NCBI RefSeq assembly: GCF_900313065.1
Contig: NZ_OMPU01000013.1
Coordinates: forward strand, 186,001 to 250,000
DNA: 64,000 bases
Direction of reading: 5' to 3'
Origin: Kiloniella sp. EL199
GTDB taxonomy: Bacteria; Pseudomonadota; Alphaproteobacteria; Kiloniellales; Kiloniellaceae
Notes under the pieces: model-generated
The model's input: only the letters and a program-made list of their open reading frames with translations
What the model was told of the DNA's origin: nothing
The model's database searches: none
In this document: one piece after another, positions 1 through 64,000 of the stretch
Position numbering within the stretch: position 1 is the stretch's first letter
How the letters are laid out: every line of letters starts with the position of its first letter
Made by a program: the position numbers and the translations under genes

Positions 1-761
1 ATAGGCATCTGAAAGATTAAAACACCCTGAAAACCATTTTGAGAAACAATCGGTGTTGACATAAAGCTGGCCGGGGCACCGTAACTTGGCTCATATGGGG
101 CAAAATCTATAAAGCTTACAGTTCCAGCCTTTTGATCGTTGAAAGCCGCTTTAAAAGCTTGGGCGAGGCCTGATTCTTTATATTTTCCGCTGTTCAGGTT
201 TGTAGCGTAATCAAGTTCCTTAAAAACACTGTAAACCACGTTGCCATCAACATCGACAAGGAAGACATCATAATATCCTCTTGCTTCCAGCATTTGACGG
301 AACCAGGGATGAAGCTGACGATGATCCGAATGATAAGAACCTTCTATGTCAGGACCATCATAGAGATGTTTTTCACCAATTTTTTCCGGATTGCCCTTTG
401 CATTTGTCGCTTCAGCAGTCGGATCATTAATGTAAATACCATGCAAGGATTTTAAAGGATCGGAATGTCTGTGTTTCTCGTCTTGAAAGCCAGCCGTAAA
501 GCTGGACATAGCATCTTGAACATAGCCATTAGCGGCTGAAACAGTAATATCTTCTTCAATGGAACTTAAATAATTCTGTAACGCGGATTTTCTGGCTTCG
601 CCGAGCGCTACAAGCGTTTTTTCTTCCATATAAACCAAGCTTGAAGAAGCGTTATTAACGCTGAATATCCCAATAGAAACAACGGATATCGCAGAAACAA
701 TCACAAAAAGAATTGGAAGTTTTCTCGATATTTTCATATCAAACAATTTTGAGATCGTCAT
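1..761 (-). CDS. Methyl-accepting chemotaxis protein, N-terminal sensor part (partial)
   Basis: The reading frame runs off the left edge, so only about 253 N-terminal residues are present. The likely ATG (759-761) has TAGGAGGG upstream (773-780); an in-frame GTG directly before it is an alternative. The protein starts with a short basic segment and a hydrophobic helix (LPILFVIVSAISVVSIGIF). An extracytoplasmic sensor domain follows, with YYDVFLVDVDGNVVYSVFK and later FMSTPIVSQNGFQGVLIFQM. That arrangement is typical of Cache-type sensors of chemoreceptors. The HAMP and methyl-accepting signalling domains would lie outside the window and cannot be checked, so a sensor kinase or diguanylate cyclase with the same sensor remains possible. 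Ligand unknown. Confidence 0.8.
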   Translation of the reverse strand, partial: MTISKLFDMKISRKLPILFVIVSAISVVSIGIFSVNNASSSLVYMEEKTLVALGEARKSALQNYLSSIEEDITVSAANGYVQDAMSSFTAGFQDEKHRHSDPLKSLHGIYINDPTAEATNAKGNPEKIGEKHLYDGPDIEGSYHSDHRQLHPWFRQMLEARGYYDVFLVDVDGNVVYSVFKELDYATNLNSGKYKESGLAQAFKAAFNDQKAGTVSFIDFAPYEPSYGAPASFMSTPIVSQNGFQGVLIFQMP

Positions 762-980
762 CACCCTTCAGGCCCTCCTAATATGCCTTGATTTGAACTA
801 ACCGCCTCCCCCTCAGCGTATGACTCTTTTCTGAGTGCGTGTAATTCAATAACCATCATGCATACCATGATATGCAAATATTCTTAATAAGAGCTTAACC
901 TGTGATCTTAATAGTAATGAACTTGATTAACTTCGAAATACCATCTATCTAACTGGAAATATAAACAAAAACAATTGATA

Positions 981-1160
981 GAGACCTCAGCAAAACGATC
1001 CACACAGAGAAAAAACCGAAATAGTATTTGGCACGAGTTAATTCACGCAAACATATCAAGATCAAAAAGAGAACAAATGGGAGCCAACTGGCAAAAATTA
1101 TACAAATCAACTCATAGTTTTATAATGAACGTAACCGCTGTAGAGTTTTGCTGAGGTCTC
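981..1160. mobile_element. 180-bp MITE-like element with 16-bp perfect terminal inverted repeats
   Basis: The ends are GAGACCTCAGCAAAAC (981-996) and its exact reverse complement GTTTTGCTGAGGTCTC (1145-1160). The element is flanked on both sides by the pentamer TGATA (976-980 and 1161-1165), which looks like a target-site duplication. No open frame of useful length lies inside, so it would have to be moved in trans by a full-length transposase that is not in this window. Ends beginning GAGACC resemble those of some IS4/IS5-type elements, but that is only an impression. Confidence 0.75.
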
Positions 1161-1237
1161 TGATAACAAATTAACAAATTTAAAAACAATAAACGTATTC
1201 ACCATCAGCTTGATTTACATTTACGACTAATTGATCA

Positions 1238-1699
1238 TTAACCGTTTAATATAGGAATAGACATTCCAACTTTTACTGAATCCATCACTATATTAGTTTT
1301 AAATTTATTTACCTCAGCATTCCCAAAGAAGTATTCCCTAGTAAATTTTTCATAATGCTGAATATCCCGTACCAATAAAACAATAATAAAATCCGCTTCA
1401 CCAGTTGTGTAATAACATTGCTGAACCTCTTCAGCCTGTCGCATACGCTTCTTGAAACCATCAAGTACGTTCAAATTTTCGCGCTCCAGACTGATTTCTG
1501 TGATGACAGTCATCGGATGGCCCAGTTTTTTCGGATCCAACAACGCCACCTCTGCCCTGATAACCCCGCTATCTTTTAGACGTTTCAGGCGTTTCTGAAC
1601 CGCTGCAGGAGATAAACCGATTTCAGCACTGATCCTTTCCGCTGTCATACGGCTATCTTTTTGCACATGGAAAAGAATTTTATGATCAAAGGTATCCAT
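1238..1699 (-). CDS. Lrp/AsnC family transcriptional regulator
   Basis: About 153 residues, the usual length of the family. The N-terminal winged helix-turn-helix (RISAEIGLSPAAVQKRLKRL) is followed by a C-terminal RAM/AsnC ligand-binding domain with the typical YYTTGEADFIIVLLVRD strand. I prefer the ATG at 1699, giving MDTFDHKIL, over a TTG four codons upstream at 1711. Family members are DNA-binding octamers or dimers that respond to amino acids. It is divergent from an M20 amidohydrolase and a diaminopropionate ammonia-lyase, so it probably controls that pair and itself, with a substrate or product amino acid as effector. The target and effector are inferred from position only. Confidence 0.93.
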   Translation of the reverse strand: MDTFDHKILFHVQKDSRMTAERISAEIGLSPAAVQKRLKRLKDSGVIRAEVALLDPKKLGHPMTVITEISLERENLNVLDGFKKRMRQAEEVQQCYYTTGEADFIIVLLVRDIQHYEKFTREYFFGNAEVNKFKTNIVMDSVKVGMSIPILNG

Positions 1700-1816
1700 T
1701 ATTATTTTCAACTCAAAAAAACTATAATATTATGAAATTAATATTCAATCATTTATAATTCAATGAATTTAGTAAACAATTCCCTATATTCTGATGCACC
1801 AAAATGAGAGGATTAA
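1700..1816. promoter_or_regulatory. Divergent control region between Lrp-type gene and amidohydrolase operon
   Basis: A very AT-rich stretch of about 117 bp that must hold both promoters. It contains imperfect palindromes built from ATGAA/TTCAT-like and AATT elements (about 1732-1775), as expected for Lrp-type sites. GAGAGG (1806-1811) is the ribosome binding site of the plus-strand operon. No single operator can be fixed from one sequence. Confidence 0.35.
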
Positions 1817-2989
1817 ATGATGACTGATGTCACTCCAGATGCATTTTTGCATCAAAAACAAGCCATGATCGACATACGTCATGATTTACATCGTAATCCT
1901 GAACTGGGGTTTGAAGAACATAGAACGGCACAAAAAATCGCTTCGGAACTCAAATCCTATGGCATGCAAGTCCATGAGAATATTGGCGGTACCGGCGTCG
2001 TTGGCATTCTAAGAAAAGGTGGCGGTAATCAGGCAATAGCATTAAGAGCCGATATGGATGCCCTCCCCATTCAAGAGACCAGTTCTCATCAATATCGTTC
2101 AACGGCAAGCGGGAAAATGCACGCCTGTGGACATGATGGGCATATCACCATGCTTTTAGGTGCGGCTCAATTCCTGTCTGAAAAACAAAACTTCAACGGT
2201 ACCGTTGTTTTTATCTTTCAACCCAATGAGGAAAATGGTCTGGGCGCGGCCGCTATGGTCAATGACGGGCTCCTTGAGAAATTTCCAGTAGATGAAATAT
2301 ATGGCCTTCATAATTTACCCGGCGTACCCTTAGGTGAATTCTCGACAAGGTCCGGCACAATTTGCTCCAGCGAAAGCCTGTTTGAAATTACAATAGAAGC
2401 ACGTGGCGGCCACTCTGCAATGCCACAAAAAGGAGTCGACGCAATTCTTGTCGGCTCAGAAATAGTGCAGGCCTTCCAGTCTATTGTGGCGCGAAAAATG
2501 GACCCGGGCTGCGGCGCTGTCGTTTCCATTACCGAATTTATTACAGATGGCCGCAGAAATGTTCTTCCCGGTTCTGCAATACTCAAAGGCGATGTTCGCG
2601 CACGCACACCAAACGATCGTGAACAGATTCAGAATCATATGCAACGCCTCTTGAATGGTATAACGCAAGGCCACGACGTCGAAGCAGGTTTTAGCTTCAG
2701 TACAGAATTTATCGAGACTATTAATTCCACTGAACAAACCCAAATCGCAATCCAAGCGGCCAAAAAAATAAGCGATAACGTCAACGGTGATCGGGAGCCC
2801 ATGTCATTTTCAGAAGATTTCGCTCTGTTTTCCCAGAAAAAGCCGGGTTGTTTTATTTTGATGGGCAACGGAACCAAAGGTGTCCATGGCAAACCCCTTC
2901 ACGCTTCTGATTATGACTTCAATGATGATGCACTTGCAATCGGCGCAGCCTTTTGGGCACAACTTGTTGCTAATCGCCTTCCTGAATGA
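1817..2989 (+). CDS. M20 family metallo-amidohydrolase (hippurate hydrolase/N-acyl-amino-acid deacylase type)
   Basis: 390 residues, normal for the M20D group. Visible motifs are HDLHRNPELGFEEHRTA (22-38), RADMDALPIQE (77-87), the metal-binding HACGHDGH (102-109), FIFQPNEENG (132-141, with the catalytic and ligand glutamates) and HGKPLHASDYDFNDDAL near the C-terminus. Such cytoplasmic enzymes hydrolyse N-acyl or N-aroyl amino acids. It is followed after 31 bp by a diaminopropionate ammonia-lyase and is divergent from an Lrp-type regulator. An acylated 2,3-diaminopropionate is therefore an attractive substrate, but the exact acyl amino acid is inference. Two ATGs are adjacent at the start; GAGAGG precedes them. 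Confidence 0.92.
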   Translation: MMTDVTPDAFLHQKQAMIDIRHDLHRNPELGFEEHRTAQKIASELKSYGMQVHENIGGTGVVGILRKGGGNQAIALRADMDALPIQETSSHQYRSTASGKMHACGHDGHITMLLGAAQFLSEKQNFNGTVVFIFQPNEENGLGAAAMVNDGLLEKFPVDEIYGLHNLPGVPLGEFSTRSGTICSSESLFEITIEARGGHSAMPQKGVDAILVGSEIVQAFQSIVARKMDPGCGAVVSITEFITDGRRNVLPGSAILKGDVRARTPNDREQIQNHMQRLLNGITQGHDVEAGFSFSTEFIETINSTEQTQIAIQAAKKISDNVNGDREPMSFSEDFALFSQKKPGCFILMGNGTKGVHGKPLHASDYDFNDDALAIGAAFWAQLVANRLPE

Positions 2990-3020
2990 TTTTGAACACT
3001 ACTTTAGTTAGGATAAATTT

Positions 3021-4202
3021 ATGTTTGTTGATTTTTCTGCTGATGCCATTAAACACGCTTCTTACACCCATCACACTGGAGAAGCTTTCAAAAGTGTTAT
3101 AACGCCGCAAGATTTTGCATATGCGTCCGATGAAATCATGACATGGGATGGTTATGCTGCCACACCTCTCTATCGTTTAGAGAACTTGGCCCAATCGCTT
3201 AATGTCCAAAATATTCTTTATAAGGACGAAGGACCAAGATTTGGTCTTGGATCATTCAAAGCCCTTGGTGGCGCCTATGCAGCCGCCAAGGTACTACAAC
3301 GAGAGCTGAAAAATAAATTCAATGAACAGGCATTCCTGTCAGATTTGCGCTCAGGCAAGTATGCCTCTTTGACAAAATCCATCACGCTTGTCTCTGCAAC
3401 AGATGGGAATCATGGCCGCTCTTTGGCTTGGGGCGCTCAAAAATTCGGTGCCGATTGCAAAATCTACATCCATTCAGAAGTTAGTGAAGAACGTGCCAAA
3501 GCAATGAGAAGTTATGGTGCCGATGTGATTCGCATAGATGGCGATTATGACGATTCGGTCCGCATCGCGAAAACCAATGCTGAAGAAAACGGTTGGTTTA
3601 TTGTCTCGGATACATCCTGGGAAAGCTACACACAACCGCCAACTGATGTGATGGCCGGTTATGGGGTTATGACGAACGAAATCATTCAGGAACTCTCCCC
3701 TCCTCCAAGTCATGTATTACTTCAAGGCGGGGTGGGTGGTCTCGCAGCTTCTGTTTGTGCAGCCTTACGTCAAAAATGGGGAAAAGAATCTCCACGCGTT
3801 ATCATTGTTGAACCAGATTTGGCCAATTGCCTCTACACAAGCGCCATCAAAGACACACTTACGTCCGTTCACATAACCGAAGAAACAATCATGGCTGGGT
3901 TATCCTGTGGCGAACCTTCTCCTCTGGCCTGGAACATCTTACGCGAAGAGGCATCCGATTTTCTATCCATACCGGATACGTTTATTGCACCTGCAATGAA
4001 GCTGCTCGCAAAACCAACAGGCAACGACCCTGCCATTGTAGCCGGAGAATCTGCTGTGGCTGGACTGGCTGCGATCATTGCTATTGCAAAGGATGAAACG
4101 CTTCGTAAAAACCTTGGTATCGAAACTGCCTCACAGATCTTGGTTATTGGATCAGAAGGCGCAACAGACAAAGCGCTCTACGACAAAATCATATCAAGCT
4201 AG
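3021..4202 (+). CDS. dpaL: Diaminopropionate ammonia-lyase
   Basis: 393 residues, close to the roughly 400 of YgeX/DpaL. This PLP fold-type II enzyme converts 2,3-diaminopropionate to pyruvate and two ammonia. The signature YKDEGPRFGLGSFKALGGAY (67-86) contains the probable PLP lysine K80. A SATDGNHGRSLAWGA substrate loop, a glycine-rich phosphate-binding LLQGGVGGLA and a C-terminal IGSEGATDKALY follow. The RFGLGSFKALGG context separates it from threonine dehydratases. It lies downstream of the M20 amidohydrolase in an apparent two-gene operon. Together they could deacylate and then deaminate an N-acyl diaminopropionate. Confidence 0.92.
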   Translation: MFVDFSADAIKHASYTHHTGEAFKSVITPQDFAYASDEIMTWDGYAATPLYRLENLAQSLNVQNILYKDEGPRFGLGSFKALGGAYAAAKVLQRELKNKFNEQAFLSDLRSGKYASLTKSITLVSATDGNHGRSLAWGAQKFGADCKIYIHSEVSEERAKAMRSYGADVIRIDGDYDDSVRIAKTNAEENGWFIVSDTSWESYTQPPTDVMAGYGVMTNEIIQELSPPPSHVLLQGGVGGLAASVCAALRQKWGKESPRVIIVEPDLANCLYTSAIKDTLTSVHITEETIMAGLSCGEPSPLAWNILREEASDFLSIPDTFIAPAMKLLAKPTGNDPAIVAGESAVAGLAAIIAIAKDETLRKNLGIETASQILVIGSEGATDKALYDKIISS

Positions 4203-4320
4203 TTCACAACAAGGCATTATCTGGCAATTGCTTGCGAAGATGGGGCTATACTGCTACCAAAGTGGAGGAAATTATCTCTACTAGCAGAGCCTCGCTTTCT
4301 TGGACAAAAGAACCGGATAA

Positions 4321-4983
4321 ATGCAAAAAGCTACACGTATCGCCCCCTCTATCCTTGCCGCTGATTTTTCCCAATTAGGACAAGAGATCCAACGTCTGGA
4401 TCAAGCCGGTGCAGATTACATTCATGTCGATATTATGGATGGGCACTTTGTCCCCAATATCTCATTTGGCCCCTCCATAACAAAAGCAGTTCGTCCGGTT
4501 ACAAAAAAACCGTTTGATGTTCATTTGATGATTTCACCCATTGATCTCTATATCGAAGCTTTTGTTGATGCCGGTGCAGATATCATCACTATTCACCCGG
4601 AAGCAGGACCTCACTTTCATCGTACAATTCAGCTTATTAAATCTTTGGGCGTAAAAGCTGGTCTGGCATTGAATCCGGGCACACCTGTAGATGTCGTAGA
4701 TCACGTTATAGAAGATCTTGACCTTCTGTTGGTTATGTCGGTGAACCCGGGTTTTGGTGGACAATCATTCATCCCCGGTGTTCTTGGGAAAATTTCAGCC
4801 CTGAGAAACAAAATTGATTCTCTTGGCAAAGATATAGATTTGGAAGTTGATGGCGGCATAAATTTCGAAACGGCGCCACTCGCTGTAGAGGCTGGTGCAG
4901 ATCTACTTGTTGCAGGTACCGCAACTTTCCGCGGAGGATCTGATAACTACGCACATAATATCAAAAAATTAAAGGGGCAATAA
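4321..4983 (+). CDS. rpe: Ribulose-phosphate 3-epimerase
   Basis: 220 residues, the standard length. This TIM-barrel metalloenzyme interconverts ribulose 5-phosphate and xylulose 5-phosphate in the pentose phosphate and Calvin cycles. Seen: APSILAADFSQLGQEI at the N-terminus, the metal-binding HVDIMDGHFVPNISFGP, VMSVNPGFGGQSFIP and LEVDGGINFETAPLAVEAGAD. The heparinase-like gene starts 12 bp after its stop. This neighbourhood, with purH further downstream, is common in alphaproteobacteria. Confidence 0.97.
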   Translation: MQKATRIAPSILAADFSQLGQEIQRLDQAGADYIHVDIMDGHFVPNISFGPSITKAVRPVTKKPFDVHLMISPIDLYIEAFVDAGADIITIHPEAGPHFHRTIQLIKSLGVKAGLALNPGTPVDVVDHVIEDLDLLLVMSVNPGFGGQSFIPGVLGKISALRNKIDSLGKDIDLEVDGGINFETAPLAVEAGADLLVAGTATFRGGSDNYAHNIKKLKGQ

Positions 4984-4995
4984 GAGCATTCGCCT

Positions 4996-6795
4996 ATGCA
5001 AGGCCCAAACCAAAGTCATAAACCAAATACTAAAAAAAACTCTGGCCGTTGGATAAATGGCCAGAGCAACCTTTCCGAACATATGGCTTCGTTCTTTAGG
5101 CTGCCCAATCCTGTTATTTTCGGGAAAATCGGGTACAAATCTAAATACCCCCTTCTCATCACCCCCTTTCATGACTGGCTACTAAGTCGCAAAGCTATTC
5201 CAAATTTGGCTTTTACCCCCACAGATCCATGGTTGGGAGACGCCAATAAAGGCAGGGCAATTCTGGCCGGGCAGATTGAGCTTGCGGGCCAGATTATTAA
5301 CAACCCGGCTCCGCTTTGGAATCCAGTAGGCGCGGAACCCGATTGGGTTAAAGAGTTTCATTCTTTCAACTGGTTAAGGTCTTTGCGCGCAGCAGCGGGG
5401 GATCAGGCCCGCCGGACAGCCCGTGAAATGCTCAATCTTTGGATTAAGGATAACAACCGATGGCATCATTTAACCTGGGAACCATCCATAACAGGATGCC
5501 GGCTATATAACTGGCTTGGTCATTATGAATTTATTGGCAGTTCTGCTGATATTGATCTTCGCCAACGTATTCATGACAGCCTTGCCAAACAGGGACAATA
5601 CCTCTCTGCCTGCTTACCTGCTGGTCTTACAGGCGTAGAGCTTATTCGCGCCATCAAAGGCCTTCTCTACGCGGGTGTTTGCTTACCAGAAGGAAGTACA
5701 TGGCTTAGACGTGCGCTAAATCTACTGGGCAAAGAACTTTCTCTACAAGTTTTACCCGATGGCGGCCATATACAAAGAAGTCCCCACATCCATCTGGAAG
5801 TTCTAAGGCATCTGATTGATATACGAGCCACACTACATGCCGGGAAAAAGGAAGTTCCTGGTTCAATAATCTCGGCAATTGAGTCCATGTCACCGGTTTT
5901 GAGAATGTTCCTGCATGGTGACGGCGGTTTGTGCCTTTTCAATGATTCAAACGAAGACCACGGCTGGCAAATTGATATGGTTTTGCGTCGCTCAGAAGGC
6001 AGAAAACAACCTTTGCTCGCCGCCCCGCAAAGCGGTTTTCAAAGGCTTCAATCCGGTCGTATCGTGGTAATTGTCGATGCTGGCGCTCCGCCACCTCCAG
6101 GTTATGACCTCACAGCTCATGCCGGAACCCTCAGTTTTGAAATGTCTGTAGGACGGGAACGGCTTATTACAAACTGTGGCGTTCACAGAAACCATCCTCA
6201 ATGGCGCTGGATACCAAGGGCAACAGCAGCACATACAACCCTGACACTTGCGGAAACAAATTCAGCCCATCTGACCCCACATGGTGGTCTCGCCAAACGC
6301 CCAGATAATGTTACCTGTCGCAGAGAAGAAGATAACAATGGTCAAGCTCGCTTGGAAATGTCGCATGATGGCTATTTAAACAAACTGGGCCTTTTTCATA
6401 ATCGCACCTTGATCGCCCTCGCAAAAGGCGAAGGAATTGAAGGTTGCGACAGCTTAAATTTCTCGGAAAATCTTGATGAAAGAGTACGCCAAGAATTTGC
6501 AACCCGTTTCCATTTACATTCCGACGTCAAAGCATCTCTCATTAACGGTGGCGATGCAGTATTATTAAGCCTGCAAAAAGGGGGCGGCTGGCAATTTTCC
6601 TGTGAAGGAGCAACCCTGTCACTGGAACCGAGTATTTACCTTGGAAAAGCAGGTGAAATCCGCCGCAGTCAACAAATCGTCTTGTCAGGTATAACAACCA
6701 GCACAAACAAGACAGAGATCAACTGGTCACTTGTCAGAGTAAACACAAAAAAATCTGCGAAAAAAAACAATCAATCAAATTTATGGGATCAATGA
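4996..6795 (+). CDS. Heparinase II/III family protein
   Basis: 599 residues. The N-terminal half is helical, with motifs such as LRSLRAAAGDQARRTAREM and WEPSITGCRLYNWLGH. The C-terminal half is a beta-rich heparinase II/III-like domain with HAGTLSFEMSVGRERLITNCG and HTTLTLAETNSAH. No signal peptide is obvious, so a cytoplasmic location or an atypical export route is possible. Family members are polysaccharide lyases, but the widely conserved alphaproteobacterial copy beside rpe and purH has no firmly established substrate that I know of. The stop codon overlaps the ATG of the next gene (ATGA at 6792-6795), suggesting translational coupling with the glycan genes. Confidence 0.88.
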   Translation: MQGPNQSHKPNTKKNSGRWINGQSNLSEHMASFFRLPNPVIFGKIGYKSKYPLLITPFHDWLLSRKAIPNLAFTPTDPWLGDANKGRAILAGQIELAGQIINNPAPLWNPVGAEPDWVKEFHSFNWLRSLRAAAGDQARRTAREMLNLWIKDNNRWHHLTWEPSITGCRLYNWLGHYEFIGSSADIDLRQRIHDSLAKQGQYLSACLPAGLTGVELIRAIKGLLYAGVCLPEGSTWLRRALNLLGKELSLQVLPDGGHIQRSPHIHLEVLRHLIDIRATLHAGKKEVPGSIISAIESMSPVLRMFLHGDGGLCLFNDSNEDHGWQIDMVLRRSEGRKQPLLAAPQSGFQRLQSGRIVVIVDAGAPPPPGYDLTAHAGTLSFEMSVGRERLITNCGVHRNHPQWRWIPRATAAHTTLTLAETNSAHLTPHGGLAKRPDNVTCRREEDNNGQARLEMSHDGYLNKLGLFHNRTLIALAKGEGIEGCDSLNFSENLDERVRQEFATRFHLHSDVKASLINGGDAVLLSLQKGGGWQFSCEGATLSLEPSIYLGKAGEIRRSQQIVLSGITTSTNKTEINWSLVRVNTKKSAKKNNQSNLWDQ

Positions 6796-7817
6796 CAGAG
6801 TTAATCCATATCCTGACAATATTTGCTATTTTTATGTTTTTGTCATGCATAGCAACGGCCATGCTTCGCAAAATACTCATAAAAAAAAGCATCCTTGATA
6901 ATCCAAATGAAAGAAGCAGTCATACAATCCCGACCCCACGAGGAGGAGGACTCGCCCTTATGGGAGTTTTGCTTCTTGGTTGGGCTGGGTACGGCGCTGC
7001 GTCATCAACACTCCTGCCCGGGTTTTGGTTTATCTTTACCGGTTCTATCGCTTTGATATCTGTTTCATGGCTGGACGATCTAAAGAACCTCTCACCAAAA
7101 TCTCGCTTATTAGTTCAAGTTATTGTTGTTTGCATGAGTTTATGGGGCATTACTCTTGATGGTCAGACAATTAAATTATTCCCAGAGATAGTTCCCCAAT
7201 GGCTGGATTACCTCTTCATTGCATTATCCTGGATCTGGTTTATTAACCTTTATAACTTCATGGATGGTATTGATGGTATAACCGGTGTCGAAACATCAAC
7301 CATAACATTAGGCCTTGTTCTCATCGCATCATACTACTCCTGGCAAACCGAAGCTCTTTATTTGCCCTTGTTTGTTCTGGCTGTCACAGCAGGTTTCTTA
7401 ATTTGGAACTGGGAACCTGCGGCCATATTTCTGGGGGATGTCGGTTCAATTCCATTGGGGTATATTCTGGGATGGTTTATGATCTTTCTCATCACAAAGG
7501 GCATGTGGGCTGCAGCTTTTATACTGCCTCTCTATTATCTATGTGATGCCACCCTAACACTGACAAAAAGAGCGATAAGAAAACAAAAAGTTTGGGAAGC
7601 TCATAAAGAACATTATTATCAAACTAGTGTGCAAAATGGTTTGAGCCATAAAACTGTTTCTCTTGTCATTTTCGCTTGTAACATAACCCTAATAGCCTTG
7701 GCATTGTTCCTGAGCGCTGATTACCCTTGGTATAGCCTCATAATTGCTCTGATTATTGTATTCAGCACAATGAAGCTATTGAAAAAAGGGAATCTGAGGA
7801 AAAGAAATCAAAATTAA
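6792..7817 (+). CDS. Glycosyl-1-phosphate transferase, MraY/WecA family
   Basis: About 341 residues with roughly ten to eleven membrane segments. I choose the ATG that overlaps the upstream stop (6792) over one three codons earlier (6783). Family motifs are visible: NPNERSSHTIPTPRGGG near the N-terminus, the catalytic aspartates in SWLDDLKNLSPKSRLLVQ, FMDGIDGITGVE, FLGDVGSIPLGY and a terminal AHKEHYYQ histidine box. Such inner-membrane enzymes load a HexNAc-1-phosphate onto undecaprenyl phosphate and so begin O-antigen, capsule or teichoic-type glycans. The downstream PglF/WbpM-type dehydratase suggests an amino-sugar such as QuiNAc or diNAcBac as the first sugar. That donor is inferred. Confidence 0.9.
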   Translation: MTELIHILTIFAIFMFLSCIATAMLRKILIKKSILDNPNERSSHTIPTPRGGGLALMGVLLLGWAGYGAASSTLLPGFWFIFTGSIALISVSWLDDLKNLSPKSRLLVQVIVVCMSLWGITLDGQTIKLFPEIVPQWLDYLFIALSWIWFINLYNFMDGIDGITGVETSTITLGLVLIASYYSWQTEALYLPLFVLAVTAGFLIWNWEPAAIFLGDVGSIPLGYILGWFMIFLITKGMWAAAFILPLYYLCDATLTLTKRAIRKQKVWEAHKEHYYQTSVQNGLSHKTVSLVIFACNITLIALALFLSADYPWYSLIIALIIVFSTMKLLKKGNLRKRNQN

Positions 7818-7927
7818 ACAATCAACAAAATGAATGCTTTCTGGCTATCTTTGATCATTGCCAGTAAGGTAAAACGCAACTTAATAGATCATTCTATATC
7901 ACCACGTATTGTCAGGAATAAGAACAT

Positions 7928-9880
7928 ATGAAGTTGCTTATAACTTCACGTAGCAAATCTCTGGTCGCATTTTCGCATGATCTTTTCATGCTTGCGATCT
8001 CTTTTGCGTTTTCCTTGGCACTCCGAATGGATGTTACTGATGCAGCAGCCATACCACCGTTAAGCCTTTTTCCGGCTTGGGCCACATTTATTCTAATCGG
8101 AATAGGCACCTTCTGGATGCTTGATTTCTACAGAGGAACTTGGCGCTACGCATCAATGAATGATCTCCTCAACATCATAAAAGCTTCAACGCTGATTATG
8201 TTGTTGTTCTTACCAATACTCTTTTTCTGGAATCGTCTTGAAGACATCCCTAGAAGTTCGCTGATTATTAACTGGTTTATCCTGATCTTTTTGCTCGGTG
8301 GCCCCCGTATGATCTATCGCACATGGAAGGACCAGGGTGTACGACGATTAATGGAAAAAGACAGCCATTTAAGAGTACCAGTTTTCTTGATCGGCTTTGA
8401 CGATATTGCCGAAGCATTCCTGCGCCACATCACAAGAGATCTTGCTAGCGCCTATGAAGTCGTTGGAATACTTGATCCAACAGGCCAGGAAGCGGGCAGA
8501 CGTATGCATGATCTCCCAATTATGGGCCCATTGAATAAGCTTCAAGAAGCGCTGGACAAAGTATCTCTCCGCAACAGAACACCACAACGCATTATTGTGT
8601 CAAAAGTGCTCGACAGAGATAGCATGCAACTTATCAACGATGTTGCCGCAAACAATAATCTGTCAATTGAACGTCTCCCCAATCCAACAGAATTCAAAAG
8701 TAATTTAGGCAGTGATATAGAGGTCAAACCCATTGCAATAGAGGATCTTCTCGGACGACAACAGGCCAAACTGGATCGACTTGCAATGGAGAAACTCATT
8801 TCTGGAAAACGTGTCCTCATCACAGGATGTGGTGGCTCTATCGGTTCAGAGCTTTCAAGGCAGGTTTCTTCTTTTAAGCCTGCGCACATGACCCTTTTAG
8901 ATAGCTCCGAGTTCAACCTTTATTCTATTGATATGGAAATATCTGAAACCTATCCAGAGCTTAAGCGAGATGCCGTTCTTGGTGATGTTAGAGACACCTC
9001 CAGACTCAATCAGATATTTGATCGCTTCAAGCCAGAGCTGGTTTTTCACGCAGCAGCTCTGAAACATGTCCCACTCGTCGAAGCCAATCCGGTTGAGGGT
9101 GTCCACACCAACGTATTGGGAACTAAAAACACTGCAGATGCATGTCGGCGTGTCGGCGTTAAGACCATGGTTCTTATTTCCACCGATAAAGCCATTAACC
9201 CGCCTAATATTATGGGTGCAAGCAAACGCTTGGCCGAAAGTTACTGCCAGGCAATGGATCTGGTTGGAAAAGATGAGAATAGTACACGCTTTGTTACTGT
9301 CAGATTTGGCAATGTATTAGGATCAACCGGTTCAGTGGTACCCCTATTCGAACGCCAATTAAAAATTGGCGGTCCCCTTACGGTTACTCATCCGGAAATT
9401 ACCCGTTACTTTATGACAATCAAAGAAGCCGTTGAGCTGGTACTACAGACCATGACTCTCGGAACAACAATGGCCAGTAAGGATGCAGGTAAAATCTATG
9501 TTCTGGATATGGGCGAGCCAGTCAAGATTACAGATCTTGCTAAACAAGTCATACGTCTTGGTGGATTTGAACCAGATAAAGACATTAAAATCGAATTTAC
9601 AGGTCTCCGCCCCGGCGAGAAGCTATACGAAGAACTTTTCCACGAAACAGAACCTCTAATACCGACAACACACAACAGTCTAAAACTTGCCAAGCCTCGA
9701 ATTGTTAATCAGGAATTACTAACCCACAGTTTAGAAAAAATGACGCAATTGATTCACGACAAAAAACGCGATGAAATTATAAGGTTATTATCGCAGCTTG
9801 TTCCAGAATACGACGGTGTTCATAAAAACAATACCGACACTAAAACAGAGTTACAAAAACAAGCTCAGGCAATAATTTGA
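7928..9880 (+). CDS. Membrane-bound nucleoside-diphosphate-sugar 4,6-dehydratase (PglF/WbpM/CapD type)
   Basis: 650 residues, typical of the long membrane form. About four membrane helices occupy residues 10-125, then a CoA-binding-like Rossmann domain (about 145-270), then a short-chain dehydratase domain starting at GKRVLITGCGGSIGSELS (about 292). The active site reads STDKAINPPNIMGASKRLAE (about 417-436). Methionine stands where classical SDR enzymes have tyrosine, as is characteristic of WbpM/PglF/FlaA1. These enzymes make UDP-4-keto-6-deoxy-GlcNAc or epimerise it for bacillosamine, QuiNAc or FucNAc synthesis. The next gene follows after 1 bp, so the two are surely co-transcribed. Confidence 0.93.
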   Translation: MKLLITSRSKSLVAFSHDLFMLAISFAFSLALRMDVTDAAAIPPLSLFPAWATFILIGIGTFWMLDFYRGTWRYASMNDLLNIIKASTLIMLLFLPILFFWNRLEDIPRSSLIINWFILIFLLGGPRMIYRTWKDQGVRRLMEKDSHLRVPVFLIGFDDIAEAFLRHITRDLASAYEVVGILDPTGQEAGRRMHDLPIMGPLNKLQEALDKVSLRNRTPQRIIVSKVLDRDSMQLINDVAANNNLSIERLPNPTEFKSNLGSDIEVKPIAIEDLLGRQQAKLDRLAMEKLISGKRVLITGCGGSIGSELSRQVSSFKPAHMTLLDSSEFNLYSIDMEISETYPELKRDAVLGDVRDTSRLNQIFDRFKPELVFHAAALKHVPLVEANPVEGVHTNVLGTKNTADACRRVGVKTMVLISTDKAINPPNIMGASKRLAESYCQAMDLVGKDENSTRFVTVRFGNVLGSTGSVVPLFERQLKIGGPLTVTHPEITRYFMTIKEAVELVLQTMTLGTTMASKDAGKIYVLDMGEPVKITDLAKQVIRLGGFEPDKDIKIEFTGLRPGEKLYEELFHETEPLIPTTHNSLKLAKPRIVNQELLTHSLEKMTQLIHDKKRDEIIRLLSQLVPEYDGVHKNNTDTKTELQKQAQAII

Positions 9881-9881
9881 T

Positions 9882-10739
9882 ATGCCTAAAAAAAACCGTT
9901 GCATTGTTTTTGGCGCATCAGGAAAAACAGGTCAAATTTTAAGTAATCGCTTGGACTCAAATAAATACGAGATCATTAATGTATCACGTAATGCTGATGC
10001 AGTAGCTCATCTTCCTGGTCAAGGATACGTTGCTGACTTAAACAACATCGATAGCTTCAAAGATTTAATTCACCCCGATGATATCATTATTAATTTAGCG
10101 CACGCCAGATTTACCACTGCGATACTTAAACATTGCCCGGAATCAATCGGACAATTGATTGTCGTTGGATCCACAAGACATCTCACTTCCTTTCCTGATT
10201 TAGCTGCAAAAGAAGTAAATCATGCTCTACGGCACCTTGAATCTTGGCAAGGCCCTTGGACTATGTTGCATCCAACCATGATCTATGGCGCTTTAGGTGA
10301 AAACAATATCCAAAGAATGGCCTTGTTTATTAAAAAATTTAAAGTAATTCCATTACCCAACAAAGGGAGAAGCCTAATACAACCAATCCATGTTGAAGAT
10401 GTGGTTACGGCAATCCTTCTTGCGATGGAAAAACCGCAATGCATCGGTAAAAGTATTCTTATTGCTGGCCCAAAGGCCTTAACATATAAAAATTTTATAA
10501 AGAAAATTGCGACGGCTTCAGGGTCAAATTGTGCCGTGATACCTATGAACCAAACACTTGTACAAATATTGGCTCTCTTAACTCGTTGGCTCCCTTTTCT
10601 CCCTTCCATCACATCACAAGAAGTCCAGAGACTTATGGAAGACAAAAACGTAGATACCAACCAAATGACGCAATTGTTAGGATTATCTCCTCGTGATTTT
10701 GAAGAAGGTCTGGCAGAACTTTTCGTATCAAATAAATAG
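9882..10739 (+). CDS. NAD(P)-dependent epimerase/dehydratase family protein
   Basis: 285 residues with an N-terminal Rossmann motif (FGASGKTGQIL, about 9-19). LHPTMIYGALGENN lies mid-protein and LIQPIHVEDVVTAIL after it. The last is typical of extended-SDR sugar reductases and of NmrA/YbjT-like proteins. A canonical YxxxK is not obvious. It starts 1 bp after the dehydratase stop. By analogy with WbpV/WreQ-type reductases it could reduce the 4-keto sugar made by its neighbour, which with the WecA-like transferase would give a QuiNAc- or FucNAc-primed lipid carrier. Function is inferred from context; substrate unknown. Confidence 0.8.
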   Translation: MPKKNRCIVFGASGKTGQILSNRLDSNKYEIINVSRNADAVAHLPGQGYVADLNNIDSFKDLIHPDDIIINLAHARFTTAILKHCPESIGQLIVVGSTRHLTSFPDLAAKEVNHALRHLESWQGPWTMLHPTMIYGALGENNIQRMALFIKKFKVIPLPNKGRSLIQPIHVEDVVTAILLAMEKPQCIGKSILIAGPKALTYKNFIKKIATASGSNCAVIPMNQTLVQILALLTRWLPFLPSITSQEVQRLMEDKNVDTNQMTQLLGLSPRDFEEGLAELFVSNK

Positions 10740-10867
10740 TTTTATGTCAGGTATTCTGCACACCAAATCATTGCATCCAACGCCTCTTCAGTTTATTAGT
10801 GCCCTCGCCTAAGAAAATTTCGGCCAACACTGATCATTCTTGATGGTAAATTCATCTATATGATCCT

Positions 10868-10920
10868 TACTTCCCGCCCTGGCGGGCAACCGGGGTGGAA
10901 GACAGCTGCAAGGAACTGCT
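10868..10920 (+). promoter_or_regulatory. GC-rich stem-loop leader of purH
   Basis: CCCGCC and GGCGGG form a tight hairpin, enclosed by CTTCC pairing with GGAAG further on. CAGCTGCAAGGAACTG and the ATG follow. The ribosome binding site AAGGAA lies within this structured leader, so folding could affect purH translation. A ZTP (pfl) riboswitch is found before purine genes in many bacteria, but I cannot match its conserved core here. It is therefore listed only as a structured leader. Confidence 0.35.
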
Positions 10921-12495
10921 ATGTCTGACGTCATCCGTCGCGCCCTCGTTTCCGTTTCTGATAAGACCGGTCTTGTCGAATTCGGTAAATTCCTCGCTGA
11001 CCAAGGAATTGAAATTCTCTCTACAGGAGGCTCTGCATGCACACTGAGCGAAGCGGGTATTCCTGTGAAGGAGGTATCCAGTCACACTGATTTTCCTGAA
11101 ATTATGGACGGCAGGGTTAAAACGCTTCATCCGAAAATTCACGGGGGCATTCTGGCCAGACGTGACCTCAAGACACATACGGATGCAATGACTGAACACA
11201 ACATTGCACCGATTGACCTGGTTGTTGTGAATCTCTATCCCTTCGAAGCGACACTCAAGTCTGGTGCTGACTATGACACATGTGTTGAAAATATTGATAT
11301 TGGCGGCCCGGGCATGGTTCGCGCAGCCGCAAAAAACCATAGTTTTGTGACAATTGTCACAGATCCGAGTGACTACGCGCTCGTACAGAACGAGATGAAG
11401 GCTAATAATGGAGCGACAACACAGAACCTCCGTCGAAAGTTAGCAGCGGCGGCCTATAGTCACACAGCCAAATACGATTCCATGATCTCCGGCTGGTTAC
11501 AGAATGAGTGTAAAGTAGACTTTCCGAAAGAGACCACTTTGGGCGGTGAGCTCAAGCAATCTCTGCGCTACGGAGAGAACCCCCATCAGGTAGCCGCGGT
11601 CTACAAGTCGATTGATGCCCGCCCCGGTGTTGTCACCGCACAGCAACTACAGGGGAAAGAGCTTAGCTACAACAACCTGAACGACACCGATGCAGCCTTT
11701 GAGCTGGTCTCTGAATTCGATGCCCCGACAATTGCCATTATCAAACACGCCAATCCCTGCGGCGTGGCAACAGCAGATAATTTAAGTGACGCCTACAAAG
11801 CGGCCCTCGCCTGTGATCCGACAAGTGCCTTTGGCGGCATTATTGCCACCAACAAAACAATGGATGCAGCAACGGCCACACAAGTTGCCGACCTTTTCGC
11901 AGAAGTTGTCATCGCCCCCGCGATTGATGACGAAGCCAAAGCTATTTTTGCAGCCAAGAAAAACCTGCGAGTTCTAATTACCGGTGAAATGCCAAACCCG
12001 GCCGATGCAGGCATGACAATGAAAACCATATCCGGCGGATTCCTGCTACAGGGACGGGATAATGGCCGCATTACAGCTGCGGACCTGAAGGTCGTGACGA
12101 AACGCCAACCAACCGAGCAGGAAATTGCCGATATGATTTTCGCTTTCAGGGTTGGGAAACACGTAAAATCCAACGCTATTGTCTATGCGAAAAACGGTGC
12201 AATTGTTGGCATTGGCGCCGGACAGATGAGCCGGGTTGATTCATCACGGATTGCTGCCTGGAAAAGTAAAGAAGCTGCTGAGACTGCTGGTTTGAACGAG
12301 GCAGGGACTATCGGTTCCGTCGTCTCTTCCGATGCCTTCTTCCCCTTTGCAGATGGCCTCCTTGCCGCTGCGGATGCCGGCGCAACCGCAGTTATTCAAC
12401 CAGGTGGATCCATGCGTGATGATGAAGTTATTGCCGCTGCTGATGAAGCAGGGCTTGCCATGGTCTATACCGGCATGCGTCACTTCCGTCACTAA
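10921..12495 (+). CDS. purH: Bifunctional AICAR transformylase/IMP cyclohydrolase
   Basis: 524 residues, the usual length. It catalyses the last two steps of de novo IMP synthesis. The N-terminal MGS-like cyclohydrolase domain ([36 protein letters not shown]) is followed by the AICARFT domain with [27 protein letters not shown] (catalytic Lys-His) and [17 protein letters not shown] sits just before the ATG. A strong intrinsic terminator follows at 12520-12557. The heparinase/glycan genes separate it from rpe. Confidence 0.98.
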
Positions 12496-12519
12496 GACAG
12501 GCTAGTTCCAAATTTGAAA

Positions 12520-12557
12520 GGCTGCTCCTGAGATTATCCCTCGGGGCAGCCTTTTTT
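12520..12557 (+). terminator. Rho-independent terminator after purH
   Basis: GGCTGC (12520-12525) pairs with GCAGCC (12546-12551), with extra inner pairs. A run of six T (12552-12557) follows. Confidence 0.9.
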
Positions 12558-12598
12558 GATTTTAGAACCTAAGAATGAGTTTTGATCATCACTATTGA

Positions 12599-12856
12599 GC
12601 ACAGTATAACACCGTTCTCACCCCAAACTTCTTTAGAGAACAACGCGAAAATCAAAACATTACCCAGTTTTACTATGCACTTAGACATACCCTGCAAAAT
12701 TCGCCTGGATCAGACCTTCTTGGGGCTCGGGTTATCAACCACGGAAGATCAACATTAATTCACTCTGTTTCTGGGGGAAAATTAGAAACAAAGCCGATGG
12801 CTGACCGAGACATAAACGCTGTTCGGGTTGGCACAGCATTTCCCAAGAAGATCTGA
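12599..12856 (+). pseudogene. Possible gene remnant, unidentified
   Basis: An 85-codon open stretch without a usable start codon sits between the purH terminator and the convergent lipoprotein gene. Its conceptual product looks protein-like rather than random, with segments such as ITQFYYALRHTLQNSPGSDL and ADRDINAVRVGTAFPKK and no low-complexity bias. A stop codon directly precedes the frame. I recognise no family. It could be the 3' end of a decayed gene or a chance open frame. Confidence 0.3.
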
Positions 12857-12870
12857 AGAACAATGAAGTC

Positions 12871-13257
12871 TTAACCAACAACGTTATGGCCACGCCCCTT
12901 CATACAATTCTTGACGATTTGCTTGCGTTCATCCTGGGTGTCCCAAGCCTCGGCACCGGCACCACCAGCTGCACCGATGACGCCACCAACCAAGGCTCCG
13001 CCCCAACCATCACTTAGTCCGCCAACAATGGCTCCAAGGCCTGTGCCCAATAGGGCAGCATTTTGAACATCACCATTCAAATAACTACGTTGATCGGCAA
13101 CTTTGGCACAAGCAGTGAGGTCACTTTCATAGGCCGCAGTATCTGCCCCACCATCAACAATCGGTCTATAATCTGCCCCTGTGTTGCTGCATCCCCCTAA
13201 AAGGATGAAGGCAAACCCCAAAGAGATTAGACCACCCCAACAAACCATTCGTCTCAT
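12871..13257 (-). CDS. Glycine-zipper lipoprotein
   Basis: 128 residues. A signal peptide ends in the lipobox LLGGC with the lipidated cysteine at residue 23. A linker, a glycine-zipper segment (GTGLGAIVGGLSDGWGGALV, about 71-90, continuing to about 104) and a short polar tail follow. Glycine-zipper proteins of this size are usually outer-membrane lipoproteins of unknown function, sometimes linked to envelope stress. C49 and C121 in the mature part could form a disulfide. The gene stands alone, divergent from the porin. Confidence 0.85.
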   Translation of the reverse strand: MRRMVCWGGLISLGFAFILLGGCSNTGADYRPIVDGGADTAAYESDLTACAKVADQRSYLNGDVQNAALLGTGLGAIVGGLSDGWGGALVGGVIGAAGGAGAEAWDTQDERKQIVKNCMKGRGHNVVG

Positions 13258-13377
13258 TATTCAATGCCCTCTGCATTTACTTATAAATTGAGTAAACACT
13301 ATCGCTTTAGTCTGACGACTAACTGACAAATATAACAAATTAATTTTCACCTACCCCTTGTAATGAGTTGCTTTACT

Positions 13378-13409
13378 TATAAATAAGTACCGTTTGGTAC
13401 TTATTTATA
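13378..13409 (+). promoter_or_regulatory. 14-bp perfect inverted repeat just before the porin ribosome binding site
   Basis: Left arm 13378-13391 (TATAAATAAGTACC) and right arm 13396-13409 pair perfectly around the loop GTTT. The structure ends 5 bp before GGAG (13415-13418) and 15 bp before the ATG at 13425. It could be an operator palindrome or a mRNA 5' stem-loop stabilising the porin message. It lacks a following T-run, so it is unlikely to be a terminator. Confidence 0.6.
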
Positions 13410-13424
13410 TATGTGGAGAATAAA

Positions 13425-14492
13425 ATGAAATCCCTTTTACTGGCCAGCTCGGCACTGGTTACTGCTTTTGCGCTAACCCCAACAGCAAAAGCTGAAGATG
13501 GTAAAATCAACTTATCGGTCTTCACTCAATTTCATGCATCAGCTACCGATGCTGACAATACTACGCTAGGGACAAATAACGGGCATGACTTTAACACCAA
13601 CTCTGAAATCAAGCTGACTGCTTCTAACACTGCCGATAATGGCCTTAAGTATGGGCTTGAGATTCAATTAGAGGCCGATCAGGGTAACACAAATAACACA
13701 GATGAAAATTATATCTGGCTCGAAGGTGATTTTGGTCGTGTCGAACTCGGGGATCAGGATGGTGCAGATGATGGCTTGCTTGTAAGTGGTAAAGACGTTG
13801 GTCTGCTTTATGGTATGATTGATAACGCAACAGGATCAACACTTGATACCAGCAGTGCATCCGTCGCAGCAACTGCCGCTGACATCAGTGATTCTTCTGA
13901 TGCAACGAAAATTACCTATTACACCCCTAGCTTTAATGGTTTCAAAGCGGGTGTTTCCTATGCACCTGATTCAAGTCAGGGTGCAGAAGTTGCCAACCGC
14001 GTTGTCGATACACGTGCTGAACAAACTGTAGAAGCCGGGCTTAACTATTCCGGTTCCTTCAACGATGTTTCACTCGAAGTTGGCGCCAGCAGTGTTTGGT
14101 CTGATCACAGCGGAGATGCGGGTACTGATCAGAATGACGCCCAGTTCTTCGGAGCAGGTATCGGTTTTAACGTTGGATATGCTGGCTTTACTGTAGGTGC
14201 AGGTTACACCTATCAAGATGGCGATGATGTTTATGATGACCAGAATACAGTTGATGCCGGGATCAACTATACAACAGGACCATGGCAATTCGCTGTCGCC
14301 GGTGTTTGGTCAGAAACAACCAATGTAACAGCATCATCAGGTAATGATTTTGAAAGCACGGCCGTTTCTGCAGGCATCCAGTACGAAGTTGCACCAGGCC
14401 TCGCCGTATATGGTTCAGCAATTGCCGGTGACTACGAAGGCGGCGCTGAAGAGTTCACATCGGTTCAAAGTGGTGTTCTTGTTAGCTTCTAA
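13425..14492 (+). CDS. Outer-membrane porin
   Basis: About 355 residues starting at the ATG preceded by GGAG at 13415. A GTG four codons earlier lies inside that Shine-Dalgarno region and is disfavoured. A clear Sec signal peptide (MKSLLLASSALVTAFAL..AKA) ends before EDGKINLSVF. The mature part has alternating short beta-strands rich in Gly, Asp and aromatics, a typical WLEGDFGRVELGDQDGADDG loop, and terminates in phenylalanine (SGVLVSF). These are hallmarks of a 16-strand Gram-negative general porin of the alphaproteobacterial type. It is monocistronic, with an inverted repeat upstream and a stem-loop downstream. Confidence 0.93.
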   Translation: MKSLLLASSALVTAFALTPTAKAEDGKINLSVFTQFHASATDADNTTLGTNNGHDFNTNSEIKLTASNTADNGLKYGLEIQLEADQGNTNNTDENYIWLEGDFGRVELGDQDGADDGLLVSGKDVGLLYGMIDNATGSTLDTSSASVAATAADISDSSDATKITYYTPSFNGFKAGVSYAPDSSQGAEVANRVVDTRAEQTVEAGLNYSGSFNDVSLEVGASSVWSDHSGDAGTDQNDAQFFGAGIGFNVGYAGFTVGAGYTYQDGDDVYDDQNTVDAGINYTTGPWQFAVAGVWSETTNVTASSGNDFESTAVSAGIQYEVAPGLAVYGSAIAGDYEGGAEEFTSVQSGVLVSF

Positions 14493-14518
14493 TTGTAATT
14501 TCTGAAGCTTCTGAAAAA

Positions 14519-14570
14519 ATTAATGTCGTATCATGGAAGGGACATAATCTCCAAGTGATACGACATTAAT
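14519..14570. terminator. 15-bp stem-loop between convergent porin and acidic-protein genes
   Basis: ATTAATGTCGTATCA (14519-14533) and its exact reverse complement (14556-14570) enclose a 22-nt loop. Read on the minus strand the stem is followed by a T-run (complement of AAAAAA at 14514-14519). It fits best as the terminator of the minus-strand gene, and it may also shield the porin mRNA 3' end. Confidence 0.7.
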
Positions 14571-14587
14571 AAATCTAACTGGCCCAC

Positions 14588-15058
14588 TTAATCCAGAATG
14601 ATCACTTCGTCATGGTCATCTTCGACGATATAGATTTCTTCATCATTGTAGTCATCAATGAAAACGTAGGTTTCAGGTTCATCGTAGAAAAAGATTTCCG
14701 GTTCGTCATACCAATATTCGTCAACAACAACCAGCGCGTCATCATAATACATCATCTCTACTTCAGAAGCTGGCATGACAATAACGCGCGTGTCCTGCAC
14801 TCTTTGACGCGCATGTCCAATTTTTAGTTGCGCATTTCCCTTTGCGTCTTTTTGAATTTGCCAGGAACCATCCGGTTTAAGACAAGCTGTTCCATAGGCG
14901 TTTTCCTTTTTGCCACCAACAAGAACCTTGGTTTGATATTCGCGACAGTGTACTTGTTTTGCATTAGCGTTTGAGACCATCAAGGTCATCGACATAGCAA
15001 TTGCGACAATCCCGACTAAAAAGATCGATTGATTACTGATACTTGATTTCATTTCCAT
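14588..15058 (-). CDS. Secreted protein with an acidic, tyrosine-rich tail, function unknown
   Basis: 156 residues. An N-terminal signal peptide (SIFLVGIVAIAMSMTLMVSNANA) is followed by a compact domain with HCREYQTKVLVGGKKENAYG and TACLKPDGSWQIQ. This resembles the C-terminal module of alphaproteobacterial 17-kDa-type surface antigens. The last 60 residues are dominated by Asp, Glu and Tyr (for example YDEPEIFFYDEPETYVF and DDHDEVIILD), an unusual strongly anionic tail that might bind cations. AAGGA precedes the ATG. Periplasmic or surface location is inferred. It ends convergent with the porin. Confidence 0.8.
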   Translation of the reverse strand: MEMKSSISNQSIFLVGIVAIAMSMTLMVSNANAKQVHCREYQTKVLVGGKKENAYGTACLKPDGSWQIQKDAKGNAQLKIGHARQRVQDTRVIVMPASEVEMMYYDDALVVVDEYWYDEPEIFFYDEPETYVFIDDYNDEEIYIVEDDHDEVIILD

Positions 15059-15093
15059 ATTTCCTTCTATTCATATTCGCGCTGCTGTCAGCG

Positions 15094-15312
15094 TTATTCC
15101 GTATCGTCGCCGTTTTCTTCAAAGGCGAGAATATCGCCGGGCTGACAATCCAGTGCTTCGCAAATGGCATCCAGTGTAGAAAAGCGGATTGCCTTTGCCC
15201 GACCAGCCTTGAGCACCGACAGGTTAGGAACGGTGATACCAATCTGTTCCGCAAGCTGGCTTAATTGCATTTTCCGCTGAGCCAACACGACATCTAAATT
15301 AACAATGATCAT
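15094..15312 (-). CDS. Small XRE-family regulator, YozG type
   Basis: 72 residues consisting almost only of a Cro/C1 helix-turn-helix (LSQLAEQIGITVPNLSVLKA, about 18-37) followed by STLDAICEALDCQPGDIL. GAGGAAA lies before the ATG. It is the second gene of a pair with a DUF2975 membrane protein, an arrangement known for YoaS-YozG in Bacillus and common elsewhere. It probably represses its own operon, with candidate palindromes at 15996-16028. Confidence 0.9.
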   Translation of the reverse strand: MIIVNLDVVLAQRKMQLSQLAEQIGITVPNLSVLKAGRAKAIRFSTLDAICEALDCQPGDILAFEENGDDTE

Positions 15313-15333
15313 TTGTTTTTCCTCGCGTTCGCT

Positions 15334-15927
15334 TTAGATCAAATGATCCATTTCATCTTGTAACAGGGCGCCCTTTTCCATGACCCGGGCGATAAGAATG
15401 ATTGCCAGACCGCCAAGCAGGAAAGGAATAGGCAGATGTACTTCGCTGACGATTTCCCAACCATCTTCAAAACCTTCGTCAGCCGACACCGCCATGAGTT
15501 CCTGCATCAGATAAAGCTGATTCAAACTATCCAAAAACCCGATCAAGGCCGCACCACAAAACAACAGCCCTACATTACGAATGCGCCTTGCATTCATTGG
15601 TGTGAAAAGCTCTCCACGCTGATAAGCAGCAAACAATCTTTCCAACTGGAAAATCAGCAAGCCATAGAACAACACGGTCACCACAAGCAGAATCATATCG
15701 CCATAAAAAAGATGATCGGGTAACTCAGGCAGATCCATTTCATCATCAAGCACAATCTCTTCACCAGAAACAAAGCCAAGATTGATACCTTCTATACCGA
15801 CCCAAAGAGCCCCTTTATCCAACGTGAGACCAAGTACAGTAGCGATTACAATCACACCCAAAAGCGCAAAGAGGCACATACGAATGCGATAACTGAAAAG
15901 GCTGATCTGTTTCTCTAAACCATCCAT
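15334..15927 (-). CDS. DUF2975 membrane protein
   Basis: About 197 residues. The ATG at 15927 is preferred because GGAG lies immediately upstream, inside the four extra codons that could be added. There are four predicted membrane helices: CLFALLGVIVIATVLGL, MILLVVTVLFYGLLIFQL, VGLLFCGAALIGFLDSL and PIPFLLGGLAIILIARVM. RLFAAYQRGELFTPMNARRI, between helices two and three, is characteristic of DUF2975. It is co-transcribed with the YozG-like regulator 21 bp downstream. The pair's physiological role is unknown; a membrane sensor or partner controlling the regulator is plausible. Confidence 0.88.
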   Translation of the reverse strand: MDGLEKQISLFSYRIRMCLFALLGVIVIATVLGLTLDKGALWVGIEGINLGFVSGEEIVLDDEMDLPELPDHLFYGDMILLVVTVLFYGLLIFQLERLFAAYQRGELFTPMNARRIRNVGLLFCGAALIGFLDSLNQLYLMQELMAVSADEGFEDGWEIVSEVHLPIPFLLGGLAIILIARVMEKGALLQDEMDHLI

Positions 15928-15995
15928 TTTTATCTCCATAAATGTCGGTATCTGAGAAAATAAGTACTGCGATGAATTTTGAAAATCAATATATT

Positions 15996-16028
15996 TTTAT
16001 CGATAAACGATAATTTATATTCGATAAA
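15996..16028. promoter_or_regulatory. Candidate operator of the DUF2975-yozG pair
   Basis: TTTATCGATAAA (15996-16007) is a perfect 12-bp palindrome. A second dyad, TTTAT-N5-ATAAA (16014-16028), is centred close by and is preceded by CGATAA. The sites lie about 70-100 bp upstream of the start at 15927, within an otherwise featureless AT-rich gap that extends to the next gene at 16267. A small XRE repressor would be expected to bind such dyads. This is inference. Confidence 0.4.
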
Positions 16029-16266
16029 GGGAAATATCTTACCTAAAAACAAAATATATCAATGAGATAACCATTTATGATTTTTTTTAAGAATCGACTG
16101 CAAAAGTATTGATTTTATCAGTTATGAATGCGGAAAATTCTGATTCCAAGATAACGCTCAGCACACAAGAACAATCGGAGTAGCAAGAAAAGATTTGCCT
16201 GTTTGCTCTTATATCCTGTTAGTTGGTCTTATTAACTCGCTGACGATTTTCCAACAGGCTCCATTC

Positions 16267-16905
16267 ATGGATTTCCATCTTTTTCTTCTTTTTGCCACCA
16301 CGACTGCTATCGTCATTTCATCCCCGGGGCCGTCGGCCATACTGGTTGTCACTCAAGGGGCAAACCATGGATTGGGGCGGGCAATATTTGGCATTCTCGG
16401 AATTGCAGTTGGTGGCATTATATACTTTACCCTGTCAGCCACAGGTATATCCTCGCTTATACTTGCGTCCACCACGGTATTTTCCACGATTAAATGGATT
16501 GGGGTCGCTTTTCTGCTCTATCTCGGCTGTAAAGCCCTGTTCAGCAAATCTGCACTGATAAACATCACCCCTGAAAAGGGACAGAAAACCCGCTCTGCCT
16601 TGTTTTTGCAGGGCCTGTTCATCATGATATCAAATCCCAAAGCCATGCTGTTCTTCACGGCAATTTTGCCTCAGTTTATTGATCTCGATCACCCAATCGC
16701 ACCGCAAATCCTGATCATGGGGGTCACAACCTACGCCCTTCAAATTCCGATCTATAGTGCCTATGCCTATATGGGTGAGCGTATTACCCGCAGCGGAATT
16801 AAGGGTGGAATCAAAGCATGGTTTGCCAATGCCTTGAATAAATGCGCGGGCGCAGCGTTGGTCTTTGCGGGCATCAAAATGATTGGTGTGACAGTGAGCA
16901 AGTAA
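16267..16905 (+). CDS. LysE/RhtB family amino-acid exporter
   Basis: About 212 residues from the ATG at 16267. A TTG start 24 codons earlier would add an atypical hydrophobic leader and is not favoured. MDFHLFLLFATTTAIVISSP-GPS leads into the family motif GPSAILVVTQGANHGLG. Six membrane segments follow, with LFIMISNPKAMLFFTAILPQ in the middle, the conserved NPKA export motif. Such inner-membrane permeases export amino acids or homoserine lactone-like compounds. Monocistronic. A second paralogue is at 19634-20272. Confidence 0.92.
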   Translation: MDFHLFLLFATTTAIVISSPGPSAILVVTQGANHGLGRAIFGILGIAVGGIIYFTLSATGISSLILASTTVFSTIKWIGVAFLLYLGCKALFSKSALINITPEKGQKTRSALFLQGLFIMISNPKAMLFFTAILPQFIDLDHPIAPQILIMGVTTYALQIPIYSAYAYMGERITRSGIKGGIKAWFANALNKCAGAALVFAGIKMIGVTVSK

Positions 16906-16972
16906 CGGCAAAGCTCCGTGCCTTACCATTACCCGGAAAGCCCTTAAAAAGGAAATTTCTTCAAATTTATGA

Positions 16973-17479
16973 TTAATTTTTGGACAAAAGTTGACCTGCA
17001 AATGGATTATCGATCACCATCAACCATCTGCCATCGGGCTGTTTACGAAGCACCACCACAGAAAATCCGCTTTGTTCGATGAGGGAGCCATCTGGTGCCA
17101 ATCCAGACATCTTCCAAGTTGAGGAGTGAATGGCAATATCGTCAGCCTGAATAACGTCATGGTTAATAATCGTAATCTTGGGATTTATCGCAATGAATTG
17201 CTTGAAAGTCTCTCTTAATGCAGGTGTGCCCTTGGCGATCATTCCGGGTTCGCCCACCAGAACACCATTTGGCTCAAAAGTGGCAAGCACACCCTCTATA
17301 TCACCCGCAGCAACAGCCGCGTTATTCGTTTCAATGACGGTGTGAATCTGATTCTGTTCCATAGCTTGACCTTTCTGAGCCTGATTTACCTGAATGCTGT
17401 GTGATTGGGCGTGGATTGCCTGCGTGCCGAGCAGAAAAGCCGCAAGGCAAAGCAATCTTTGAAATGTTGTAGATGTCAT
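16973..17479 (-). CDS. Exported SnoaL/NTF2-like (DUF4440-type) protein
   Basis: 168 residues. A signal peptide (LLCLAAFLLGTQAIHAQ) is followed by an NTF2-like fold: HTVIETNNAAVAAGDIEGVL at the start of the domain, LATFEPNGVLVGEP and a closing VVLRKQPDGRWLMVIDNPF strand pair. The family covers small ketosteroid-isomerase-like proteins of mixed function, so no reaction is assigned. GAGGAA precedes the ATG. Confidence 0.85.
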   Translation of the reverse strand: MTSTTFQRLLCLAAFLLGTQAIHAQSHSIQVNQAQKGQAMEQNQIHTVIETNNAAVAAGDIEGVLATFEPNGVLVGEPGMIAKGTPALRETFKQFIAINPKITIINHDVIQADDIAIHSSTWKMSGLAPDGSLIEQSGFSVVVLRKQPDGRWLMVIDNPFAGQLLSKN

Positions 17480-17539
17480 GTGTGTTCCTCTGTTTACAAA
17501 AGAACACTAACCCGCTGGCATGTCAGAAAATGGCAGTAG

Positions 17540-18271
17540 TCATTTTGAGGAATTTTCACAAGATTCAGCTTCACGCCAAAGCTTTATAAGATCGTGTCGA
17601 CGGCGTGGATATCGTGTAGGTATTTCAAAAAGGGTTTCAATACGATCCGTCCGAAAGTGGCGTATATCATCCCTTAACTCACACCATGCCGAAATAAGGC
17701 GACCGCCATTAAAATAGATCAAAAAAAACGGCCATATAACACGTTCGGAACTTTTACCCGCTCCATCGCGATAGTGAACAAGCAGCTTCCGTTCGTTTTG
17801 AATCGCCTGCCTCACCACCGTCATATCAATTGTCTCTTGATGAGATGGTTCGCCCTGTCCCACAACGGCATATTGAGCTTCCACGCGATCAACAAGTTCG
17901 ATCGGCATAACCGCTGTCAATCTAGCCATTGCCTTTCGCGCGGCTTCTGCCAATGGTGCCTCTGCCTTATCCGCCACCCAGAGCGACCCGAGAACCAGTG
18001 CGTCCACCTCTTCTGCCGTGAACATCACCGGCGGCAAAAGGAAACCCGGACGCAGGACATAACCAATACCGGGTTCCCCTTCGATGCCTGCCCCCAGCGC
18101 TCGCAGGGATGCGATATCCCGATAGAGTGTGCGGATTGATATACCCAATGCCTGCGCCAGATCATTTCCGGAAACGGGGCGGCGATGACGCCTGAATTCC
18201 TCTATCAAACTCAAAAGTCGTTCTGCGCGTGAAATGTTGACCTCCCTTGAAGTAATGTTACCGCCCCTCAA
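17540..18271 (-). CDS. YafY-type WYL-domain transcriptional regulator
   Basis: N-terminal DeoR-like helix-turn-helix (SRAERLLSLIEEFRRHRRPV then LAQALGISIRTLYRDIASLR). A C-terminal WYL domain follows, with HYRDGAGKSSERVIWPFFLI and LISAWCELRDDIRHFRTDRI. The open frame is given from a TTG at 18271, but that TTG has no ribosome binding site and sits in an intergenic repeat hairpin. The family normally begins MSRAERLL. An ATT codon at exactly that place (18233-18235) is preceded by AGGGAGG at ideal distance, so a rare ATT start is likely and the protein would be 231 residues. WYL regulators respond to small ligands or nucleic acids. Targets unknown; the NTF2-like gene downstream is one option. Confidence 0.9.
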   Translation of the reverse strand: MRGGNITSREVNISRAERLLSLIEEFRRHRRPVSGNDLAQALGISIRTLYRDIASLRALGAGIEGEPGIGYVLRPGFLLPPVMFTAEEVDALVLGSLWVADKAEAPLAEAARKAMARLTAVMPIELVDRVEAQYAVVGQGEPSHQETIDMTVVRQAIQNERKLLVHYRDGAGKSSERVIWPFFLIYFNGGRLISAWCELRDDIRHFRTDRIETLFEIPTRYPRRRHDLIKLWREAESCENSSK

Positions 18272-18400
18272 AAGGGCGTATTTGCGGAGTATTTGTACCG
18301 TCCCTCAAAAGGACGTATTTACGTTCAAACGCCACTAAGGCTTACCTCGCATAAGCTCGGACGTTCAGTCGAACTTGCCAAATTGCAGTACGCAATTTGG
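18259..18400 (+). repeat. Intergenic hairpin repeat, copy A
   Basis: Contains two tandem first hairpins (CGCCC/GGGCG at 18262-18278 and CGTCC/GGACG at 18299-18315, both with loop CTCAAAA). The conserved core CGTTCAAACGCCACTAAGG follows, then a second hairpin GTTC-AGTC-GAAC (18363-18374) and the last hairpin CCAAATTGC/GCAATTTGG (18378-18400). It overlaps the extended 5' end of the WYL regulator gene. Confidence 0.85.
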
Positions 18401-18431
18401 ATGGTAATTTATCCCCATAATTGAGCTCCAA

Positions 18432-18537
18432 CCAGATCCTATAAAGGATCTGGCAAGTGAAAACGCACGCCCGGAACGAAGTGAGGACCAGCCTCAGTGG
18501 CGCTTGAACGAGAATACGTCTTCTTCAAGAGACGGTA
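18432..18537 (-). repeat. Intergenic hairpin repeat, copy B (inverted)
   Basis: Same unit in opposite orientation to copy A, so the two are arranged tail to tail. Hairpin CCAGATCC/GGATCTGG (18432-18453), core GTTCAAGCGCCACTGAGG on the minus strand, and hairpin CGTCT/AGACG (18517-18534). It ends just 3' of the cupin gene. Confidence 0.85.
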
Positions 18538-18549
18538 AAAATAAAATCT

Positions 18550-19035
18550 TTACTTTTCACCGACGGGGCCGGTGGGGGTTTCGATGTTTTCTCTGTCCAC
18601 CAGTTGCCATGGCTTGCCGTCTTCACGGAAGATACGTTTATCCTTATGAGGATAATCAGCCATGTCAAAAGCGAGCCGTTGGCCGACAACGATGCATTTA
18701 AAGATTTCTGTGCCTGTGTTCGTAATCCCGTGGGCTTCACCACCAGCGCGGTAGCCAACAAAATCACCTTCACTGATCTGGTATTCTTCATCACCAATAT
18801 AGGCCGTAGCTGTGCCAGACAGAACATAGACACATTCATCTTCATGATAGTGTACGTGATATTCCGTTGTATCCCGGCCCGGCTCGACCTCTATAATATG
18901 AAAACCAAGACCCGTCAGGCCTGTGAGATCGCCGAGGGACTTGTTTGTACGCACAGCATTGGAATTGAGAAAATGCTCTTTTTCCGTGCCCTGCATCTGT
19001 TCTATTTCATGTTTTTTGATCAGATAGTTATTCAT
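18550..19035 (-). CDS. Cupin-domain protein
   Basis: 161 residues with one conserved cupin barrel. Motif 1 is YHVHYHEDECVYVLSGTATA, supplying His/His/Glu metal ligands; motif 2 is GDFVGYRAGGEAHGITNTG. Small single-domain cupins of this kind include sugar isomerases, dioxygenases and storage-type proteins; the substrate cannot be told. The C-terminal segment AFDMADYPHKDKRIFREDGK is typical of a subfamily often annotated only as cupin. GGGGGAG precedes the start codon. The isochorismatase-like gene lies 38 bp upstream on the same strand, so co-transcription with it and the LysE gene is likely. Confidence 0.88.
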   Translation of the reverse strand: MNNYLIKKHEIEQMQGTEKEHFLNSNAVRTNKSLGDLTGLTGLGFHIIEVEPGRDTTEYHVHYHEDECVYVLSGTATAYIGDEEYQISEGDFVGYRAGGEAHGITNTGTEIFKCIVVGQRLAFDMADYPHKDKRIFREDGKPWQLVDRENIETPTGPVGEK

Positions 19036-19073
19036 AGCTCCCCCGTTAATTTTTTTGTTTTAAAAGCCTGTGT

Positions 19074-19637
19074 CTAGATTTCCAGTGCCTGTGCTGCCTT
19101 GATAACCTGGCAATACTCACCATCCATATTGGCAAGTGACATATCGTGGACCTCCTGCGCAGATCGCAGGGTGCCGCTGTAGTCAGGAAAGGCAAAAGTA
19201 AAACAGGCGTCTTCTATCAAATAGGTCGTAAAGCCAAGATTACCAGCATGCCGCACTGTTGCTTCAACAGAGTTGTTGGTAATCACGCCCATCATCACAA
19301 CGTGATCAATTCCCTGATCCCGGAGCGTTTGTTCAAGCCTTGTGTCGATAAAAGCAGAGTTCGCCGCTTTGCCAATCACCACTTCACCGGATAGAGGCAT
19401 AACCTCGGGCTTAAAGGCATGAGTTTCCGTTCCCGGTGCATAGGTAGAATCAGCATTTACGCTATCGTGACGGATATGAAAGACAGAGCGCTTGGTATCG
19501 CGCCAGTACTTCAGCACAGCCGACATGTTTTGTTCCGCAGCCGGATTATTTCGGGGCCCATGCTGAGACCAGAAAGCTTCATCAATGGCTCGCTGCACAT
19601 CAATAATAACAAGTGCGGTGTTAGTGAGGAGTTTCAT
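19074..19637 (-). CDS. Isochorismatase-like hydrolase with Cys-to-Ser change
   Basis: 187 residues of the isochorismatase/nicotinamidase fold. LVIIDVQRAIDEAF supplies the catalytic aspartate and VVIGKAANSAFIDT the lysine. The nucleophile loop reads GVITNNSVEATVRHAGNLGF. Cysteine hydrolases have Cys where Ser stands here, so the protein may be a different subfamily or may not work by the usual thio-ester route. Its ATG overlaps the stop of the upstream LysE gene (ATGA at 19634-19637), so the two are translationally coupled. Confidence 0.88.
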   Translation of the reverse strand: MKLLTNTALVIIDVQRAIDEAFWSQHGPRNNPAAEQNMSAVLKYWRDTKRSVFHIRHDSVNADSTYAPGTETHAFKPEVMPLSGEVVIGKAANSAFIDTRLEQTLRDQGIDHVVMMGVITNNSVEATVRHAGNLGFTTYLIEDACFTFAFPDYSGTLRSAQEVHDMSLANMDGEYCQVIKAAQALEI

Positions 19638-20272
19638 GAAAATCGCCTTATAGCATCATAGGCTGCACCGACGCCAAGCAGGGTAAAAGTTGCGCCAAAG
19701 ACACCTGTAATCTGTCGCCGCGCAGCAACAAACTTCTGAACAACAAAGTCCGTAGAAAAAACTGTCGCGGTAATGGTATGGCCTGACACACCAAACACAA
19801 GACAAACGACAAGGATTTCTATCAATAATTCATTAGAGGCATTGGCAGGTACAAAAGCCGTTAGCACAGAGCCAAAAAACAATGCCGCCTTGGGGTTTGT
19901 CGCACAAATTATAAAACCGGAACGGAAGGCTTTAAAACCAGAGTTATCGGAATGATACAAAGACATATCCCCATTGGGCATGGTGAAAACGCTTCTAAAA
20001 GCCTTGAAGCCCAACCAAAGCAAATACCCCGCCCCCATCAACCGGAGACCAAGCACCACTTGAGGAAAAAGGTCAAACAGGGCAATCACACCGAGAACAG
20101 CCAATATTGCCCAAATAAAACTCGCCAGCGAAATACCCAAGCCCGTCAACACACCATGACGCCTCCCCTGACTGAGTGACGCGCTCATCACTGCAAACAT
20201 GTTTGGTCCCGGCGATAGCCACCCCATGATATTCACCAGAGCAATAGTAGAGAGAACGCTGAGGGTATCCAT
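19634..20272 (-). CDS. LysE/RhtB family exporter
   Basis: About 212 residues from the ATG at 20272 (AAGGAA upstream). The open frame extends further upstream only because it runs through the intergenic repeat; the extra 64 residues are repeat-encoded and should not be annotated. Six membrane helices; motifs GWLSPGPNMFAVMSASLSQG and FIICATNPKAALFFGSVLTA mark the family. It is coupled by a 4-bp stop/start overlap to the isochorismatase-like gene. The pair could detoxify and export a small compound; substrate unknown. Confidence 0.92.
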   Translation of the reverse strand: MDTLSVLSTIALVNIMGWLSPGPNMFAVMSASLSQGRRHGVLTGLGISLASFIWAILAVLGVIALFDLFPQVVLGLRLMGAGYLLWLGFKAFRSVFTMPNGDMSLYHSDNSGFKAFRSGFIICATNPKAALFFGSVLTAFVPANASNELLIEILVVCLVFGVSGHTITATVFSTDFVVQKFVAARRQITGVFGATFTLLGVGAAYDAIRRFS

Positions 20273-20300
20273 GGGAATGAGAGTTCCTTTTTTATTTTTG

Positions 20301-20441
20301 TACCGCTTCTCAAGAAAGCGTATTGCGGAGTATTTGTACCGTCCCTTAAGAGGACGTATTGCGCTCAAACGCCGCGCATGCTGGTCCTCGCTTCGCTGCG
20401 GGCGTCCGGTCGGACTTGCCAGATTGGGGGAATCAATCTGG
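20301..20441 (+). repeat. Intergenic hairpin repeat, copy C
   Basis: Two tandem first hairpins (CGCTT/AAGCG at 20304-20320, then CGTCC/GGACG at 20340-20356), joined by the same GCGGAGTATTTGTACC spacer as copy A. Core with CGCCGC paired to GCGGGCG, second hairpin GTCC-GGTC-GGAC (20404-20415), last hairpin CCAGATTG/CAATCTGG (20419-20441). Confidence 0.85.
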
Positions 20442-20451
20442 TTATGTTTGA

Positions 20452-20567
20452 TACCGTCATTCAAGAGGACGTATTGCGCTCAAGTACCGCGCATGCTTCT
20501 CCTCGTATTAACTCGGGCGCCCACTTATAGTCTCTGATGGGCTTGCCAAATCAAGGATTTGATTTGG
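20452..20567 (+). repeat. Intergenic hairpin repeat, copy D
   Basis: Tandem to copy C in the same orientation. First hairpin CGTC/GACG (20455-20471), enlarged second hairpin GCCCA/TGGGC (20519-20542), last hairpin CCAAATCAA/TTGATTTGG (20546-20567). It precedes the 3' end of the LysR gene. Confidence 0.8.
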
Positions 20568-20635
20568 AGATACCCAGTCTGTTGCCTAAACACTATAATT
20601 TCAACCCACTCCAACAACGAAAGGGGCAATGCCCC

Positions 20636-21538
20636 TTAGATAAAATGGTTTTCGGGCAGGTTGAATTTTTCCACCATGAAGTCCACGAAGACGCGGACTT
20701 TGGGAGACAGGTGGCGGCCGGGGGGATAGATAGCGTAGATGGCGCTGTCAGGGACATGGTAATCGGGCAGGACTTCGACGATATGGGCTTTCCGAATGGC
20801 GGGACCAACCAGCCAGAGAGGCAACAGACTGATGCCCATGTTCTTGCAGGTCAGGTCCATAATGACTTCGGGGTTGTTGGTTTCCACTGCGCCACTGACA
20901 TGAACCAGCTCTTCGCCCTCAGGTCCTTCAAACCGCCAGTCGTTGCGAAAAGCGCGCGAGGCGTAGATCAGGCAATCGTGGTCTTCCAGATCTTTCGGGT
21001 GCTTTGGTGCACCGTGTTTATTGAGGTAATCTGGCGAAGCACAGACCACCCGGCGGTTTGCCGCCAGCTTGCGCGCGATCAGGCTGGAATCTTCCAGATC
21101 CCCGATACGTACAGCAAGGTCATAACCTTCGCTGAGCAGGTCCACAAAACGATCCTGTAGATTAAGATCCAGTTTCATTTCCGGATAGAGGCTCATAAAT
21201 TCGGGAATAAGTTCGGTAATCCATAGACGCCCAAAAGCCACAGGCACATTGATTTTCAAGGTTCCCCGCGGCGCGGCATGCAGATTTGCCACCGCATCCT
21301 CGGCCTCTTCCACATCTACAAGGATTTGACAACAGCGCTCATAAAACCCTTTACCAACCTCGGTCAGGGAAAGGTGGCGCGTCGTGCGATTAAAAAGCCG
21401 CGCCCCAAGGCGATCTTCCAACCGCCCGACCTGCTTGCTCACCGCCGAAGGCGTCAAGGAAGCCGCCCGCGCAGCCGCCGAAAAGCTGCCCTCGTTCACC
21501 ACCTTCACAAAGATGCCCATCGCTGAAAGATTATCCAT
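20636..21538 (-). CDS. LysR family transcriptional regulator
   Basis: 300 residues, standard length. N-terminal winged helix-turn-helix (FSAAARAASLTPSAVSKQVG, about 18-37, then RLEDRLGARLFNRTTRHLSL) followed by a periplasmic-binding-protein-like effector domain (GTLKINVPVAFGRLW, LAVRIGDLEDSSLIARKL). This DsdA/AaeR-like subgroup typically controls small catabolic or efflux operons. No divergent partner is obvious: the gene upstream, a TIGR02391 protein, reads away. The LysE-isochorismatase-cupin row downstream on the same strand is a possible target, separated by repeat copies C and D. Confidence 0.93.
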   Translation of the reverse strand: MDNLSAMGIFVKVVNEGSFSAAARAASLTPSAVSKQVGRLEDRLGARLFNRTTRHLSLTEVGKGFYERCCQILVDVEEAEDAVANLHAAPRGTLKINVPVAFGRLWITELIPEFMSLYPEMKLDLNLQDRFVDLLSEGYDLAVRIGDLEDSSLIARKLAANRRVVCASPDYLNKHGAPKHPKDLEDHDCLIYASRAFRNDWRFEGPEGEELVHVSGAVETNNPEVIMDLTCKNMGISLLPLWLVGPAIRKAHIVEVLPDYHVPDSAIYAIYPPGRHLSPKVRVFVDFMVEKFNLPENHFI

Positions 21539-21736
21539 ATACTCATCCTGAGTCAGAATTTATTTGTGACATTAAGGAATAGATAGCAGGAATTTCATCA
21601 GGTGTAACGTTGTATTGGGAATGAATATATTTTATTGTTACCCTAAGATGAACATCTTAAACTCAAGCATCTCAAATTCTTCCAATCTTTACGAGACGTA
21701 AATTCGCACGATAACAATCACTTTAAGGTTTGTATC

Positions 21737-22543
21737 TTGAAGCAAAAATTATTCACTCAGAGCCAATTACAGTCCATATGCGATGCACTTGGACACACTA
21801 ATTTAGGCTTAACAGGTTCAGAAATTAGACATTTTTTGAATATATGCAAAATTGCTGATCTAGACCCAACCAACACAAAAAAGTTCCGCCTATTTAACGC
21901 TTTAGCAGGATGGCAAAATAAAAATTCAAGTCCTATCGGGATTAACGCATTCATTAGAAAATCAATGAAGCCAGAACTTTATATTAAAGACCCGGAACGA
22001 TATGATCTAATGCGACTAAATTTAAATAAAGCCCTTTTATTTAGCGGCTTATCTTTAAAAGCTAACGGTGAATTAGTAACAGCAAAACAAGTAAATACTC
22101 TTTCTGAGGCTCAGCGAAGGGCAACCCAATTAAGGGAAATTTTAATAACTAGAGAAGTCCATCCTGATATTCTTTCTTTTTGCAAAGAAGAATTAGTCGT
22201 TGATAACTATTTTCACGCAGTGCTTGAAGCAGTTAAAAGCGTTTCTGGTAAAATAAGAGTAAAAACAGGATTAACAGATGATGGTAACACTTTGGTAGAT
22301 AGAAGTTTATCAGGCGATCCTCCTCTTCTGGCCATCAACTCATTTCAAACCAGCACCGAAAAAAGCGAACAAAAGGGTTTTGCGAACCTAATACGGGGAG
22401 TTTTTAGCATGTTCAGAAACCCCACAGCACATGAACCAAGAGCAACATGGGAAATTACCAAAGAGGATGCTATTGATTTATTGTCATTGCTTTCGCTTAT
22501 CCACCGCAAGCTTGATAATTCGTATATGCCAAGAAGAAATTAA
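21737..22543 (+). CDS. TIGR02391 (Ymh-type) family protein
   Basis: 268 residues from a TTG start with AAGG upstream. The C-terminal half carries the family signature: [20 protein letters not shown], an RN-x(4)-HE type motif resembling HEPN-like RNase active sites, and [17 protein letters not shown]. The N-terminal half is not recognised. The gene is markedly more AT-rich than its neighbours (many AAA, TTA and ATA codons) and overlaps the 3' end of tdh by 4 bp in convergent orientation, which suggests recent acquisition. Family members are often seen near restriction and other defence genes, but no partner is visible here. Function not established. Confidence 0.82.
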
Positions 22544-23571
22544 CCCTGCCCCCAATCCAGTATCACCTTACCGGAGTTACCAGAACGCATGACGTCAAAG
22601 CCTTGCTGGAAGTCGTCTATGCTGTAGTGGTGGGTGATGATCGGGGTCAGGTCGAGGCCGCCTTGGATCAGGGCGGCCATTTTGTACCAGGTTTCGAACA
22701 TTTCACGGCCATAGATGCCCTTGATCACGAGGCCCTTGAAAATCACTTCGTTCCAGTCGATGCCCATACGTCCGGGGGGAATACCTAGCATGGCGATGCG
22801 ACCGCCGTGATTCATGGCGCCGAGCATCGAGTTAAAGGCAGGCTCACTACCGGACATTTCAAGGCCGACGTCAAAGCCCTCTGTCATGCCGAGATCGGAC
22901 ATGACCTCTTCAACCGAGCTTTCCGTGACATTGACGGCATGTTTGATGCCCATCTTCTTGGCCAGTTCCAGGCGGTAGGGATTTATATCAGTAATCACCA
23001 CGTGGCGCGCACCCACATGACGACAGATTGCCGCCGCCATAATGCCGATAGGGCCAGCGCCTGTGATCAGTACGTCTTCGCCAACCACATCAAAGGACAG
23101 CGCGGTATGAGCCGCATTGCCAAAGGGATCGAGGATTGCCGCGATGTCGTCAGAAATATCATCGGGCAGAATAAAGACGTTACTGGCAGGCAGGCAGAGG
23201 TATTCGGCAAAAGAGCCTGTGCGATTCACGCCCACGCCTTCGGTATTGCGACAGAGATGACGCCGCCCCGCCCGACAGTTGCGGCAATGCCCGCAGGTCA
23301 GATGACCTTCGCCCGAGACCCGCTGTCCGATTTCCAGATGTGAAACCTGACTGCCGACTTCTTCGATAGTGCCAACGTACTCATGGCCCACGGTCATGCC
23401 CACCGGGATCGTGGCCTTGGCCCAGTCATCCCAGTTATAGATATGTACATCGGTGCCACAGATCGACGACTTGCGGATCTTGATCAGAACATCATTGGGG
23501 CCGATTTCCGGTTTGACTTCATCGCGCATCCAGATGCCGGGTTCTGCCTTTAACTTCGCCAAGGTTTTCAT
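22540..23571 (-). CDS. tdh: L-threonine 3-dehydrogenase
   Basis: 343 residues. A zinc medium-chain dehydrogenase oxidising threonine to 2-amino-3-ketobutyrate with NAD. Visible: catalytic zinc motif [29 protein letters not shown], the structural zinc cluster [19 protein letters not shown], the Rossmann motif [12 protein letters not shown] and the C-terminal [17 protein letters not shown]. It lies downstream of kbl on the same strand, the classical kbl-tdh pair. The two genes are separated by 279 bp holding two inverted copies of the intergenic repeat. Confidence 0.98.
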
Positions 23572-23626
23572 ATCTAAACTCCAACCAGCCAGAGCTGATA
23601 TAATTATGTTAGTTTTGTAGTTTTTG

Positions 23627-23731
23627 TACCGCTTCTCAAGAGGACGTATTTTCGTTCAAGCGCCACTGAGGCTTACCTCCTATAAACTCGGGCGTCCGGT
23701 CGGACTTGCCAAATTGCGGTAAGCAATTTGG
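23627..23731 (+). repeat. Intergenic hairpin repeat, copy E
   Basis: Lies in the kbl-tdh gap. First hairpin is degenerate (CGCTT opposite GGACG). Core GTTCAAGCGCCACTGAGG, internal GAGG-CTTA-CCTC, second hairpin GTCC-GGTC-GGAC (23694-23705), last hairpin CCAAATTGC/GCAATTTGG (23709-23731). Confidence 0.85.
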
Positions 23732-23763
23732 TGATAGCTCTTACTTGTCTAATCTTGCGCCAA

Positions 23764-23850
23764 CCAGATCCTATAGAGGATCTGGCAAGTGCAAATGCAC
23801 GCCCGGAACGAAGTGAGGATAAGCCTCAGCGGCGTTTGAGCGTACAATAC
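23764..23850 (-). repeat. Intergenic hairpin repeat, copy F (inverted, truncated)
   Basis: Opposite orientation to copy E. Last hairpin CCAGATCC/GGATCTGG (23764-23785), second hairpin GTGC-ATTT-GCAC on the minus strand (23788-23799), core GCTCAAACGCCGCTGAGG. The first hairpin is missing because the kbl stop codon lies there. Confidence 0.85.
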
Positions 23851-25038
23851 TTATATTATCCCCAGTTCTTTTCCGGCTTCGCCGAAGGCTTTGATGGCCC
23901 GGTCGATCTGTTCTTTCGTGTGGGCGGCCGACATTTGGGTGCGGATACGCGCCTGTCCTTTTGGCACTACGGGGAACGAGAAGCCGATGACATAAATGCC
24001 CCGCTGTAACAGCGCATCTGCCAACTTTGTTGCAAGGGCCGCATCCCCGATCATCACTGGAATAATAGGATGCTCGCCGGGGAGCAAATCAAAGCCCAGC
24101 TCGGCCATGCCTTTGCGGAAATGGTTGCTGTTCTCCACCAGTTTGGCGCGCAGGTCCTGCCCGTTTTCCACCAGATCCAATACCGCAAGAGTCGTTGCTG
24201 TGATCACCGGGGCCAGAGAGTTGGAGAAGAGATAGGGGCGCGAGCGCTGGCGCAGCCAGTCCACAATCTCTTTTTTCGCAGAGGTATAGCCGCCGGACGC
24301 CCCGCCCAGCGCTTTGCCCAAAGTGCCTGTGATAATATCAACCCGGTCACGCAGGCCCCAATAATCAGGTGTCCCGGCACCATTTGGCCCCATGAAACCA
24401 ACGGAATGGCTGTCGTCCACCATCACCAGAGCATCATACTTGTCCGCAAGATCACAGATAGCCGGCAGGTTAGCGATATAGCCATCCATAGAGAAAACGC
24501 CATCTGTCACGATCAAACGGAAACGCTGGTCCTGTGCCTCTTTCAAGCAGCGTTCCAGTTCTTCCATGTCACTGTTGGCATATCGGTAGCGCTTGGCTTT
24601 GCAGAGGCGGACCCCGTCGATGATACTGGCGTGATTCAAGGCATCACTAATCACCGCATCTTCGGCGCCGAGGATCGTTTCAAACAGACCAGCGTTGGCA
24701 TCAAAACATGAGGAGTAGAGAATGGTATCTTCCTGTCCCAGAAAGCGGGAAAGACGGTCTTCAAGCTCTTTATGAATATCCTGCGTGCCACAGATAAAAC
24801 GCACGGAAGAAAGACCGAAGCCATAATCATCCAGAGCCTTTTGCGCCGCCGCGACCAAAGCGGGATCATTGGAGAGACCAAGATAGTTATTGGCGCAGAA
24901 GTTCAGAACTTCGCCAGAGGACTGTACCTTGATCGCCGAGGACTGGGATGATTCAATCACCCGTTCAGCCTTGTAGAGGCCTGCTTCCTTCAAGGCGGCG
25001 ATTTCACCTGTAAGATGCTTGATAATGGACTTGCTCAT
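23851..25038 (-). CDS. kbl: Glycine C-acetyltransferase (2-amino-3-ketobutyrate CoA ligase)
   Basis: 395 residues, normal length. A PLP-dependent alpha-oxoamine synthase fold enzyme cleaving 2-amino-3-ketobutyrate with CoA to glycine and acetyl-CoA. Motifs: [50 protein letters not shown] and the PLP lysine in [16 protein letters not shown]. It is upstream of tdh; together they convert threonine to glycine. A promoter-like sequence lies 45-72 bp upstream. Confidence 0.98.
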
Positions 25039-25391
25039 AATTCGACGCGATCCCGTTTCAATGGAAGTTCAATATAATAGATATATTATCTAGTATAAGG
25101 GATTCGTCAAGCTACTTACTGCCCAGAATTTTACCCGTAACCCAAAATCCGCGCTAAGAGTAACAATCTAAGAGTAACAATCTGAGCATAACAATCCGGG
25201 CACAGCATCAAGACTCCTGTTTCCCCTATAGCTGTTATCGGCAATACTATCATTACAACCGTGGCATACAAAGCAGGCACAGGAATAAGCCCCCGGCTCT
25301 TCCCGCCATATCCGCACGGCAACCCACGCACTATATGGTTCAGTTCGCCAGACAAATAAAACCTGACAAATACAAAAGGACACCACTTCCA
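25039..25391. other. Intergenic region between kbl and the LRR gene
   Basis: About 350 bp of upstream sequence for two divergent genes. It holds the candidate kbl promoter (25083-25110) and a small run of three imperfect 14-bp direct repeats (TAAGAGTAACAATC-like, about 25154-25197). Short open frames here lack ribosome binding sites and similarity to anything I know, so no gene is called. Confidence 0.6.
25083..25110 (-). promoter_or_regulatory. Candidate sigma-70 promoter of kbl-tdh
   Basis: On the minus strand TTGACG (25105-25110) and TAATAT (25083-25088) are 16 bp apart, about 45 bp before the kbl ATG. An alternative -10, TATACT, overlaps the spacer. Confidence 0.5.
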
Positions 25392-26297
25392 ATGACATCA
25401 GCCCCAATACGCACGCCCTTTGCCTCTCTCGGAAAGACAATAGAGATCCGCGAAGTTCCCCACATCAGTGATCGCGAAGACGGCCTGCTTTGTTATCAAC
25501 AGGAAAACGGCGTGGTTCGGCATGTTGCGGCTGAAAACTGCGGGCTTGATGTATTCCCGGAAGATCTGCTGTCGCTTGACCATCTGAAAAAGCTCTTTAT
25601 CGGACGCAATAATCTGACCCGGTGCCCCGAAGCTCTCGAACGGCTGCGCCAGCTCAAGGAACTCTATATCTATGGCAACAGGCTCAAGGCCTTGCCTGAT
25701 TCAATCGGCACCCTGACAGAGCTGGAAATACTGGACCTGAGCCACCAACCGCTGGAAAGCCTGCCAGAAACCATAGGACAGCTACGAAAACTGAAGATCC
25801 TCTATGCCAGCAACAGCCAGATCAGCGACCTGCCTGAATCACTCTGGTCCCTGCCCGCGCTTCAGTACCTCAACCTGACGGACAACACACTGAATCACTT
25901 ACCAGATGCCGTAAAAAACCTCGGGGCTTTGCGAGAGCTGAGGCTTTATAATAACCAGCTCGACTCACTGCCCGATGATCTTTGCACCCTGATGCCTCTG
26001 CGCGAACTTTATCTACAGGGTAATAAGCTCACAACGCTGCCAGATGCCATCGGAGATCTGGCGAAGCTCGAAGTCCTTGATCTGCGGAACAACGCCGTTT
26101 CAGAGATTCCTGATTCACTGGGGGATGCACATAACCTGATTCACCTTGACCTCAGGGCCAACAACTTTACATCACTGCCAAACAGCTTGCGGGATCTTCC
26201 CAAACTCAGGAAGCTCGACCTGCGCTGGACGCGTCTGCGTAACCCGCCGCACTGGCTGGATGAACTGGAAGAAAGCGGCTGTGCCGTGTATCTTTAG
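25392..26297 (+). CDS. Leucine-rich repeat protein
   Basis: About 301 residues from the ATG at 25392 (AAAGGA upstream). After a short N-terminal domain there are about ten tandem repeats of about 23 residues following LxxLxxLxLxxNxLxxLPxxI, for example LRELRLYNNQLDSLPDDL and LEVLDLRNNAVSEIPDSL. The C-terminal cap reads LRNPPHWLDELEESGCAVYL. There is no signal peptide, ROC-COR GTPase or ubiquitin-ligase domain, so this is a bare cytoplasmic LRR solenoid for protein binding. Partner and role unknown. Confidence 0.9.
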   Translation: MTSAPIRTPFASLGKTIEIREVPHISDREDGLLCYQQENGVVRHVAAENCGLDVFPEDLLSLDHLKKLFIGRNNLTRCPEALERLRQLKELYIYGNRLKALPDSIGTLTELEILDLSHQPLESLPETIGQLRKLKILYASNSQISDLPESLWSLPALQYLNLTDNTLNHLPDAVKNLGALRELRLYNNQLDSLPDDLCTLMPLRELYLQGNKLTTLPDAIGDLAKLEVLDLRNNAVSEIPDSLGDAHNLIHLDLRANNFTSLPNSLRDLPKLRKLDLRWTRLRNPPHWLDELEESGCAVYL

Positions 26298-26440
26298 TCA
26301 GCCCTGTATCTTTGGTCAGAGGTGACGACATAAACTTTCAAAACTTGATTCATTTCTAAAACCTGATACGGGGCCAGATACTTGCTTCAAATTAAGTCTG
26401 AGAAAATCTACAGGTAATCCAACTCTAAAGGAGACTCAGC

Positions 26441-26851
26441 ATGGAACAGTTCACAGAAGCGGAACAATTCACCGGGGGATGCCTCTGCGGCAAGGTTCGA
26501 CTTGTGGCGACGGGGAAGCCCTATCGGGTGGGCGTTTGTCACTGTCTGGATTGCCGTAAACATCATGGCGCTCTTTTTTATGCCGCCGCTGTATTCCCTG
26601 AAACGGCTGTCACAATCAAAGGCGACACACGCGACTTCAAGGGACGGCATTTTTGCCCGGACTGTGGGTCATCGGTTTTTGCACAAACGGACGATGAGAT
26701 TGAAGTACATCTCGGGACACTGGATACCCCTGATCAATTGGTTCCCAGCTATGAAAGCTGGACCATTCGTCGTGAAACAACCCTGCCAGCCTTTCCCCAT
26801 GCAAAACAATACGCGCGTGACCGTGATGATTCAGACCATTCCGAAGAATAG
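26441..26851 (+). CDS. GFA family (CENP-V/formaldehyde-activating fold) protein
   Basis: 136 residues. Zinc-binding cysteines are visible in FTGGCLCGKVRL, VCHCLDCRKHHGALF and FCPDCGSSVF, the standard set of the GFA fold, with a C-terminal PSYESWTIRRETTLP. AAGGAG precedes the ATG. The founding member was reported to catalyse S-hydroxymethylglutathione formation, but most small homologues are uncharacterised. Monocistronic. Confidence 0.92.
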   Translation: MEQFTEAEQFTGGCLCGKVRLVATGKPYRVGVCHCLDCRKHHGALFYAAAVFPETAVTIKGDTRDFKGRHFCPDCGSSVFAQTDDEIEVHLGTLDTPDQLVPSYESWTIRRETTLPAFPHAKQYARDRDDSDHSEE

Positions 26852-27165
26852 GGGCCAGACCGCTTCTGTGCTTTTGTTCGCTCTTCACAAGGCAAAGCCT
26901 TGCGTAAATGCACTCAGGATTCAGGCTCTACTTTTTTATGACGATATTTCTGATTTGAAATACGGCCACCAAGCACCTTCATTTAATGTGTTTCAAACAC
27001 ACCTTAGACAATAAATCTGAATCAGCTCTGATCCATTCCTGATGCAAAAGGGCTGAATCAGTAACCCTCTTGACCAGAATCCTGAATCATAAAAAGTGAA
27101 TCACGAACAAGCGTATTAACCTCGCCATATGAAACATACGCCCCAGATTCAAACGCCGAACTGAC

Positions 27166-27186
27166 ACCTGTGGCGCTGCCACAGGT
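27166..27186 (-). terminator. Stem-loop at the end of the FtrA-type gene
   Basis: ACCTGTGGC (27166-27174) and GCCACAGGT (27178-27186) pair perfectly around GCT and touch the stop codon of the minus-strand gene. There is no T-run, so it may only protect the 3' end or be Rho-assisted. Confidence 0.5.
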
Positions 27187-28259
27187 TAGAGGATCTGATA
27201 GTTCTGGCGGTATCGGGTCGGGCTGATTCCCATTTGATCACGGAAGTGATGGCGCAGGGTATCGGCGAGGCCAAAACCACAGTGCGAGGCGATTTCCTCC
27301 ACAGACATCGCGGTTTCTTCCAGACAGGTACAGGCCAGCGCCAGACGTTCCTGAATCATCCACTTCGCCGGGGGCAGCCCCGTTGCTTCCTTGAATCGCC
27401 GGATAAAGGTCCGCAGACTCATATGCGCGCGTCTGGCCAGCTCTTCCACCCGCAGCGGGGTGTGAAGATGTTTTCTGATCCAAGCCAGAAGGTCATCCAT
27501 CGCCAGTTCTCTCCGCACCTGTGGGCGGTCGATAAACTGCGCCTGTCCACCATCGCGCTGTGCCGGAAGCACCAGACGTTTGGCGACTTTATTAGCCACG
27601 GCAGGGCCAAAGTCGTTGCGGATAATATTCAAACAGAGGTCGAGCCCCGCAGCGGACCCTGCCGAAGTCATGATTCGCCCCTCATCAATAAAGAGGACAT
27701 TGGGATCAACGTGTAAATCAGGATAGGTCTCGGCCAAAAGATCCGCATAGCGCCAGTGAGTCGTGACCTTTTGATTGCGCAGGATTCCCGCCGCCGCCAG
27801 CACAAAGACACCGGAACAGATCGACACGATTCTGGCCCCGCGATAATAGGCCGCCCAGATGGCTTCCAACAATGCCTCTGGCGGGCGTTCGTGCACAGAG
27901 CGCCAACCCGGCACCACAATGGTGTCTGCCTTTTCCAGTACTTCCAGCCCCTTTTCCGCGGTGACCTGTAGCCCGCCAATGGCGCGACAAGGCCCACTAT
28001 CTGCCGAACAGGTCGTGAAATCATACCAGTCATCAAACTCGGGACGATCCAGACCAAAAGCCTCCACAACCATGCCGTACTCAAAGGTACAGAGGCCGTC
28101 ATAAATCACTGCCGCAACAAGGTGGTTTGACTTTTTCACAGGTATTTTCTGAGACACTTCTCCATTCTTTTCTTCGCTTATTTCCGAGGCCGCTTTCTGG
28201 CGAGACTTTTGTGGCTTTTGTGGCATGGCAGATTTTTCACTATCTGAATTAGTTGACAT
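27186..28259 (-). CDS. ftrA: GlxA/FtrA-type transcriptional regulator (DJ-1/PfpI plus AraC domains)
   Basis: 357 residues. A low-complexity Lys/Ser-rich N-terminal extension (1-45) precedes a DJ-1/PfpI-like amidotransferase domain (VAAVIYDGLCTFEYGMVVEA, VSICSGVFVLAAAGIL with the nucleophile-elbow cysteine). A C-terminal AraC double helix-turn-helix follows (VEELARRAHMSLRTFIRRF and VEEIASHCGFGLADTLRHHF). LPAQRDGGQAQFI, between the domains, is typical of FtrA. Such regulators activate nearby catabolic genes in response to nitrogenous or sulfur metabolites. The nearest candidate target is the amide operon that starts 444 bp away in the opposite direction. Confidence 0.92.
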   Translation of the reverse strand: MSTNSDSEKSAMPQKPQKSRQKAASEISEEKNGEVSQKIPVKKSNHLVAAVIYDGLCTFEYGMVVEAFGLDRPEFDDWYDFTTCSADSGPCRAIGGLQVTAEKGLEVLEKADTIVVPGWRSVHERPPEALLEAIWAAYYRGARIVSICSGVFVLAAAGILRNQKVTTHWRYADLLAETYPDLHVDPNVLFIDEGRIMTSAGSAAGLDLCLNIIRNDFGPAVANKVAKRLVLPAQRDGGQAQFIDRPQVRRELAMDDLLAWIRKHLHTPLRVEELARRAHMSLRTFIRRFKEATGLPPAKWMIQERLALACTCLEETAMSVEEIASHCGFGLADTLRHHFRDQMGISPTRYRQNYQIL

Positions 28260-28504
28260 TATTTACATGAATATAGTCATTCATGCCAACTAGTAAATAT
28301 GAAACAACCGTATCTTGTTAAAAAATTGTATGAAGTTTTGAATGTTTTCAGGGAGTATTTTCAACTCGCGATAAAAGCGTCAGCAATGATGTTTTATGGG
28401 TGGAATCTCATAATTGGGATTGCTGAGAGAGATATTTTTTAATCTTAAGCTGTTGAATAATATGAATATTTATTAAAAAGAAACAATATTTCAAGAATTA
28501 CACA

Positions 28505-28532
28505 TTGAACATCACAAAAATATAATTATACT
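28505..28532 (+). promoter_or_regulatory. Candidate promoter of the amide operon
   Basis: TTGAAC (28505-28510) and TATACT (28527-28532) with a 16-bp spacer, in the very AT-rich gap between the FtrA-type gene and the amide operon. It would give a leader of about 165 nt containing three small hairpins and one very large one. Confidence 0.4.
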
Positions 28533-28565
28533 CCTCTTAACAAATTATAAATTCACGCACTGTTT

Positions 28566-28687
28566 TCTAACAACAATCGTTAGACAATTTTGTGAAACAA
28601 AAAATATCTTCGACATAAGTCGAAATGGCAACGAAGCCACACCTCTCTATTCCCAGCCATCAGGAATAGAGAGGTGTGGCTTCGTTG
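28566..28687 (+). promoter_or_regulatory. Structured leader of the amide operon with a 25-bp perfect hairpin
   Basis: Three short stems come first: TCTAAC/GTTAGA (28566-28584), TTTTGT/ACAAAA (28588-28602) and TTCGAC/GTCGAA (28609-28624). Then a perfect 25-bp stem (28629-28653 with 28663-28687) closes a 9-nt loop. The large stem ends 16 bp before the amiC-like ATG, and GGGAG lies between. Because the operon encodes an ANTAR antiterminator, this leader is a candidate target, but the usual hexaloops with A at position 1 and G at position 4 are not evident. The large hairpin lacks a strong T-run. It may alternatively be a regulator palindrome. Confidence 0.7.
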
Positions 28688-28703
28688 GTTTTGGGAGTAA
28701 GAA

Positions 28704-29897
28704 ATGAACCGAGAAATAGCCGTTGGTCTGCTTTATTCCACAACAGGTGCCTATAACCTGATCGGACAGGATTGTCTGGATGGCGCGCTTATGGCTATGG
28801 ACGAAATCAATGCGAATAGTCGTTATGCTTTCAATTTCACTCCCAAAATAGCCAACCCAGGCGGGAATATAAATGAATACCAACGCCTGACAGAAAAACT
28901 GCTCCGTGAAGAGGACTGTCAGCAAATCATCGGTACTGTCACATCAATCAGTCGAAAAGAAGTGACCCCTATCATCGAAAAACACGACGGGCTGCTATGG
29001 TATACCGCACCGTATGAAGGTTTTGAATGCTGCGAAAACATCATCTACACAGGTGCATGTCCGAACCAGCACATTGTTCCCATGTTCAAACAAGTTATTC
29101 CTGAATTTGGCAAGAAAGTTTACCTGACAGGCACAAATTACGTCTGGGGATGGGAAGTCAATCGTATCGCCCGGGAATTAATTACATCCTGTGGCGGGGA
29201 AGTTACTGGCGAGAACTATCTGCCCTTCCATTCGACAGATGTTGAACGCATGATAGAAACCATTCGGGAAACTCGCCCCAGCTTTATTCTCAACAACCTC
29301 ATTGATTCTTCTAGCTATGCCCTTTACCGGGCATTTTATTCCGCAGGCAAAACCGATGATTTCTTCCGCCCTGAAAACTGCCCAATCATTAGCTGTAATA
29401 TTACAGAATGTGAGTTGGAGAAAATCGGTTACGATGCAGCTGAAGGTCACCTGAGCATTTCACCGTATTTTGAAAATCTTAATACCACTGAAAATTTAAA
29501 CTTCCTAAAAAAGGTGTATAAAAAAAGGTCAAAGGAAAAACCCGTATCTGCCTTTTTTGTAAACGGATATGCGACAACATACTATCTGGCCGAAGCGATC
29601 AAAGATGCCCAAACAGACAATATTGAAGCTGTAAAAAAAGAACTGTTTAACAGGAAATTTCAAACACCATTAGGTGAAACAGAAATCAGCGAAAAAACAC
29701 TTCACACAGCGTTACCTTATTATATTGGCAGAATAAAATCTCGAGACGGATTTGAAATTTTGCCATCAAGACCTCAAGCCATTACTGCAGATCCTTATCT
29801 GGTGAACTTTGAATCTTCTCTGTTTGCAAAGACCGTAAACAACTTTGATTCTGCATCATCATCAATAGAAGCTTCACATTTAAAGGTGGTCAAATGA
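28704..29897 (+). CDS. amiC: AmiC-like amide-binding regulator
   Basis: 397 residues, type I periplasmic-binding fold, but without a signal peptide. It starts directly with MNREIAVGLLYSTTGAYNLI, so it should be cytoplasmic. Family motifs: DCLDGALMAMDEIN, TEKLLREEDCQQIIGTVTS, GLLWYTAPYEGFECCENIIY and YLTGTNYVWGWEVNR. AmiC of Pseudomonas binds short amides and, when empty, sequesters the antiterminator AmiR. The next gene encodes exactly such a protein and overlaps this stop by 4 bp (ATGA at 29894-29897). The sensed amide may differ from acetamide. Confidence 0.88.
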   Translation: MNREIAVGLLYSTTGAYNLIGQDCLDGALMAMDEINANSRYAFNFTPKIANPGGNINEYQRLTEKLLREEDCQQIIGTVTSISRKEVTPIIEKHDGLLWYTAPYEGFECCENIIYTGACPNQHIVPMFKQVIPEFGKKVYLTGTNYVWGWEVNRIARELITSCGGEVTGENYLPFHSTDVERMIETIRETRPSFILNNLIDSSSYALYRAFYSAGKTDDFFRPENCPIISCNITECELEKIGYDAAEGHLSISPYFENLNTTENLNFLKKVYKKRSKEKPVSAFFVNGYATTYYLAEAIKDAQTDNIEAVKKELFNRKFQTPLGETEISEKTLHTALPYYIGRIKSRDGFEILPSRPQAITADPYLVNFESSLFAKTVNNFDSASSSIEASHLKVVK

Positions 29898-30508
29898 GCG
29901 CCTTTCGCACACCAAATTTTAGAGGATACAAAGCCACGATCCTTCACAGGCATGATGATAATATTCGTCGACTAGAACGGCACCTTGATCGATTGGGTGT
30001 CGAAAGTACAGTCATCTGGCCTGACTTTAAAATAGACGACACTCCGCCAGATGTTATCTTTTTTGATGGCGATAACGGTTATGATGGTCTCTTCCCTTGG
30101 GCAAAAGGGTGCCCACCTGTTCCTCTCATTGCCCTAATTTCCAGTGAAGCACCCGGGCGGCTTGAATGGATGCTCTCACAAGAGACTTCAGCCCACCTTA
30201 TCAAACCTATTCAATCAAGCGGCGTATTCTCAACACTTGTAATTGCATGCGCAAATTATGAAAAACGACAAGAACAGTTGATACGAATAGATACATTGGA
30301 AAAAAGAATTTCCAGCCGTCCAGTCGTCTTTCGCGCACTACTTTTGATCATGGAGTGTGGTCACCTGCAAGACGAAGCCGCATTCGCCATCCTTCGGTCA
30401 GCAGCCATGAACAACCGCCAGAGTATCGAAGATTTCGCCTCTACCCTAAGCCATAGCCAGGCAGTCTCGCTTATAAACGACTTCTCGGCAGATAAGGGGA
30501 TGGCGTAA
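29894..30508 (+). CDS. amiR: AmiR-like ANTAR-domain antiterminator
   Basis: 204 residues. The N-terminal two thirds is a degenerate receiver-like domain lacking the phosphorylatable Asp pattern (VIFFDGDNGYDGLFPWAKG). A coiled-coil linker (NYEKRQEQLIRIDTLEKRIS) and a C-terminal three-helix ANTAR domain follow (RALLLIMECGHLQDEAAFAI then LRSAAMNNRQSIEDFASTL). ANTAR proteins bind paired hairpins in nascent RNA and let polymerase pass terminators. Translationally coupled to amiC. The likely RNA target is the structured leader at 28566-28687. Its stop overlaps the next ATG (TAATG). Confidence 0.88.
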   Translation: MSAFRTPNFRGYKATILHRHDDNIRRLERHLDRLGVESTVIWPDFKIDDTPPDVIFFDGDNGYDGLFPWAKGCPPVPLIALISSEAPGRLEWMLSQETSAHLIKPIQSSGVFSTLVIACANYEKRQEQLIRIDTLEKRISSRPVVFRALLLIMECGHLQDEAAFAILRSAAMNNRQSIEDFASTLSHSQAVSLINDFSADKGMA

Positions 30509-31356
30509 TGTACGTAATCAAAGCTCTTCTTAGCAGAAAACTGAGTGCATTGGGATTATTTATAATCTCCGCCATCATTCTCGCTGCTATATTCGCCCCA
30601 TTAATTACGCCCTACCCCCCTGAACTTCAGCTCTTTGAAGGCCTAACACTGGAAGGCGCCCCTTTGCCCCCAAATACCCAATTTTGGCTAGGGACAGATT
30701 TATTGGGACGCGATTTGTTTTCACGCTTGGTATACGGTGCCCAAACTTCACTTATCATTGGTGTCATCGCCAATGGAGCTGCGATAACAATTGGTACAAT
30801 TGTCGGGATTATTGCTGGATTTTACCGAGGTATCGTCGGCGCAATTCTTATGCGATTTACTGATTTGATGATGGCTTTTCCGGCATTGTTATTGGCCATT
30901 GTGCTTGCCGCTATTTTCACCCCTAGCCTATGGATCGTTGCCATGGTCATTGCTATGGTGAATTGGGTTCAAGTCGCCCGAGTTATCTATTCAGAAACTG
31001 TTTCTCTTGCCGAACGAGATTTCATTGTTGCTGAACGATCCCTGGGCGCTTCACACTTTCGTATTCTCTTAAAACACATTGCCCCCCACCTCATCTACTC
31101 CACAATTGTTTTTGGAACACTTGGCATCTCGACAACAGTTTTGCTCGAAGCAACTCTGAGTTTCCTCGGGGTCGGAGTACAACCTCCAACACCAAGCTGG
31201 GGCAATATTATTTTTGAAAACCAAACTTATTTTGCCACAGCACCCTGGCTCGTATTTTTGCCCGGCCTTGGCATCGTAAGTCTCGCACTTGGTTTTAACC
31301 TTGTTGGGGATGCTCTTCGGGAAATACTTGATCCGACCATGAAGGGAAAACACTGA
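30508..31356 (+). CDS. ABC transporter permease, DppC/OppC type
   Basis: 282 residues with six membrane helices. The N-terminal LSALGLFIISAIILAAIFAP and LGTDLLGRDLFSRLVYGAQT segments are classic DppC. The EAA loop is ERSLGASHFRILLKHIAPHL. It is the inner-membrane half-channel of a peptide/nickel-type importer, here placed before the DppB-type partner instead of after it. Its stop overlaps the ATG of the next gene (TGATG). Operon context suggests transport of an amide-containing substrate. Confidence 0.93.
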   Translation: MYVIKALLSRKLSALGLFIISAIILAAIFAPLITPYPPELQLFEGLTLEGAPLPPNTQFWLGTDLLGRDLFSRLVYGAQTSLIIGVIANGAAITIGTIVGIIAGFYRGIVGAILMRFTDLMMAFPALLLAIVLAAIFTPSLWIVAMVIAMVNWVQVARVIYSETVSLAERDFIVAERSLGASHFRILLKHIAPHLIYSTIVFGTLGISTTVLLEATLSFLGVGVQPPTPSWGNIIFENQTYFATAPWLVFLPGLGIVSLALGFNLVGDALREILDPTMKGKH

Positions 31357-32276
31357 TGTTATCCCATGTTATCAGACGCCTTTTCGAAGCAATGCTTATT
31401 CTTTTGGGCATTACCATTGTCACTTACATGTTGTTATATCTGTTTCCTGCTGATCCAGTAAGACAGATCGCCGGAAGAAGTGCGACCCCGGAAACAGTAA
31501 ACAACATTCGCCATCAACTCGGTCTTGATCTGCCTGTTTATGAGCAATACTGGCGATATTTAACCTCATTATTACAAGGGGACTTTGGGCGCTCTTACAT
31601 CCAGAAAACTGAAGTAGCCCAACTGATTTGGTCCCGTCTTCCCGCAAGCCTCTTGCTTATGGTCGCGGCAATATCCGTTGAGCTCTTTCTTGGCTTGACC
31701 ATGGGCGTTATCTCCGCCGTAAAACGGAACAGTTCGGTCGATAACTCCTTGATGGTTGTTTCTTTTGTTGGCGTATCGGCGCCACAATTCGTTGTTGGTA
31801 TCTTACTACTCTACGTTTTTGCCGTGCAACTGGGGTGGTTTCCCATTGGTGGATACGGCGATGCCAAACACCTCGTTTTACCAGCATTAACACTGGGGCT
31901 ACTTGGTTCGGGCTGGTATGCCCGTATGATGCGTTCTTCAATGCTTAATGTTTTGGAACAAGATTTCATTCGAACAGCACGGGCCAAAGGCGTAAGCAAA
32001 TTTCGCGTTATTCTGCGCCACGCCGTCCCTAATGCCCTGCTGCCGATTATTGCCATGATTGGCATTGATATCGGTATTTTTATGAGCGGTATTGTTGTCG
32101 TTGAATCTGTTTTTGGCTGGCCAGGTATTGGTCAGCTCGCCTGGCAGGCAATCCAGCGCGTCGATATTCCCATTATAATGGGCGTAACGCTAGTCGCAGC
32201 CTGTTCTATCGTTATCGGTAATTTCCTTGCGGATATTATCGCACTGTTTGTTGACCCAAGAATAAAACTGAAATGA
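31356..32276 (+). CDS. ABC transporter permease, DppB/OppB type
   Basis: 306 residues with six membrane segments. LSHVIRRLFEAMLILLGITI at the N-terminus, DPVRQIAGRSATPETVNNIR and an EAA loop of TARAKGVSKFRVILRHAVPN are typical of DppB. The C-terminal VVESVFGWPGIGQLAWQAI and ADIIALFVDPRIKL are also conserved. It pairs with the upstream DppC-type permease. Confidence 0.93.
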   Translation: MLSHVIRRLFEAMLILLGITIVTYMLLYLFPADPVRQIAGRSATPETVNNIRHQLGLDLPVYEQYWRYLTSLLQGDFGRSYIQKTEVAQLIWSRLPASLLLMVAAISVELFLGLTMGVISAVKRNSSVDNSLMVVSFVGVSAPQFVVGILLLYVFAVQLGWFPIGGYGDAKHLVLPALTLGLLGSGWYARMMRSSMLNVLEQDFIRTARAKGVSKFRVILRHAVPNALLPIIAMIGIDIGIFMSGIVVVESVFGWPGIGQLAWQAIQRVDIPIIMGVTLVAACSIVIGNFLADIIALFVDPRIKLK

Positions 32277-32361
32277 ACAAGGTTTTCCGAAAATCGGGAA
32301 ATCAATCATTCGCATATATACGATTTTTATATGCGCATTCTTATATACAGGGAGACCCAAA

Positions 32362-33981
32362 GTGAAAAAAAATTGGCTAAAAGGAACCGTTGCCGCCATA
32401 GCTTTAATTGCATCATTTGGTACAGCTAACGCCGGTCCAAATGATGGCGGCTCAATGGTTGTTACTTACAAGGACGATGTTTCAACACTGGATCCTGCTA
32501 TTGGTTATGACTGGCAAAACTGGTCCATGATCAAAAGCCTGTTTGATTCATTGCTGGATTATAAGCCCGGCACAACAGAGCTTACGACAGATCTAGCCGA
32601 GAGCTATACCATTTCTGATGATGGCCTTACCTATACATTTAAACTCAGAAATGGTGTCAAATTTCACAACGGACGCGAAATGACAGCCGACGATGTAAAA
32701 TATTCACTTGATCGTGTCACAAACCCAAAGACCCAAAGCCCTGGTGCAGGATTTTTTGCTTCGGTTAAAGGTTTTGATGACGCTTCTGATGGGTCTGGCC
32801 ATCTATCTGGTGTAACCGTTATTGATAACAACACAGTGAAAATTGAATTATCACGCCCCGATGCTACTTTCTTGCATGTTCTCGCGATCAACTTTGCTTC
32901 TATCGTTCCCAAAGAAGCCGTTGAGAAATGGGGCGAAGATTTTGGTAAACATCCTGTTGGAACAGGTGCTTATTCACTAGGAGAGTGGATTTTGGGCCAA
33001 CGGCTTGTTTTCAAAAAGAACGCTGATTATTACCACGCGGGAATCCCCCATTTGGACGAAATCATTTTTGAAGTCGGTCAGGAGCCTTTGGTCGCTCTTC
33101 TTCGTTTACAAAACGGAGAAGTTGATATTGCTGGCGACGGTATTCCGCCCGCGAAATTTCTGGAAGTAAGCAAAGACCCCAAATATGCTGATAACATCGT
33201 CGAGGGAAGCCAGCTGCACACCGGATACATTTCCCTTAATGTCAAAATGAAACCCTTTGATGATGTTAAAGTGCGTCGTGCTGTCAACATGGCCATTAAC
33301 AAAGATCGTATCATTCGGATGATCAATGGCCGTGCTGTTGTTGCAAACCAACCGCTTCCTCCTTTGATGCCGGGCTATGATCCAGCTTACAAAGGTTTTG
33401 CCTTTGACCAGGCAGCAGCTAAAGCCTTACTTGCTGAAGCTGGGCACGCAGATGGTTTTACAACCGAACTTTATGTTGCAAATACAGATCCTCAGCCTCG
33501 TATTGCACAAGCAATTCAGCAAGACCTAGCCGCAATTGGTATTAAAGCTGAAATCAAATCCCTTGCACAAAGCAATGTAATTGCTGCTGGCGGTGAAGAT
33601 GATCAAGCCCCAATGATCTGGTCAGGCGGTATGGCATGGATTGCCGATTTCCCTGATCCATCCAACTTCTATGGCCCTATTTTAGGATGTAGCGGTGCCG
33701 TACAGGGTGGCTGGAATTGGTCTTGGTATTGTAATCCGGAACTGGACAAAATGGCTATTGAAGCTGATTCCATGACTGATCCAGCCGATGCAGCCAAACG
33801 CGAAGCCGCATGGAAAAAAATCTTCACCAGTATTCAAGACGAAGCACCATGGGTTCCAATCTTTAACGAGCAACGTTTCACAATTCGTTCAGAACGACTG
33901 GATGGTCCGGACGGTATTTTTGTCGATCCTGTTCACATTCCTGTCCACTATGACACAGTATTTGTGAAGGATGGAATGTAA
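32362..33981 (+). CDS. ABC transporter substrate-binding protein, DppA/SBP_bac_5 family
   Basis: 539 residues from a GTG start. A signal peptide (GTVAAIALIASFGTANA) is followed by the family 5 binding fold: TLDPAIGYDWQNWSMIKSLF, LTYTFKLRNGVKFHNGREMT, DVKYSLDRV and VRRAVNMAINKDRI. It delivers the substrate in the periplasm to the Dpp-type permeases. Peptide, nickel, opine and glutathione binders share this fold; the operon's amidase and amide sensor point to an amide or amide-bearing compound. Ligand not provable from sequence. Confidence 0.93.
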   Translation: MKKNWLKGTVAAIALIASFGTANAGPNDGGSMVVTYKDDVSTLDPAIGYDWQNWSMIKSLFDSLLDYKPGTTELTTDLAESYTISDDGLTYTFKLRNGVKFHNGREMTADDVKYSLDRVTNPKTQSPGAGFFASVKGFDDASDGSGHLSGVTVIDNNTVKIELSRPDATFLHVLAINFASIVPKEAVEKWGEDFGKHPVGTGAYSLGEWILGQRLVFKKNADYYHAGIPHLDEIIFEVGQEPLVALLRLQNGEVDIAGDGIPPAKFLEVSKDPKYADNIVEGSQLHTGYISLNVKMKPFDDVKVRRAVNMAINKDRIIRMINGRAVVANQPLPPLMPGYDPAYKGFAFDQAAAKALLAEAGHADGFTTELYVANTDPQPRIAQAIQQDLAAIGIKAEIKSLAQSNVIAAGGEDDQAPMIWSGGMAWIADFPDPSNFYGPILGCSGAVQGGWNWSWYCNPELDKMAIEADSMTDPADAAKREAAWKKIFTSIQDEAPWVPIFNEQRFTIRSERLDGPDGIFVDPVHIPVHYDTVFVKDGM

Positions 33982-33983
33982 GA

Positions 33984-34928
33984 ATGTGCAACGCATATGA
34001 TTATACAATCCATGCTGCACAGCATCACTTCGGGTGGGATAATTCATTCTCACCCGTTAAGACTGTTGCACCCGGATCAACATTGGAATTTGAATGTCTG
34101 GATTCATCTGCAGGACAATTAAATCCAAAATCTACTGTAGAAGATATAAAAACACTGGATTTTGGGAAAGTTAACCCCGTCAACGGTCCAATCTTTATTG
34201 ACGGCGCTAAACCAGGCGATGTCATCAAGGTATCCATTGAGGAATTCAAACCCTCAGGCTTTGGATGGACCGCAAATATTCCTGGTTTCGGTTTACTCGC
34301 TGACAGATTTGAAGATCCTGCTCTTCACATCTGGAGCTATGATAAGGATGCCCTTGGCACATCCGCATTTGGACCCGGCGGAAAAGTTCCCTTAAAACCC
34401 TTTGCTGGAACTATTGGACTGGCACCTGCCGAAGTGGGCCTGCACTCTATTGTGCCGCCACGACGTGTAGGCGGGAATATCGACATTCGGGATCTTGCCG
34501 CAGGTACACAACTTTATCTTCCCGTTGAAGTTGCCGGGGGTTTATTTTCTATCGGTGATACGCACGCGGCCCAAGGAGACGGTGAAGTATGCGGAACTGC
34601 CATTGAAAGCCCGATGAACACGGTCGTAACTCTTGACCTCATTAAAAATGAAAAGCTGGAGACACCTCGCTTTACAACACCCGGACCTGTTACCAATCAT
34701 CTTGATAGTAAGGGATACGAAGTCACAACGGGTATCGGTGATGATCTTATGGAAGGTGCACGCGGAGCGGTCAGCCGCATGGTTGATCTTCTTAGTAAGC
34801 GCTATAACATGAAAGCCGTTGATGCCTATATGCTCTGTTCCGTTTGCGGAGATCTCAGAATAAGCGAGATTGTCGATCAACCGAACTGGATCGTCTCTTT
34901 CTACTTTCCACGCCTGGTTTTAGAGTAG
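33984..34928 (+). CDS. Acetamidase/formamidase family protein
   Basis: 314 residues. FmdA/AmdA signatures are visible: VAPGSTLEFECLDSSAGQL, NPVNGPIFIDGAKPGDVIKV, PPRRVGGNIDIRDLAAGTQL and LPVEVAGGLFSIGDTHAAQG with EVCGTAIESP. Such metal-dependent enzymes hydrolyse formamide, acetamide or similar small amides to ammonia and the acid in the cytoplasm. It begins 2 bp after the binding-protein stop and 3 bp before the ATPase gene, so transport and hydrolysis are encoded as one unit. Confidence 0.93.
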   Translation: MCNAYDYTIHAAQHHFGWDNSFSPVKTVAPGSTLEFECLDSSAGQLNPKSTVEDIKTLDFGKVNPVNGPIFIDGAKPGDVIKVSIEEFKPSGFGWTANIPGFGLLADRFEDPALHIWSYDKDALGTSAFGPGGKVPLKPFAGTIGLAPAEVGLHSIVPPRRVGGNIDIRDLAAGTQLYLPVEVAGGLFSIGDTHAAQGDGEVCGTAIESPMNTVVTLDLIKNEKLETPRFTTPGPVTNHLDSKGYEVTTGIGDDLMEGARGAVSRMVDLLSKRYNMKAVDAYMLCSVCGDLRISEIVDQPNWIVSFYFPRLVLE

Positions 34929-34931
34929 TCT

Positions 34932-36716
34932 ATGTCTCAAACCCAAAGCCGTTCACCCGTTCTGGAGGTCCGCGATCTGATCACTCAGGTTGCGACCCCA
35001 ACAGGTGCAAAAACAATTATTGATACCCTGTCTTTTCAACTGAATTCACAAGAGACACTCTGTATTGCCGGAGAGTCCGGGTCTGGAAAATCGGTAACCG
35101 CACTGTCGATCATGGGTCTTCTCCCCCCTTCTGCGCACATAACGCAGGGGGAAATCCTGCTTGAAGGACAAAACATCACTGGCTTGCCAGATAGGGAAAT
35201 GCAAAAAATCCGTGGTGGAGATATCGCCATGATTTTTCAAGAACCTATGACTTCTTTAAACCCGGTTATGTCTATTGGCAGTCAATTGGTCGAAGCAATC
35301 AGTACCCATCAGAATGTTTATGGCCGAGATGCGGAAACCATTGCGCTTAAATCCCTTGATGCTGTCCGGATTAATGAGAGCAAAAAGCGGATGAAGCAAT
35401 ATCCACACGAGCTTTCTGGCGGGATGCGCCAACGCGTAATGATTGCCATGGCCCTGTCTTGCAACCCCAAGGTTCTGATCGCAGATGAACCCACGACAGC
35501 GTTGGATGTTACGATTCAGGCGCAAACCCTGAGCTTGATGAACGACCTCAAACGCGACTTTGATACAGCTATTATCCTTATTACACATGACATGGGTGTT
35601 GTCGCCGAGATGGCCGATAATGTCATTGTCATGAATCAGGGGAAAATTATTGAAAGCCAACCCGTTAAGGATCTTTTTCTGACGCCAAGAGAACCCTATA
35701 CAAAAGATCTTCTTGCAGCTGTCCCAAAATTGGGGAGCTTTAAAGATATCTCTCCTGTTCCCAAACATATTAACGAAGCATCAGATCCGGTCTCCCCTCT
35801 TGTTGAAGTTCGGGATCTCACCGTTCGCTTTGATATTAAAGGTGGCTTGCTACAACGACCTGTTAGCCGCGTTCATGCCGTCGAAAAATTGTCATTCGAC
35901 CTTTATCCCGGCGAAACCCTTGCTCTGGTTGGGGAAAGTGGGTGTGGAAAGTCAACGATCGGAAAATCACTAACGAACCTCATCCCCTGGAATGGATCTA
36001 TAAAAGTTGATGGACAAGAATTAGCCGGACTTTCAGCAAAAGAAATGCTGCCGGTGCGACGGAAAATGCAAATGGTCTTTCAAGATCCCTATGCAGCGCT
36101 GGACCCCCGCATGACTGTTGGAGATCTGGTTGGTGAACCATTGATCATACATGGTCTGGCAAATGGTTCCGAACTTCAGGATCGTGTTGCCAAACTATTC
36201 ACTCAGGTAGGACTGGGTCCGGAATACATGGATCGCCATCCTCACGAATTTTCGGGTGGACAGAGGCAACGTATTTGTATTGCCCGTGCACTTAGTCTGG
36301 AACCCAAAGTCATCATCGCAGATGAATCCGTTTCTGCTCTTGATGTTTCTGTTCAAGCCCAAGTTCTTGATCTTTTGAAAAAAATTCAGGACGAGTTAGA
36401 TATCTCATTCCTATTTATATCCCATGATATGGCCGTAGTAGAGCAGGTTTGTCACAGAGTAGCCGTGATGTTGCTGGGACAAATTGTTGAATGTGGCCCA
36501 CGAGATACTGTCTTTAACAACCCGCAACACCCTTACACCAAAAGATTATTGGATGCGGTTCCAATTGCTGATCCAACGATAAAACGAAAAGATCGCAAAT
36601 TACCAACAGGTGAAGTACCAAGTCCAATTCAGAAGCTGGATTACACCCCCATCATTCCCGAGCTTCATCATATTGGAAACGGACATTTTGTTCGTGATGT
36701 TCAGGAATATCGCTAA
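34932..36716 (+). CDS. Fused double ABC ATPase, DppD-DppF type
   Basis: 594 residues with two complete ATPase halves. The first has [20 protein letters not shown] (about 49), signature [20 protein letters not shown] and Walker [14 protein letters not shown]. The second has [14 protein letters not shown] (about 336), [20 protein letters not shown] and [14 protein letters not shown]. The central and terminal peptide-transporter C-terminal motifs ([13 protein letters not shown] and [13 protein letters not shown]) are present. It powers the Dpp-type importer and ends the operon. The second Walker B has ADES where ADEP is common, a frequent harmless variant. Confidence 0.95.
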
Positions 36717-36785
36717 AAATAGCTGGTTATTTAAATCATAATGAACTCATTGATTTAAATTGATCTGTGTATGAGAAACTAAATT

Positions 36786-37370
36786 CTATAAGCCTTGCAG
36801 GCGTTCAACCACCAGCAAGGCAACCGCGTTGCCTTCACCCACGTTAATCAGGGCATGGTCGCAATCGGCGGGATAGCGTGCTGTGCCGCCTGCTTCGACG
36901 GTTTCTGTATCGTCGGCAGATTCAACTTTTATTCGACCCGACAGCACAGTCAAGTGTTCGCGGGTTCCCTCGACATGGGGGGCAGAGCGCAAGGCCCCAG
37001 CGGCTTCGAAGCTCAGTTCGTACCACTCGCACAGCGCGGCGTTTTCAACGGGGGAGAGAATGCGCATCACACAACTTCCGTCCGGGCTGGACATAGTGGG
37101 CGTCAAGTTTGCGGGCACCGCCTCTATCTTGACCACTTCCGGCTCGCGCGGCGCACCCTCTAGCAGTTCATAGATATCCATGCCAAAGCTTTGCGTCAGA
37201 CTCCAGAGCGTCGCAAAGGTCGGATTGGCCTGTCCGCGTTCAATCTGCGAAAGCATTGATTTGGACACCCCCGAAAGCTTCGCCAGCTGATCCAGCGTCA
37301 GCTTCTTTTCCTTGCGCGCATCCCGCACCTTATCCCCAATCTGCGGAATACCCTTGCGTTTTGTACTCAT
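36786..37370 (-). CDS. XRE-family regulator with C-terminal cupin sensor
   Basis: 194 residues. The N-terminal helix-turn-helix (LDQLAKLSGVSKSMLSQIER, about 26-45) is followed by a cupin barrel (HVEGTREHLTVLSGRIKVES and TVEAGGTARYPADCDHALIN). This PuuR/SutR-like layout binds a small ligand in the cupin to release DNA. It is convergent with the amide operon, so it is not an obvious regulator of it. Target unknown. Confidence 0.93.
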   Translation of the reverse strand: MSTKRKGIPQIGDKVRDARKEKKLTLDQLAKLSGVSKSMLSQIERGQANPTFATLWSLTQSFGMDIYELLEGAPREPEVVKIEAVPANLTPTMSSPDGSCVMRILSPVENAALCEWYELSFEAAGALRSAPHVEGTREHLTVLSGRIKVESADDTETVEAGGTARYPADCDHALINVGEGNAVALLVVERLQGL

Positions 37371-37509
37371 ATCTTGCCTAAAACCTCTTTAGTGGAATTT
37401 CCACCATAGTGGATTTTTAAAGACGGTGCCAGATGGAAGAGGTTTGACCGCCAAATACAAGGTAATACGAATTAATATAGAGGTGACTTAACAAGCCTTA
37501 GAATTTCCC

Positions 37510-37803
37510 TTACAAACGAACTTCATGTATTACCCCGCCCTGACCGAAATCGTATAATTGTACGAACTCAAGCACTTCTTCATAGCTTTCATCAGGATGA
37601 GATGTCGTAGCTATAAATCGACGCTCTTCATACTGAGCATCTCCAACGATAATTTCATCAATGATATCTTCAATCCTTTCGCACCCCATACCAACAACTG
37701 CTATCAGAGACCCATTTTCTCTAAGGGTAGTTTCAACACACTCTTCTAAGAGATTTTCATCTAATAGAGGGCTATGAAGAATATATTTTGGAGCTGCAGA
37801 CAC
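37510..37803 (-). CDS. Conserved small protein of unknown function
   Basis: 97 residues, acidic and soluble. It has a beta-alpha start (KYILHSPLLDENLLEECVET), SLIAVVGMGCERIEDIIDEI and a YDFGQGGVIHEVRL ending. The pattern suggests a small Rossmann-like or barstar-sized domain. I recognise no characterised family. Codon use is normal for the region, it sits alone between two minus-strand genes, and it is probably real. Confidence 0.7.
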   Translation of the reverse strand: MSAAPKYILHSPLLDENLLEECVETTLRENGSLIAVVGMGCERIEDIIDEIIVGDAQYEERRFIATTSHPDESYEEVLEFVQLYDFGQGGVIHEVRL

Positions 37804-37870
37804 TTTTCCTCACTATTCTAGTATTACCAACATCAACGAAAGAAACACAACTACGCGAATAAAATTATGC

Positions 37871-38419
37871 TTACGTAGCAATGTTTTTCCACTTAATCGG
37901 CGTTACGTGCAACGTACTGTCATCAATCGCGACCATGACATCTCCATCCTGTATGGTCACGGATAACCTCATGGAGCGGTTGGCGAGGTCCGCGAGAGCG
38001 CGGGTATCATCTCTTGAGAAATTTGTGACTTCGAGGTTGTCAAACCGGGTGGTGCTGTTTTTGATTTTCTCCCACCACATTTCTGCTGTGTTGCCGCCGT
38101 AACAATAGATCAGCACTTTATTGGCCTTGCCACAGGACTGGCGCACGATCTTTTCCCCCGGCATACCCAGCGCGATCCACACATCAATCTCGCCACTCAG
38201 GCTTTTCTGCCACAGGTCAGGCTCGTCCTCTGTGGACAGGCCGCGAGTAAATTCCAGTTGTTCATGGGCATTCAGCGCAAAGCTCAGCACCCGCACCATC
38301 AGGCGTTCATCGGTTTCCGAAGGGTGCTTGGCAACGGTCAGATTATGGGTCTCGTAATAGTGACGATCCATATCGGCAACGGAAAGCTCGACTTTATAAA
38401 TGGTGGCATTCTTTGCCAT
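37871..38419 (-). CDS. yaeQ: YaeQ family protein
   Basis: 182 residues, the standard length. Typical features: ATIYKVELSVADMDRHYYET at the N-terminus, HPSETDERLMVRVLSFALNA, LWQKSLSGEIDVWIALGMPG and the end DGDVMVAIDDSTLHV. YaeQ has a PD-(D/E)XK nuclease-like fold. Its cellular role is unsettled, although E. coli YaeQ has been linked to transcription anti-termination through RfaH suppression. Monocistronic. Confidence 0.95.
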   Translation of the reverse strand: MAKNATIYKVELSVADMDRHYYETHNLTVAKHPSETDERLMVRVLSFALNAHEQLEFTRGLSTEDEPDLWQKSLSGEIDVWIALGMPGEKIVRQSCGKANKVLIYCYGGNTAEMWWEKIKNSTTRFDNLEVTNFSRDDTRALADLANRSMRLSVTIQDGDVMVAIDDSTLHVTPIKWKNIAT

Positions 38420-38770
38420 GAGGTGTACCTGTTTTGCTTTTGAAGGTTTGATGGAGCGGAATGATGAGCAGTGATTAATCTGGGGTGGTTATTTGAGACC
38501 GGAATAGATGATTGTTTACGGGGTCTATTTACTGAATATGAAACTGTTTACTGGGATTAGCAGCTTTGTGAAAGCGGAAAAGGCAGCACACGGCCCGATC
38601 ACCTCAGCAGATAGCGCACTCACCAAGATATCAACGTCGAAAATGCCGTCGCTTGGCAAAGTCCCACCCAGTACATTATTTTTCTTTGATCATTGCCATG
38701 TCCTTGCCGAAAAGGCATGAATAGAAGAACAATTCTATTCAATAAATTCTTATAGAAACGGGGAATTTTC
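38420..38770. other. Intergenic region between yaeQ and ybjQ-like gene
   Basis: About 350 bp of divergent upstream sequence. A 70-codon plus-strand frame here lacks a ribosome binding site and family resemblance and is not called. GGGGA before 38771 is the ribosome binding site of the next gene. No repeat or clear promoter was seen. Confidence 0.5.
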
Positions 38771-39091
38771 ATGCAGATCGTCACAACTGATTCCATCGAA
38801 GGAAAACGCATCGTTGCCTATAAAGGTATCGTCAGCGGTGATGCCATCGTCGGCGCAAACTTCGTAAAGGATTTCTTTGCCAAGGTTACCGATGTGCTTG
38901 GCGGGCGTGCAGGCGGCTATGAAAAAGCCCTGCGGGGTGCCAAGGATCACGCCATGAACGACATGATCGAACAGGCACAGGAAACAGGCGCCAACGCCAT
39001 TATCGGCGTTGACCTCGACTATGAATCAATCGGAGGTTCCATGCTGATGGTCAGTGCAAACGGTACTGCCGTGGTTTTGGAAGACGCCTAA
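38771..39091 (+). CDS. ybjQ: YbjQ/UPF0145 (DUF74) family protein
   Basis: 106 residues, typical. Conserved blocks: VTTDSIEGKRIVAYKGIVSG, FFAKVTDVLGGRAGGYEKAL and AQETGANAIIGVDLDYESIG. A homopentamer-forming domain often annotated as heavy-metal-binding, though metal binding is not proven for the family. Followed by a good terminator at 39133-39158. Confidence 0.95.
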   Translation: MQIVTTDSIEGKRIVAYKGIVSGDAIVGANFVKDFFAKVTDVLGGRAGGYEKALRGAKDHAMNDMIEQAQETGANAIIGVDLDYESIGGSMLMVSANGTAVVLEDA

Positions 39092-39132
39092 ACACACACT
39101 TCGTGTGCACACCTTATGTGATTTTAGATTGA

Positions 39133-39158
39133 GGTCGGTGCGGTTGTACCGGCCTTTT
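39133..39158 (+). terminator. Rho-independent terminator after ybjQ-like gene
   Basis: GGTCGGT (39133-39139, reading GGTCGGT) pairs with ACCGGCC (39148-39154) including one G-U, followed by TTTT. Confidence 0.75.
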
Positions 39159-39372
39159 CTTGTGAAGAGCTTTTCCAACTTTCCGTAACATAACTCACTT
39201 GAACCTAAATCATTGGCGCAGTAATCTACGTTTTCACAGGCTGTTGCCCTTGCCTCCCCCCTCCGACGGGAAAGTATCTTACATACAGGGTTATTGAATT
39301 CATCGAACCAACTGTTCGAGCATTATGCATAAGGAGGGATTGTATCAGCCGCTCGTCACAGGAGGTTTCCGA

Positions 39373-40086
39373 ATGAAGCTATCTGCACCAATATACCAGC
39401 TGAAACGCAAAGCGAAACTGCTGGCACGTCATCAAGAAATTCCACTAAACAAAGCTTTGGACAGCATTGCAAAACAAGAAGGCTTTTCTAACTGGAGTTT
39501 GCTTTCAGCCAAAGCATCAAAACAGTTTCACCCCGCCAAACTACTTTCAAAGCTGAAGTCAGGAGAACTGGCCCTGCTCGGCGCACGTCAAGGACATGGA
39601 AAGACTCTCTTGGGGCTGCAATTGGTCGCCGAAACCGTTAAGTCAGGCCATCGAAGCATTTTCTTTACTCTAGATTACAATGAAAAAGATGCTCTGAAAC
39701 GCATTGAAACATTTGGCGAGAACAATCTGATTACAAATAACAATCTAGAGATTGATGTGTCGGACGAAATCAGTGCCGATTACATTATCGAGAAAATAAA
39801 ATCTGGTGCTACACCCAAGCTTGTTGTCATTGATTACCTGCAACTATTGGATCAAAAGCGCACCAAGCCCGACCTTTCAATACAGATTCAATCTCTAAAG
39901 GATTATGCCAAAGAAACTGGTGTGATATTTGTGCTCATCTCACAGATCGACAGGTCATTTGAACTTTCTGGAAAACTGATTCCTGACCTTTCAGATATTC
40001 GGCTTCCCAATCCACTGGATCTAAAACTTTTCAACAAAAGCTGTTTTCTGCATAACGATGTCGTTCAGGTAAATCACATAAACTAG
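39373..40086 (+). CDS. Stand-alone DnaB-like RecA-fold ATPase
   Basis: About 237 residues from the ATG at 39373, which has AGGAGG upstream; a start 16 codons earlier is less likely. An N-terminal helical segment (LARHQEIPLNKALDSIAKQE, then GFSNWSLLSAKAS) precedes a RecA-like core. The core has Walker A LLGARQGHGKTLLGLQL, IFFTLDYNEKDALKRIE and Walker B LVVIDYLQLLDQKR, as in the replicative helicase DnaB. The DnaB N-terminal domain is absent, and the C-terminal arginine-finger region looks shortened (SDIRLPNPLDLKLFN). It may act on DNA without being a full helicase. Role unknown. Confidence 0.85.
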   Translation: MKLSAPIYQLKRKAKLLARHQEIPLNKALDSIAKQEGFSNWSLLSAKASKQFHPAKLLSKLKSGELALLGARQGHGKTLLGLQLVAETVKSGHRSIFFTLDYNEKDALKRIETFGENNLITNNNLEIDVSDEISADYIIEKIKSGATPKLVVIDYLQLLDQKRTKPDLSIQIQSLKDYAKETGVIFVLISQIDRSFELSGKLIPDLSDIRLPNPLDLKLFNKSCFLHNDVVQVNHIN

Positions 40087-40113
40087 GAAACAGTTTTCAA
40101 TCATAGAAAAAGA

Positions 40114-40140
40114 CCAGCTTCTAATATGAAGCTGGCCTTT
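40114..40140. terminator. Bidirectional terminator between the DnaB-like gene and NAD-GDH
   Basis: CCAGCTTC (40114-40121) pairs with GAAGCTGG (40128-40135). A-rich sequence on the left gives the minus-strand transcript a T-run, and CCTTTATTTT follows on the plus strand. Confidence 0.8.
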
Positions 40141-40174
40141 ATTTTAAGCCCTAAACAAAAGCAACGATGTTGTC

Positions 40175-43100
40175 TTAGGAAGATACCATGTTCTTGAGCT
40201 GACGGTTGGCGACAGCCAACATCGCGTAGTCCGGCTTTCCGGCGGCGTTCAGTTCCGCAAGGATCTGCTCGGTCCGGTTTACCAGTGGACGTTTGGATTC
40301 AGCCCATTCTTTGATTGCGGCTTCGACACGGTCGGTTTTCCCCGCCGCCTCGAGCACCCGGGATGTCAATTCACCCTGGTGACCATAGAGATCATCAACA
40401 ATCGCCGTAACAGCCAACTTATCCCATGCAGATTCGCTCGGCAGACGCCCCGCAGCACTACGCAACCAGTCAAAGCCATAGCGTTCACCGATAGAGAAAT
40501 AAGTGCTACCAACGGTATCCACAGGCATTTTCAGGGTGTGAGCCAGACGGACGATATCACAGGCTGGTGTCAAAAGACGCAGACCTGCAATACGTTTGGC
40601 AATATCAGCCGGAACACCTTGTGCCTTGTAACCGGCAATCTTCGATTTCAGCAAATCCTTGTTCTCGGCTGAAAGCAGTTTTTCCAGCTGCGCAGCGATC
40701 GTGCCGACTTCCTTGCCATAGGAATTGACTTCTTTACGGATATCCAGCGGGTGAGCCCCGTGACGCAGGAACCAGACAGTGCCCTGTTCAATCAAACGCC
40801 CACATTCCGCCAGAAGCGTTGCCTGAAGCGAGGCAGGTGCTTTGTTATCCAACCCTTCGATCATATCAAACAGCGTATTCATGTCGAACACTTCACGGGC
40901 AATTGTATAGGCCCGCGCTATGTCACACGACGCCATGCCGGTTTTTTCCTTTACCTCGTAAACAAAGGTAATACCGACACGATTGATCATGTCATTGGTC
41001 ACCGCTGTGGCAATAATTTCACGACGCAGGCGGTGCTCGCCAATCTGCTTGGTAAACTTTTTCCGCAATGCCGTTGGGAAATAGTCAATCAGCGTATCTT
41101 CCATATAAGAATCGTCAGGCAGGTTAGAACTTAACAACTCGTCATAGAGAGAAATCTTGCTGTAGGACATCAAGGTCGCAAGCTCTGGCCGCTCAAAACC
41201 AAGACCTTGCTTCATGCGCTCGAGCACCATCTCATCATCAGGAAGGAACTCAATAGCACGGTTCAGAAGATCCTGCTTTTCCAAGGACCGCATATAACGG
41301 GCAATACGATCAAGCAGACGCCCACCAATATTTGCCGTGACCGAAATCGCCTGACTTTGCAGATAATTATCGCGCAAAACCAGATCACCGACCTCATCAG
41401 TCATGGATTCCAGCAGTTTGTCACGCTGCTTCCGGGTCATATCGCCATCCTGCTCGACAGCACCGAGAAGAATTTTGATGTTCACCTCGTGGTCAGAACA
41501 GTCAACACCCGCAGAGTTATCCAGGAAGTCAGCGTTTACACGACCACCGTTTTGCGCGAACTCAATACGTGCACGGTGGGTCATGCCCAAATTGGCACCC
41601 TCACCTACGACCTTGCAACGCAACTCCTTGCCATTGAGACGCAAGGCATCATTCGCACGATCCCCGGCATCACCATTAGTTTCAGTTGAATGCTTGACAT
41701 AGGTCCCGATGCCCCCGAACCAGAGCAATTCAGCCTCTGATTTCAGTATGGCACGCAGCAAATCATTAGGCGCCAATTCATCTTCGGAAATATTAAAGAG
41801 ATCTTTCATCTCTTTACTGATTTTCAAAGATTTGGCACTGCGATCAAAGACGCCACCGCCCTTGGAAATCAGTTTTTCGTTATAATCTGTCCAGGATGAG
41901 CGCGGCAGATCAAAAAGACGTTTACGCTCGGCAAAGGATTTTGCCACATCTGGATCAGGATCAACAAAGATATGCAGATGGTTAAAGGCACCAACAAGCT
42001 TGGTTTGATCTGACAGCAACATACCGTTCCCAAATACATCGCCAGACATATCACCAACACCGATCGCCGTGAAGGGTTCGGTCTGAATATCCTTACCCAA
42101 TTCACGGAAGTGGCGTTTAACAGATTCCCAGGCCCCTTTTGCCGTAATACCCATTTTCTTGTGGTCATAACCAGCTGACCCACCAGACGCAAAAGCATCA
42201 TCCAGCCAGAAACCATAATCAGCAGAAACACCATTTGCGATATCAGAAAAGGTCGCAGTTCCTTTATCAGCCGCCACAACCAGATAAGGATCATCGCCAT
42301 CACGACGGACTAATCTTTCGGGCGGTACAATCTCGCCAGCGACCAGATTATCCGTTAGATCCAGCAAACCGCGGATAAAGGTTTTATAACACTCGATACC
42401 TGAATCGATAAAAGCTTCGCGCCCATCACTCGCTGGTGGGGGGTTCTTGACAACAAAGCCACCTTTGGATCCCACAGGTACGATAACCGAGTTCTTAACC
42501 TGCTGCGCTTTGACGAGGCCAAGAATTTCAGTTCTGAAATCCTCACGCCGATCTGACCAACGCAGCCCACCACGGGCAACAGGCCCAAAGCGTAAGTGAA
42601 CACCTTCGATATCCGGGCTATACACAAAGATCTCGCGATAAGGCCTTGGCAGTGGAAGATCAGTGATCTTTTCAGAATTAAGTTTGAACGACAGGTAGGT
42701 TTTAAAGTCGCCCTCTTCCGTTTTCTGCAAAAAGTTTGTCCGCAAAGTACATTCGATCACATTGCGGAAACGACGAATAATTCTGTCTTCATCAAGATTG
42801 CTGACATTATCCAGCGCGTCATTGATCTTTTTATTCAGGTCGCTCGCCAGTTGTTCATCGCGCTCTGTGCCTTTGCCCATAAAGCGCACAAGGAAGAGAT
42901 CAACAAGCATCCGGGTAATGTCCGGATTATTGGCCAGAGTCTGTTCCATATAACTTTGAGAGAAAGGAATACGTGCCTGCAAAAGATACTTGCAATAAGC
43001 ACGCAGAACAGTGACTTCGCGAACTTTCAGTCCAGCAACCAAAACCAGTCTGTTAAAACCATCGTTTTCCATCTGACCATGCCAGACAGAAGCAAAAGCC

Positions 43101-45010
43101 TCGTGGAAACCTTCGCGCAAGCTGGAAATGGAAATTTCCTGATCACCCGATATCACCATGTTGAAATCGTGCATCCACACGCTTTCGCCGGTTTCCAGAG
43201 AATTAAAGTGATAAGGGATTTCACTGAAAACCTTCAATCCCATGTTTTCCAGCATCGGCAAAACATCAGACAATGGAACCGGATTATCCCGCAAATAAAT
43301 CTTGAATCTGACCTGCTCGGGATCTGCCCCAAGCGGACGGTAAAGATTCATAGCCAGGCCATCACCCTCAAGCGCTTCTTCGGCCCGGGTGATATCAAAA
43401 ACGGCATCGTTTTCGTTAAAATGTTCCTGATAATTTACCGGAAAAGCTGCCCCGAGACGACGCATCGCCCGGATTCCCTGTTCTTCGCCACGATCTTCAA
43501 TCAGAACCCGTTCAAGACGATCCTGCCAAGAGCGACCAGCATCAGCAATACGAGCTTCCAGTTCGCTGACATCCACATCCGGCACCTGACCGCGTGTGGT
43601 TTTAATGATAAAATGGACCCGTGCAAGAACAGTATCTGAGAGATGGGTAAAAAACGCACTCACCTGTCCATTATAAGCTTCGCAAAGGATCGCTCCGATC
43701 TTGCGGCGCAGCGCTGTATCAAAGCGATCACGCGGAATATATGTCAAACAGGAAACAAAGCGTTCAAAAGGATCCTTACGCACAAAAAGCGCAATCCGAC
43801 GGCGTTCTTGTAGATGCAAAATACCGTGAGAGATCGTGGACAGTTCAGCGCTTGAAATCTGGAATAATTCGTCCCGAGGATAGGTATCGAGAATATGTGC
43901 CAGACCTTTGCTGTCATGACTACCAGACTTAAAGCCGGATTTGTCGAGAACCTTCTTTACCTTGTGACGCAGAAGCGGAATATCGCTTGGTGAACGGGCA
44001 TAGGCCGTCGAGGTCAAAAGTCCCGCAAAAAGAATCTCGCCGATTACCTTGCCTTTATCATCAAAGCGCTTCACACCGATCGTATCCAGATGCACCGCAC
44101 GGTGTACTGTCGAGCGGCGGTTCGCTTTTGTGATACGCAATAGAACAGGCTTGGTCATGAAGTCCCGTACTTCTGCGGGTAAAGATCCGAAATCTCTCAA
44201 ACCATCAAAAACATGAACATCAATATCGCGCAAAACGCCCAGCGAATTTGGCAACACCTTCAGAATTGAATTGGTGCCCTCTCCTTCAAATTTGTATTCG
44301 CGGTAGCCAAGAAAGGTAAAGTTATCCTGAGTCATCCACTCCAGAAAAGAAATGGATTCGCTAATTTCAGTTTTGGACAAAGAGGGTGGCGACTTCTTGA
44401 GTTCATTGATAATGTCGCTCATCTTGCCCAGCATTGGCTGCCAATCTTCGACCGCAGCTTTGACGTCTTCGAAAACTTTGGTCAGTTCATGCGCAATCTG
44501 GGTATGACTTTCAGCAACCTGTTCACTAACCTGTATGTGCATCACAGATTCAGTCAGGATACCTTTACCACCCCCATTAGAGTTTATGGCACTCAGTTTA
44601 CCTTTTGCATCACGGATACAACTAAGGACGGGGTGCACGACCAAATGCACCTCAACATCCAGACGCTCCAACGCCGCTGTGACCGAATCAACAAGAAACG
44701 GCATGTCGTCATTAACAACTTCGATGATAGTGTGGGACGATTTCCACCCGTGTTCTTCAGGCCGCGGGTTATAGACCTTTATTTTGGTTTCTCCGGCTTT
44801 GCGCTGCTGCAATTGCCCCCAAAGGGCCAAAGAAGCCCCAAAAAGGTTATCTGCTGTCTCTTCACGCAAATCATCCGGTGGGACATTTTCGTAGAAAGTG
44901 CGTACAAACTGTTCAATCATCTGGGCTTTATCAGCACTTATTTTTTTATGAACCAGCTTGACTACTTTATCAATACATTCAGATGTACTGTCATTGCCAT
45001 GAATGGCCAT
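40175..45010 (-). CDS. gdhB: NAD-specific glutamate dehydrogenase, large 180-kDa type
   Basis: 1,611 residues, matching the L_180 class found in alphaproteobacteria and Pseudomonas. It oxidises glutamate to 2-oxoglutarate and ammonia with NAD for catabolism. ACT-like regulatory domains occupy the N-terminal third. The catalytic core carries LRFGPVARGGLRWSDRREDF and GLVKAQQVKNSVIVPVGSKG (substrate and catalytic lysines), then AIGVGDMSGDVFGNGMLLSD and KVVGEGANLGMTHRARIEFA for nucleotide binding. A long helical C-terminal domain completes it. AGGAAA precedes the ATG. Monocistronic, with its own leader and terminator. It fits a lifestyle that uses amino acids as carbon source. Confidence 0.98.
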   Translation of the reverse strand: MAIHGNDSTSECIDKVVKLVHKKISADKAQMIEQFVRTFYENVPPDDLREETADNLFGASLALWGQLQQRKAGETKIKVYNPRPEEHGWKSSHTIIEVVNDDMPFLVDSVTAALERLDVEVHLVVHPVLSCIRDAKGKLSAINSNGGGKGILTESVMHIQVSEQVAESHTQIAHELTKVFEDVKAAVEDWQPMLGKMSDIINELKKSPPSLSKTEISESISFLEWMTQDNFTFLGYREYKFEGEGTNSILKVLPNSLGVLRDIDVHVFDGLRDFGSLPAEVRDFMTKPVLLRITKANRRSTVHRAVHLDTIGVKRFDDKGKVIGEILFAGLLTSTAYARSPSDIPLLRHKVKKVLDKSGFKSGSHDSKGLAHILDTYPRDELFQISSAELSTISHGILHLQERRRIALFVRKDPFERFVSCLTYIPRDRFDTALRRKIGAILCEAYNGQVSAFFTHLSDTVLARVHFIIKTTRGQVPDVDVSELEARIADAGRSWQDRLERVLIEDRGEEQGIRAMRRLGAAFPVNYQEHFNENDAVFDITRAEEALEGDGLAMNLYRPLGADPEQVRFKIYLRDNPVPLSDVLPMLENMGLKVFSEIPYHFNSLETGESVWMHDFNMVISGDQEISISSLREGFHEAFASVWHGQMENDGFNRLVLVAGLKVREVTVLRAYCKYLLQARIPFSQSYMEQTLANNPDITRMLVDLFLVRFMGKGTERDEQLASDLNKKINDALDNVSNLDEDRIIRRFRNVIECTLRTNFLQKTEEGDFKTYLSFKLNSEKITDLPLPRPYREIFVYSPDIEGVHLRFGPVARGGLRWSDRREDFRTEILGLVKAQQVKNSVIVPVGSKGGFVVKNPPPASDGREAFIDSGIECYKTFIRGLLDLTDNLVAGEIVPPERLVRRDGDDPYLVVAADKGTATFSDIANGVSADYGFWLDDAFASGGSAGYDHKKMGITAKGAWESVKRHFRELGKDIQTEPFTAIGVGDMSGDVFGNGMLLSDQTKLVGAFNHLHIFVDPDPDVAKSFAERKRLFDLPRSSWTDYNEKLISKGGGVFDRSAKSLKISKEMKDLFNISEDELAPNDLLRAILKSEAELLWFGGIGTYVKHSTETNGDAGDRANDALRLNGKELRCKVVGEGANLGMTHRARIEFAQNGGRVNADFLDNSAGVDCSDHEVNIKILLGAVEQDGDMTRKQRDKLLESMTDEVGDLVLRDNYLQSQAISVTANIGGRLLDRIARYMRSLEKQDLLNRAIEFLPDDEMVLERMKQGLGFERPELATLMSYSKISLYDELLSSNLPDDSYMEDTLIDYFPTALRKKFTKQIGEHRLRREIIATAVTNDMINRVGITFVYEVKEKTGMASCDIARAYTIAREVFDMNTLFDMIEGLDNKAPASLQATLLAECGRLIEQGTVWFLRHGAHPLDIRKEVNSYGKEVGTIAAQLEKLLSAENKDLLKSKIAGYKAQGVPADIAKRIAGLRLLTPACDIVRLAHTLKMPVDTVGSTYFSIGERYGFDWLRSAAGRLPSESAWDKLAVTAIVDDLYGHQGELTSRVLEAAGKTDRVEAAIKEWAESKRPLVNRTEQILAELNAAGKPDYAMLAVANRQLKNMVSS

Positions 45011-45789
45011 TATTTTTTCCTCGGACCGCTGTCGCTTTTTAATTATCAGGTTATTGCTCTATTCGACGTCTCCACCCCAGGTCCGCCCTTAAAGGTGGAG
45101 GACAAACCACGTTAACCTATTTCAGAGCCATTGTTAGTAAAAAATACGTCGCCCACAGGATAATTTTCCAATACTTACAGAAGAGTAAAGTTATCCACGA
45201 TATTTTCGCTCATAAGTTTAGGGTACATGCGATAAAACCACCGAACAGACGAGAACAAAAAGAGTCCATTGGCTCTATCTGTTTTTGGTATCGGCCAAAG
45301 TTATTGAAATATTTCGGATTACTAAACAGATTCGCCAAGATTCGACCATGCAATCTCACTTTCAAACATCAAAGCTTTCTCGATAGAGTAACCAGACACA
45401 TTAGTGTTTGAGACACCCCTATGAATATTTTTGTGACACCTTCAGGCCGTAAAATATCCACAATTCTCTCTATCCTTTAAAATCTTTAAAACCAATAGAT
45501 AATGAGCTCCATAGGAAGAAAAACAAACCCGGACAAAGGGGGCAAATAGCGCCTCGAAAAAACCTCTGGGTTTCCTTCCGGGCTCATAAGGTAGGATGAC
45601 ACCTTTGTGACTTGTTCATCTGCGACTTGCATTAAAACATGGGACGGGGTAACTCTATGAATATGTATCGGACAGACACAGCAATATCTGCGCGAATGTA
45701 TACGAGTACGCGAATGACCGGGGACATGAAAATGTCAACGACCATAACAATGCCCGCTTGTTTAAATCTTCGCTACACGAGATCCGATC
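45011..45789. other. Long intergenic stretch upstream of NAD-GDH
   Basis: About 780 bp. A CTCCACC/GGTGGAG stem (45070-45100) lies about 60 bp upstream of the GDH start and may be in its leader. AT-rich sequence follows. A 63-codon frame at 45639-45830 is Met/Thr/Arg-rich, has no Shine-Dalgarno sequence and overlaps the next frame, so it is not called. No repeats or RNA genes were recognised. Confidence 0.5.
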
Positions 45790-46125
45790 ATGAAGAATTC
45801 AGCTCAACCGCAACAATACAGCCTATCTAATTCCTATCGATTTATCAGACTAAGCTTTTCTGCTACGCCGCTGTCAGTCGACACAATCAGAGATAAATTG
45901 TCTTCCAATCAGTACGATGTGCTCGCAGATTTATCTGCATCGGTAAACAAAGACCAATACTGTCTTCTGGTAGAAGCAAAGGTTCATTCTCTTGAACTTA
46001 CGATTCTTAGTAAATGGTTTATGAAAAAGATCAGGCCAAAGTCACTGCACAGCAAACTGGAAAACAAAGCTGGTGACGTTATCGCCGAATGCAAGCTTTA
46101 TTGCGATGGCAATAAAAGTTTTTGA
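45790..46125 (+). CDS. Hypothetical protein
   Basis: 111 residues with no recognised domain. The composition looks protein-like: a beta-rich first half (YRFIRLSFSATPLSVDTIRD and YCLLVEAKVHSLELTILSKW) and a basic tail ending in KLYCDGNKSF. No Shine-Dalgarno sequence is visible. Its 3' end overlaps the convergent secreted-protein gene by 28 bp, which lowers confidence. It could be a small gene of recent origin or a non-coding frame. Confidence 0.4.
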   Translation: MKNSAQPQQYSLSNSYRFIRLSFSATPLSVDTIRDKLSSNQYDVLADLSASVNKDQYCLLVEAKVHSLELTILSKWFMKKIRPKSLHSKLENKAGDVIAECKLYCDGNKSF

Positions 46126-46493
46126 AGCTGTGGATCGCTCAGAATTTTGGGACAATGGCTGTCGAGCATTGCAATGTAGAGGAAGAGATTACCCGATTCA
46201 GCTTTGAGTGCCGCTCGGTCTTCGGGCCTTAAGCCCTGATGACGCACCAGGCGCGCCAAAGGTACCTTTAAAGAATCTGGCGTTTTTTCCAAGGCGAGGT
46301 CCGCAGCACACCCACAGTGATCTTCCATCTTGAGAGCATTTTCAGCCCCTATTCGCTTCCCGAGTTCTGTCACGCAAAAATCAAGTGTTTCTTCGTGACC
46401 AAGATTGTCGAAGGATCTGGCATCATTTGGCACCACAGCAATTATTGTCACAAAAAAACACGCTGATACCCACGAGAATCTGTTCAATCGCAT
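46098..46493 (-). CDS. Small exported protein of unknown function
   Basis: 131 residues. The signal peptide (WVSACFFVTIIAVVPNDARS) is followed by a mostly helical domain with four Cys: FCVTELGKRI, MEDHCGCAADLA and DSHCPKIL. The spacing suggests two disulfides or metal ligation in the periplasm. No family recognised. Its ATG is the base-overlap partner of the upstream DUF2842-like gene stop, so the two form an operon. Confidence 0.7.
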   Translation of the reverse strand: MRLNRFSWVSACFFVTIIAVVPNDARSFDNLGHEETLDFCVTELGKRIGAENALKMEDHCGCAADLALEKTPDSLKVPLARLVRHQGLRPEDRAALKAESGNLFLYIAMLDSHCPKILSDPQLQKLLLPSQ

Positions 46494-46699
46494 TAACTCT
46501 CTTCTCTTTCACGCCGTCGCTTCATCCAGAACATCATCTTGATCACCGGGTAAATCCAGATAAGTCCCACAAAGGGATAGTACAAAAGATGCACAGCCGG
46601 ATGATCCGGAAGCCAGTCTGTTCCAATAGAAATAACCATTGCCGAATAGAGCCCCAGAAAAAAGAAAAAAAATAGATACCCAATAAGGTTTTTAACCAA
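46493..46699 (-). CDS. DUF2842-like small membrane protein
   Basis: 68 residues with two membrane helices (LIGYLFFFFFLGLYSAMVIS and HLLYYPFVGLIWIYPVIKMM) and a basic C-terminus (MKRRREREES). The YY-x(3)-G-x-IW-x-YP pattern in the second helix is what I associate with the alphaproteobacterial DUF2842 family. Its role is unknown. The downstream gene starts at its stop codon. Confidence 0.7.
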   Translation of the reverse strand: MVKNLIGYLFFFFFLGLYSAMVISIGTDWLPDHPAVHLLYYPFVGLIWIYPVIKMMFWMKRRREREES

Positions 46700-46889
46700 A
46701 GCTGTGACTCTTGAACAACAGTTAAGAATTAAAATGGAAGGTAATTTTTATATCCCGCCTCGGAAACAAGAGCCAGCATAAAAAAGTATTGCTGTTAAAG
46801 TTATCATGATGATTCAAGCAAAAAATTTAAGGCATCTTTAACAATAAACATACTATAGTAGTCAATGAGGGGTAGAAAATGAGGATTTC

Positions 46890-47666
46890 ATGAGACTACT
46901 ACGCTCTTTTTGTATTTTATTTCTGCTTTTCAGCACCTCACTTTCCAAAGCTTCAGATTTACAATTCCTCACAGAAAATTATCCCCCTTTCAACTATCTC
47001 GAGAATGATGAGCTAAAGGGAATTGGTGCAGATATTGTCAAAGCTTTGGGAAACAAGCTTGGTATAGAGAAAACCCCCAGAGTTTTACCTTGGAAAAGAG
47101 CCTACAAAACAGCTCTCACCAAGCCCAATACTGGCATTTTTTCAATCAGCCGAACCAAAGACAGAGAAGACCTCTTTCAATGGGTTGGCCCACTCTTTAG
47201 TGTCCGTGACTACATCTTTGTTAAAAGGAATTTTGATTTTACCGGCCAGAATATCTCTGACTTAAAAAAGATACCTAGTATTGGAACACAAGCTGAAGGC
47301 GCTGTTCATAAGGCACTTGAAAAGATGGATTTCAATAATTTAACATTAATCTACCAGGTAAGCAGACAACTGGATCTGTTGTTAACTAATCGAGTATCAG
47401 CTTTACAGGTCTCAGACTTGGCAATGTCCTTTGATCTGCAAAAAAACAGTTTAAGCTTTTCACAGGTAAAACCCATAGCCATCCTCTCTCAAGCTGACCT
47501 TTATCTGGCCTTTTCCAAAAATACGCCTGCGGCGGAAGTTGACAGATGGCAGAAAGCACTTAACGAACTCATTAAAGAAGGCAAACACGCTGCCATACTT
47601 AGCAAACACTTTCCCAGCTTATCGATCTGGGGTCAGGAAACCGGTATTGAAGTGCAAGTTAATTGA
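46890..47666 (+). CDS. Exported solute-binding-family 3 protein
   Basis: 258 residues. A signal peptide (SFCILFLLFSTSLSKA) precedes an SBP_bac_3 fold: LQFLTENYPPFNYLENDELK, GIGADIVKALGNKLGIEKTP, PNTGIFSISRTKDREDLFQW and VDRWQKALNELIKEGKHAAI. No permease or ATPase gene is adjacent, as is common for orphan members of this group in marine proteobacteria. Such orphans may be binding proteins for another transporter, or sensors. Ligand unknown. Confidence 0.9.
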   Translation: MRLLRSFCILFLLFSTSLSKASDLQFLTENYPPFNYLENDELKGIGADIVKALGNKLGIEKTPRVLPWKRAYKTALTKPNTGIFSISRTKDREDLFQWVGPLFSVRDYIFVKRNFDFTGQNISDLKKIPSIGTQAEGAVHKALEKMDFNNLTLIYQVSRQLDLLLTNRVSALQVSDLAMSFDLQKNSLSFSQVKPIAILSQADLYLAFSKNTPAAEVDRWQKALNELIKEGKHAAILSKHFPSLSIWGQETGIEVQVN

Positions 47667-47763
47667 TTAGAAGTGTCCAATAACAACTATCTGGCTCTTC
47701 TTTTCCACAAATGGGAAACAAAATCTAACTAAAATTCTTAAAGGTTTATTTTAAAACGAAAAA

Positions 47764-47781
47764 ACCCGGTCAAGGCCGGGT
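47764..47781. terminator. Bidirectional terminator after tRNA-Gly
   Basis: ACCCGG (47764-47769) and CCGGGT (47776-47781) form the stem. T-runs occur on both sides when read outward (complement of A at 47759-47763; TCTTTTTC at 47781-47788). It fits the minus-strand tRNA best. Confidence 0.85.
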
Positions 47782-47798
47782 CTTTTTCATCCATACAT

Positions 47799-47873
47799 TG
47801 GAGCGGGCGATGAGATTCGAACTCACGACATTCTCGTTGGCAACGAGATGCTCTACCACTGAGCTACGCCCGC
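47799..47873 (-). tRNA. tRNA-Gly(GCC)
   Basis: The minus strand folds into a full cloverleaf: acceptor GCGGGCG/CGCCCGC, D arm GCTC-AGTGGTA-GAGC, anticodon stem TCTCG/CGAGA with loop TTGCCAA (anticodon GCC) and T arm GTGAG-TTCGAAT-CTCAT. Discriminator T and an encoded CCA are at 47799-47802. The 3' CCA is genomic. Confidence 0.98.
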
Positions 47874-48039
47874 GTCTCTGTGTTGGTGGAGGGGTATTTA
47901 CGCCACGAAGTTTGACTTTGCAAGGGCTTTTTTAACAAAAAAACAATCTGCTTTTATCCTTTCTGGTTTCAAAGATAAAAAAAACGAGGCATATCCTTAA
48001 TTATAAACAAAATTTGCACAATCTGGCAGGTAGAAAAAT

Positions 48040-48573
48040 ATGACCAGTAACACTCCTTGCACCCCTGATAATCTTTTTAACAAGCTGACTGAACTTGGAA
48101 TCGAAACCACAACTATTACTCATCCTGCCGTTTATACTGTGGAAGAATCCAAAGAACATTGCAGTGACATCCCCGGCGCCCATACAAAGAACCTCTTTCT
48201 ACGTAATAAAAAAGGACAGATGTGGCTCCTTGTTTGTCATGAAGACAGAAAAATCGACATAAAGTTACTCGCAAAAGCCTTGGGCGCAGGGAAGCTTTCT
48301 TTTGGCAGTGCAGATCGTCTGATGGAATTTCTAGGCATTACCCCTGGATCAGTCTCGCCCTTTACCGCAATTAACGACAAAGATAACGCCGTAAAAGTGA
48401 TTCTCGATTCACAAATGATGAAGCAATCACCAATTAATTCACACCCCCTGACCAATACCATGACGACATCAATTACACCTGAAAATCTAGTGCAGTTTTT
48501 GACAGCAATTGATCACCCGCCAGAAGAGCTGGATATGGATAATTTGTCACAACTTGCCCAAGACGCAACTTGA
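48040..48573 (+). CDS. Prolyl-tRNA-editing protein, PrdX/ProX type
   Basis: 177 residues of the YbaK/INS superfamily. GIETTTITHPAVYTVEESKE, HTKNLFLRNKKGQMWLLVCH and the GKLSFGSADRLMEFLGITPG block with SPFTAINDKDNAVKV are the conserved features; the catalytic lysine is in the HTKNLFL segment. It acts in trans to hydrolyse mis-charged Ala-tRNA(Pro) or a similar product. The short gap to the tRNA-Gly is a neighbourhood coincidence as far as can be seen. Confidence 0.92.
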   Translation: MTSNTPCTPDNLFNKLTELGIETTTITHPAVYTVEESKEHCSDIPGAHTKNLFLRNKKGQMWLLVCHEDRKIDIKLLAKALGAGKLSFGSADRLMEFLGITPGSVSPFTAINDKDNAVKVILDSQMMKQSPINSHPLTNTMTTSITPENLVQFLTAIDHPPEELDMDNLSQLAQDAT

Positions 48574-48742
48574 CCCCTTGCAGTTCAGGTAATTCAACCT
48601 CATCTTTTCAGGTACAAAGACAAATTCTCTGGAATTGAAGCTAAATTGGGGTTGAAGCCTAAGTTTGGAACACCAAACTTCATGTGCTTGCAAAAATTTA
48701 TGTACTTCAGAGATCATTTTTTAAAAGCTCGGATATTGAACT

Positions 48743-49657
48743 ATGGAAGAACTCATCGGCAGCGCCTCAGCACCACAAACTGACCTGATCAAGGACACAA
48801 ATCAGCAAGACTTTGCCAAAGATGTCATGGAAGCTTCTATGACCCAGCCTGTTCTTGTCGATTTCTGGGCACCATGGTGTGGGCCATGCAAACAAATGAT
48901 GCCCGCCATAGAACAAGCCGTTATAGCAGCAAAAGGCGCTGTAAAGCTTGTCAAAGTGAATATAGATGAAAATCAGATGTTGGCATCACAACTGCGCGTT
49001 CAATCTGTACCAATGGTTTACGCGTTTTTCCAGGGACAACCTGTTGACGGTTTTAACGGAGCTCTCCCACCAAGCGAAATCACCAAGTTCATTGACACTG
49101 TCATAAAGAAAACCGGGGGTGTTAAAAGCGACCCACTTGCAGACGCGCTTGAACAAGCAGCAATGGCCCGGGAAAATCAGGACGATATGGCAGCCATGTC
49201 CATCTATAGTCAGATTCTGGAACATGTGCCTGATAATGAGCCTGCTCTTATTGGTATGCTTGAATGTCAAATCAGTGCTAATATGGAAGAAGAAGCTCAG
49301 GCACTGTTTGACCAGGTACCCGACGACATTAAGACCAAGCCCGAATTTTCAGCAATTGTGACCAAACTTGAGCTTGCGGGTCAAAGCCTTGGTAACGAAG
49401 AAATTGTTGCGTTGAAAAACAAAGTTGAGAAAGATCAGACAGATAATCAGTCAAGGTTTGATCTGGCATTGGCACTACAGGCAGAAGGCAGTCACGAAGA
49501 AGCTGCCGACCATCTGTTATACATTATCAAGCATGATCGTGAATGGAATGACGATGCAGCGCGTATTCAGCTTTTGAAATTTTTTGAAGCCTGGGGCATG
49601 ATGGACCCAATGACAATGAAAGCGCGCGGCAAACTATCTTCGTTACTCTTTAGCTAA
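48743..49657 (+). CDS. Thioredoxin-domain protein with TPR-like C-terminus (CnoX/YbbN family)
   Basis: 304 residues. The thioredoxin domain with active-site FWAPWCGPCK (41-50; WCGPC at 45-49) is followed by helical repeats (AALIGMLECQISANMEEEAQ-like and SRFDLALALQAEGSHEEAAD). In E. coli CnoX the first active-site cysteine is lost; here both are present, so the protein could be a redox-active holdase as in Caulobacter. It starts a row with the Lon-N, Trm112 and DUF971 genes, an order often seen in alphaproteobacteria. Confidence 0.93.
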   Translation: MEELIGSASAPQTDLIKDTNQQDFAKDVMEASMTQPVLVDFWAPWCGPCKQMMPAIEQAVIAAKGAVKLVKVNIDENQMLASQLRVQSVPMVYAFFQGQPVDGFNGALPPSEITKFIDTVIKKTGGVKSDPLADALEQAAMARENQDDMAAMSIYSQILEHVPDNEPALIGMLECQISANMEEEAQALFDQVPDDIKTKPEFSAIVTKLELAGQSLGNEEIVALKNKVEKDQTDNQSRFDLALALQAEGSHEEAADHLLYIIKHDREWNDDAARIQLLKFFEAWGMMDPMTMKARGKLSSLLFS

Positions 49658-49733
49658 ACCGATTATTTGCGCGATTATAATAGACTTAAAACAAGGCGGG
49701 TTCCCCTATTAATACAGTCATAAAAGGCATGCT

Positions 49734-50405
49734 ATGACCGGTGGTATCTTCGACCCAAAGTTTAACGAACTTCCGAACGAACTTCCTATTTTCCCATTGG
49801 AAGGCGCGCTGTTACTCCCTGGGGGAACACTTCCGCTCAATATTTTTGAGCCCCGCTATCTTACCATGATTGATCATGCACTGGGGCAAAGCCGATGTAT
49901 CGGCATGATTCAACCAAGCAGCACGTCCAGTCAAGATACCCTGGATGATGACACTGTATCTCTCTATAAAGTTGGATGTCTTGGCAGAATAACATCCTTT
50001 ATGGAAACAGATGACGGACGATACCTCATCTCTCTTCAAGGCTTGATTCGTTACAATATTGCCGAAGAAAAACCCGCTGAGTTTGGCTACAGACGTGTTC
50101 TGCCCGACTACAAGCCTTATCGTCCGGATCTGGAAAATACCGAGCCAGAAGATCTGGATCGCACCCGACTTTTATCGTGTTTGCGTAGCTATTTTGACGT
50201 TAACAATATTGATGCGGACTGGAAGGCAATAGAACACACAAACAATCATCGTTTGGTAAATACTCTTGCGATGATTTGCCCCTTTTCATCCGCAGAAAAG
50301 CAAGCAATATTAGAGGCCTCCACTTTGGTACAACGAGCAGATATCATGGAAACAATTATGGATATGGCCGTTCACCAAAGTAATCAGAATTTTGCCAAAC
50401 AGTAA
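49734..50405 (+). CDS. Lon N-terminal-domain (substrate-binding) protein
   Basis: 223 residues consisting only of the Lon N-domain: LPIFPLEGALLLPGGTLPLN, IFEPRYLTMIDHAL, GCLGRITSFMETDDGRYLIS and LVNTLAMICPFSSAEKQAIL. No AAA+ or protease domain is present. Stand-alone Lon-N proteins are widespread but not well understood; substrate recognition for protein quality control is a common guess. It follows the thioredoxin-TPR gene by 76 bp. Confidence 0.93.
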   Translation: MTGGIFDPKFNELPNELPIFPLEGALLLPGGTLPLNIFEPRYLTMIDHALGQSRCIGMIQPSSTSSQDTLDDDTVSLYKVGCLGRITSFMETDDGRYLISLQGLIRYNIAEEKPAEFGYRRVLPDYKPYRPDLENTEPEDLDRTRLLSCLRSYFDVNNIDADWKAIEHTNNHRLVNTLAMICPFSSAEKQAILEASTLVQRADIMETIMDMAVHQSNQNFAKQ

Positions 50406-50438
50406 AATCGCACTGATGACAGGATAGATCAGTGCACA

Positions 50439-50633
50439 ATGGATATAATTATGAGCAGTGAACCACGCGTCGACAGAAAATTACTCGAAATACTTGTATG
50501 CCCGGAAACCAAGGGTCCATTGGAATATGATGCAGAGAATCAAGAACTGATATCCCGTCAGGCAAAACTCGCTTACCCCATTCGCGATGGCATCCCGGTG
50601 ATGCTGACTGACGAAGCCAGAGCAATTGATTAA
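50439..50633 (+). CDS. Trm112 family protein
   Basis: 64 residues. [17 protein letters not shown], with a zinc-finger-derived core that keeps only one cysteine, and [20 protein letters not shown] are diagnostic of bacterial Trm112/YcaR. Homologues activate methyltransferases in eukaryotes and archaea; in bacteria the partner is uncertain. Either ATG at 50439 or the one at 50451 may be used. Confidence 0.95.
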
Positions 50634-50660
50634 ATCAAACAGATTCTGGATAGACCTTTA

Positions 50661-51059
50661 ATGTCAGAGTCAATCGAAGAAGATAACGCGCAGGGTTTTC
50701 ATACCGAACACTGGCCAACGGATCTGAAATACAAATCAGACGAAAGATCTCTTCACATAACTTTTGAAAACGGAATGACCTTTGTCTTGCCTGCTGAGTA
50801 CCTTCGGGTGGAAAGCCCCTCTGCCGAAGTGCAAGGCCATCATCCTAGCCAGAAACAAATCCTTTCCGGGCGTCGTATGGTTGGCATTATTGCCATTGAG
50901 CCCGTTGGCAACTATGCCGTCAAACTAACCTTTGATGACTTGCACGATACAGGGATCTATTCCTGGCAATACCTTTATAAACTTGCAACCGAGCAAGAAA
51001 CCATCTGGCAAAGATATCTGAATGAAATGGAAAAACGGGGTCTTTCAAGAATCCCTTAA
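50661..51059 (+). CDS. DUF971 family protein
   Basis: 132 residues. The domain, also seen at the N-terminus of gamma-butyrobetaine hydroxylase, shows ERSLHITFENGMTFVLPAEY, LRVESPSAEVQGH, PVGNYAVKLTFDDLHDTGIY and SWQYLYKLATEQETIWQRYL. It is the last gene of the thioredoxin/Lon-N/Trm112 row. Homologues have been associated with iron-sulfur protein maturation through ApbC fusions; that link is family knowledge only. Confidence 0.94.
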   Translation: MSESIEEDNAQGFHTEHWPTDLKYKSDERSLHITFENGMTFVLPAEYLRVESPSAEVQGHHPSQKQILSGRRMVGIIAIEPVGNYAVKLTFDDLHDTGIYSWQYLYKLATEQETIWQRYLNEMEKRGLSRIP

Positions 51060-51127
51060 GAACAACTTTTATTTTCTTACTCTCGTATTCACGCCGTGTT
51101 GCCCTCTGTCCATGCCCCGCAGTCTGA

Positions 51128-51826
51128 TTAGTTTTGGGCCTTTATCACAACAACAGATGGCTTGCCATCCAGTTTAGACAAAGAGCTTTGCCAACTTGGC
51201 GGGCAAGGATGTTTTTTAGAATTCTGATTACATGCCCACCCGGTCCGAATACCTTCGAAAGCCTGTTTCATTGCCTCGTTCGTGACCGGTTGCGCACCGA
51301 TTTCAAATTCAGGCACGCGAAAAACATGTTGAATCAAATATAAGGCATTTTGGCCGACTGTTGCCCGAAAAAGAGCCACTTCACCCGTGTTGCGAGTTAA
51401 ATCGCGGGTACAGTTGATCAAACGAAAGCCAGTTGGAAAACCATTAACCTGATCTTTTAGGGGGGGTGTTGCCCCGCTTACTTCACAATTCTGTTTATAA
51501 ATCGCAGCCAGCTCATCCAGAAAACTGACGACATCACCGTCAGCCCATCCCGGAAAAACCTGAACGGTAATCATGTCTTTCCAGTTGTTGACGTCTTGCC
51601 CGGGCGGCAGCCATTCAGCGGTTGTTGATTGGGCCTGTGTATTTCTGGGCAAAGCCTGCCATTGATCAGGTAAAGCCGCAAAAAAAACCTCTCCGTTTCC
51701 GCCTTGGGCAATAACTGAATCACCCGCAGCCTGAGCATTACTCACAGGCATCAAGCCTATGGTCAGAAAAAACAGGCCTGCAAGGATACTTTTGGGCCAT
51801 TTAATTTCGTCTTTTACGAAAGACAC
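51128..51826 (-). CDS. Exported protein of unknown function
   Basis: 232 residues. A signal peptide (SILAGLFFLTIGLMPVSNAQ) is followed by a soluble beta-rich domain: LPDQWQALPRNTQAQSTTAE, MITVQVFPGWADGDVVSFLD, FRLINCTRDLTRNTGEVALF and LYLIQHVFRVPEFEIGAQPV. Four cysteines are present, suggesting disulfides in the periplasm. I cannot assign a family. It reads convergent to the DUF971 gene. Confidence 0.75.
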   Translation of the reverse strand: MSFVKDEIKWPKSILAGLFFLTIGLMPVSNAQAAGDSVIAQGGNGEVFFAALPDQWQALPRNTQAQSTTAEWLPPGQDVNNWKDMITVQVFPGWADGDVVSFLDELAAIYKQNCEVSGATPPLKDQVNGFPTGFRLINCTRDLTRNTGEVALFRATVGQNALYLIQHVFRVPEFEIGAQPVTNEAMKQAFEGIRTGWACNQNSKKHPCPPSWQSSLSKLDGKPSVVVIKAQN

Positions 51827-52126
51827 TGATATCTCTCCAACGCAAACAACTTCTACTCATTCCATCCTAAGCTAGGCCAGCCTATGCCAAGATACATACT
51901 GAACATTTTTGTGAGATATCACATTATATTCTCAAACGTTAGCATAAAGATAACAACCAACTCTGGCGATTTTATGTCATTGGTCCAGAAAGCTTTCCTG
52001 ATGAGTTCTCTGGCAAATTTTCAGTCGAATTTTTTGGCCCAGTTTATTCATCTTTATGACCAAGCATCTGTACCTATGGAAAGCCCAAGCGAATTCATAC
52101 TCATATGAAATTAAAATTAAGCGAAA

Positions 52127-53392
52127 CTATAGTTTCTCACCCTGCATCAACCGAGGAAGATCCCCGACAATTCCCATGGCATGCTTCATAAAAAAACGTT
52201 TTACTGGCGGAATTTTGTCCACGGTGGCCAAACCAAGATCACGTGCCACACGAACAGGTGCCAAATCATTGGAAAACAGTTTCACAAGACCATCCATGGC
52301 ACCGAGCAAGAGTACGTTATCAAAACGACGCCACTTGGCATAATCTTCCAGAACCTGTGGTGATCCAACATCGAGACCTACTCTTCTGGAATCCACAACG
52401 ACCTGCGCCAGCGCAGCAACGTCCCGCAACCCAAGATTCAGCCCCTGTCCGGCAATCGGGTGCATTCCGTGGGCTGCATCCCCCACAAGGGCCAGACGGG
52501 TATCTGTGTAACGTTCCGCATGTAATGAGCTCAAAGGATAGGACCAACGCATATCTGTTACCGTAAAGGCCCCGAGACTTTCACCAAATCGGCGGTGAAG
52601 TTCATTGGCAAAATCTTCATTACTCATGGCCATATAGCCATCAACAAGGTCTCTTTTTTCCGACCAGACCAGTGACGAGCGATGCACACCCTCTTCGCTA
52701 TCAGGTAACGGTAAAAGCGCAAAGGGACCTGAAGGCAAGAAATGTTCGAAAGCAACACCATTATGGGGTTTTTCGTGCACCACAGTACAAACAATACCAT
52801 TCTGATGATAATCCGTTCCTGATACCTTAATCCCGGCATTTTTACGCAACTGGGAACCGCGCCCGTCTGCACCAATTACCAAGCGCGCTTTGATATGTGT
52901 GCCATCATCCAAGGAGGCAACAACACCGCGTTTATCTCTTTCCAGTTCCCGCAAGCTATGCGGTGCCAGATGATGAAGGTTTTCAAGCTCAGCGGCCTTG
53001 GCATGTGTCGAAAGCCTGATGGCGCGATTTTCCACAATCCACCCCATCGGCATATCACCGACTTCACTAAAGTCATAAGACATGGAAAGCGGAGATGCGC
53101 CACGATCAATCTGACCATCGGTAATCTCGATATAGCGAATAGCCTCTGCCGCCCATGTCATCCCATCCCACAGGCCAACCTGATCAAAAACCCGTTGAGA
53201 TCCCAGAGCAATGGCAGATGAACGACCATCAAAAGGCGTGGCCTTTTGATCAGAAGGTTCTTCGCGATCAACAACAGCGACATCCATCCCTGCGCCAGCA
53301 AGGGCAACACCCAGAGTCAAGCCAACCAGGCCACCACCAACAACAAGAACTTCAACGCTTAGATCTTTTTGAGCCATATTATTTTGAGTCAT
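52127..53392 (-). CDS. UbiH/UbiF/COQ6-type FAD-dependent hydroxylase
   Basis: 421 residues, or 416 if translation begins at the second Met. FAD motifs: VLVVGGGLVGLTLGVALAGA, the DG motif LVIGADGRGSQLRKNAGI and the second FAD site LVGDAAHGMHPIAGQGLNLG. The ATSFDGR-like loop reads ATPFDGRSSAIALGSQRVFD. It would hydroxylate the aromatic ring of a ubiquinone precursor at the inner membrane. Which ring position (UbiH, UbiI, UbiF or UbiL type) cannot be told from sequence alone. Confidence 0.93.
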   Translation of the reverse strand: MTQNNMAQKDLSVEVLVVGGGLVGLTLGVALAGAGMDVAVVDREEPSDQKATPFDGRSSAIALGSQRVFDQVGLWDGMTWAAEAIRYIEITDGQIDRGASPLSMSYDFSEVGDMPMGWIVENRAIRLSTHAKAAELENLHHLAPHSLRELERDKRGVVASLDDGTHIKARLVIGADGRGSQLRKNAGIKVSGTDYHQNGIVCTVVHEKPHNGVAFEHFLPSGPFALLPLPDSEEGVHRSSLVWSEKRDLVDGYMAMSNEDFANELHRRFGESLGAFTVTDMRWSYPLSSLHAERYTDTRLALVGDAAHGMHPIAGQGLNLGLRDVAALAQVVVDSRRVGLDVGSPQVLEDYAKWRRFDNVLLLGAMDGLVKLFSNDLAPVRVARDLGLATVDKIPPVKRFFMKHAMGIVGDLPRLMQGEKL

Positions 53393-53501
53393 TTATATTC
53401 AGGATCTTTTTTTAAGATAAGTGCATTCAGAACAAAGATAATCCAATCGCACCGAACTTACTCATTCCTATATAAGAGGGATTAAAGCCTTTGCCAAAAG
53501 A

Positions 53502-53609
53502 TATAGTTGTTTAATTTAATTCTTTCTCGTCGTTGTTTCATCGTTCGTGTAGGAGTATCTACACTTCTCTCTTCATGCCTTGAGCAAAAAACTAAATTAA
53601 ACAACTATA
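53502..53609. repeat. 108-bp element with 17-bp perfect inverted ends and an internal hairpin
   Basis: TATAGTTGTTTAATTTA (53502-53518) is repeated in exact inverse at 53593-53609. Between them GTGTAG-GAGTAT-CTACAC (about 53547-53564) forms a second stem. No flanking duplication is evident. It lies between the UbiH-type gene start and the tamB 3' end. It could be a non-autonomous mobile element, a small structured RNA or a complex terminator. Confidence 0.6.
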
Positions 53610-53694
53610 ATCGGCACCACCTAGGGATTTGCGACAATTTAACCTGAGAATTTTAAACAAAAATTCTGATCAAGTATTGATTCAATTAAAACAA

Positions 53695-56600
53695 TCAGTA
53701 ATCCCATTTCCAGAAAACACCGACCTTGCTGTCTGCCGTTTGTCCGGTTTCACTCTCAAGCGTAATATTGGGCGTCAGGTCAATCTGGACTTTTGCTTTG
53801 GTACTGTCCGCTGAAGCCCCTTGGTCAACACCGATATAGATATTATCGGTGATGTATTTTCCGGCGCTCACTTCCGGTGATCCGGTATCAGAATTTGTTC
53901 CTGCAGTCAGAACATCTACGCCCAAAGTATCCCGGGCAAAGCCGAGAACACCACCACCAGAATCTATTGTACCGGAAAGGGATGCAATCGCCGATGCAAG
54001 CTGAAGGGCCTCGACCGCCGAAAGCTTGCCCGAAGCTTTTCCAAAGAGAACCTGGGAAAGTACCTCATCCTCGGGCAAGCCATCGGGGGAAGAGAAACTG
54101 ATCTTGGGGTTGGTCGCTGTCCCCTGTATAGACACAACCGCCGTCACGTTATCAGCTTCGTAGATTGCAGAAAGATCAAGTTCTGGATTAATCTGGGTAC
54201 CGCCCAGCAGCGCGATCTTGCCCTGTCGCAATTTAAAGTTTTTACCTGCGAAAGAGAACTGCCCTCTTACCGGACTCAGGTACCCTTCAATCACCGGGGC
54301 ATTGGCAAGCCCTTTGATGGTGAATCTGCCTTCCCATTCAGAATCAAGACCTCGGCCGCGAATGAAAACCTTTCGTGGCATATTCAACAGTAAATTCAGT
54401 GAAATATTTGAAGGTTTTTGTTCTTTCTCAGCTTTTGCATCAACTGATTTTGACTGGCTCTTATTTGGACGATTGATTTCAGTGACCTCCAGATCTACGA
54501 CGCTTGGGGCAACTGCGCTACCAATATTAATATTGGTTTCACGGGTCGTAATATCCCCCGCTACCGTCATATTGGCGGGCGAACCTTTGATTGCGATATT
54601 ACCATCCGTCTGTACGGCTATTTGATCCTGATCGAGCGCTGCAAGATTGTCGAGTTGGATAGCCAAATCAACCAGTGGGTTGCTTAAATTTTCAAAGCGC
54701 ACGGTGCCTTCAGATCTCAAAACCCCCTGTTTATTGTCATTCGCCAGAAGGTTTAATCGCAACAACTGGCTATTTTCCAACCCGGCATCAAGGGTGATAT
54801 TTTTAAGCAGCGTTCCCAGTTCAATATTTTCATAACGCCCTTCACGCACAGTGGCTGTGCCGATCAACTGCGGATTTGCAACAGTCCCGGAAACCTTGAG
54901 ATCACTACGAAGTTTTCCGAGCATTTCCTGCGTATCCAGCGCCAGAATAGCCCACAAACTTTCGATTTCACTATCAATCAAAAGATCTCCAGCCAGAGGC
55001 TGGTTTTCAAGAACAGTGACAGAGAAAGGTGAAAGCCCAACCTGTAGAGGTACGGAACCTTTGGCCTGAATCTTTGATTTTTCCAACCCTGTTACATCAT
55101 TTTGAAAATCAAAGCGGTTATTATTCAACGACCCGGCTAAGGTTGTTTGCAACGGCGGTATCGTTGAATCTGAGTCGTCAGAAAGCTTGATATTTTCAGC
55201 CCTCAGCAAAAGATTTCCCTGTGCACTTTCAGGACGCAGAGACAAGTTTGCCTTTCCGGCCAACATCCCTTTTATTTCCAGATCAGGGGCAACTAAGTTC
55301 ACCAGATCTACGGGAAAGGTTTTGATTTCCACTTGCGCATCTGCACTGGATTCTGTCAGCTCACCAGCCCCGGTTATCACGCCACCATCTAATGCAAGCT
55401 CGAAAGGATCAATACTGGTTTTATCCTGATCCTGAAGCACAACAAGAGCTTGGCGCAAAGCCAGAACCTTGTCTGCAATCGTGCCATCCAACTGAGACAG
55501 TTCAAAACGTGTGTGTGATGTTTTCCCCGCCACTGGAAGCGTCAATTTGCCGCCACCACCTAAAGCAACAGAAGGTGCCATTGTACTGTCCACTGCAAAG
55601 GTAAAATCAGCATTGGATAAACCGCCCTTAACATCCAGCCGGGCTTGTTCTATCAAACGATCCTGAACAGAAACATCGGACAAAATGGCCGTCATCACCA
55701 ACAAGGGATCATTAAAATTCCCCTGTGATGTGGCAGTCACATCCAGATTCCTGATAACTGTCCCCCCGGAGTCAGGTGAGAAATTATTTGCCTTCGCGTC
55801 CAAAGCCAGATGTTGCACACCGCCTTTTTCTGTGAGGGCTGCATTGGCCGAGACTGCACCTGCGAGACCAACCCCAAAGGCTGTTCCCAGAGAGGAAATA
55901 TCACGGAAATCCCCCCGGATATCAGCAATAAGCGGCGCCCCATCAAAGGGAACCGTTGCCGTACCCGACATATTATTCTGCCCCGTTTGCAACAGAATAT
56001 CCGAGACTTCCAGTTTCCCGTAATCTGCCATAGAAAATCCAAACGCCAGATCCAGAGCTAGAATCCCTCCGCGAAGCTCTGAATCAACACCCCCACTTGC
56101 CCCACTCGCCAATGTCTTCGCGTTAAAGGTTGTCACCAAATCACCGATTTTATTCTGATTCAGATTCAAAGCGGACAGCGTTAACGTTCCTTCTGCTTCT
56201 GGATCTGTGATCTCGCCGCTTAGTGTGGTTTCAAAGTTTCCTGCCCCCAATAAGTCAAGTCCGGCAACCTTATTCAACCTTGAAAGCTCCGGGGCTTCGA
56301 CTTTTACATCAGCCAAAAGACTTTCAAAGGTGGCAGGAAGTTCAGCTGCCCCGGTAAGTTGTGCCACCGGAAGCGGTAAAGAGACATCCGATATCCTGAA
56401 GATCCCATCACCCAAATTCAAATTTGCCCTCAAGGATGGATCGGTACTCACGAGTTCCTGAAGGACAGGTTCACCCACATCAAGGCTTTGAGCTGTAATC
56501 GAGATATCACCCGTCACCTGATTGGCGACATCCAGACTCTGCAAATTTAATTCGGTGACCAGCTTTCCCTTTATCGGTGCAATCCGGGAAAGATCATCCA

Positions 56601-58107
56601 GAACGATCGCAATCTTTGAGCTTGCCGTATTCTCACGGGTTGCCATGGCCGCTCTGACATCTGCACCGATGAAAGCCCCGCGTGCACGCAGCATCGGGAT
56701 ATTTAACAATCCACTTTCAAGGACATAATGACTCTCAAGCTCAAGACGCAAGTTACGCCCCAGCAAGCTCTCTGCCTGAGGAGGAAGCCCGCTAACTTCT
56801 GTGAGAGCAGCAGATGCATTAACGGGAATCATTTCCAGCGACATCAAATTGATATCAGAGCTAATACTCCCGATAATATCCCCGATACCTAAAATATTTT
56901 GAGCTTCGGTATCAGTCTGCGCACCTTGATTAAGCTTTATGCCCCCCGCCTGAAAGGTCGTCGTGATATTCATCGACTGAAAATCACCAGCGATATCAAG
57001 ATCGACAACCCCACGCCCAAGCGAGGCCGGTGTAATCAACGAATTAAGAGTATCGACACGTAACAACAAGGTGCTGGCAGAGACATGAACGCTTTCCTTG
57101 TCGAGATCCACATCACCACTGATAGAAACACTCAGGTTAGAATTCGCAACCTCCAGAGATGACAGTGTGATCAGATCATTTTCTCTGTCCCAAAGAACTG
57201 TCGATGCCATATCAATCGGCTTGCTATCTACCAAAGGCAGGGAAGACGCAAATTTCTCTGAAAACTCTGTAGTACCGGAAAGATTAAAAGTAATTGTATC
57301 CTGCCCTTGGCTGGAAAGAGAGAGGTTAGTTTCAAACAATTCCCCCGCGTGGCCCTTGAGCTGCCCCTGCCAATTCACCAAGGGTCCCTGCCCCGTGATA
57401 GCAAAATTCACTTCAGGGTAATCGGGAAGATCTAACGCCCGTGCAATCAATCCCCCTTGAGACTCAGTAAGCTGTGCGTCAATTGACAAGGTGTCTGCAT
57501 CAGGCAGGTAATTAACTCTGGCACTGACAACCCCCTGATGCGCATCCAGCTGGTCAATATTAAGAGTACTGACAATCCCGGATTCATCCCGTACAGAAAG
57601 CTTCATAGACAGGGCCAACAGAGCCTTTCGCCCCAACATGCTCTCGGCAAGATCAATCTTTGCTATATCAAGCTGCCCAAGGCTTATATCTATAGATAAA
57701 GGCAGAGGTGATGATGTGCTCTCCTCCTCTTCCGGTGCAGAAGGCAAGTCCGGATTACGTTTCACAACCAGAGAAGCAAGAGAGATTTGGTTTATTTTTA
57801 ACTGGCCAAACAACAAATCCTGTGGAGACCAATCCAGAACAAGGTCTGTTGCTTCAAGCCAGTCACCTTGAGGGTCCCGCAGAATAACCTTACCAAGCCG
57901 CGCATTGGAAAAAACATTACCATCAAGCTGTTGTAGATAAATGGTCAAGCCAGCGGGGTCATTTACCACTGCCTCAATCTGTGCCAACAGGATCGCCCGA
58001 CCGCTATCCGTTTGCAGATAAACATAACCACCCAACAACAGAATCAGAAAAAGAGCCAATGGTGCAACGATGACCGAGGCAATAATCTTGCCTTTACTCA
58101 TTTTCAT
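53695..58107 (-). CDS. tamB: Translocation and assembly module protein TamB
   Basis: 1,470 residues. An N-terminal membrane anchor (IIASVIVAPLALFLILLLGG) is followed by a very long beta-rich periplasmic rod of repeating hydrophobic/polar strands. The C-terminal DUF490 domain contains KVFIRGRGLDSEWEGRFTIK, YLSPVRGQFSFAGKNFKLRQ and LSQVLFGKASGKLSAVEALQ, and the protein ends in VFWKWDY. TamB spans the periplasm and, with TamA, supports outer-membrane protein insertion and, as an AsmA-like protein, phospholipid transport. It begins 18 bp after the tamA stop, clearly one operon. Confidence 0.96.
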   Translation of the reverse strand: MKMSKGKIIASVIVAPLALFLILLLGGYVYLQTDSGRAILLAQIEAVVNDPAGLTIYLQQLDGNVFSNARLGKVILRDPQGDWLEATDLVLDWSPQDLLFGQLKINQISLASLVVKRNPDLPSAPEEEESTSSPLPLSIDISLGQLDIAKIDLAESMLGRKALLALSMKLSVRDESGIVSTLNIDQLDAHQGVVSARVNYLPDADTLSIDAQLTESQGGLIARALDLPDYPEVNFAITGQGPLVNWQGQLKGHAGELFETNLSLSSQGQDTITFNLSGTTEFSEKFASSLPLVDSKPIDMASTVLWDRENDLITLSSLEVANSNLSVSISGDVDLDKESVHVSASTLLLRVDTLNSLITPASLGRGVVDLDIAGDFQSMNITTTFQAGGIKLNQGAQTDTEAQNILGIGDIIGSISSDINLMSLEMIPVNASAALTEVSGLPPQAESLLGRNLRLELESHYVLESGLLNIPMLRARGAFIGADVRAAMATRENTASSKIAIVLDDLSRIAPIKGKLVTELNLQSLDVANQVTGDISITAQSLDVGEPVLQELVSTDPSLRANLNLGDGIFRISDVSLPLPVAQLTGAAELPATFESLLADVKVEAPELSRLNKVAGLDLLGAGNFETTLSGEITDPEAEGTLTLSALNLNQNKIGDLVTTFNAKTLASGASGGVDSELRGGILALDLAFGFSMADYGKLEVSDILLQTGQNNMSGTATVPFDGAPLIADIRGDFRDISSLGTAFGVGLAGAVSANAALTEKGGVQHLALDAKANNFSPDSGGTVIRNLDVTATSQGNFNDPLLVMTAILSDVSVQDRLIEQARLDVKGGLSNADFTFAVDSTMAPSVALGGGGKLTLPVAGKTSHTRFELSQLDGTIADKVLALRQALVVLQDQDKTSIDPFELALDGGVITGAGELTESSADAQVEIKTFPVDLVNLVAPDLEIKGMLAGKANLSLRPESAQGNLLLRAENIKLSDDSDSTIPPLQTTLAGSLNNNRFDFQNDVTGLEKSKIQAKGSVPLQVGLSPFSVTVLENQPLAGDLLIDSEIESLWAILALDTQEMLGKLRSDLKVSGTVANPQLIGTATVREGRYENIELGTLLKNITLDAGLENSQLLRLNLLANDNKQGVLRSEGTVRFENLSNPLVDLAIQLDNLAALDQDQIAVQTDGNIAIKGSPANMTVAGDITTRETNINIGSAVAPSVVDLEVTEINRPNKSQSKSVDAKAEKEQKPSNISLNLLLNMPRKVFIRGRGLDSEWEGRFTIKGLANAPVIEGYLSPVRGQFSFAGKNFKLRQGKIALLGGTQINPELDLSAIYEADNVTAVVSIQGTATNPKISFSSPDGLPEDEVLSQVLFGKASGKLSAVEALQLASAIASLSGTIDSGGGVLGFARDTLGVDVLTAGTNSDTGSPEVSAGKYITDNIYIGVDQGASADSTKAKVQIDLTPNITLESETGQTADSKVGVFWKWDY

Positions 58108-58125
58108 TTTGAACTAACCTTCATC

Positions 58126-59976
58126 TCAAAAGGCCTGTCCTATACTAACGTAAAACTGCCAAGCATCATCGATTTCTTCACGTCTGTTTAACGGAACTGC
58201 CACATCCAAACGTATCGGCCCGATGGCGGTATAATATCGCAACCCAAGACCAGCACCCCATTGGAAATTCCCTGAAAAGTCAGGAACCGCACTGTCGTAA
58301 ACGTTACCGCCCTCTATAAAAGGAACCAAACCAATATCTTCAGTTACACGCACCCGGGCTTCTGCGCCAAATTCAACAAGAGATCGCCCACCAATGGGAT
58401 CATCGCTTGAATTAAGAGGGCCAACAGTTTGATGCTCATAGCCTCGGATTGATCCACCACCACCAGCATAAAATCGCTTGGTTGCCGGTATATCGCTGGA
58501 ACTATCCCCGGCCAACAGACCGATTTTACCACGCGTCGCAAAAACCAGTCTGTCATCATCCAAAATGGAATAATAGGTCGATCCGTCAATTTCCGTCTTG
58601 AAGAAATCCGGGGAAGCCGCCGTCAATCCGTAATAAGGTGTTGCTGTTACACCAAAGCGAAAGCCTGTTGTTGGATCCAGCAGATCATTTGTTGAATCGT
58701 ATCGCGCACTAAGGGGAATGCTTGCAAAGGCAAAGGATTCAGTATCGTCTTCATCTTCAATTTCGGACAATTCAAGCTCAAGACCACCACCGACAGTCCA
58801 ATTTTTACTCCATTTGCGATCTATACCCACAAAAGCGCTTACAGATTTCTCTTCGTAGGCATCAGTATCTTCGTGCTTGATGTTTGTATTGGCATTAAAG
58901 CTCTGATTATTTCTGAGGTAATTTGGCTTATTAAACCCGAGCTTTAGTTGCTGACGTATCTCCGCAACAGTCAGATCTGCCCGCAGTTTTTCACCCTGAC
59001 CAAAGGTATTCCTGTTTTCCCAGAAAAACTGTGTTCCGGCCCCTTCACTTGTTGAAAAGCTGGCCCCAAGACCAACCGATTTATGCTCACGCTCAACAAA
59101 TACAAAAGTTATCGGGGTCACATAGGTGCCATCGCGGGCCGCATTACTTGTATCCAGCGGTTTCATCCGGACAGCTTCAAACAACCCCGTCCGCAAATAC
59201 TTACGGCGCAGTTCGTCTATGATCTTTGCATTATAAAGTATGCCGGCTTTCCACTGTCCCAGTTGATGAAGATAATTTGCATCAACCTCTGCCAAACCTT
59301 CAAATTCCAGATTCCCCACAACCAGTCTCGGGCCTTCATCAAGAACAAGCGTCACATCCATTTTTTGTGTCGCAAAATCAACGATTGCTTCCTGATCGGC
59401 AAGTTTAGCATCCGGATACCCATGATCAGCCAAAATTACAATTGCCTGATTCTTAGCTTCGACAATAGCTTCTGAGCGGGCAGCAACACCCGTTGATATT
59501 CCAATGTTTGCATTATTTAACGCTGTGGGAATCTGCTTCCCGGATTTGAATACAACACGGAATGTATGGAGCTGGAATTGAGGACCTGTCTTAATATCAA
59601 AAGCAACACTGATGGGCCTTTGACTATCGTCAACCTCATAAGAAATTTTGTTATCGTAATAACCTTCAGAGCGCAGAACCTTATCAAATCCCTCACTGTC
59701 TTCCCTTACTCTGCGCTTAAGCGCCGCCAAACTGGAGGGGAGCTTGTCCTTGAGCTGTTCCAAACGGGAAGATTCTTCAACAAGGCCTAACAAGTCACCT
59801 TGCATATCGCCAGAAATAGAAACCTCATACTTGTATATCTCTGAAGCAACTGTCGATAATAAGTCTTGTGCATTGGCAGGAATAAACGCCCCGAAACTCA
59901 GCAGGATAAAAGCCAAAAAAGTTATGCTTGTCTTCAGGAATTTTTGACCATTCCCAAGGAAATTAAATCGTCTCAT
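58126..59976 (-). CDS. tamA: Outer-membrane Omp85-family protein TamA
   Basis: 616 residues. A signal peptide (TFLAFILLSFGAFIPANA) is followed by POTRA domains (for example ILADHGYPDAKLADQEAIVD and LDEGPRLVVGNLEFEGLAEV) and a C-terminal 16-strand barrel. The barrel carries the conserved SRAFYAGGGGSIRGYEHQ-type loop (here TKRFYAGGGGSIRGYEHQTV) and terminates in phenylalanine (VSIGQAF). It partners TamB in the gene immediately downstream. Confidence 0.96.
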   Translation of the reverse strand: MRRFNFLGNGQKFLKTSITFLAFILLSFGAFIPANAQDLLSTVASEIYKYEVSISGDMQGDLLGLVEESSRLEQLKDKLPSSLAALKRRVREDSEGFDKVLRSEGYYDNKISYEVDDSQRPISVAFDIKTGPQFQLHTFRVVFKSGKQIPTALNNANIGISTGVAARSEAIVEAKNQAIVILADHGYPDAKLADQEAIVDFATQKMDVTLVLDEGPRLVVGNLEFEGLAEVDANYLHQLGQWKAGILYNAKIIDELRRKYLRTGLFEAVRMKPLDTSNAARDGTYVTPITFVFVEREHKSVGLGASFSTSEGAGTQFFWENRNTFGQGEKLRADLTVAEIRQQLKLGFNKPNYLRNNQSFNANTNIKHEDTDAYEEKSVSAFVGIDRKWSKNWTVGGGLELELSEIEDEDDTESFAFASIPLSARYDSTNDLLDPTTGFRFGVTATPYYGLTAASPDFFKTEIDGSTYYSILDDDRLVFATRGKIGLLAGDSSSDIPATKRFYAGGGGSIRGYEHQTVGPLNSSDDPIGGRSLVEFGAEARVRVTEDIGLVPFIEGGNVYDSAVPDFSGNFQWGAGLGLRYYTAIGPIRLDVAVPLNRREEIDDAWQFYVSIGQAF

Positions 59977-60323
59977 AAAGAGCGCACCCTGTTGCTTCGA
60001 TACTAGGGCTTTACAATACAGGCCCTATTCGGACTAGCTTGCCCAATTAAACTAACTGATCCGATGACTTAGTACAGAAAAATAACACTTCCCCTGAACT
60101 CTACTTAACCAATAACTATCGCTTTAGAGCTTGCCATTCAATCGTGGCTTATACCTATGCTGTAAAGATAATTTTTTAATTTGCCTATTATTTGACCAAC
60201 AAATTATACGTGATTAAAATTTAGACAAAAATTATTTTGCGCTGCACAGTTTGAATCCACGTGCAAGTGCCATATACAACACTTATCTATATGAAAATAA
60301 AGGATATTAATTTTTCTAAAAGT
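59977..60323. other. Divergent control region between tamA and the ammonium transporter
   Basis: About 350 bp, mostly AT-rich. TGCAC and GTGCA half-sites occur at about 60244-60266 but are 13 bp apart, not the 7 bp expected of an NtrC site. No gene or repeat was seen. The sigma-54-type promoter lies at its right end. Confidence 0.45.
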
Positions 60324-60338
60324 TGGCACGTTTCTTGG
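60324..60338 (+). promoter_or_regulatory. Sigma-54 (-24/-12) type promoter of the ammonium transporter
   Basis: TGGCACG (60324-60330), four bases, TTGG (60335-60338). The -24 box is a perfect match to the consensus and the -12 box differs at one base (TTGC expected). It lies 42 bp upstream of the probable ATG, and amt genes are classic RpoN/NtrC targets. Confidence 0.75.
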
Positions 60339-60380
60339 AACTAGAAGAGCAGTCCCAGAACGCAAATAATGGAAGAAACA

Positions 60381-61766
60381 ATGTCCAGCCTTCTCAGTTC
60401 CCTACAAAACGTTCGCAAAAGCACTGTCACACCATTTGCGATAACAGCCTCATTGCTTATGCTCTCCACACCAGCACATGCCGCAGTAACAGAAGAAACT
60501 GCTTTTGTCTTCAACACATTTTCCTTTTTGATTAACGGTGTTCTCGTTATGTGGATGGCAGCCGGTTTTGCCATGCTGGAAGCCGGTTTGGTGCGCAGTA
60601 AAAACACAGCCGCAATTTGCCTGAAGAACATTGCCCTCTATTCTATTGCAGGCCTTATGTTTTATCTCGTCGGCTACAATCTATTGTACGTTGGTGTAGA
60701 AGAAGGTGGCTTTATAGGAACGTTCAGCTTTTTTTATGACTCAGGCAACGCAGAAGTCGCTCTTCTTTCCGCAGAAGCCAGTACCGAAGAATTGATCACT
60801 GCTGTCACATCAAACGGTTATTCCGTTATGTCAGACTGGTTCTTTCAGATGGTTTTCGTCGCCGCGACTGCCTCTATTGTCTCTGGCACCCTCGCCGAGC
60901 GTATAAAATTTTGGCCATTTATGTTATTCATTGCCGTCCTGACCGCAGTTATTTATCCAATTCAAGCTTCCTGGAGCTGGGGTGGCGGCTGGTTGTCCGA
61001 GCTTGGTTTTAGCGATTTTGCCGGATCAAGCATCGTTCATTCCGTTGGTGGATGGGCAGCTTTTACCGGCGCAATCATACTGGGGCCACGCAAAGGTAAA
61101 TTCTCAAAAGATGGTCGGGTTAAGCCAATTCCGGGGTCTAACCTCCCACTCGCAACACTCGGTACATTTATTCTGTGGATGGGGTGGTTTGGATTTAACG
61201 GCGGGTCTCAGCTCGCACTTGGGTCTGCAGCAGATGCCGTCGCCATGGCCATCGTTTTTGTAAACACGAACATCGCCGCCGCTGCTGGTGTTGTAGCATC
61301 CATGATCCTGACACAGATTCTCTACAAAAAAATTGACCTGACAATGGCCCTCAACGGTGCTCTTGCCGGTTTGGTTGCGATTACCGCAGGACCAGATGTT
61401 TCCCACGCATATATGGCCATTATCATTGGCGGCATTGGCGGTGCTATCGTAGTCTTTGCCGTCCCCCTACTTGACAGCCTGCAAATTGACGATGTTGTCG
61501 GCGCTATTCCCGTTCACCTCTGCGCAGGAATCTGGGGAGCGCTGGCTGTTGGCATTTTTGGTTCCGGAACCATTGTTTCCCAGCTGACAGGTATTATTGC
61601 CATCGGCGCTTTCACCATTGTCTGCAGCGCTGGCCTATGGGTTCTGCTCAAGATAACTGTCGGTATTCGGGTTTCCGATGAAGATGAATACAACGGTCTT
61701 GATGTCAGCGAACTAGGCTTGGAAGCCTACCCAGAATTTGGACGAGGCTCACAAAAACTCGTCTAA
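60381..61766 (+). CDS. amt: Ammonium transporter, Amt family
   Basis: About 461 residues from the ATG at 60381, which has GGAAG upstream; an ATG four codons earlier is possible. A cleavable signal (SLLMLSTPAHA) precedes eleven membrane helices. Diagnostic features: MLEAGLVRSKN, YSVMSDWFFQMVFVAATASI with the conserved aspartate, the twin histidines in SSIVHSVGGWAAFTGAI and GAIPVHLCAGIWGAL, and ILWMGWFGFNGGSQLALGSA. It is a trimeric inner-membrane ammonium channel. No glnK-type P-II gene is adjacent. Control by nitrogen limitation is suggested by the sigma-54 promoter. Confidence 0.97.
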   Translation: MSSLLSSLQNVRKSTVTPFAITASLLMLSTPAHAAVTEETAFVFNTFSFLINGVLVMWMAAGFAMLEAGLVRSKNTAAICLKNIALYSIAGLMFYLVGYNLLYVGVEEGGFIGTFSFFYDSGNAEVALLSAEASTEELITAVTSNGYSVMSDWFFQMVFVAATASIVSGTLAERIKFWPFMLFIAVLTAVIYPIQASWSWGGGWLSELGFSDFAGSSIVHSVGGWAAFTGAIILGPRKGKFSKDGRVKPIPGSNLPLATLGTFILWMGWFGFNGGSQLALGSAADAVAMAIVFVNTNIAAAAGVVASMILTQILYKKIDLTMALNGALAGLVAITAGPDVSHAYMAIIIGGIGGAIVVFAVPLLDSLQIDDVVGAIPVHLCAGIWGALAVGIFGSGTIVSQLTGIIAIGAFTIVCSAGLWVLLKITVGIRVSDEDEYNGLDVSELGLEAYPEFGRGSQKLV

Positions 61767-61916
61767 CGTTTTCAGTCTCCCCACTGAAGTTGGTGATCTC
61801 ACAACCTATCGTGAAATCATCCGAGAACATCCGGTCATCCCTTTTCCGGTACGTCTCATCCTCCTTAGGCCCTACAGACCGCTATCCGAGCTCTTTCCTA
61901 GTAGGGTCTTAACTTG

Positions 61917-61950
61917 CCGCCTGTCACACCCCCGTGATAGGCGGTCTTTT
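61917..61950 (+). terminator. Rho-independent terminator after amt
   Basis: CCGCCTGTCAC (61917-61927) pairs with GTGATAGGCGG (61934-61944) with one G-T pair. TCTTTTTAT follows. A second weaker stem, GGCCCTAC with GTAGGGTC, lies just upstream. Confidence 0.88.
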
Positions 61951-62085
61951 TATTTGAAAACATCACTAAACTCGCAAAAAATTTTCTTTTCTCTAGCCAC
62001 GCTCTTGCCCGAATTGGTATTTAGTTACATTAATTAAACCAATTCATGCTGACCGAAATAGTAGAGTCCGAGGTTAAGAGTTCAC

Positions 62086-63399
62086 GTGATAACAAGACAG
62101 TTTGTTGATCGACAAAAATTACAGGAATTTCATCCCTTTACCCGTCTTCGTACCCTACTCGGAGACCTTCCGGTTGGCCGATCATGTCTTGAAGATGGAC
62201 AGGTGATCAATCTGTCTATCGGTGAACCACAGACACAGCCACCGGCATTTGTTGCCGAAGAAATCGAAAAAGCAGCTAAAGGCTGGTCAAAATACCCCCT
62301 GTCAAAGGGGACAGCAGAATATCTTTCTGCCAGTGCTAACTGGCTGGAACAACGTTACAACTTACCGCAAAATTTTATTGATCCAAACAAACATATTCTG
62401 GCTGTGCCTGGTACTCGTGAAGGACTCTTCATGACCGCCCTTACTGTACTCTCTACGCCCAAAAAGGGAGAAGAAGCCCCCGTATTCCTTACTCCCAACC
62501 CCTGTTATCATGTTTATACTGGGGCAGCCGCAGCTGCAGCAGCCGAAGTTGTTACCGTCAGCGCAACCAAAGAAAGCGGCTACCTGCCTGATTATACGAC
62601 TATTCCCAAAGATATCTTAAAACGGACCGAACTTTGCGTACTTTGCAGCCCCTCTAACCCCGAAGGAGCGGTCGCTGATCCACAGCGTATTAAAGATCTG
62701 ATCTCTCTGGCTCGAAAGTACAACTTCGTTGTTGTTTTTGATGAATGTTATGCCGAAATCTATAACGATACGCCTCCCCATTCAGCCCTAGAAATAGCCG
62801 GGGAAATAGCCGGGGAAATAGCAGCAGAAACGGACGCAAATCTTTCGAATAGTTCTCAGGCAGATCCTTTAGCCAATATTCTGGTTTTTCATTCTCTTTC
62901 CAAAAGATCAAGTGCTGCTGGCCTTCGTTGTGGTTTCATTGCCGGTGATGAGAAATGGATTTCCATGATCAACACAACCTGTCAGGTTGGGGGCGCAGGC
63001 GTTCCAATTCCTGTGCAAGCAGCAGGAACACGGTTATGGCAAGATGAAGAGCACGTAGAGGTTAACCGCAAGCTCTATAAGAAGAATTTCGACCTTGCAC
63101 AAAAAATTCTCGGGAAAAGAATACCCGTGGAAATTCCTGCTGGCGGATTTTGTTTATGGCTAGAAGTCGGCGATGGTATAGAAGTTACAAAGCGGCTTTG
63201 GCAGGAAGCAGGTATCCGTGTCATGCCCGGTGCTTACATGAGCCACGCCAACAGTACAGGATCGTCACCAGGAGATCGTTATATCCGCCTTGCCTTGGTA
63301 TATGATCCTGACTTCATGGAAAGGACTCTCGAAAGTATTCGCGACCTGCTCGACAGTATGAATAATTCTACAGCAAACGATTTGGGGGCCCGTAATTAA
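62086..63399 (+). CDS. dapC: Aminotransferase class I/II, succinyldiaminopimelate transaminase (DapC) type
   Basis: 437 residues from a GTG start (GAGG upstream). PLP-fold I motifs: INLSIGEPQTQPPAFVAEEI, YPLSKGTAEYLSASANWLEQ, VPGTREGLFMTAL, SPSNPEGAVADPQRI, VVFDECYAEIYNDTPP and the PLP-lysine loop VFHSLSKRSSAAGLRCGFIA. It would form N-succinyl-LL-2,6-diaminopimelate in lysine and peptidoglycan synthesis. It is about 30 residues longer than usual because of an inserted, repeat-containing segment (EIAGEIAGEIAAETD, about residues 233-247) just before the lysine loop. It is immediately upstream of ftsK, a conserved alphaproteobacterial order. The DapC assignment is a family inference. Confidence 0.88.
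   Translation: MITRQFVDRQKLQEFHPFTRLRTLLGDLPVGRSCLEDGQVINLSIGEPQTQPPAFVAEEIEKAAKGWSKYPLSKGTAEYLSASANWLEQRYNLPQNFIDPNKHILAVPGTREGLFMTALTVLSTPKKGEEAPVFLTPNPCYHVYTGAAAAAAAEVVTVSATKESGYLPDYTTIPKDILKRTELCVLCSPSNPEGAVADPQRIKDLISLARKYNFVVVFDECYAEIYNDTPPHSALEIAGEIAGEIAAETDANLSNSSQADPLANILVFHSLSKRSSAAGLRCGFIAGDEKWISMINTTCQVGGAGVPIPVQAAGTRLWQDEEHVEVNRKLYKKNFDLAQKILGKRIPVEIPAGGFCLWLEVGDGIEVTKRLWQEAGIRVMPGAYMSHANSTGSSPGDRYIRLALVYDPDFMERTLESIRDLLDSMNNSTANDLGARN
62788..62826 (+). repeat. In-frame 12-bp tandem repeat in dapC
   Basis: Three adjacent copies of GAAATAGCCGGG or near-variants encode EIAG-EIAG-EIAA. The copies are almost identical at DNA level, so the expansion is recent or prone to slippage. 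Reading frame is kept. Confidence 0.85.
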
Positions 63400-64000
63400 T
63401 GGCACGATCAGCCAAATCAGATAAAGTTCAACTGCTTCCTCAGGGCACTGGCGTCTTTTTCCAAAAGCGTCTTATAGAATGCCTGGGTGTCATACTGTTG
63501 CTTACAGGAATCGCGCTATTCCTGTCTTTGGTGAGTTACAGCCCCACAGATCCCGGCTTTAACAGGGCCACAGATGGTATTGCAGAGAACTTGTTAGGTA
63601 TCTATGGCGCACAAATTGCTAGCTTCTTGCTCCCTTTTGTAGGCTTATCCGTATATTGCCTGCCGCTTATACTTACCGCCTGGTGCTGGAGATGCTTCAA
63701 AGATCATAGCCTTAGCCATCCCTGGACCAGAGTTATGACTCTCCCCCTGTTAATCATCACACTCTTTGTCGCCTGTGCATGGCTCCCGCAAGCAGAAGGA
63801 TGGTTAGGGCTGGGTCAGACATCCAATCTGGGTGGCACTTTCGGACAGTTGGCCCTTAACGAGTCACAGCCTTATTTAGGTGACTTGTCTTGGGCACTTT
63901 CCCTGGCTTCATTCCTTATTTCCATTCCTCTTTTCCTCTATGCTATCGCCCTCAGGAAAGAAGAATGGCAAACAATAGGGCGCGGATTAAAGTTTGGCTT
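63399..64000 (+). CDS. ftsK: DNA translocase FtsK, N-terminal membrane part (partial)
   Basis: About 200 residues are present before the right edge; the motor and gamma domains lie outside. The start ATG overlaps the upstream stop (TAATG). The N-terminal domain shows the usual set of membrane helices, with LIECLGVILLLTGIALFLSL, LVSYSPTDPGFN (typical FtsK loop), ILTAWCWRCFKDHSLSHPW and LPLLIITLFVACAWLPQAEG. FtsK anchors at the septum and pumps chromosomal DNA to the XerCD/dif site during division. Position behind the DapC-like gene matches other alphaproteobacteria. Confidence 0.92.
   Translation, partial: MARSAKSDKVQLLPQGTGVFFQKRLIECLGVILLLTGIALFLSLVSYSPTDPGFNRATDGIAENLLGIYGAQIASFLLPFVGLSVYCLPLILTAWCWRCFKDHSLSHPWTRVMTLPLLIITLFVACAWLPQAEGWLGLGQTSNLGGTFGQLALNESQPYLGDLSWALSLASFLISIPLFLYAIALRKEEWQTIGRGLKFG

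Follow-up and report, generated by a model that had tools for sequence, protein, structure and literature searches.

Among known repeats, the two-armed kind of alphaproteobacteria, represented by CIR of Caulobacter and Brucella and by RIME of rhizobia, comes nearest to the one analyzed here. CIR is an intergenic repeat of approximately 110 bp from this class, in which two long inverted repeats form two arms joined by a linker; it carries GANTC, and its mobility has been described as unclear (PMC2229807). According to the same source, the bacterial MITEs ERIC/RU-1, RUP, Correia/NEMIS, and YPAL are shorter than 200 bp, intergenic, bounded by terminal inverted repeats, accompanied by a target duplication, and able to form stable stem-loops, with TA at the termini of most MITEs (Table 1 of PMC2229807). 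CGTC REPs are presented in PMC3733652 as common in alphaproteobacteria, without a dedicated transposase.

The analyzed stretch of Kiloniella sp. EL199 DNA (64,000 nucleotides; hereafter, the window) contains six copies of a repeat family that shares with CIR/RIME the two arms joined by a linker, the intergenic position, and the alphaproteobacterial hosts, whereas GANTC and sequence similarity are missing. In CIR, GANTC occupies a conserved place; in the window family, it was found in 2 of 113 dispersed cores and in none of 39 cores from the same genus. Moreover, the window family, unlike CIR, has a measurable duplication of the bases TNA. In a search for similarity to RIME1, a 150-kb part of S. 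meliloti pSymB, holding a 120-bp two-palindrome repeat that we take to be RIME, gave nothing with the core profile at E-values up to 10, and the best match of the covariance model there had an E-value of 0.1.

With the four MITEs, the window family has in common a size below 200 bp, the intergenic position, terminal inverted repeats, target duplication, and stem-loops. It differs in its target, CTNAG with TNA duplicated, and in that both terminal repeats form hairpins of their own, standing around a conserved core; at the sequence level, the comparison with these MITEs covered Rfam and literature searches. The GTAG/CGTC REPs associated with RAYTs likewise occur as palindromes in inverted pairs and clusters; however, they are single stem-loops of 20–40 bp tagged GTAG or CGTC, whereas the window family has three hairpins, a size of approximately 100–150 bp, and a target duplication. 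Rfam returned only a tRNA for the window at gathering scores and only an unrelated mir-188 match for six loci with copies at E-values up to 1. Literature searches yielded no paper on this family; the core strings were matched through one 11-base string only, and, judging by title, none of these matches concerned bacterial repeats. In agreement with the preliminary description, the family is unnamed; the searches turned up neither a published name nor an Rfam entry for it, and no transposase that matches it.

Copies of the repeat in the window

Read-out of the window sequence placed all six copies, A–F, within a few bases of the positions proposed in the preliminary description. Copy A (18257–18400, plus strand) consists of two tandem hairpin-1 units (CGCCC/GGGCG and CGTCC/GGACG), the core, hairpin 2 (GTTC/GAAC), and hairpin 3 (18378–18400); copy B (18432–18543, minus strand) is inverted relative to A and is composed of hairpin 3 (18432–18453), hairpin 2, the core, and a fully paired hairpin 1 (CGTCT/AGACG). 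Hairpin 1 is also doubled in copy C (20298–20441, plus strand; CGCTT/AAGCG and CGTCC/GGACG), in which it is followed by the core, hairpin 2 (GTCC/GGAC), and hairpin 3 (20419–20441). Copy D (20447–20567, plus strand), in direct tandem to C, has a hairpin 1 with one mismatch (4/5 pairs), the core, a longer hairpin 2 (GCCCA/TGGGC), and hairpin 3 at 20546–20567. In copy E (23619–23731, plus strand), hairpin 1 is a broken chimera of two types (CGCTT versus GGACG, 2/5 pairs), followed by the core, hairpin 2 (GTCC/GGAC), and hairpin 3 (23709–23731), whereas copy F (23764–23850, minus strand), inverted relative to E, comprises hairpin 3 (23764–23785), hairpin 2 (GTGC/GCAC), and the core, hairpin 1 being lost. 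All six copies retain an intact hairpin 3 of 8–9 pairs, and hairpin 2 is likewise paired in each, with one mismatch in B. The plan of three hairpins per copy thus holds in general, with E and F as exceptions, and the claim that the stems differ yet stay paired is correct for hairpins 2 and 3 but applies to hairpin 1 only for the most part.

A covariance model trained on five window copies and 18 copies from other genomes, with D left out, recovered all six window copies, D with an E-value of 1.8 × 10−13, the next match in the window having an E-value of 0.59; this model kept only 6 base pairs and is therefore mostly a sequence model. RNAalifold, applied to the six copies alone, gave 22 pairs, seven of them changed on both sides; in the position of hairpin 1, however, it put a helix other than the hairpin 1 described above. 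In comparison with shuffled sequences, single copies A, B, D, and F folded better (z = −2.1, −3.8, −2.4, and −6.5, respectively), whereas C and E hardly did (z = −0.2 and −1.1).

Distribution, ends, and target duplication

The search in relatives demonstrated a real repeat family with copies in other genomes. Five of the eight other genomes of the same genus carry copies, nearly all at the same syntenic region, and matches, some of them partial, were found in 18 of the 61 genomes searched from the order, in 14 of 385 from the class, and in nine Azospirillum plasmids. A plasmid search with window copy E gave no match, and with the copies of relatives it gave Azospirillum only; a phage search gave no match. 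In genome G046, the core was matched exactly 27 times, versus none for the reversed pattern. The single cluster also brings an integron attC array to mind; the genes around the copies are conserved neighbors, not cassettes. The gap between kbl and tdh is approximately 103 bp and empty in genome G001 of the same genus, whereas in the window it is approximately 279 bp and holds E and F; another orthologous site is filled in genome G060 and empty in G059.

A simple local duplication within one genome would agree with the finding that full-length copies in the own genome occur only in this 6-kb cluster (one of the searches scored only 150 of its 981 first-look candidates), and confinement to this stretch, which the preliminary description had named as grounds for rejecting its proposal, is nearly the case for full copies there. 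However, the family extends far beyond it: five other species carry copies at orthologous positions, and other families hold dispersed relatives. Plain local duplication is thereby refuted; we consider it scarcely credible as the origin of the copies, whereas local copying is true as a secondary process.

The ends of the element were defined in better-preserved relatives, in which it begins with TACC and ends with GGTA, has a hairpin at each end, lies within CTNAG, and is accompanied by duplicated TNA. The element is small, approximately 130–150 bp in well-preserved relatives. Terminal inverted repeats of the form TACCRRNC stand at both ends in the dispersed relatives and show wear in the genus to which the window belongs; on either side, the flanking sequence immediately beyond TACC converges on C-T-N-R. 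The terminal repeat pattern was found 57, 10, and 6 times in genomes G046, G059, and G060, respectively, versus 1, 0, and 0 times for the backwards pattern.

Among the 35 copies for which both ends were assignable (36 further copies were dropped for unassignable ends), the left and right N were identical in 27, compared with 11.0 by shuffling, and none of 100,000 shuffles was as high. In a larger set taken from 113 dispersed copies, they were identical in 44 of 60 (16.5 expected; 0 of 20,000 shuffles). Complementary N, as the terminal-repeat model predicts, was rare (1 of the 35 copies and 4 of the 60), and one of four outward control offsets was mildly raised (26 versus 20.3; 925 of 20,000 shuffles). 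An earlier end-finder, set at the wrong distance, had given agreement of N in 4 of 11 copies (shuffle p = 0.13). In the six window copies and the other copies of the same genus, no TNA duplication is visible, so their membership in the family rests on the core and the hairpins. It should be noted that at the isochorismatase/LysE site of genomes G003 and G007, a duplication of at least 20 bases borders the insertion, a length for which a 3-bp mechanism does not account.

With one gene caller used for both, 21 of 48 copies were located at stop codons, versus a fraction of 0.167 for harmless CTNAG sites; under a second null, in which 80-codon open frames replaced the called genes, the values were 33 of 54 and 0.657, i.e., no enrichment. 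Of 54 copies, 25 had a stop codon exactly at the hairpin-3 end, whereas 10 of 51 had one at the hairpin-1 end (p = 0.004); the difference was weaker with called genes (15 versus 7 of 48, p = 0.088).

Mode of spread

The TNA duplication is the scar expected of transposition and makes the element MITE-like. The copies are probably members of a non-autonomous transposable element family of the MITE kind (approximate probability 0.78). Each end (TACC or GGTA) is a terminal inverted repeat folding on itself as hairpin 1 or hairpin 3, with a conserved core of approximately 60 bases containing hairpin 2 between them. A transposase acting in trans would insert the elements at CTNAG and thereby duplicate the three bases TNA; insertion at a stop codon spares the gene because TGA and TAA fit TNA, and a good share of copies lie precisely at stop codons. 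Within the window's genus, copies appear to be old and presumably inactive, with worn termini and no clean TNA duplication left, and spread and rearrangement would now be only local, as tandem copies, inverted pairs, and the chimeric hairpin 1 suggest, within one syntenic region adjoining kbl/tdh. As relatives spread by transposition with a 3-bp duplication, copying would be the main story, and the proposal that the matched changes argue for selection acting on a folded RNA or a cruciform, over and above mere copying, is unsupported in that form.

As for the enzyme, an IS5-group transposase of the IS1031 type is our guess, based on the TNA target habit of the IS1031 group. DDE genes are present, but among 47 transposase loci (PF01609 and PF13586; eight genomes), none had the TACC/GGTA terminal pair, and the IS in G046 ends differently. 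Movement as REP/BIME-type repeats by a RAYT (Y1) transposase is suggested by the inverted pairs and tandem copies, which resemble BIMEs, and by Y1_Tnp genes, which were detected in 10 of 20 genomes searched, among them the own genome and the carriers G033, G039, and G042. However, the carriers G046, G059, G060, and G025 gave no Y1_Tnp match, and to our knowledge a 3-bp target duplication is not expected of Y1/RAYT-type elements; this mode is very unlikely.

If the MITE-like reading is right, a widespread unnamed class of alphaproteobacterial intergenic repeats acquires a defined unit, ends, and target rule (CTNAG, with TNA duplicated), as well as a reason for its location on stop codons. A covariance model of the core and three hairpins would allow annotation pipelines to mark these repeats, which could otherwise pass for short genes, spuriously, or for candidate small RNAs.

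Upkeep of the hairpin stems

The matched stem changes noted in the preliminary description are genuine covariation as far as hairpins 2 and 3 are concerned. When 2775 column pairs were ranked over 86 distinct copies, stem pairs of these two hairpins took the first seven places. The hairpin-2 pairs c48–c55, c47–c56, and c49–c54 ranked 7, 15, and 27, respectively. In the genus of the window, the hairpin-3 stems (8–9 bp) are 98.5% paired, even though half of the hairpin-1s and ends have decayed. The stems may be kept by selection on RNA, by selection on DNA hairpins, or by palindrome correction, a question that concerns bacterial palindromes in general and for which this family, if the MITE-like reading is right, offers a clean natural set.

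Retention as transcript folds, most likely of the minus strand, on which hairpin 3 is read first and would offer a ready-made 3′ end to a gene running into it, is a tenable reading, with the odds somewhat against it. It is favored by the covariation of hairpin 2, which lies in the plainly aligned core, by the preference of stop codons for the hairpin-3 end, reduced as this is with called genes, and by the mismatches within stems, which on the plus strand were A.C 81 times and G.T 28 times (p = 4 × 10−7), i.e., of the G.U type on the minus strand. However, the same strand bias is seen in the core outside the stems (G>A 76, C>T 6). Biased mutation therefore accounts for the mismatches equally well, and the strand test is not decisive; moreover, no Rfam family was matched. 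By eye, the core also holds CC-TC-GC..GC-TC-GG with the paired variants GC/GC, GT/AC, and AC/GT and longer versions, but this hairpin shifts register between types and is absent from the ranked list.

Palindrome correction, i.e., template switching between arms at replication, would produce matched changes with no need for selection; we regard it as possible but doubtful. In its favor, the arms of hairpins 1 and 3 within one element are alike in G046, the differences in the arms from one subtype to another involve entire blocks, and E has a hairpin 1 made of two types. The covariation of hairpin 2, with only four pairs and a four-base loop in the core, and the pairing of hairpin 3 in the genus despite decay elsewhere speak against it, although neither is decisive.

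It is improbable, although conceivable, that the core is a portable, structured minus-strand RNA also used in the rRNA operons of this lineage and spread by the transposon to gene 3′ ends via stop codons. In the own genome, core-only copies with a covarying hairpin 2 (GGTC/GACC and GACC/GGTC) occur immediately upstream of tRNA-Ile and in the spacer from tRNA-Ile to tRNA-Ala, their minus strand reading in the direction of these tRNAs. Against this reading, only one of five other tRNA-Ile/Ala spacers, that of Bosea, had a match, weak and partial (E-value = 0.019), and a third core-only copy, in G006, is oriented opposite to a tRNA. With regard to gene orientation at 55 dispersed copies, a crude ORF caller gave 26 tandem, 23 convergent, and 6 divergent arrangements.

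Architecture, ends and target site

The positions that the preliminary description assigned to the six copies, A to F (window approximately 18257–23850), were borne out. In the orientation of A, the unit consists of hairpin 1, with the pattern TAC[C]N4-5...GTA, a core of approximately 60 bases that contains hairpin 2, and hairpin 3, which is immediately preceded by an invariant TTGCC. Copies A and B, as well as E and F, form inverted pairs with the junction at their hairpins 3, and C and D form a direct tandem. Tandem double hairpin-1 units were found in A and in C, hairpin 1 of E is a chimera whose left and right arms come from different types, and hairpin 1 is missing from F. All three groups occupy gaps between minus-strand genes, namely, as named from the translations, a cupin gene and the start of a WYL-type regulator (A/B), a LysR gene and a LysE-type gene (C/D), and kbl and tdh (E/F). 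The listed start of the WYL-type ORF (17540–18271, minus strand) is a TTG inside repeat A; a Shine–Dalgarno-like GGGAGG and a reading conserved in relatives indicate ATT, a rare start codon, as the start (ATT TCA CGC GCA GAA; window 18190–18271, minus strand).

The complete element, TACC-hairpin-core-hairpin-GGTA, was found in G046, G059, G060 and other genomes, and the flanks beyond TACC and GGTA were C-T-N-R and its mirror. If these flanks were merely a longer inverted repeat, the left N would be complementary to the right N; this was so in 1 of 35 copies, whereas the two were identical in 27 (11.0 expected; 0 of 100,000 shuffles). In the enlarged set, both ends were assignable in 60 of 113 dispersed copies, that is, relatives outside the genus, with the same N in 44 (16.5 expected), a complementary N in 4 and an identical whole 3-mer in 20 (6.7 expected); these counts are not fully independent, as the enlarged set includes the 35 and orthologous loci account for a few copies (e.g., L174 and L180). 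Four outward offsets used as a control gave 14, 21, 26 and 14 versus 14.3, 17.4, 20.3 and 14.9 expected. We read this pattern as duplication of TNA within a CTNAG target. One filled/empty pair (G060 versus G059) agrees in outline, its flanks being too diverged for a base-by-base reading.

Pairing of the hairpins and strand asymmetry

Covariation was scored as mutual information with average-product correction over 2775 column pairs, in the common columns of 86 distinct copies (55 dispersed and 31 from within the genus; effective number 20). Hairpin-3 pairs took ranks 1–6 and 25, in an alignment that positioned the right arm of this hairpin by best pairing, a procedure that favours it; hairpin-2 pairs, aligned plainly and free of that bias, took ranks 7, 15 and 27. 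Ranks 8–14 lay outside the base pairs of all three hairpins, mostly in adjacent columns of a loop region that separates subfamilies. For hairpin 1, a regular expression search in the genus found 5/5 pairs in 20 of 27, and 980 columns paired in 77 distinct hairpins of the dispersed copies. Pairing amounted to 98.5% in the genus versus 67.7% after re-dealing the arms among copies, and to 92.3% versus 61.3% in the dispersed copies.

Plus-strand stem mismatches were A.C in 81 cases and G.T in 28, which is the sign expected if a folded RNA corresponded to the minus strand; however, mutation bias is enough for this asymmetry, since core substitutions lean the same way (G>A 76, C>T 6). A stop codon coincided exactly with the hairpin-3 end in 25 of 54 copies versus 10 of 51 for the hairpin-1 end (p 0.004), and with called genes in 15/48 versus 7/48 (p 0.088). 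Whether there is any preference for stop codons varies with the null, the counts being 21/48 against 0.167 (harmless CTNAG sites, called genes) and 33/54 against 0.657 (open frames of 80 codons). Most simply, copies at stop codons would be insertions that duplicate TGA or TAA, do no harm and survive.

Relation to known repeats and transposases

The nearest known kind is CIR, described in section 7 of PMC2229807 as an alphaproteobacterial repeat of approximately 110 bp with two arms, a linker and GANTC. The cores of the present family, in contrast, largely lack GANTC, which occurs in 2 of 113 dispersed and 0 of 39 same-genus cores. No match to the core or model was found in the 150 of 1683 kb of S. 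meliloti pSymB searched; a structural scan of the same portion also found none, with a sensitivity of only 11 of 76 locus-strands at the G046 loci. A pSymB repeat of 120 bp with two palindromes and CTAG-like ends (L374, approximately 2116–2235; L330, approximately 30043–30162), which we take to be probably RIME, is alike in its two-armed architecture but unrelated in sequence. We therefore describe the repeat as a MITE-like family without a name, whose termini are hairpins and whose target is TNA.

Y1 (RAYT) genes were not found in the carriers G046, G059, G060 and G025. DDE genes (PF01609, PF13586) were present in the eight genomes searched, with at most 7 usable loci per genome, and ends matching the repeat were found at 0 of these 47 transposase loci. 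The mobiliser may be of the IS1031 type.

Distribution in the genome, the genus and beyond

BLAST of the own genome (E up to 10) returned only the cluster and two 14-base matches; the covariance model, with 150 of 981 candidates scored, returned the six copies and, elsewhere, two weaker ones that consist of the core alone. These core-only relatives lie on the minus strand of contig C12 (L386), just upstream of tRNA-Ile (882–958, E 5e-8) and between tRNA-Ile and tRNA-Ala (1137–1219, E 2e-6); another, in G006 of the same genus (L387, 701–777, E 5e-7), lies near a tRNA that by eye resembles tRNA-fMet. By these matches, the core is present in rRNA-operon spacers as well; of five other spacers tested, Bosea alone gave a match, a weak one.

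Of eight further genomes in the genus, five carry copies. Almost all of these copies lie in the one syntenic region, often at identical gaps, and G008 has an additional copy on a different contig. G001 and G002 keep the gene order without copies (G002 has one match, E 0.4), and G005, 77% complete, has none. So the insertions either arrived after the deepest splits of the genus or disappeared from those branches, and multiplication within one neighbourhood followed. The overlap of the isochorismatase start and LysE end is filled in G003 and G007 (L115, 10645–10870; L117, 14670–14870) and empty in the window and G006; the insertion is flanked on either side by a duplication of at least 20 bases, which a 3-bp mechanism does not explain. 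The A/B hairpin-3 types (window 18378–18453) occur in reverse order in G003 (L115, 9428–9483), as would result from an inversion of the segment that separates the inverted cores. Beside the repeats, the stretch from the LysR gene to tdh is a variable spot whose extra genes differ by species (window 21560–22540 and matching places in L115, L117 and L122), the window having a single ORF there, G003, G007 and G008 several different ones, and G004 none.

Within the order, relatives were detected in 18 of 61 genomes, own genus counted (E up to 0.001; up to 14 candidates scored in each genome), the match covering only part of the element in some, such as G012, G043 and G057. Within the class, at least 14 of 385 genomes matched (E up to 1e-5; three counted before), a lower bound with two candidates scored per genome. 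The named carriers were Azospirillum plasmids (9 records, 4 with a match to 80% or more of the query). Together with matches of the rRNA spacers, these findings lead us to take Alphaproteobacteria as the class of the window. The family is modular: the core's left module (GCGTTCAAGCGCCACGCAGGCT) is joined to other hairpins in G012 (L152/L163), G060 (L364) and Azospirillum (L328/L329), in one case as a tandem of approximately 103 bases.
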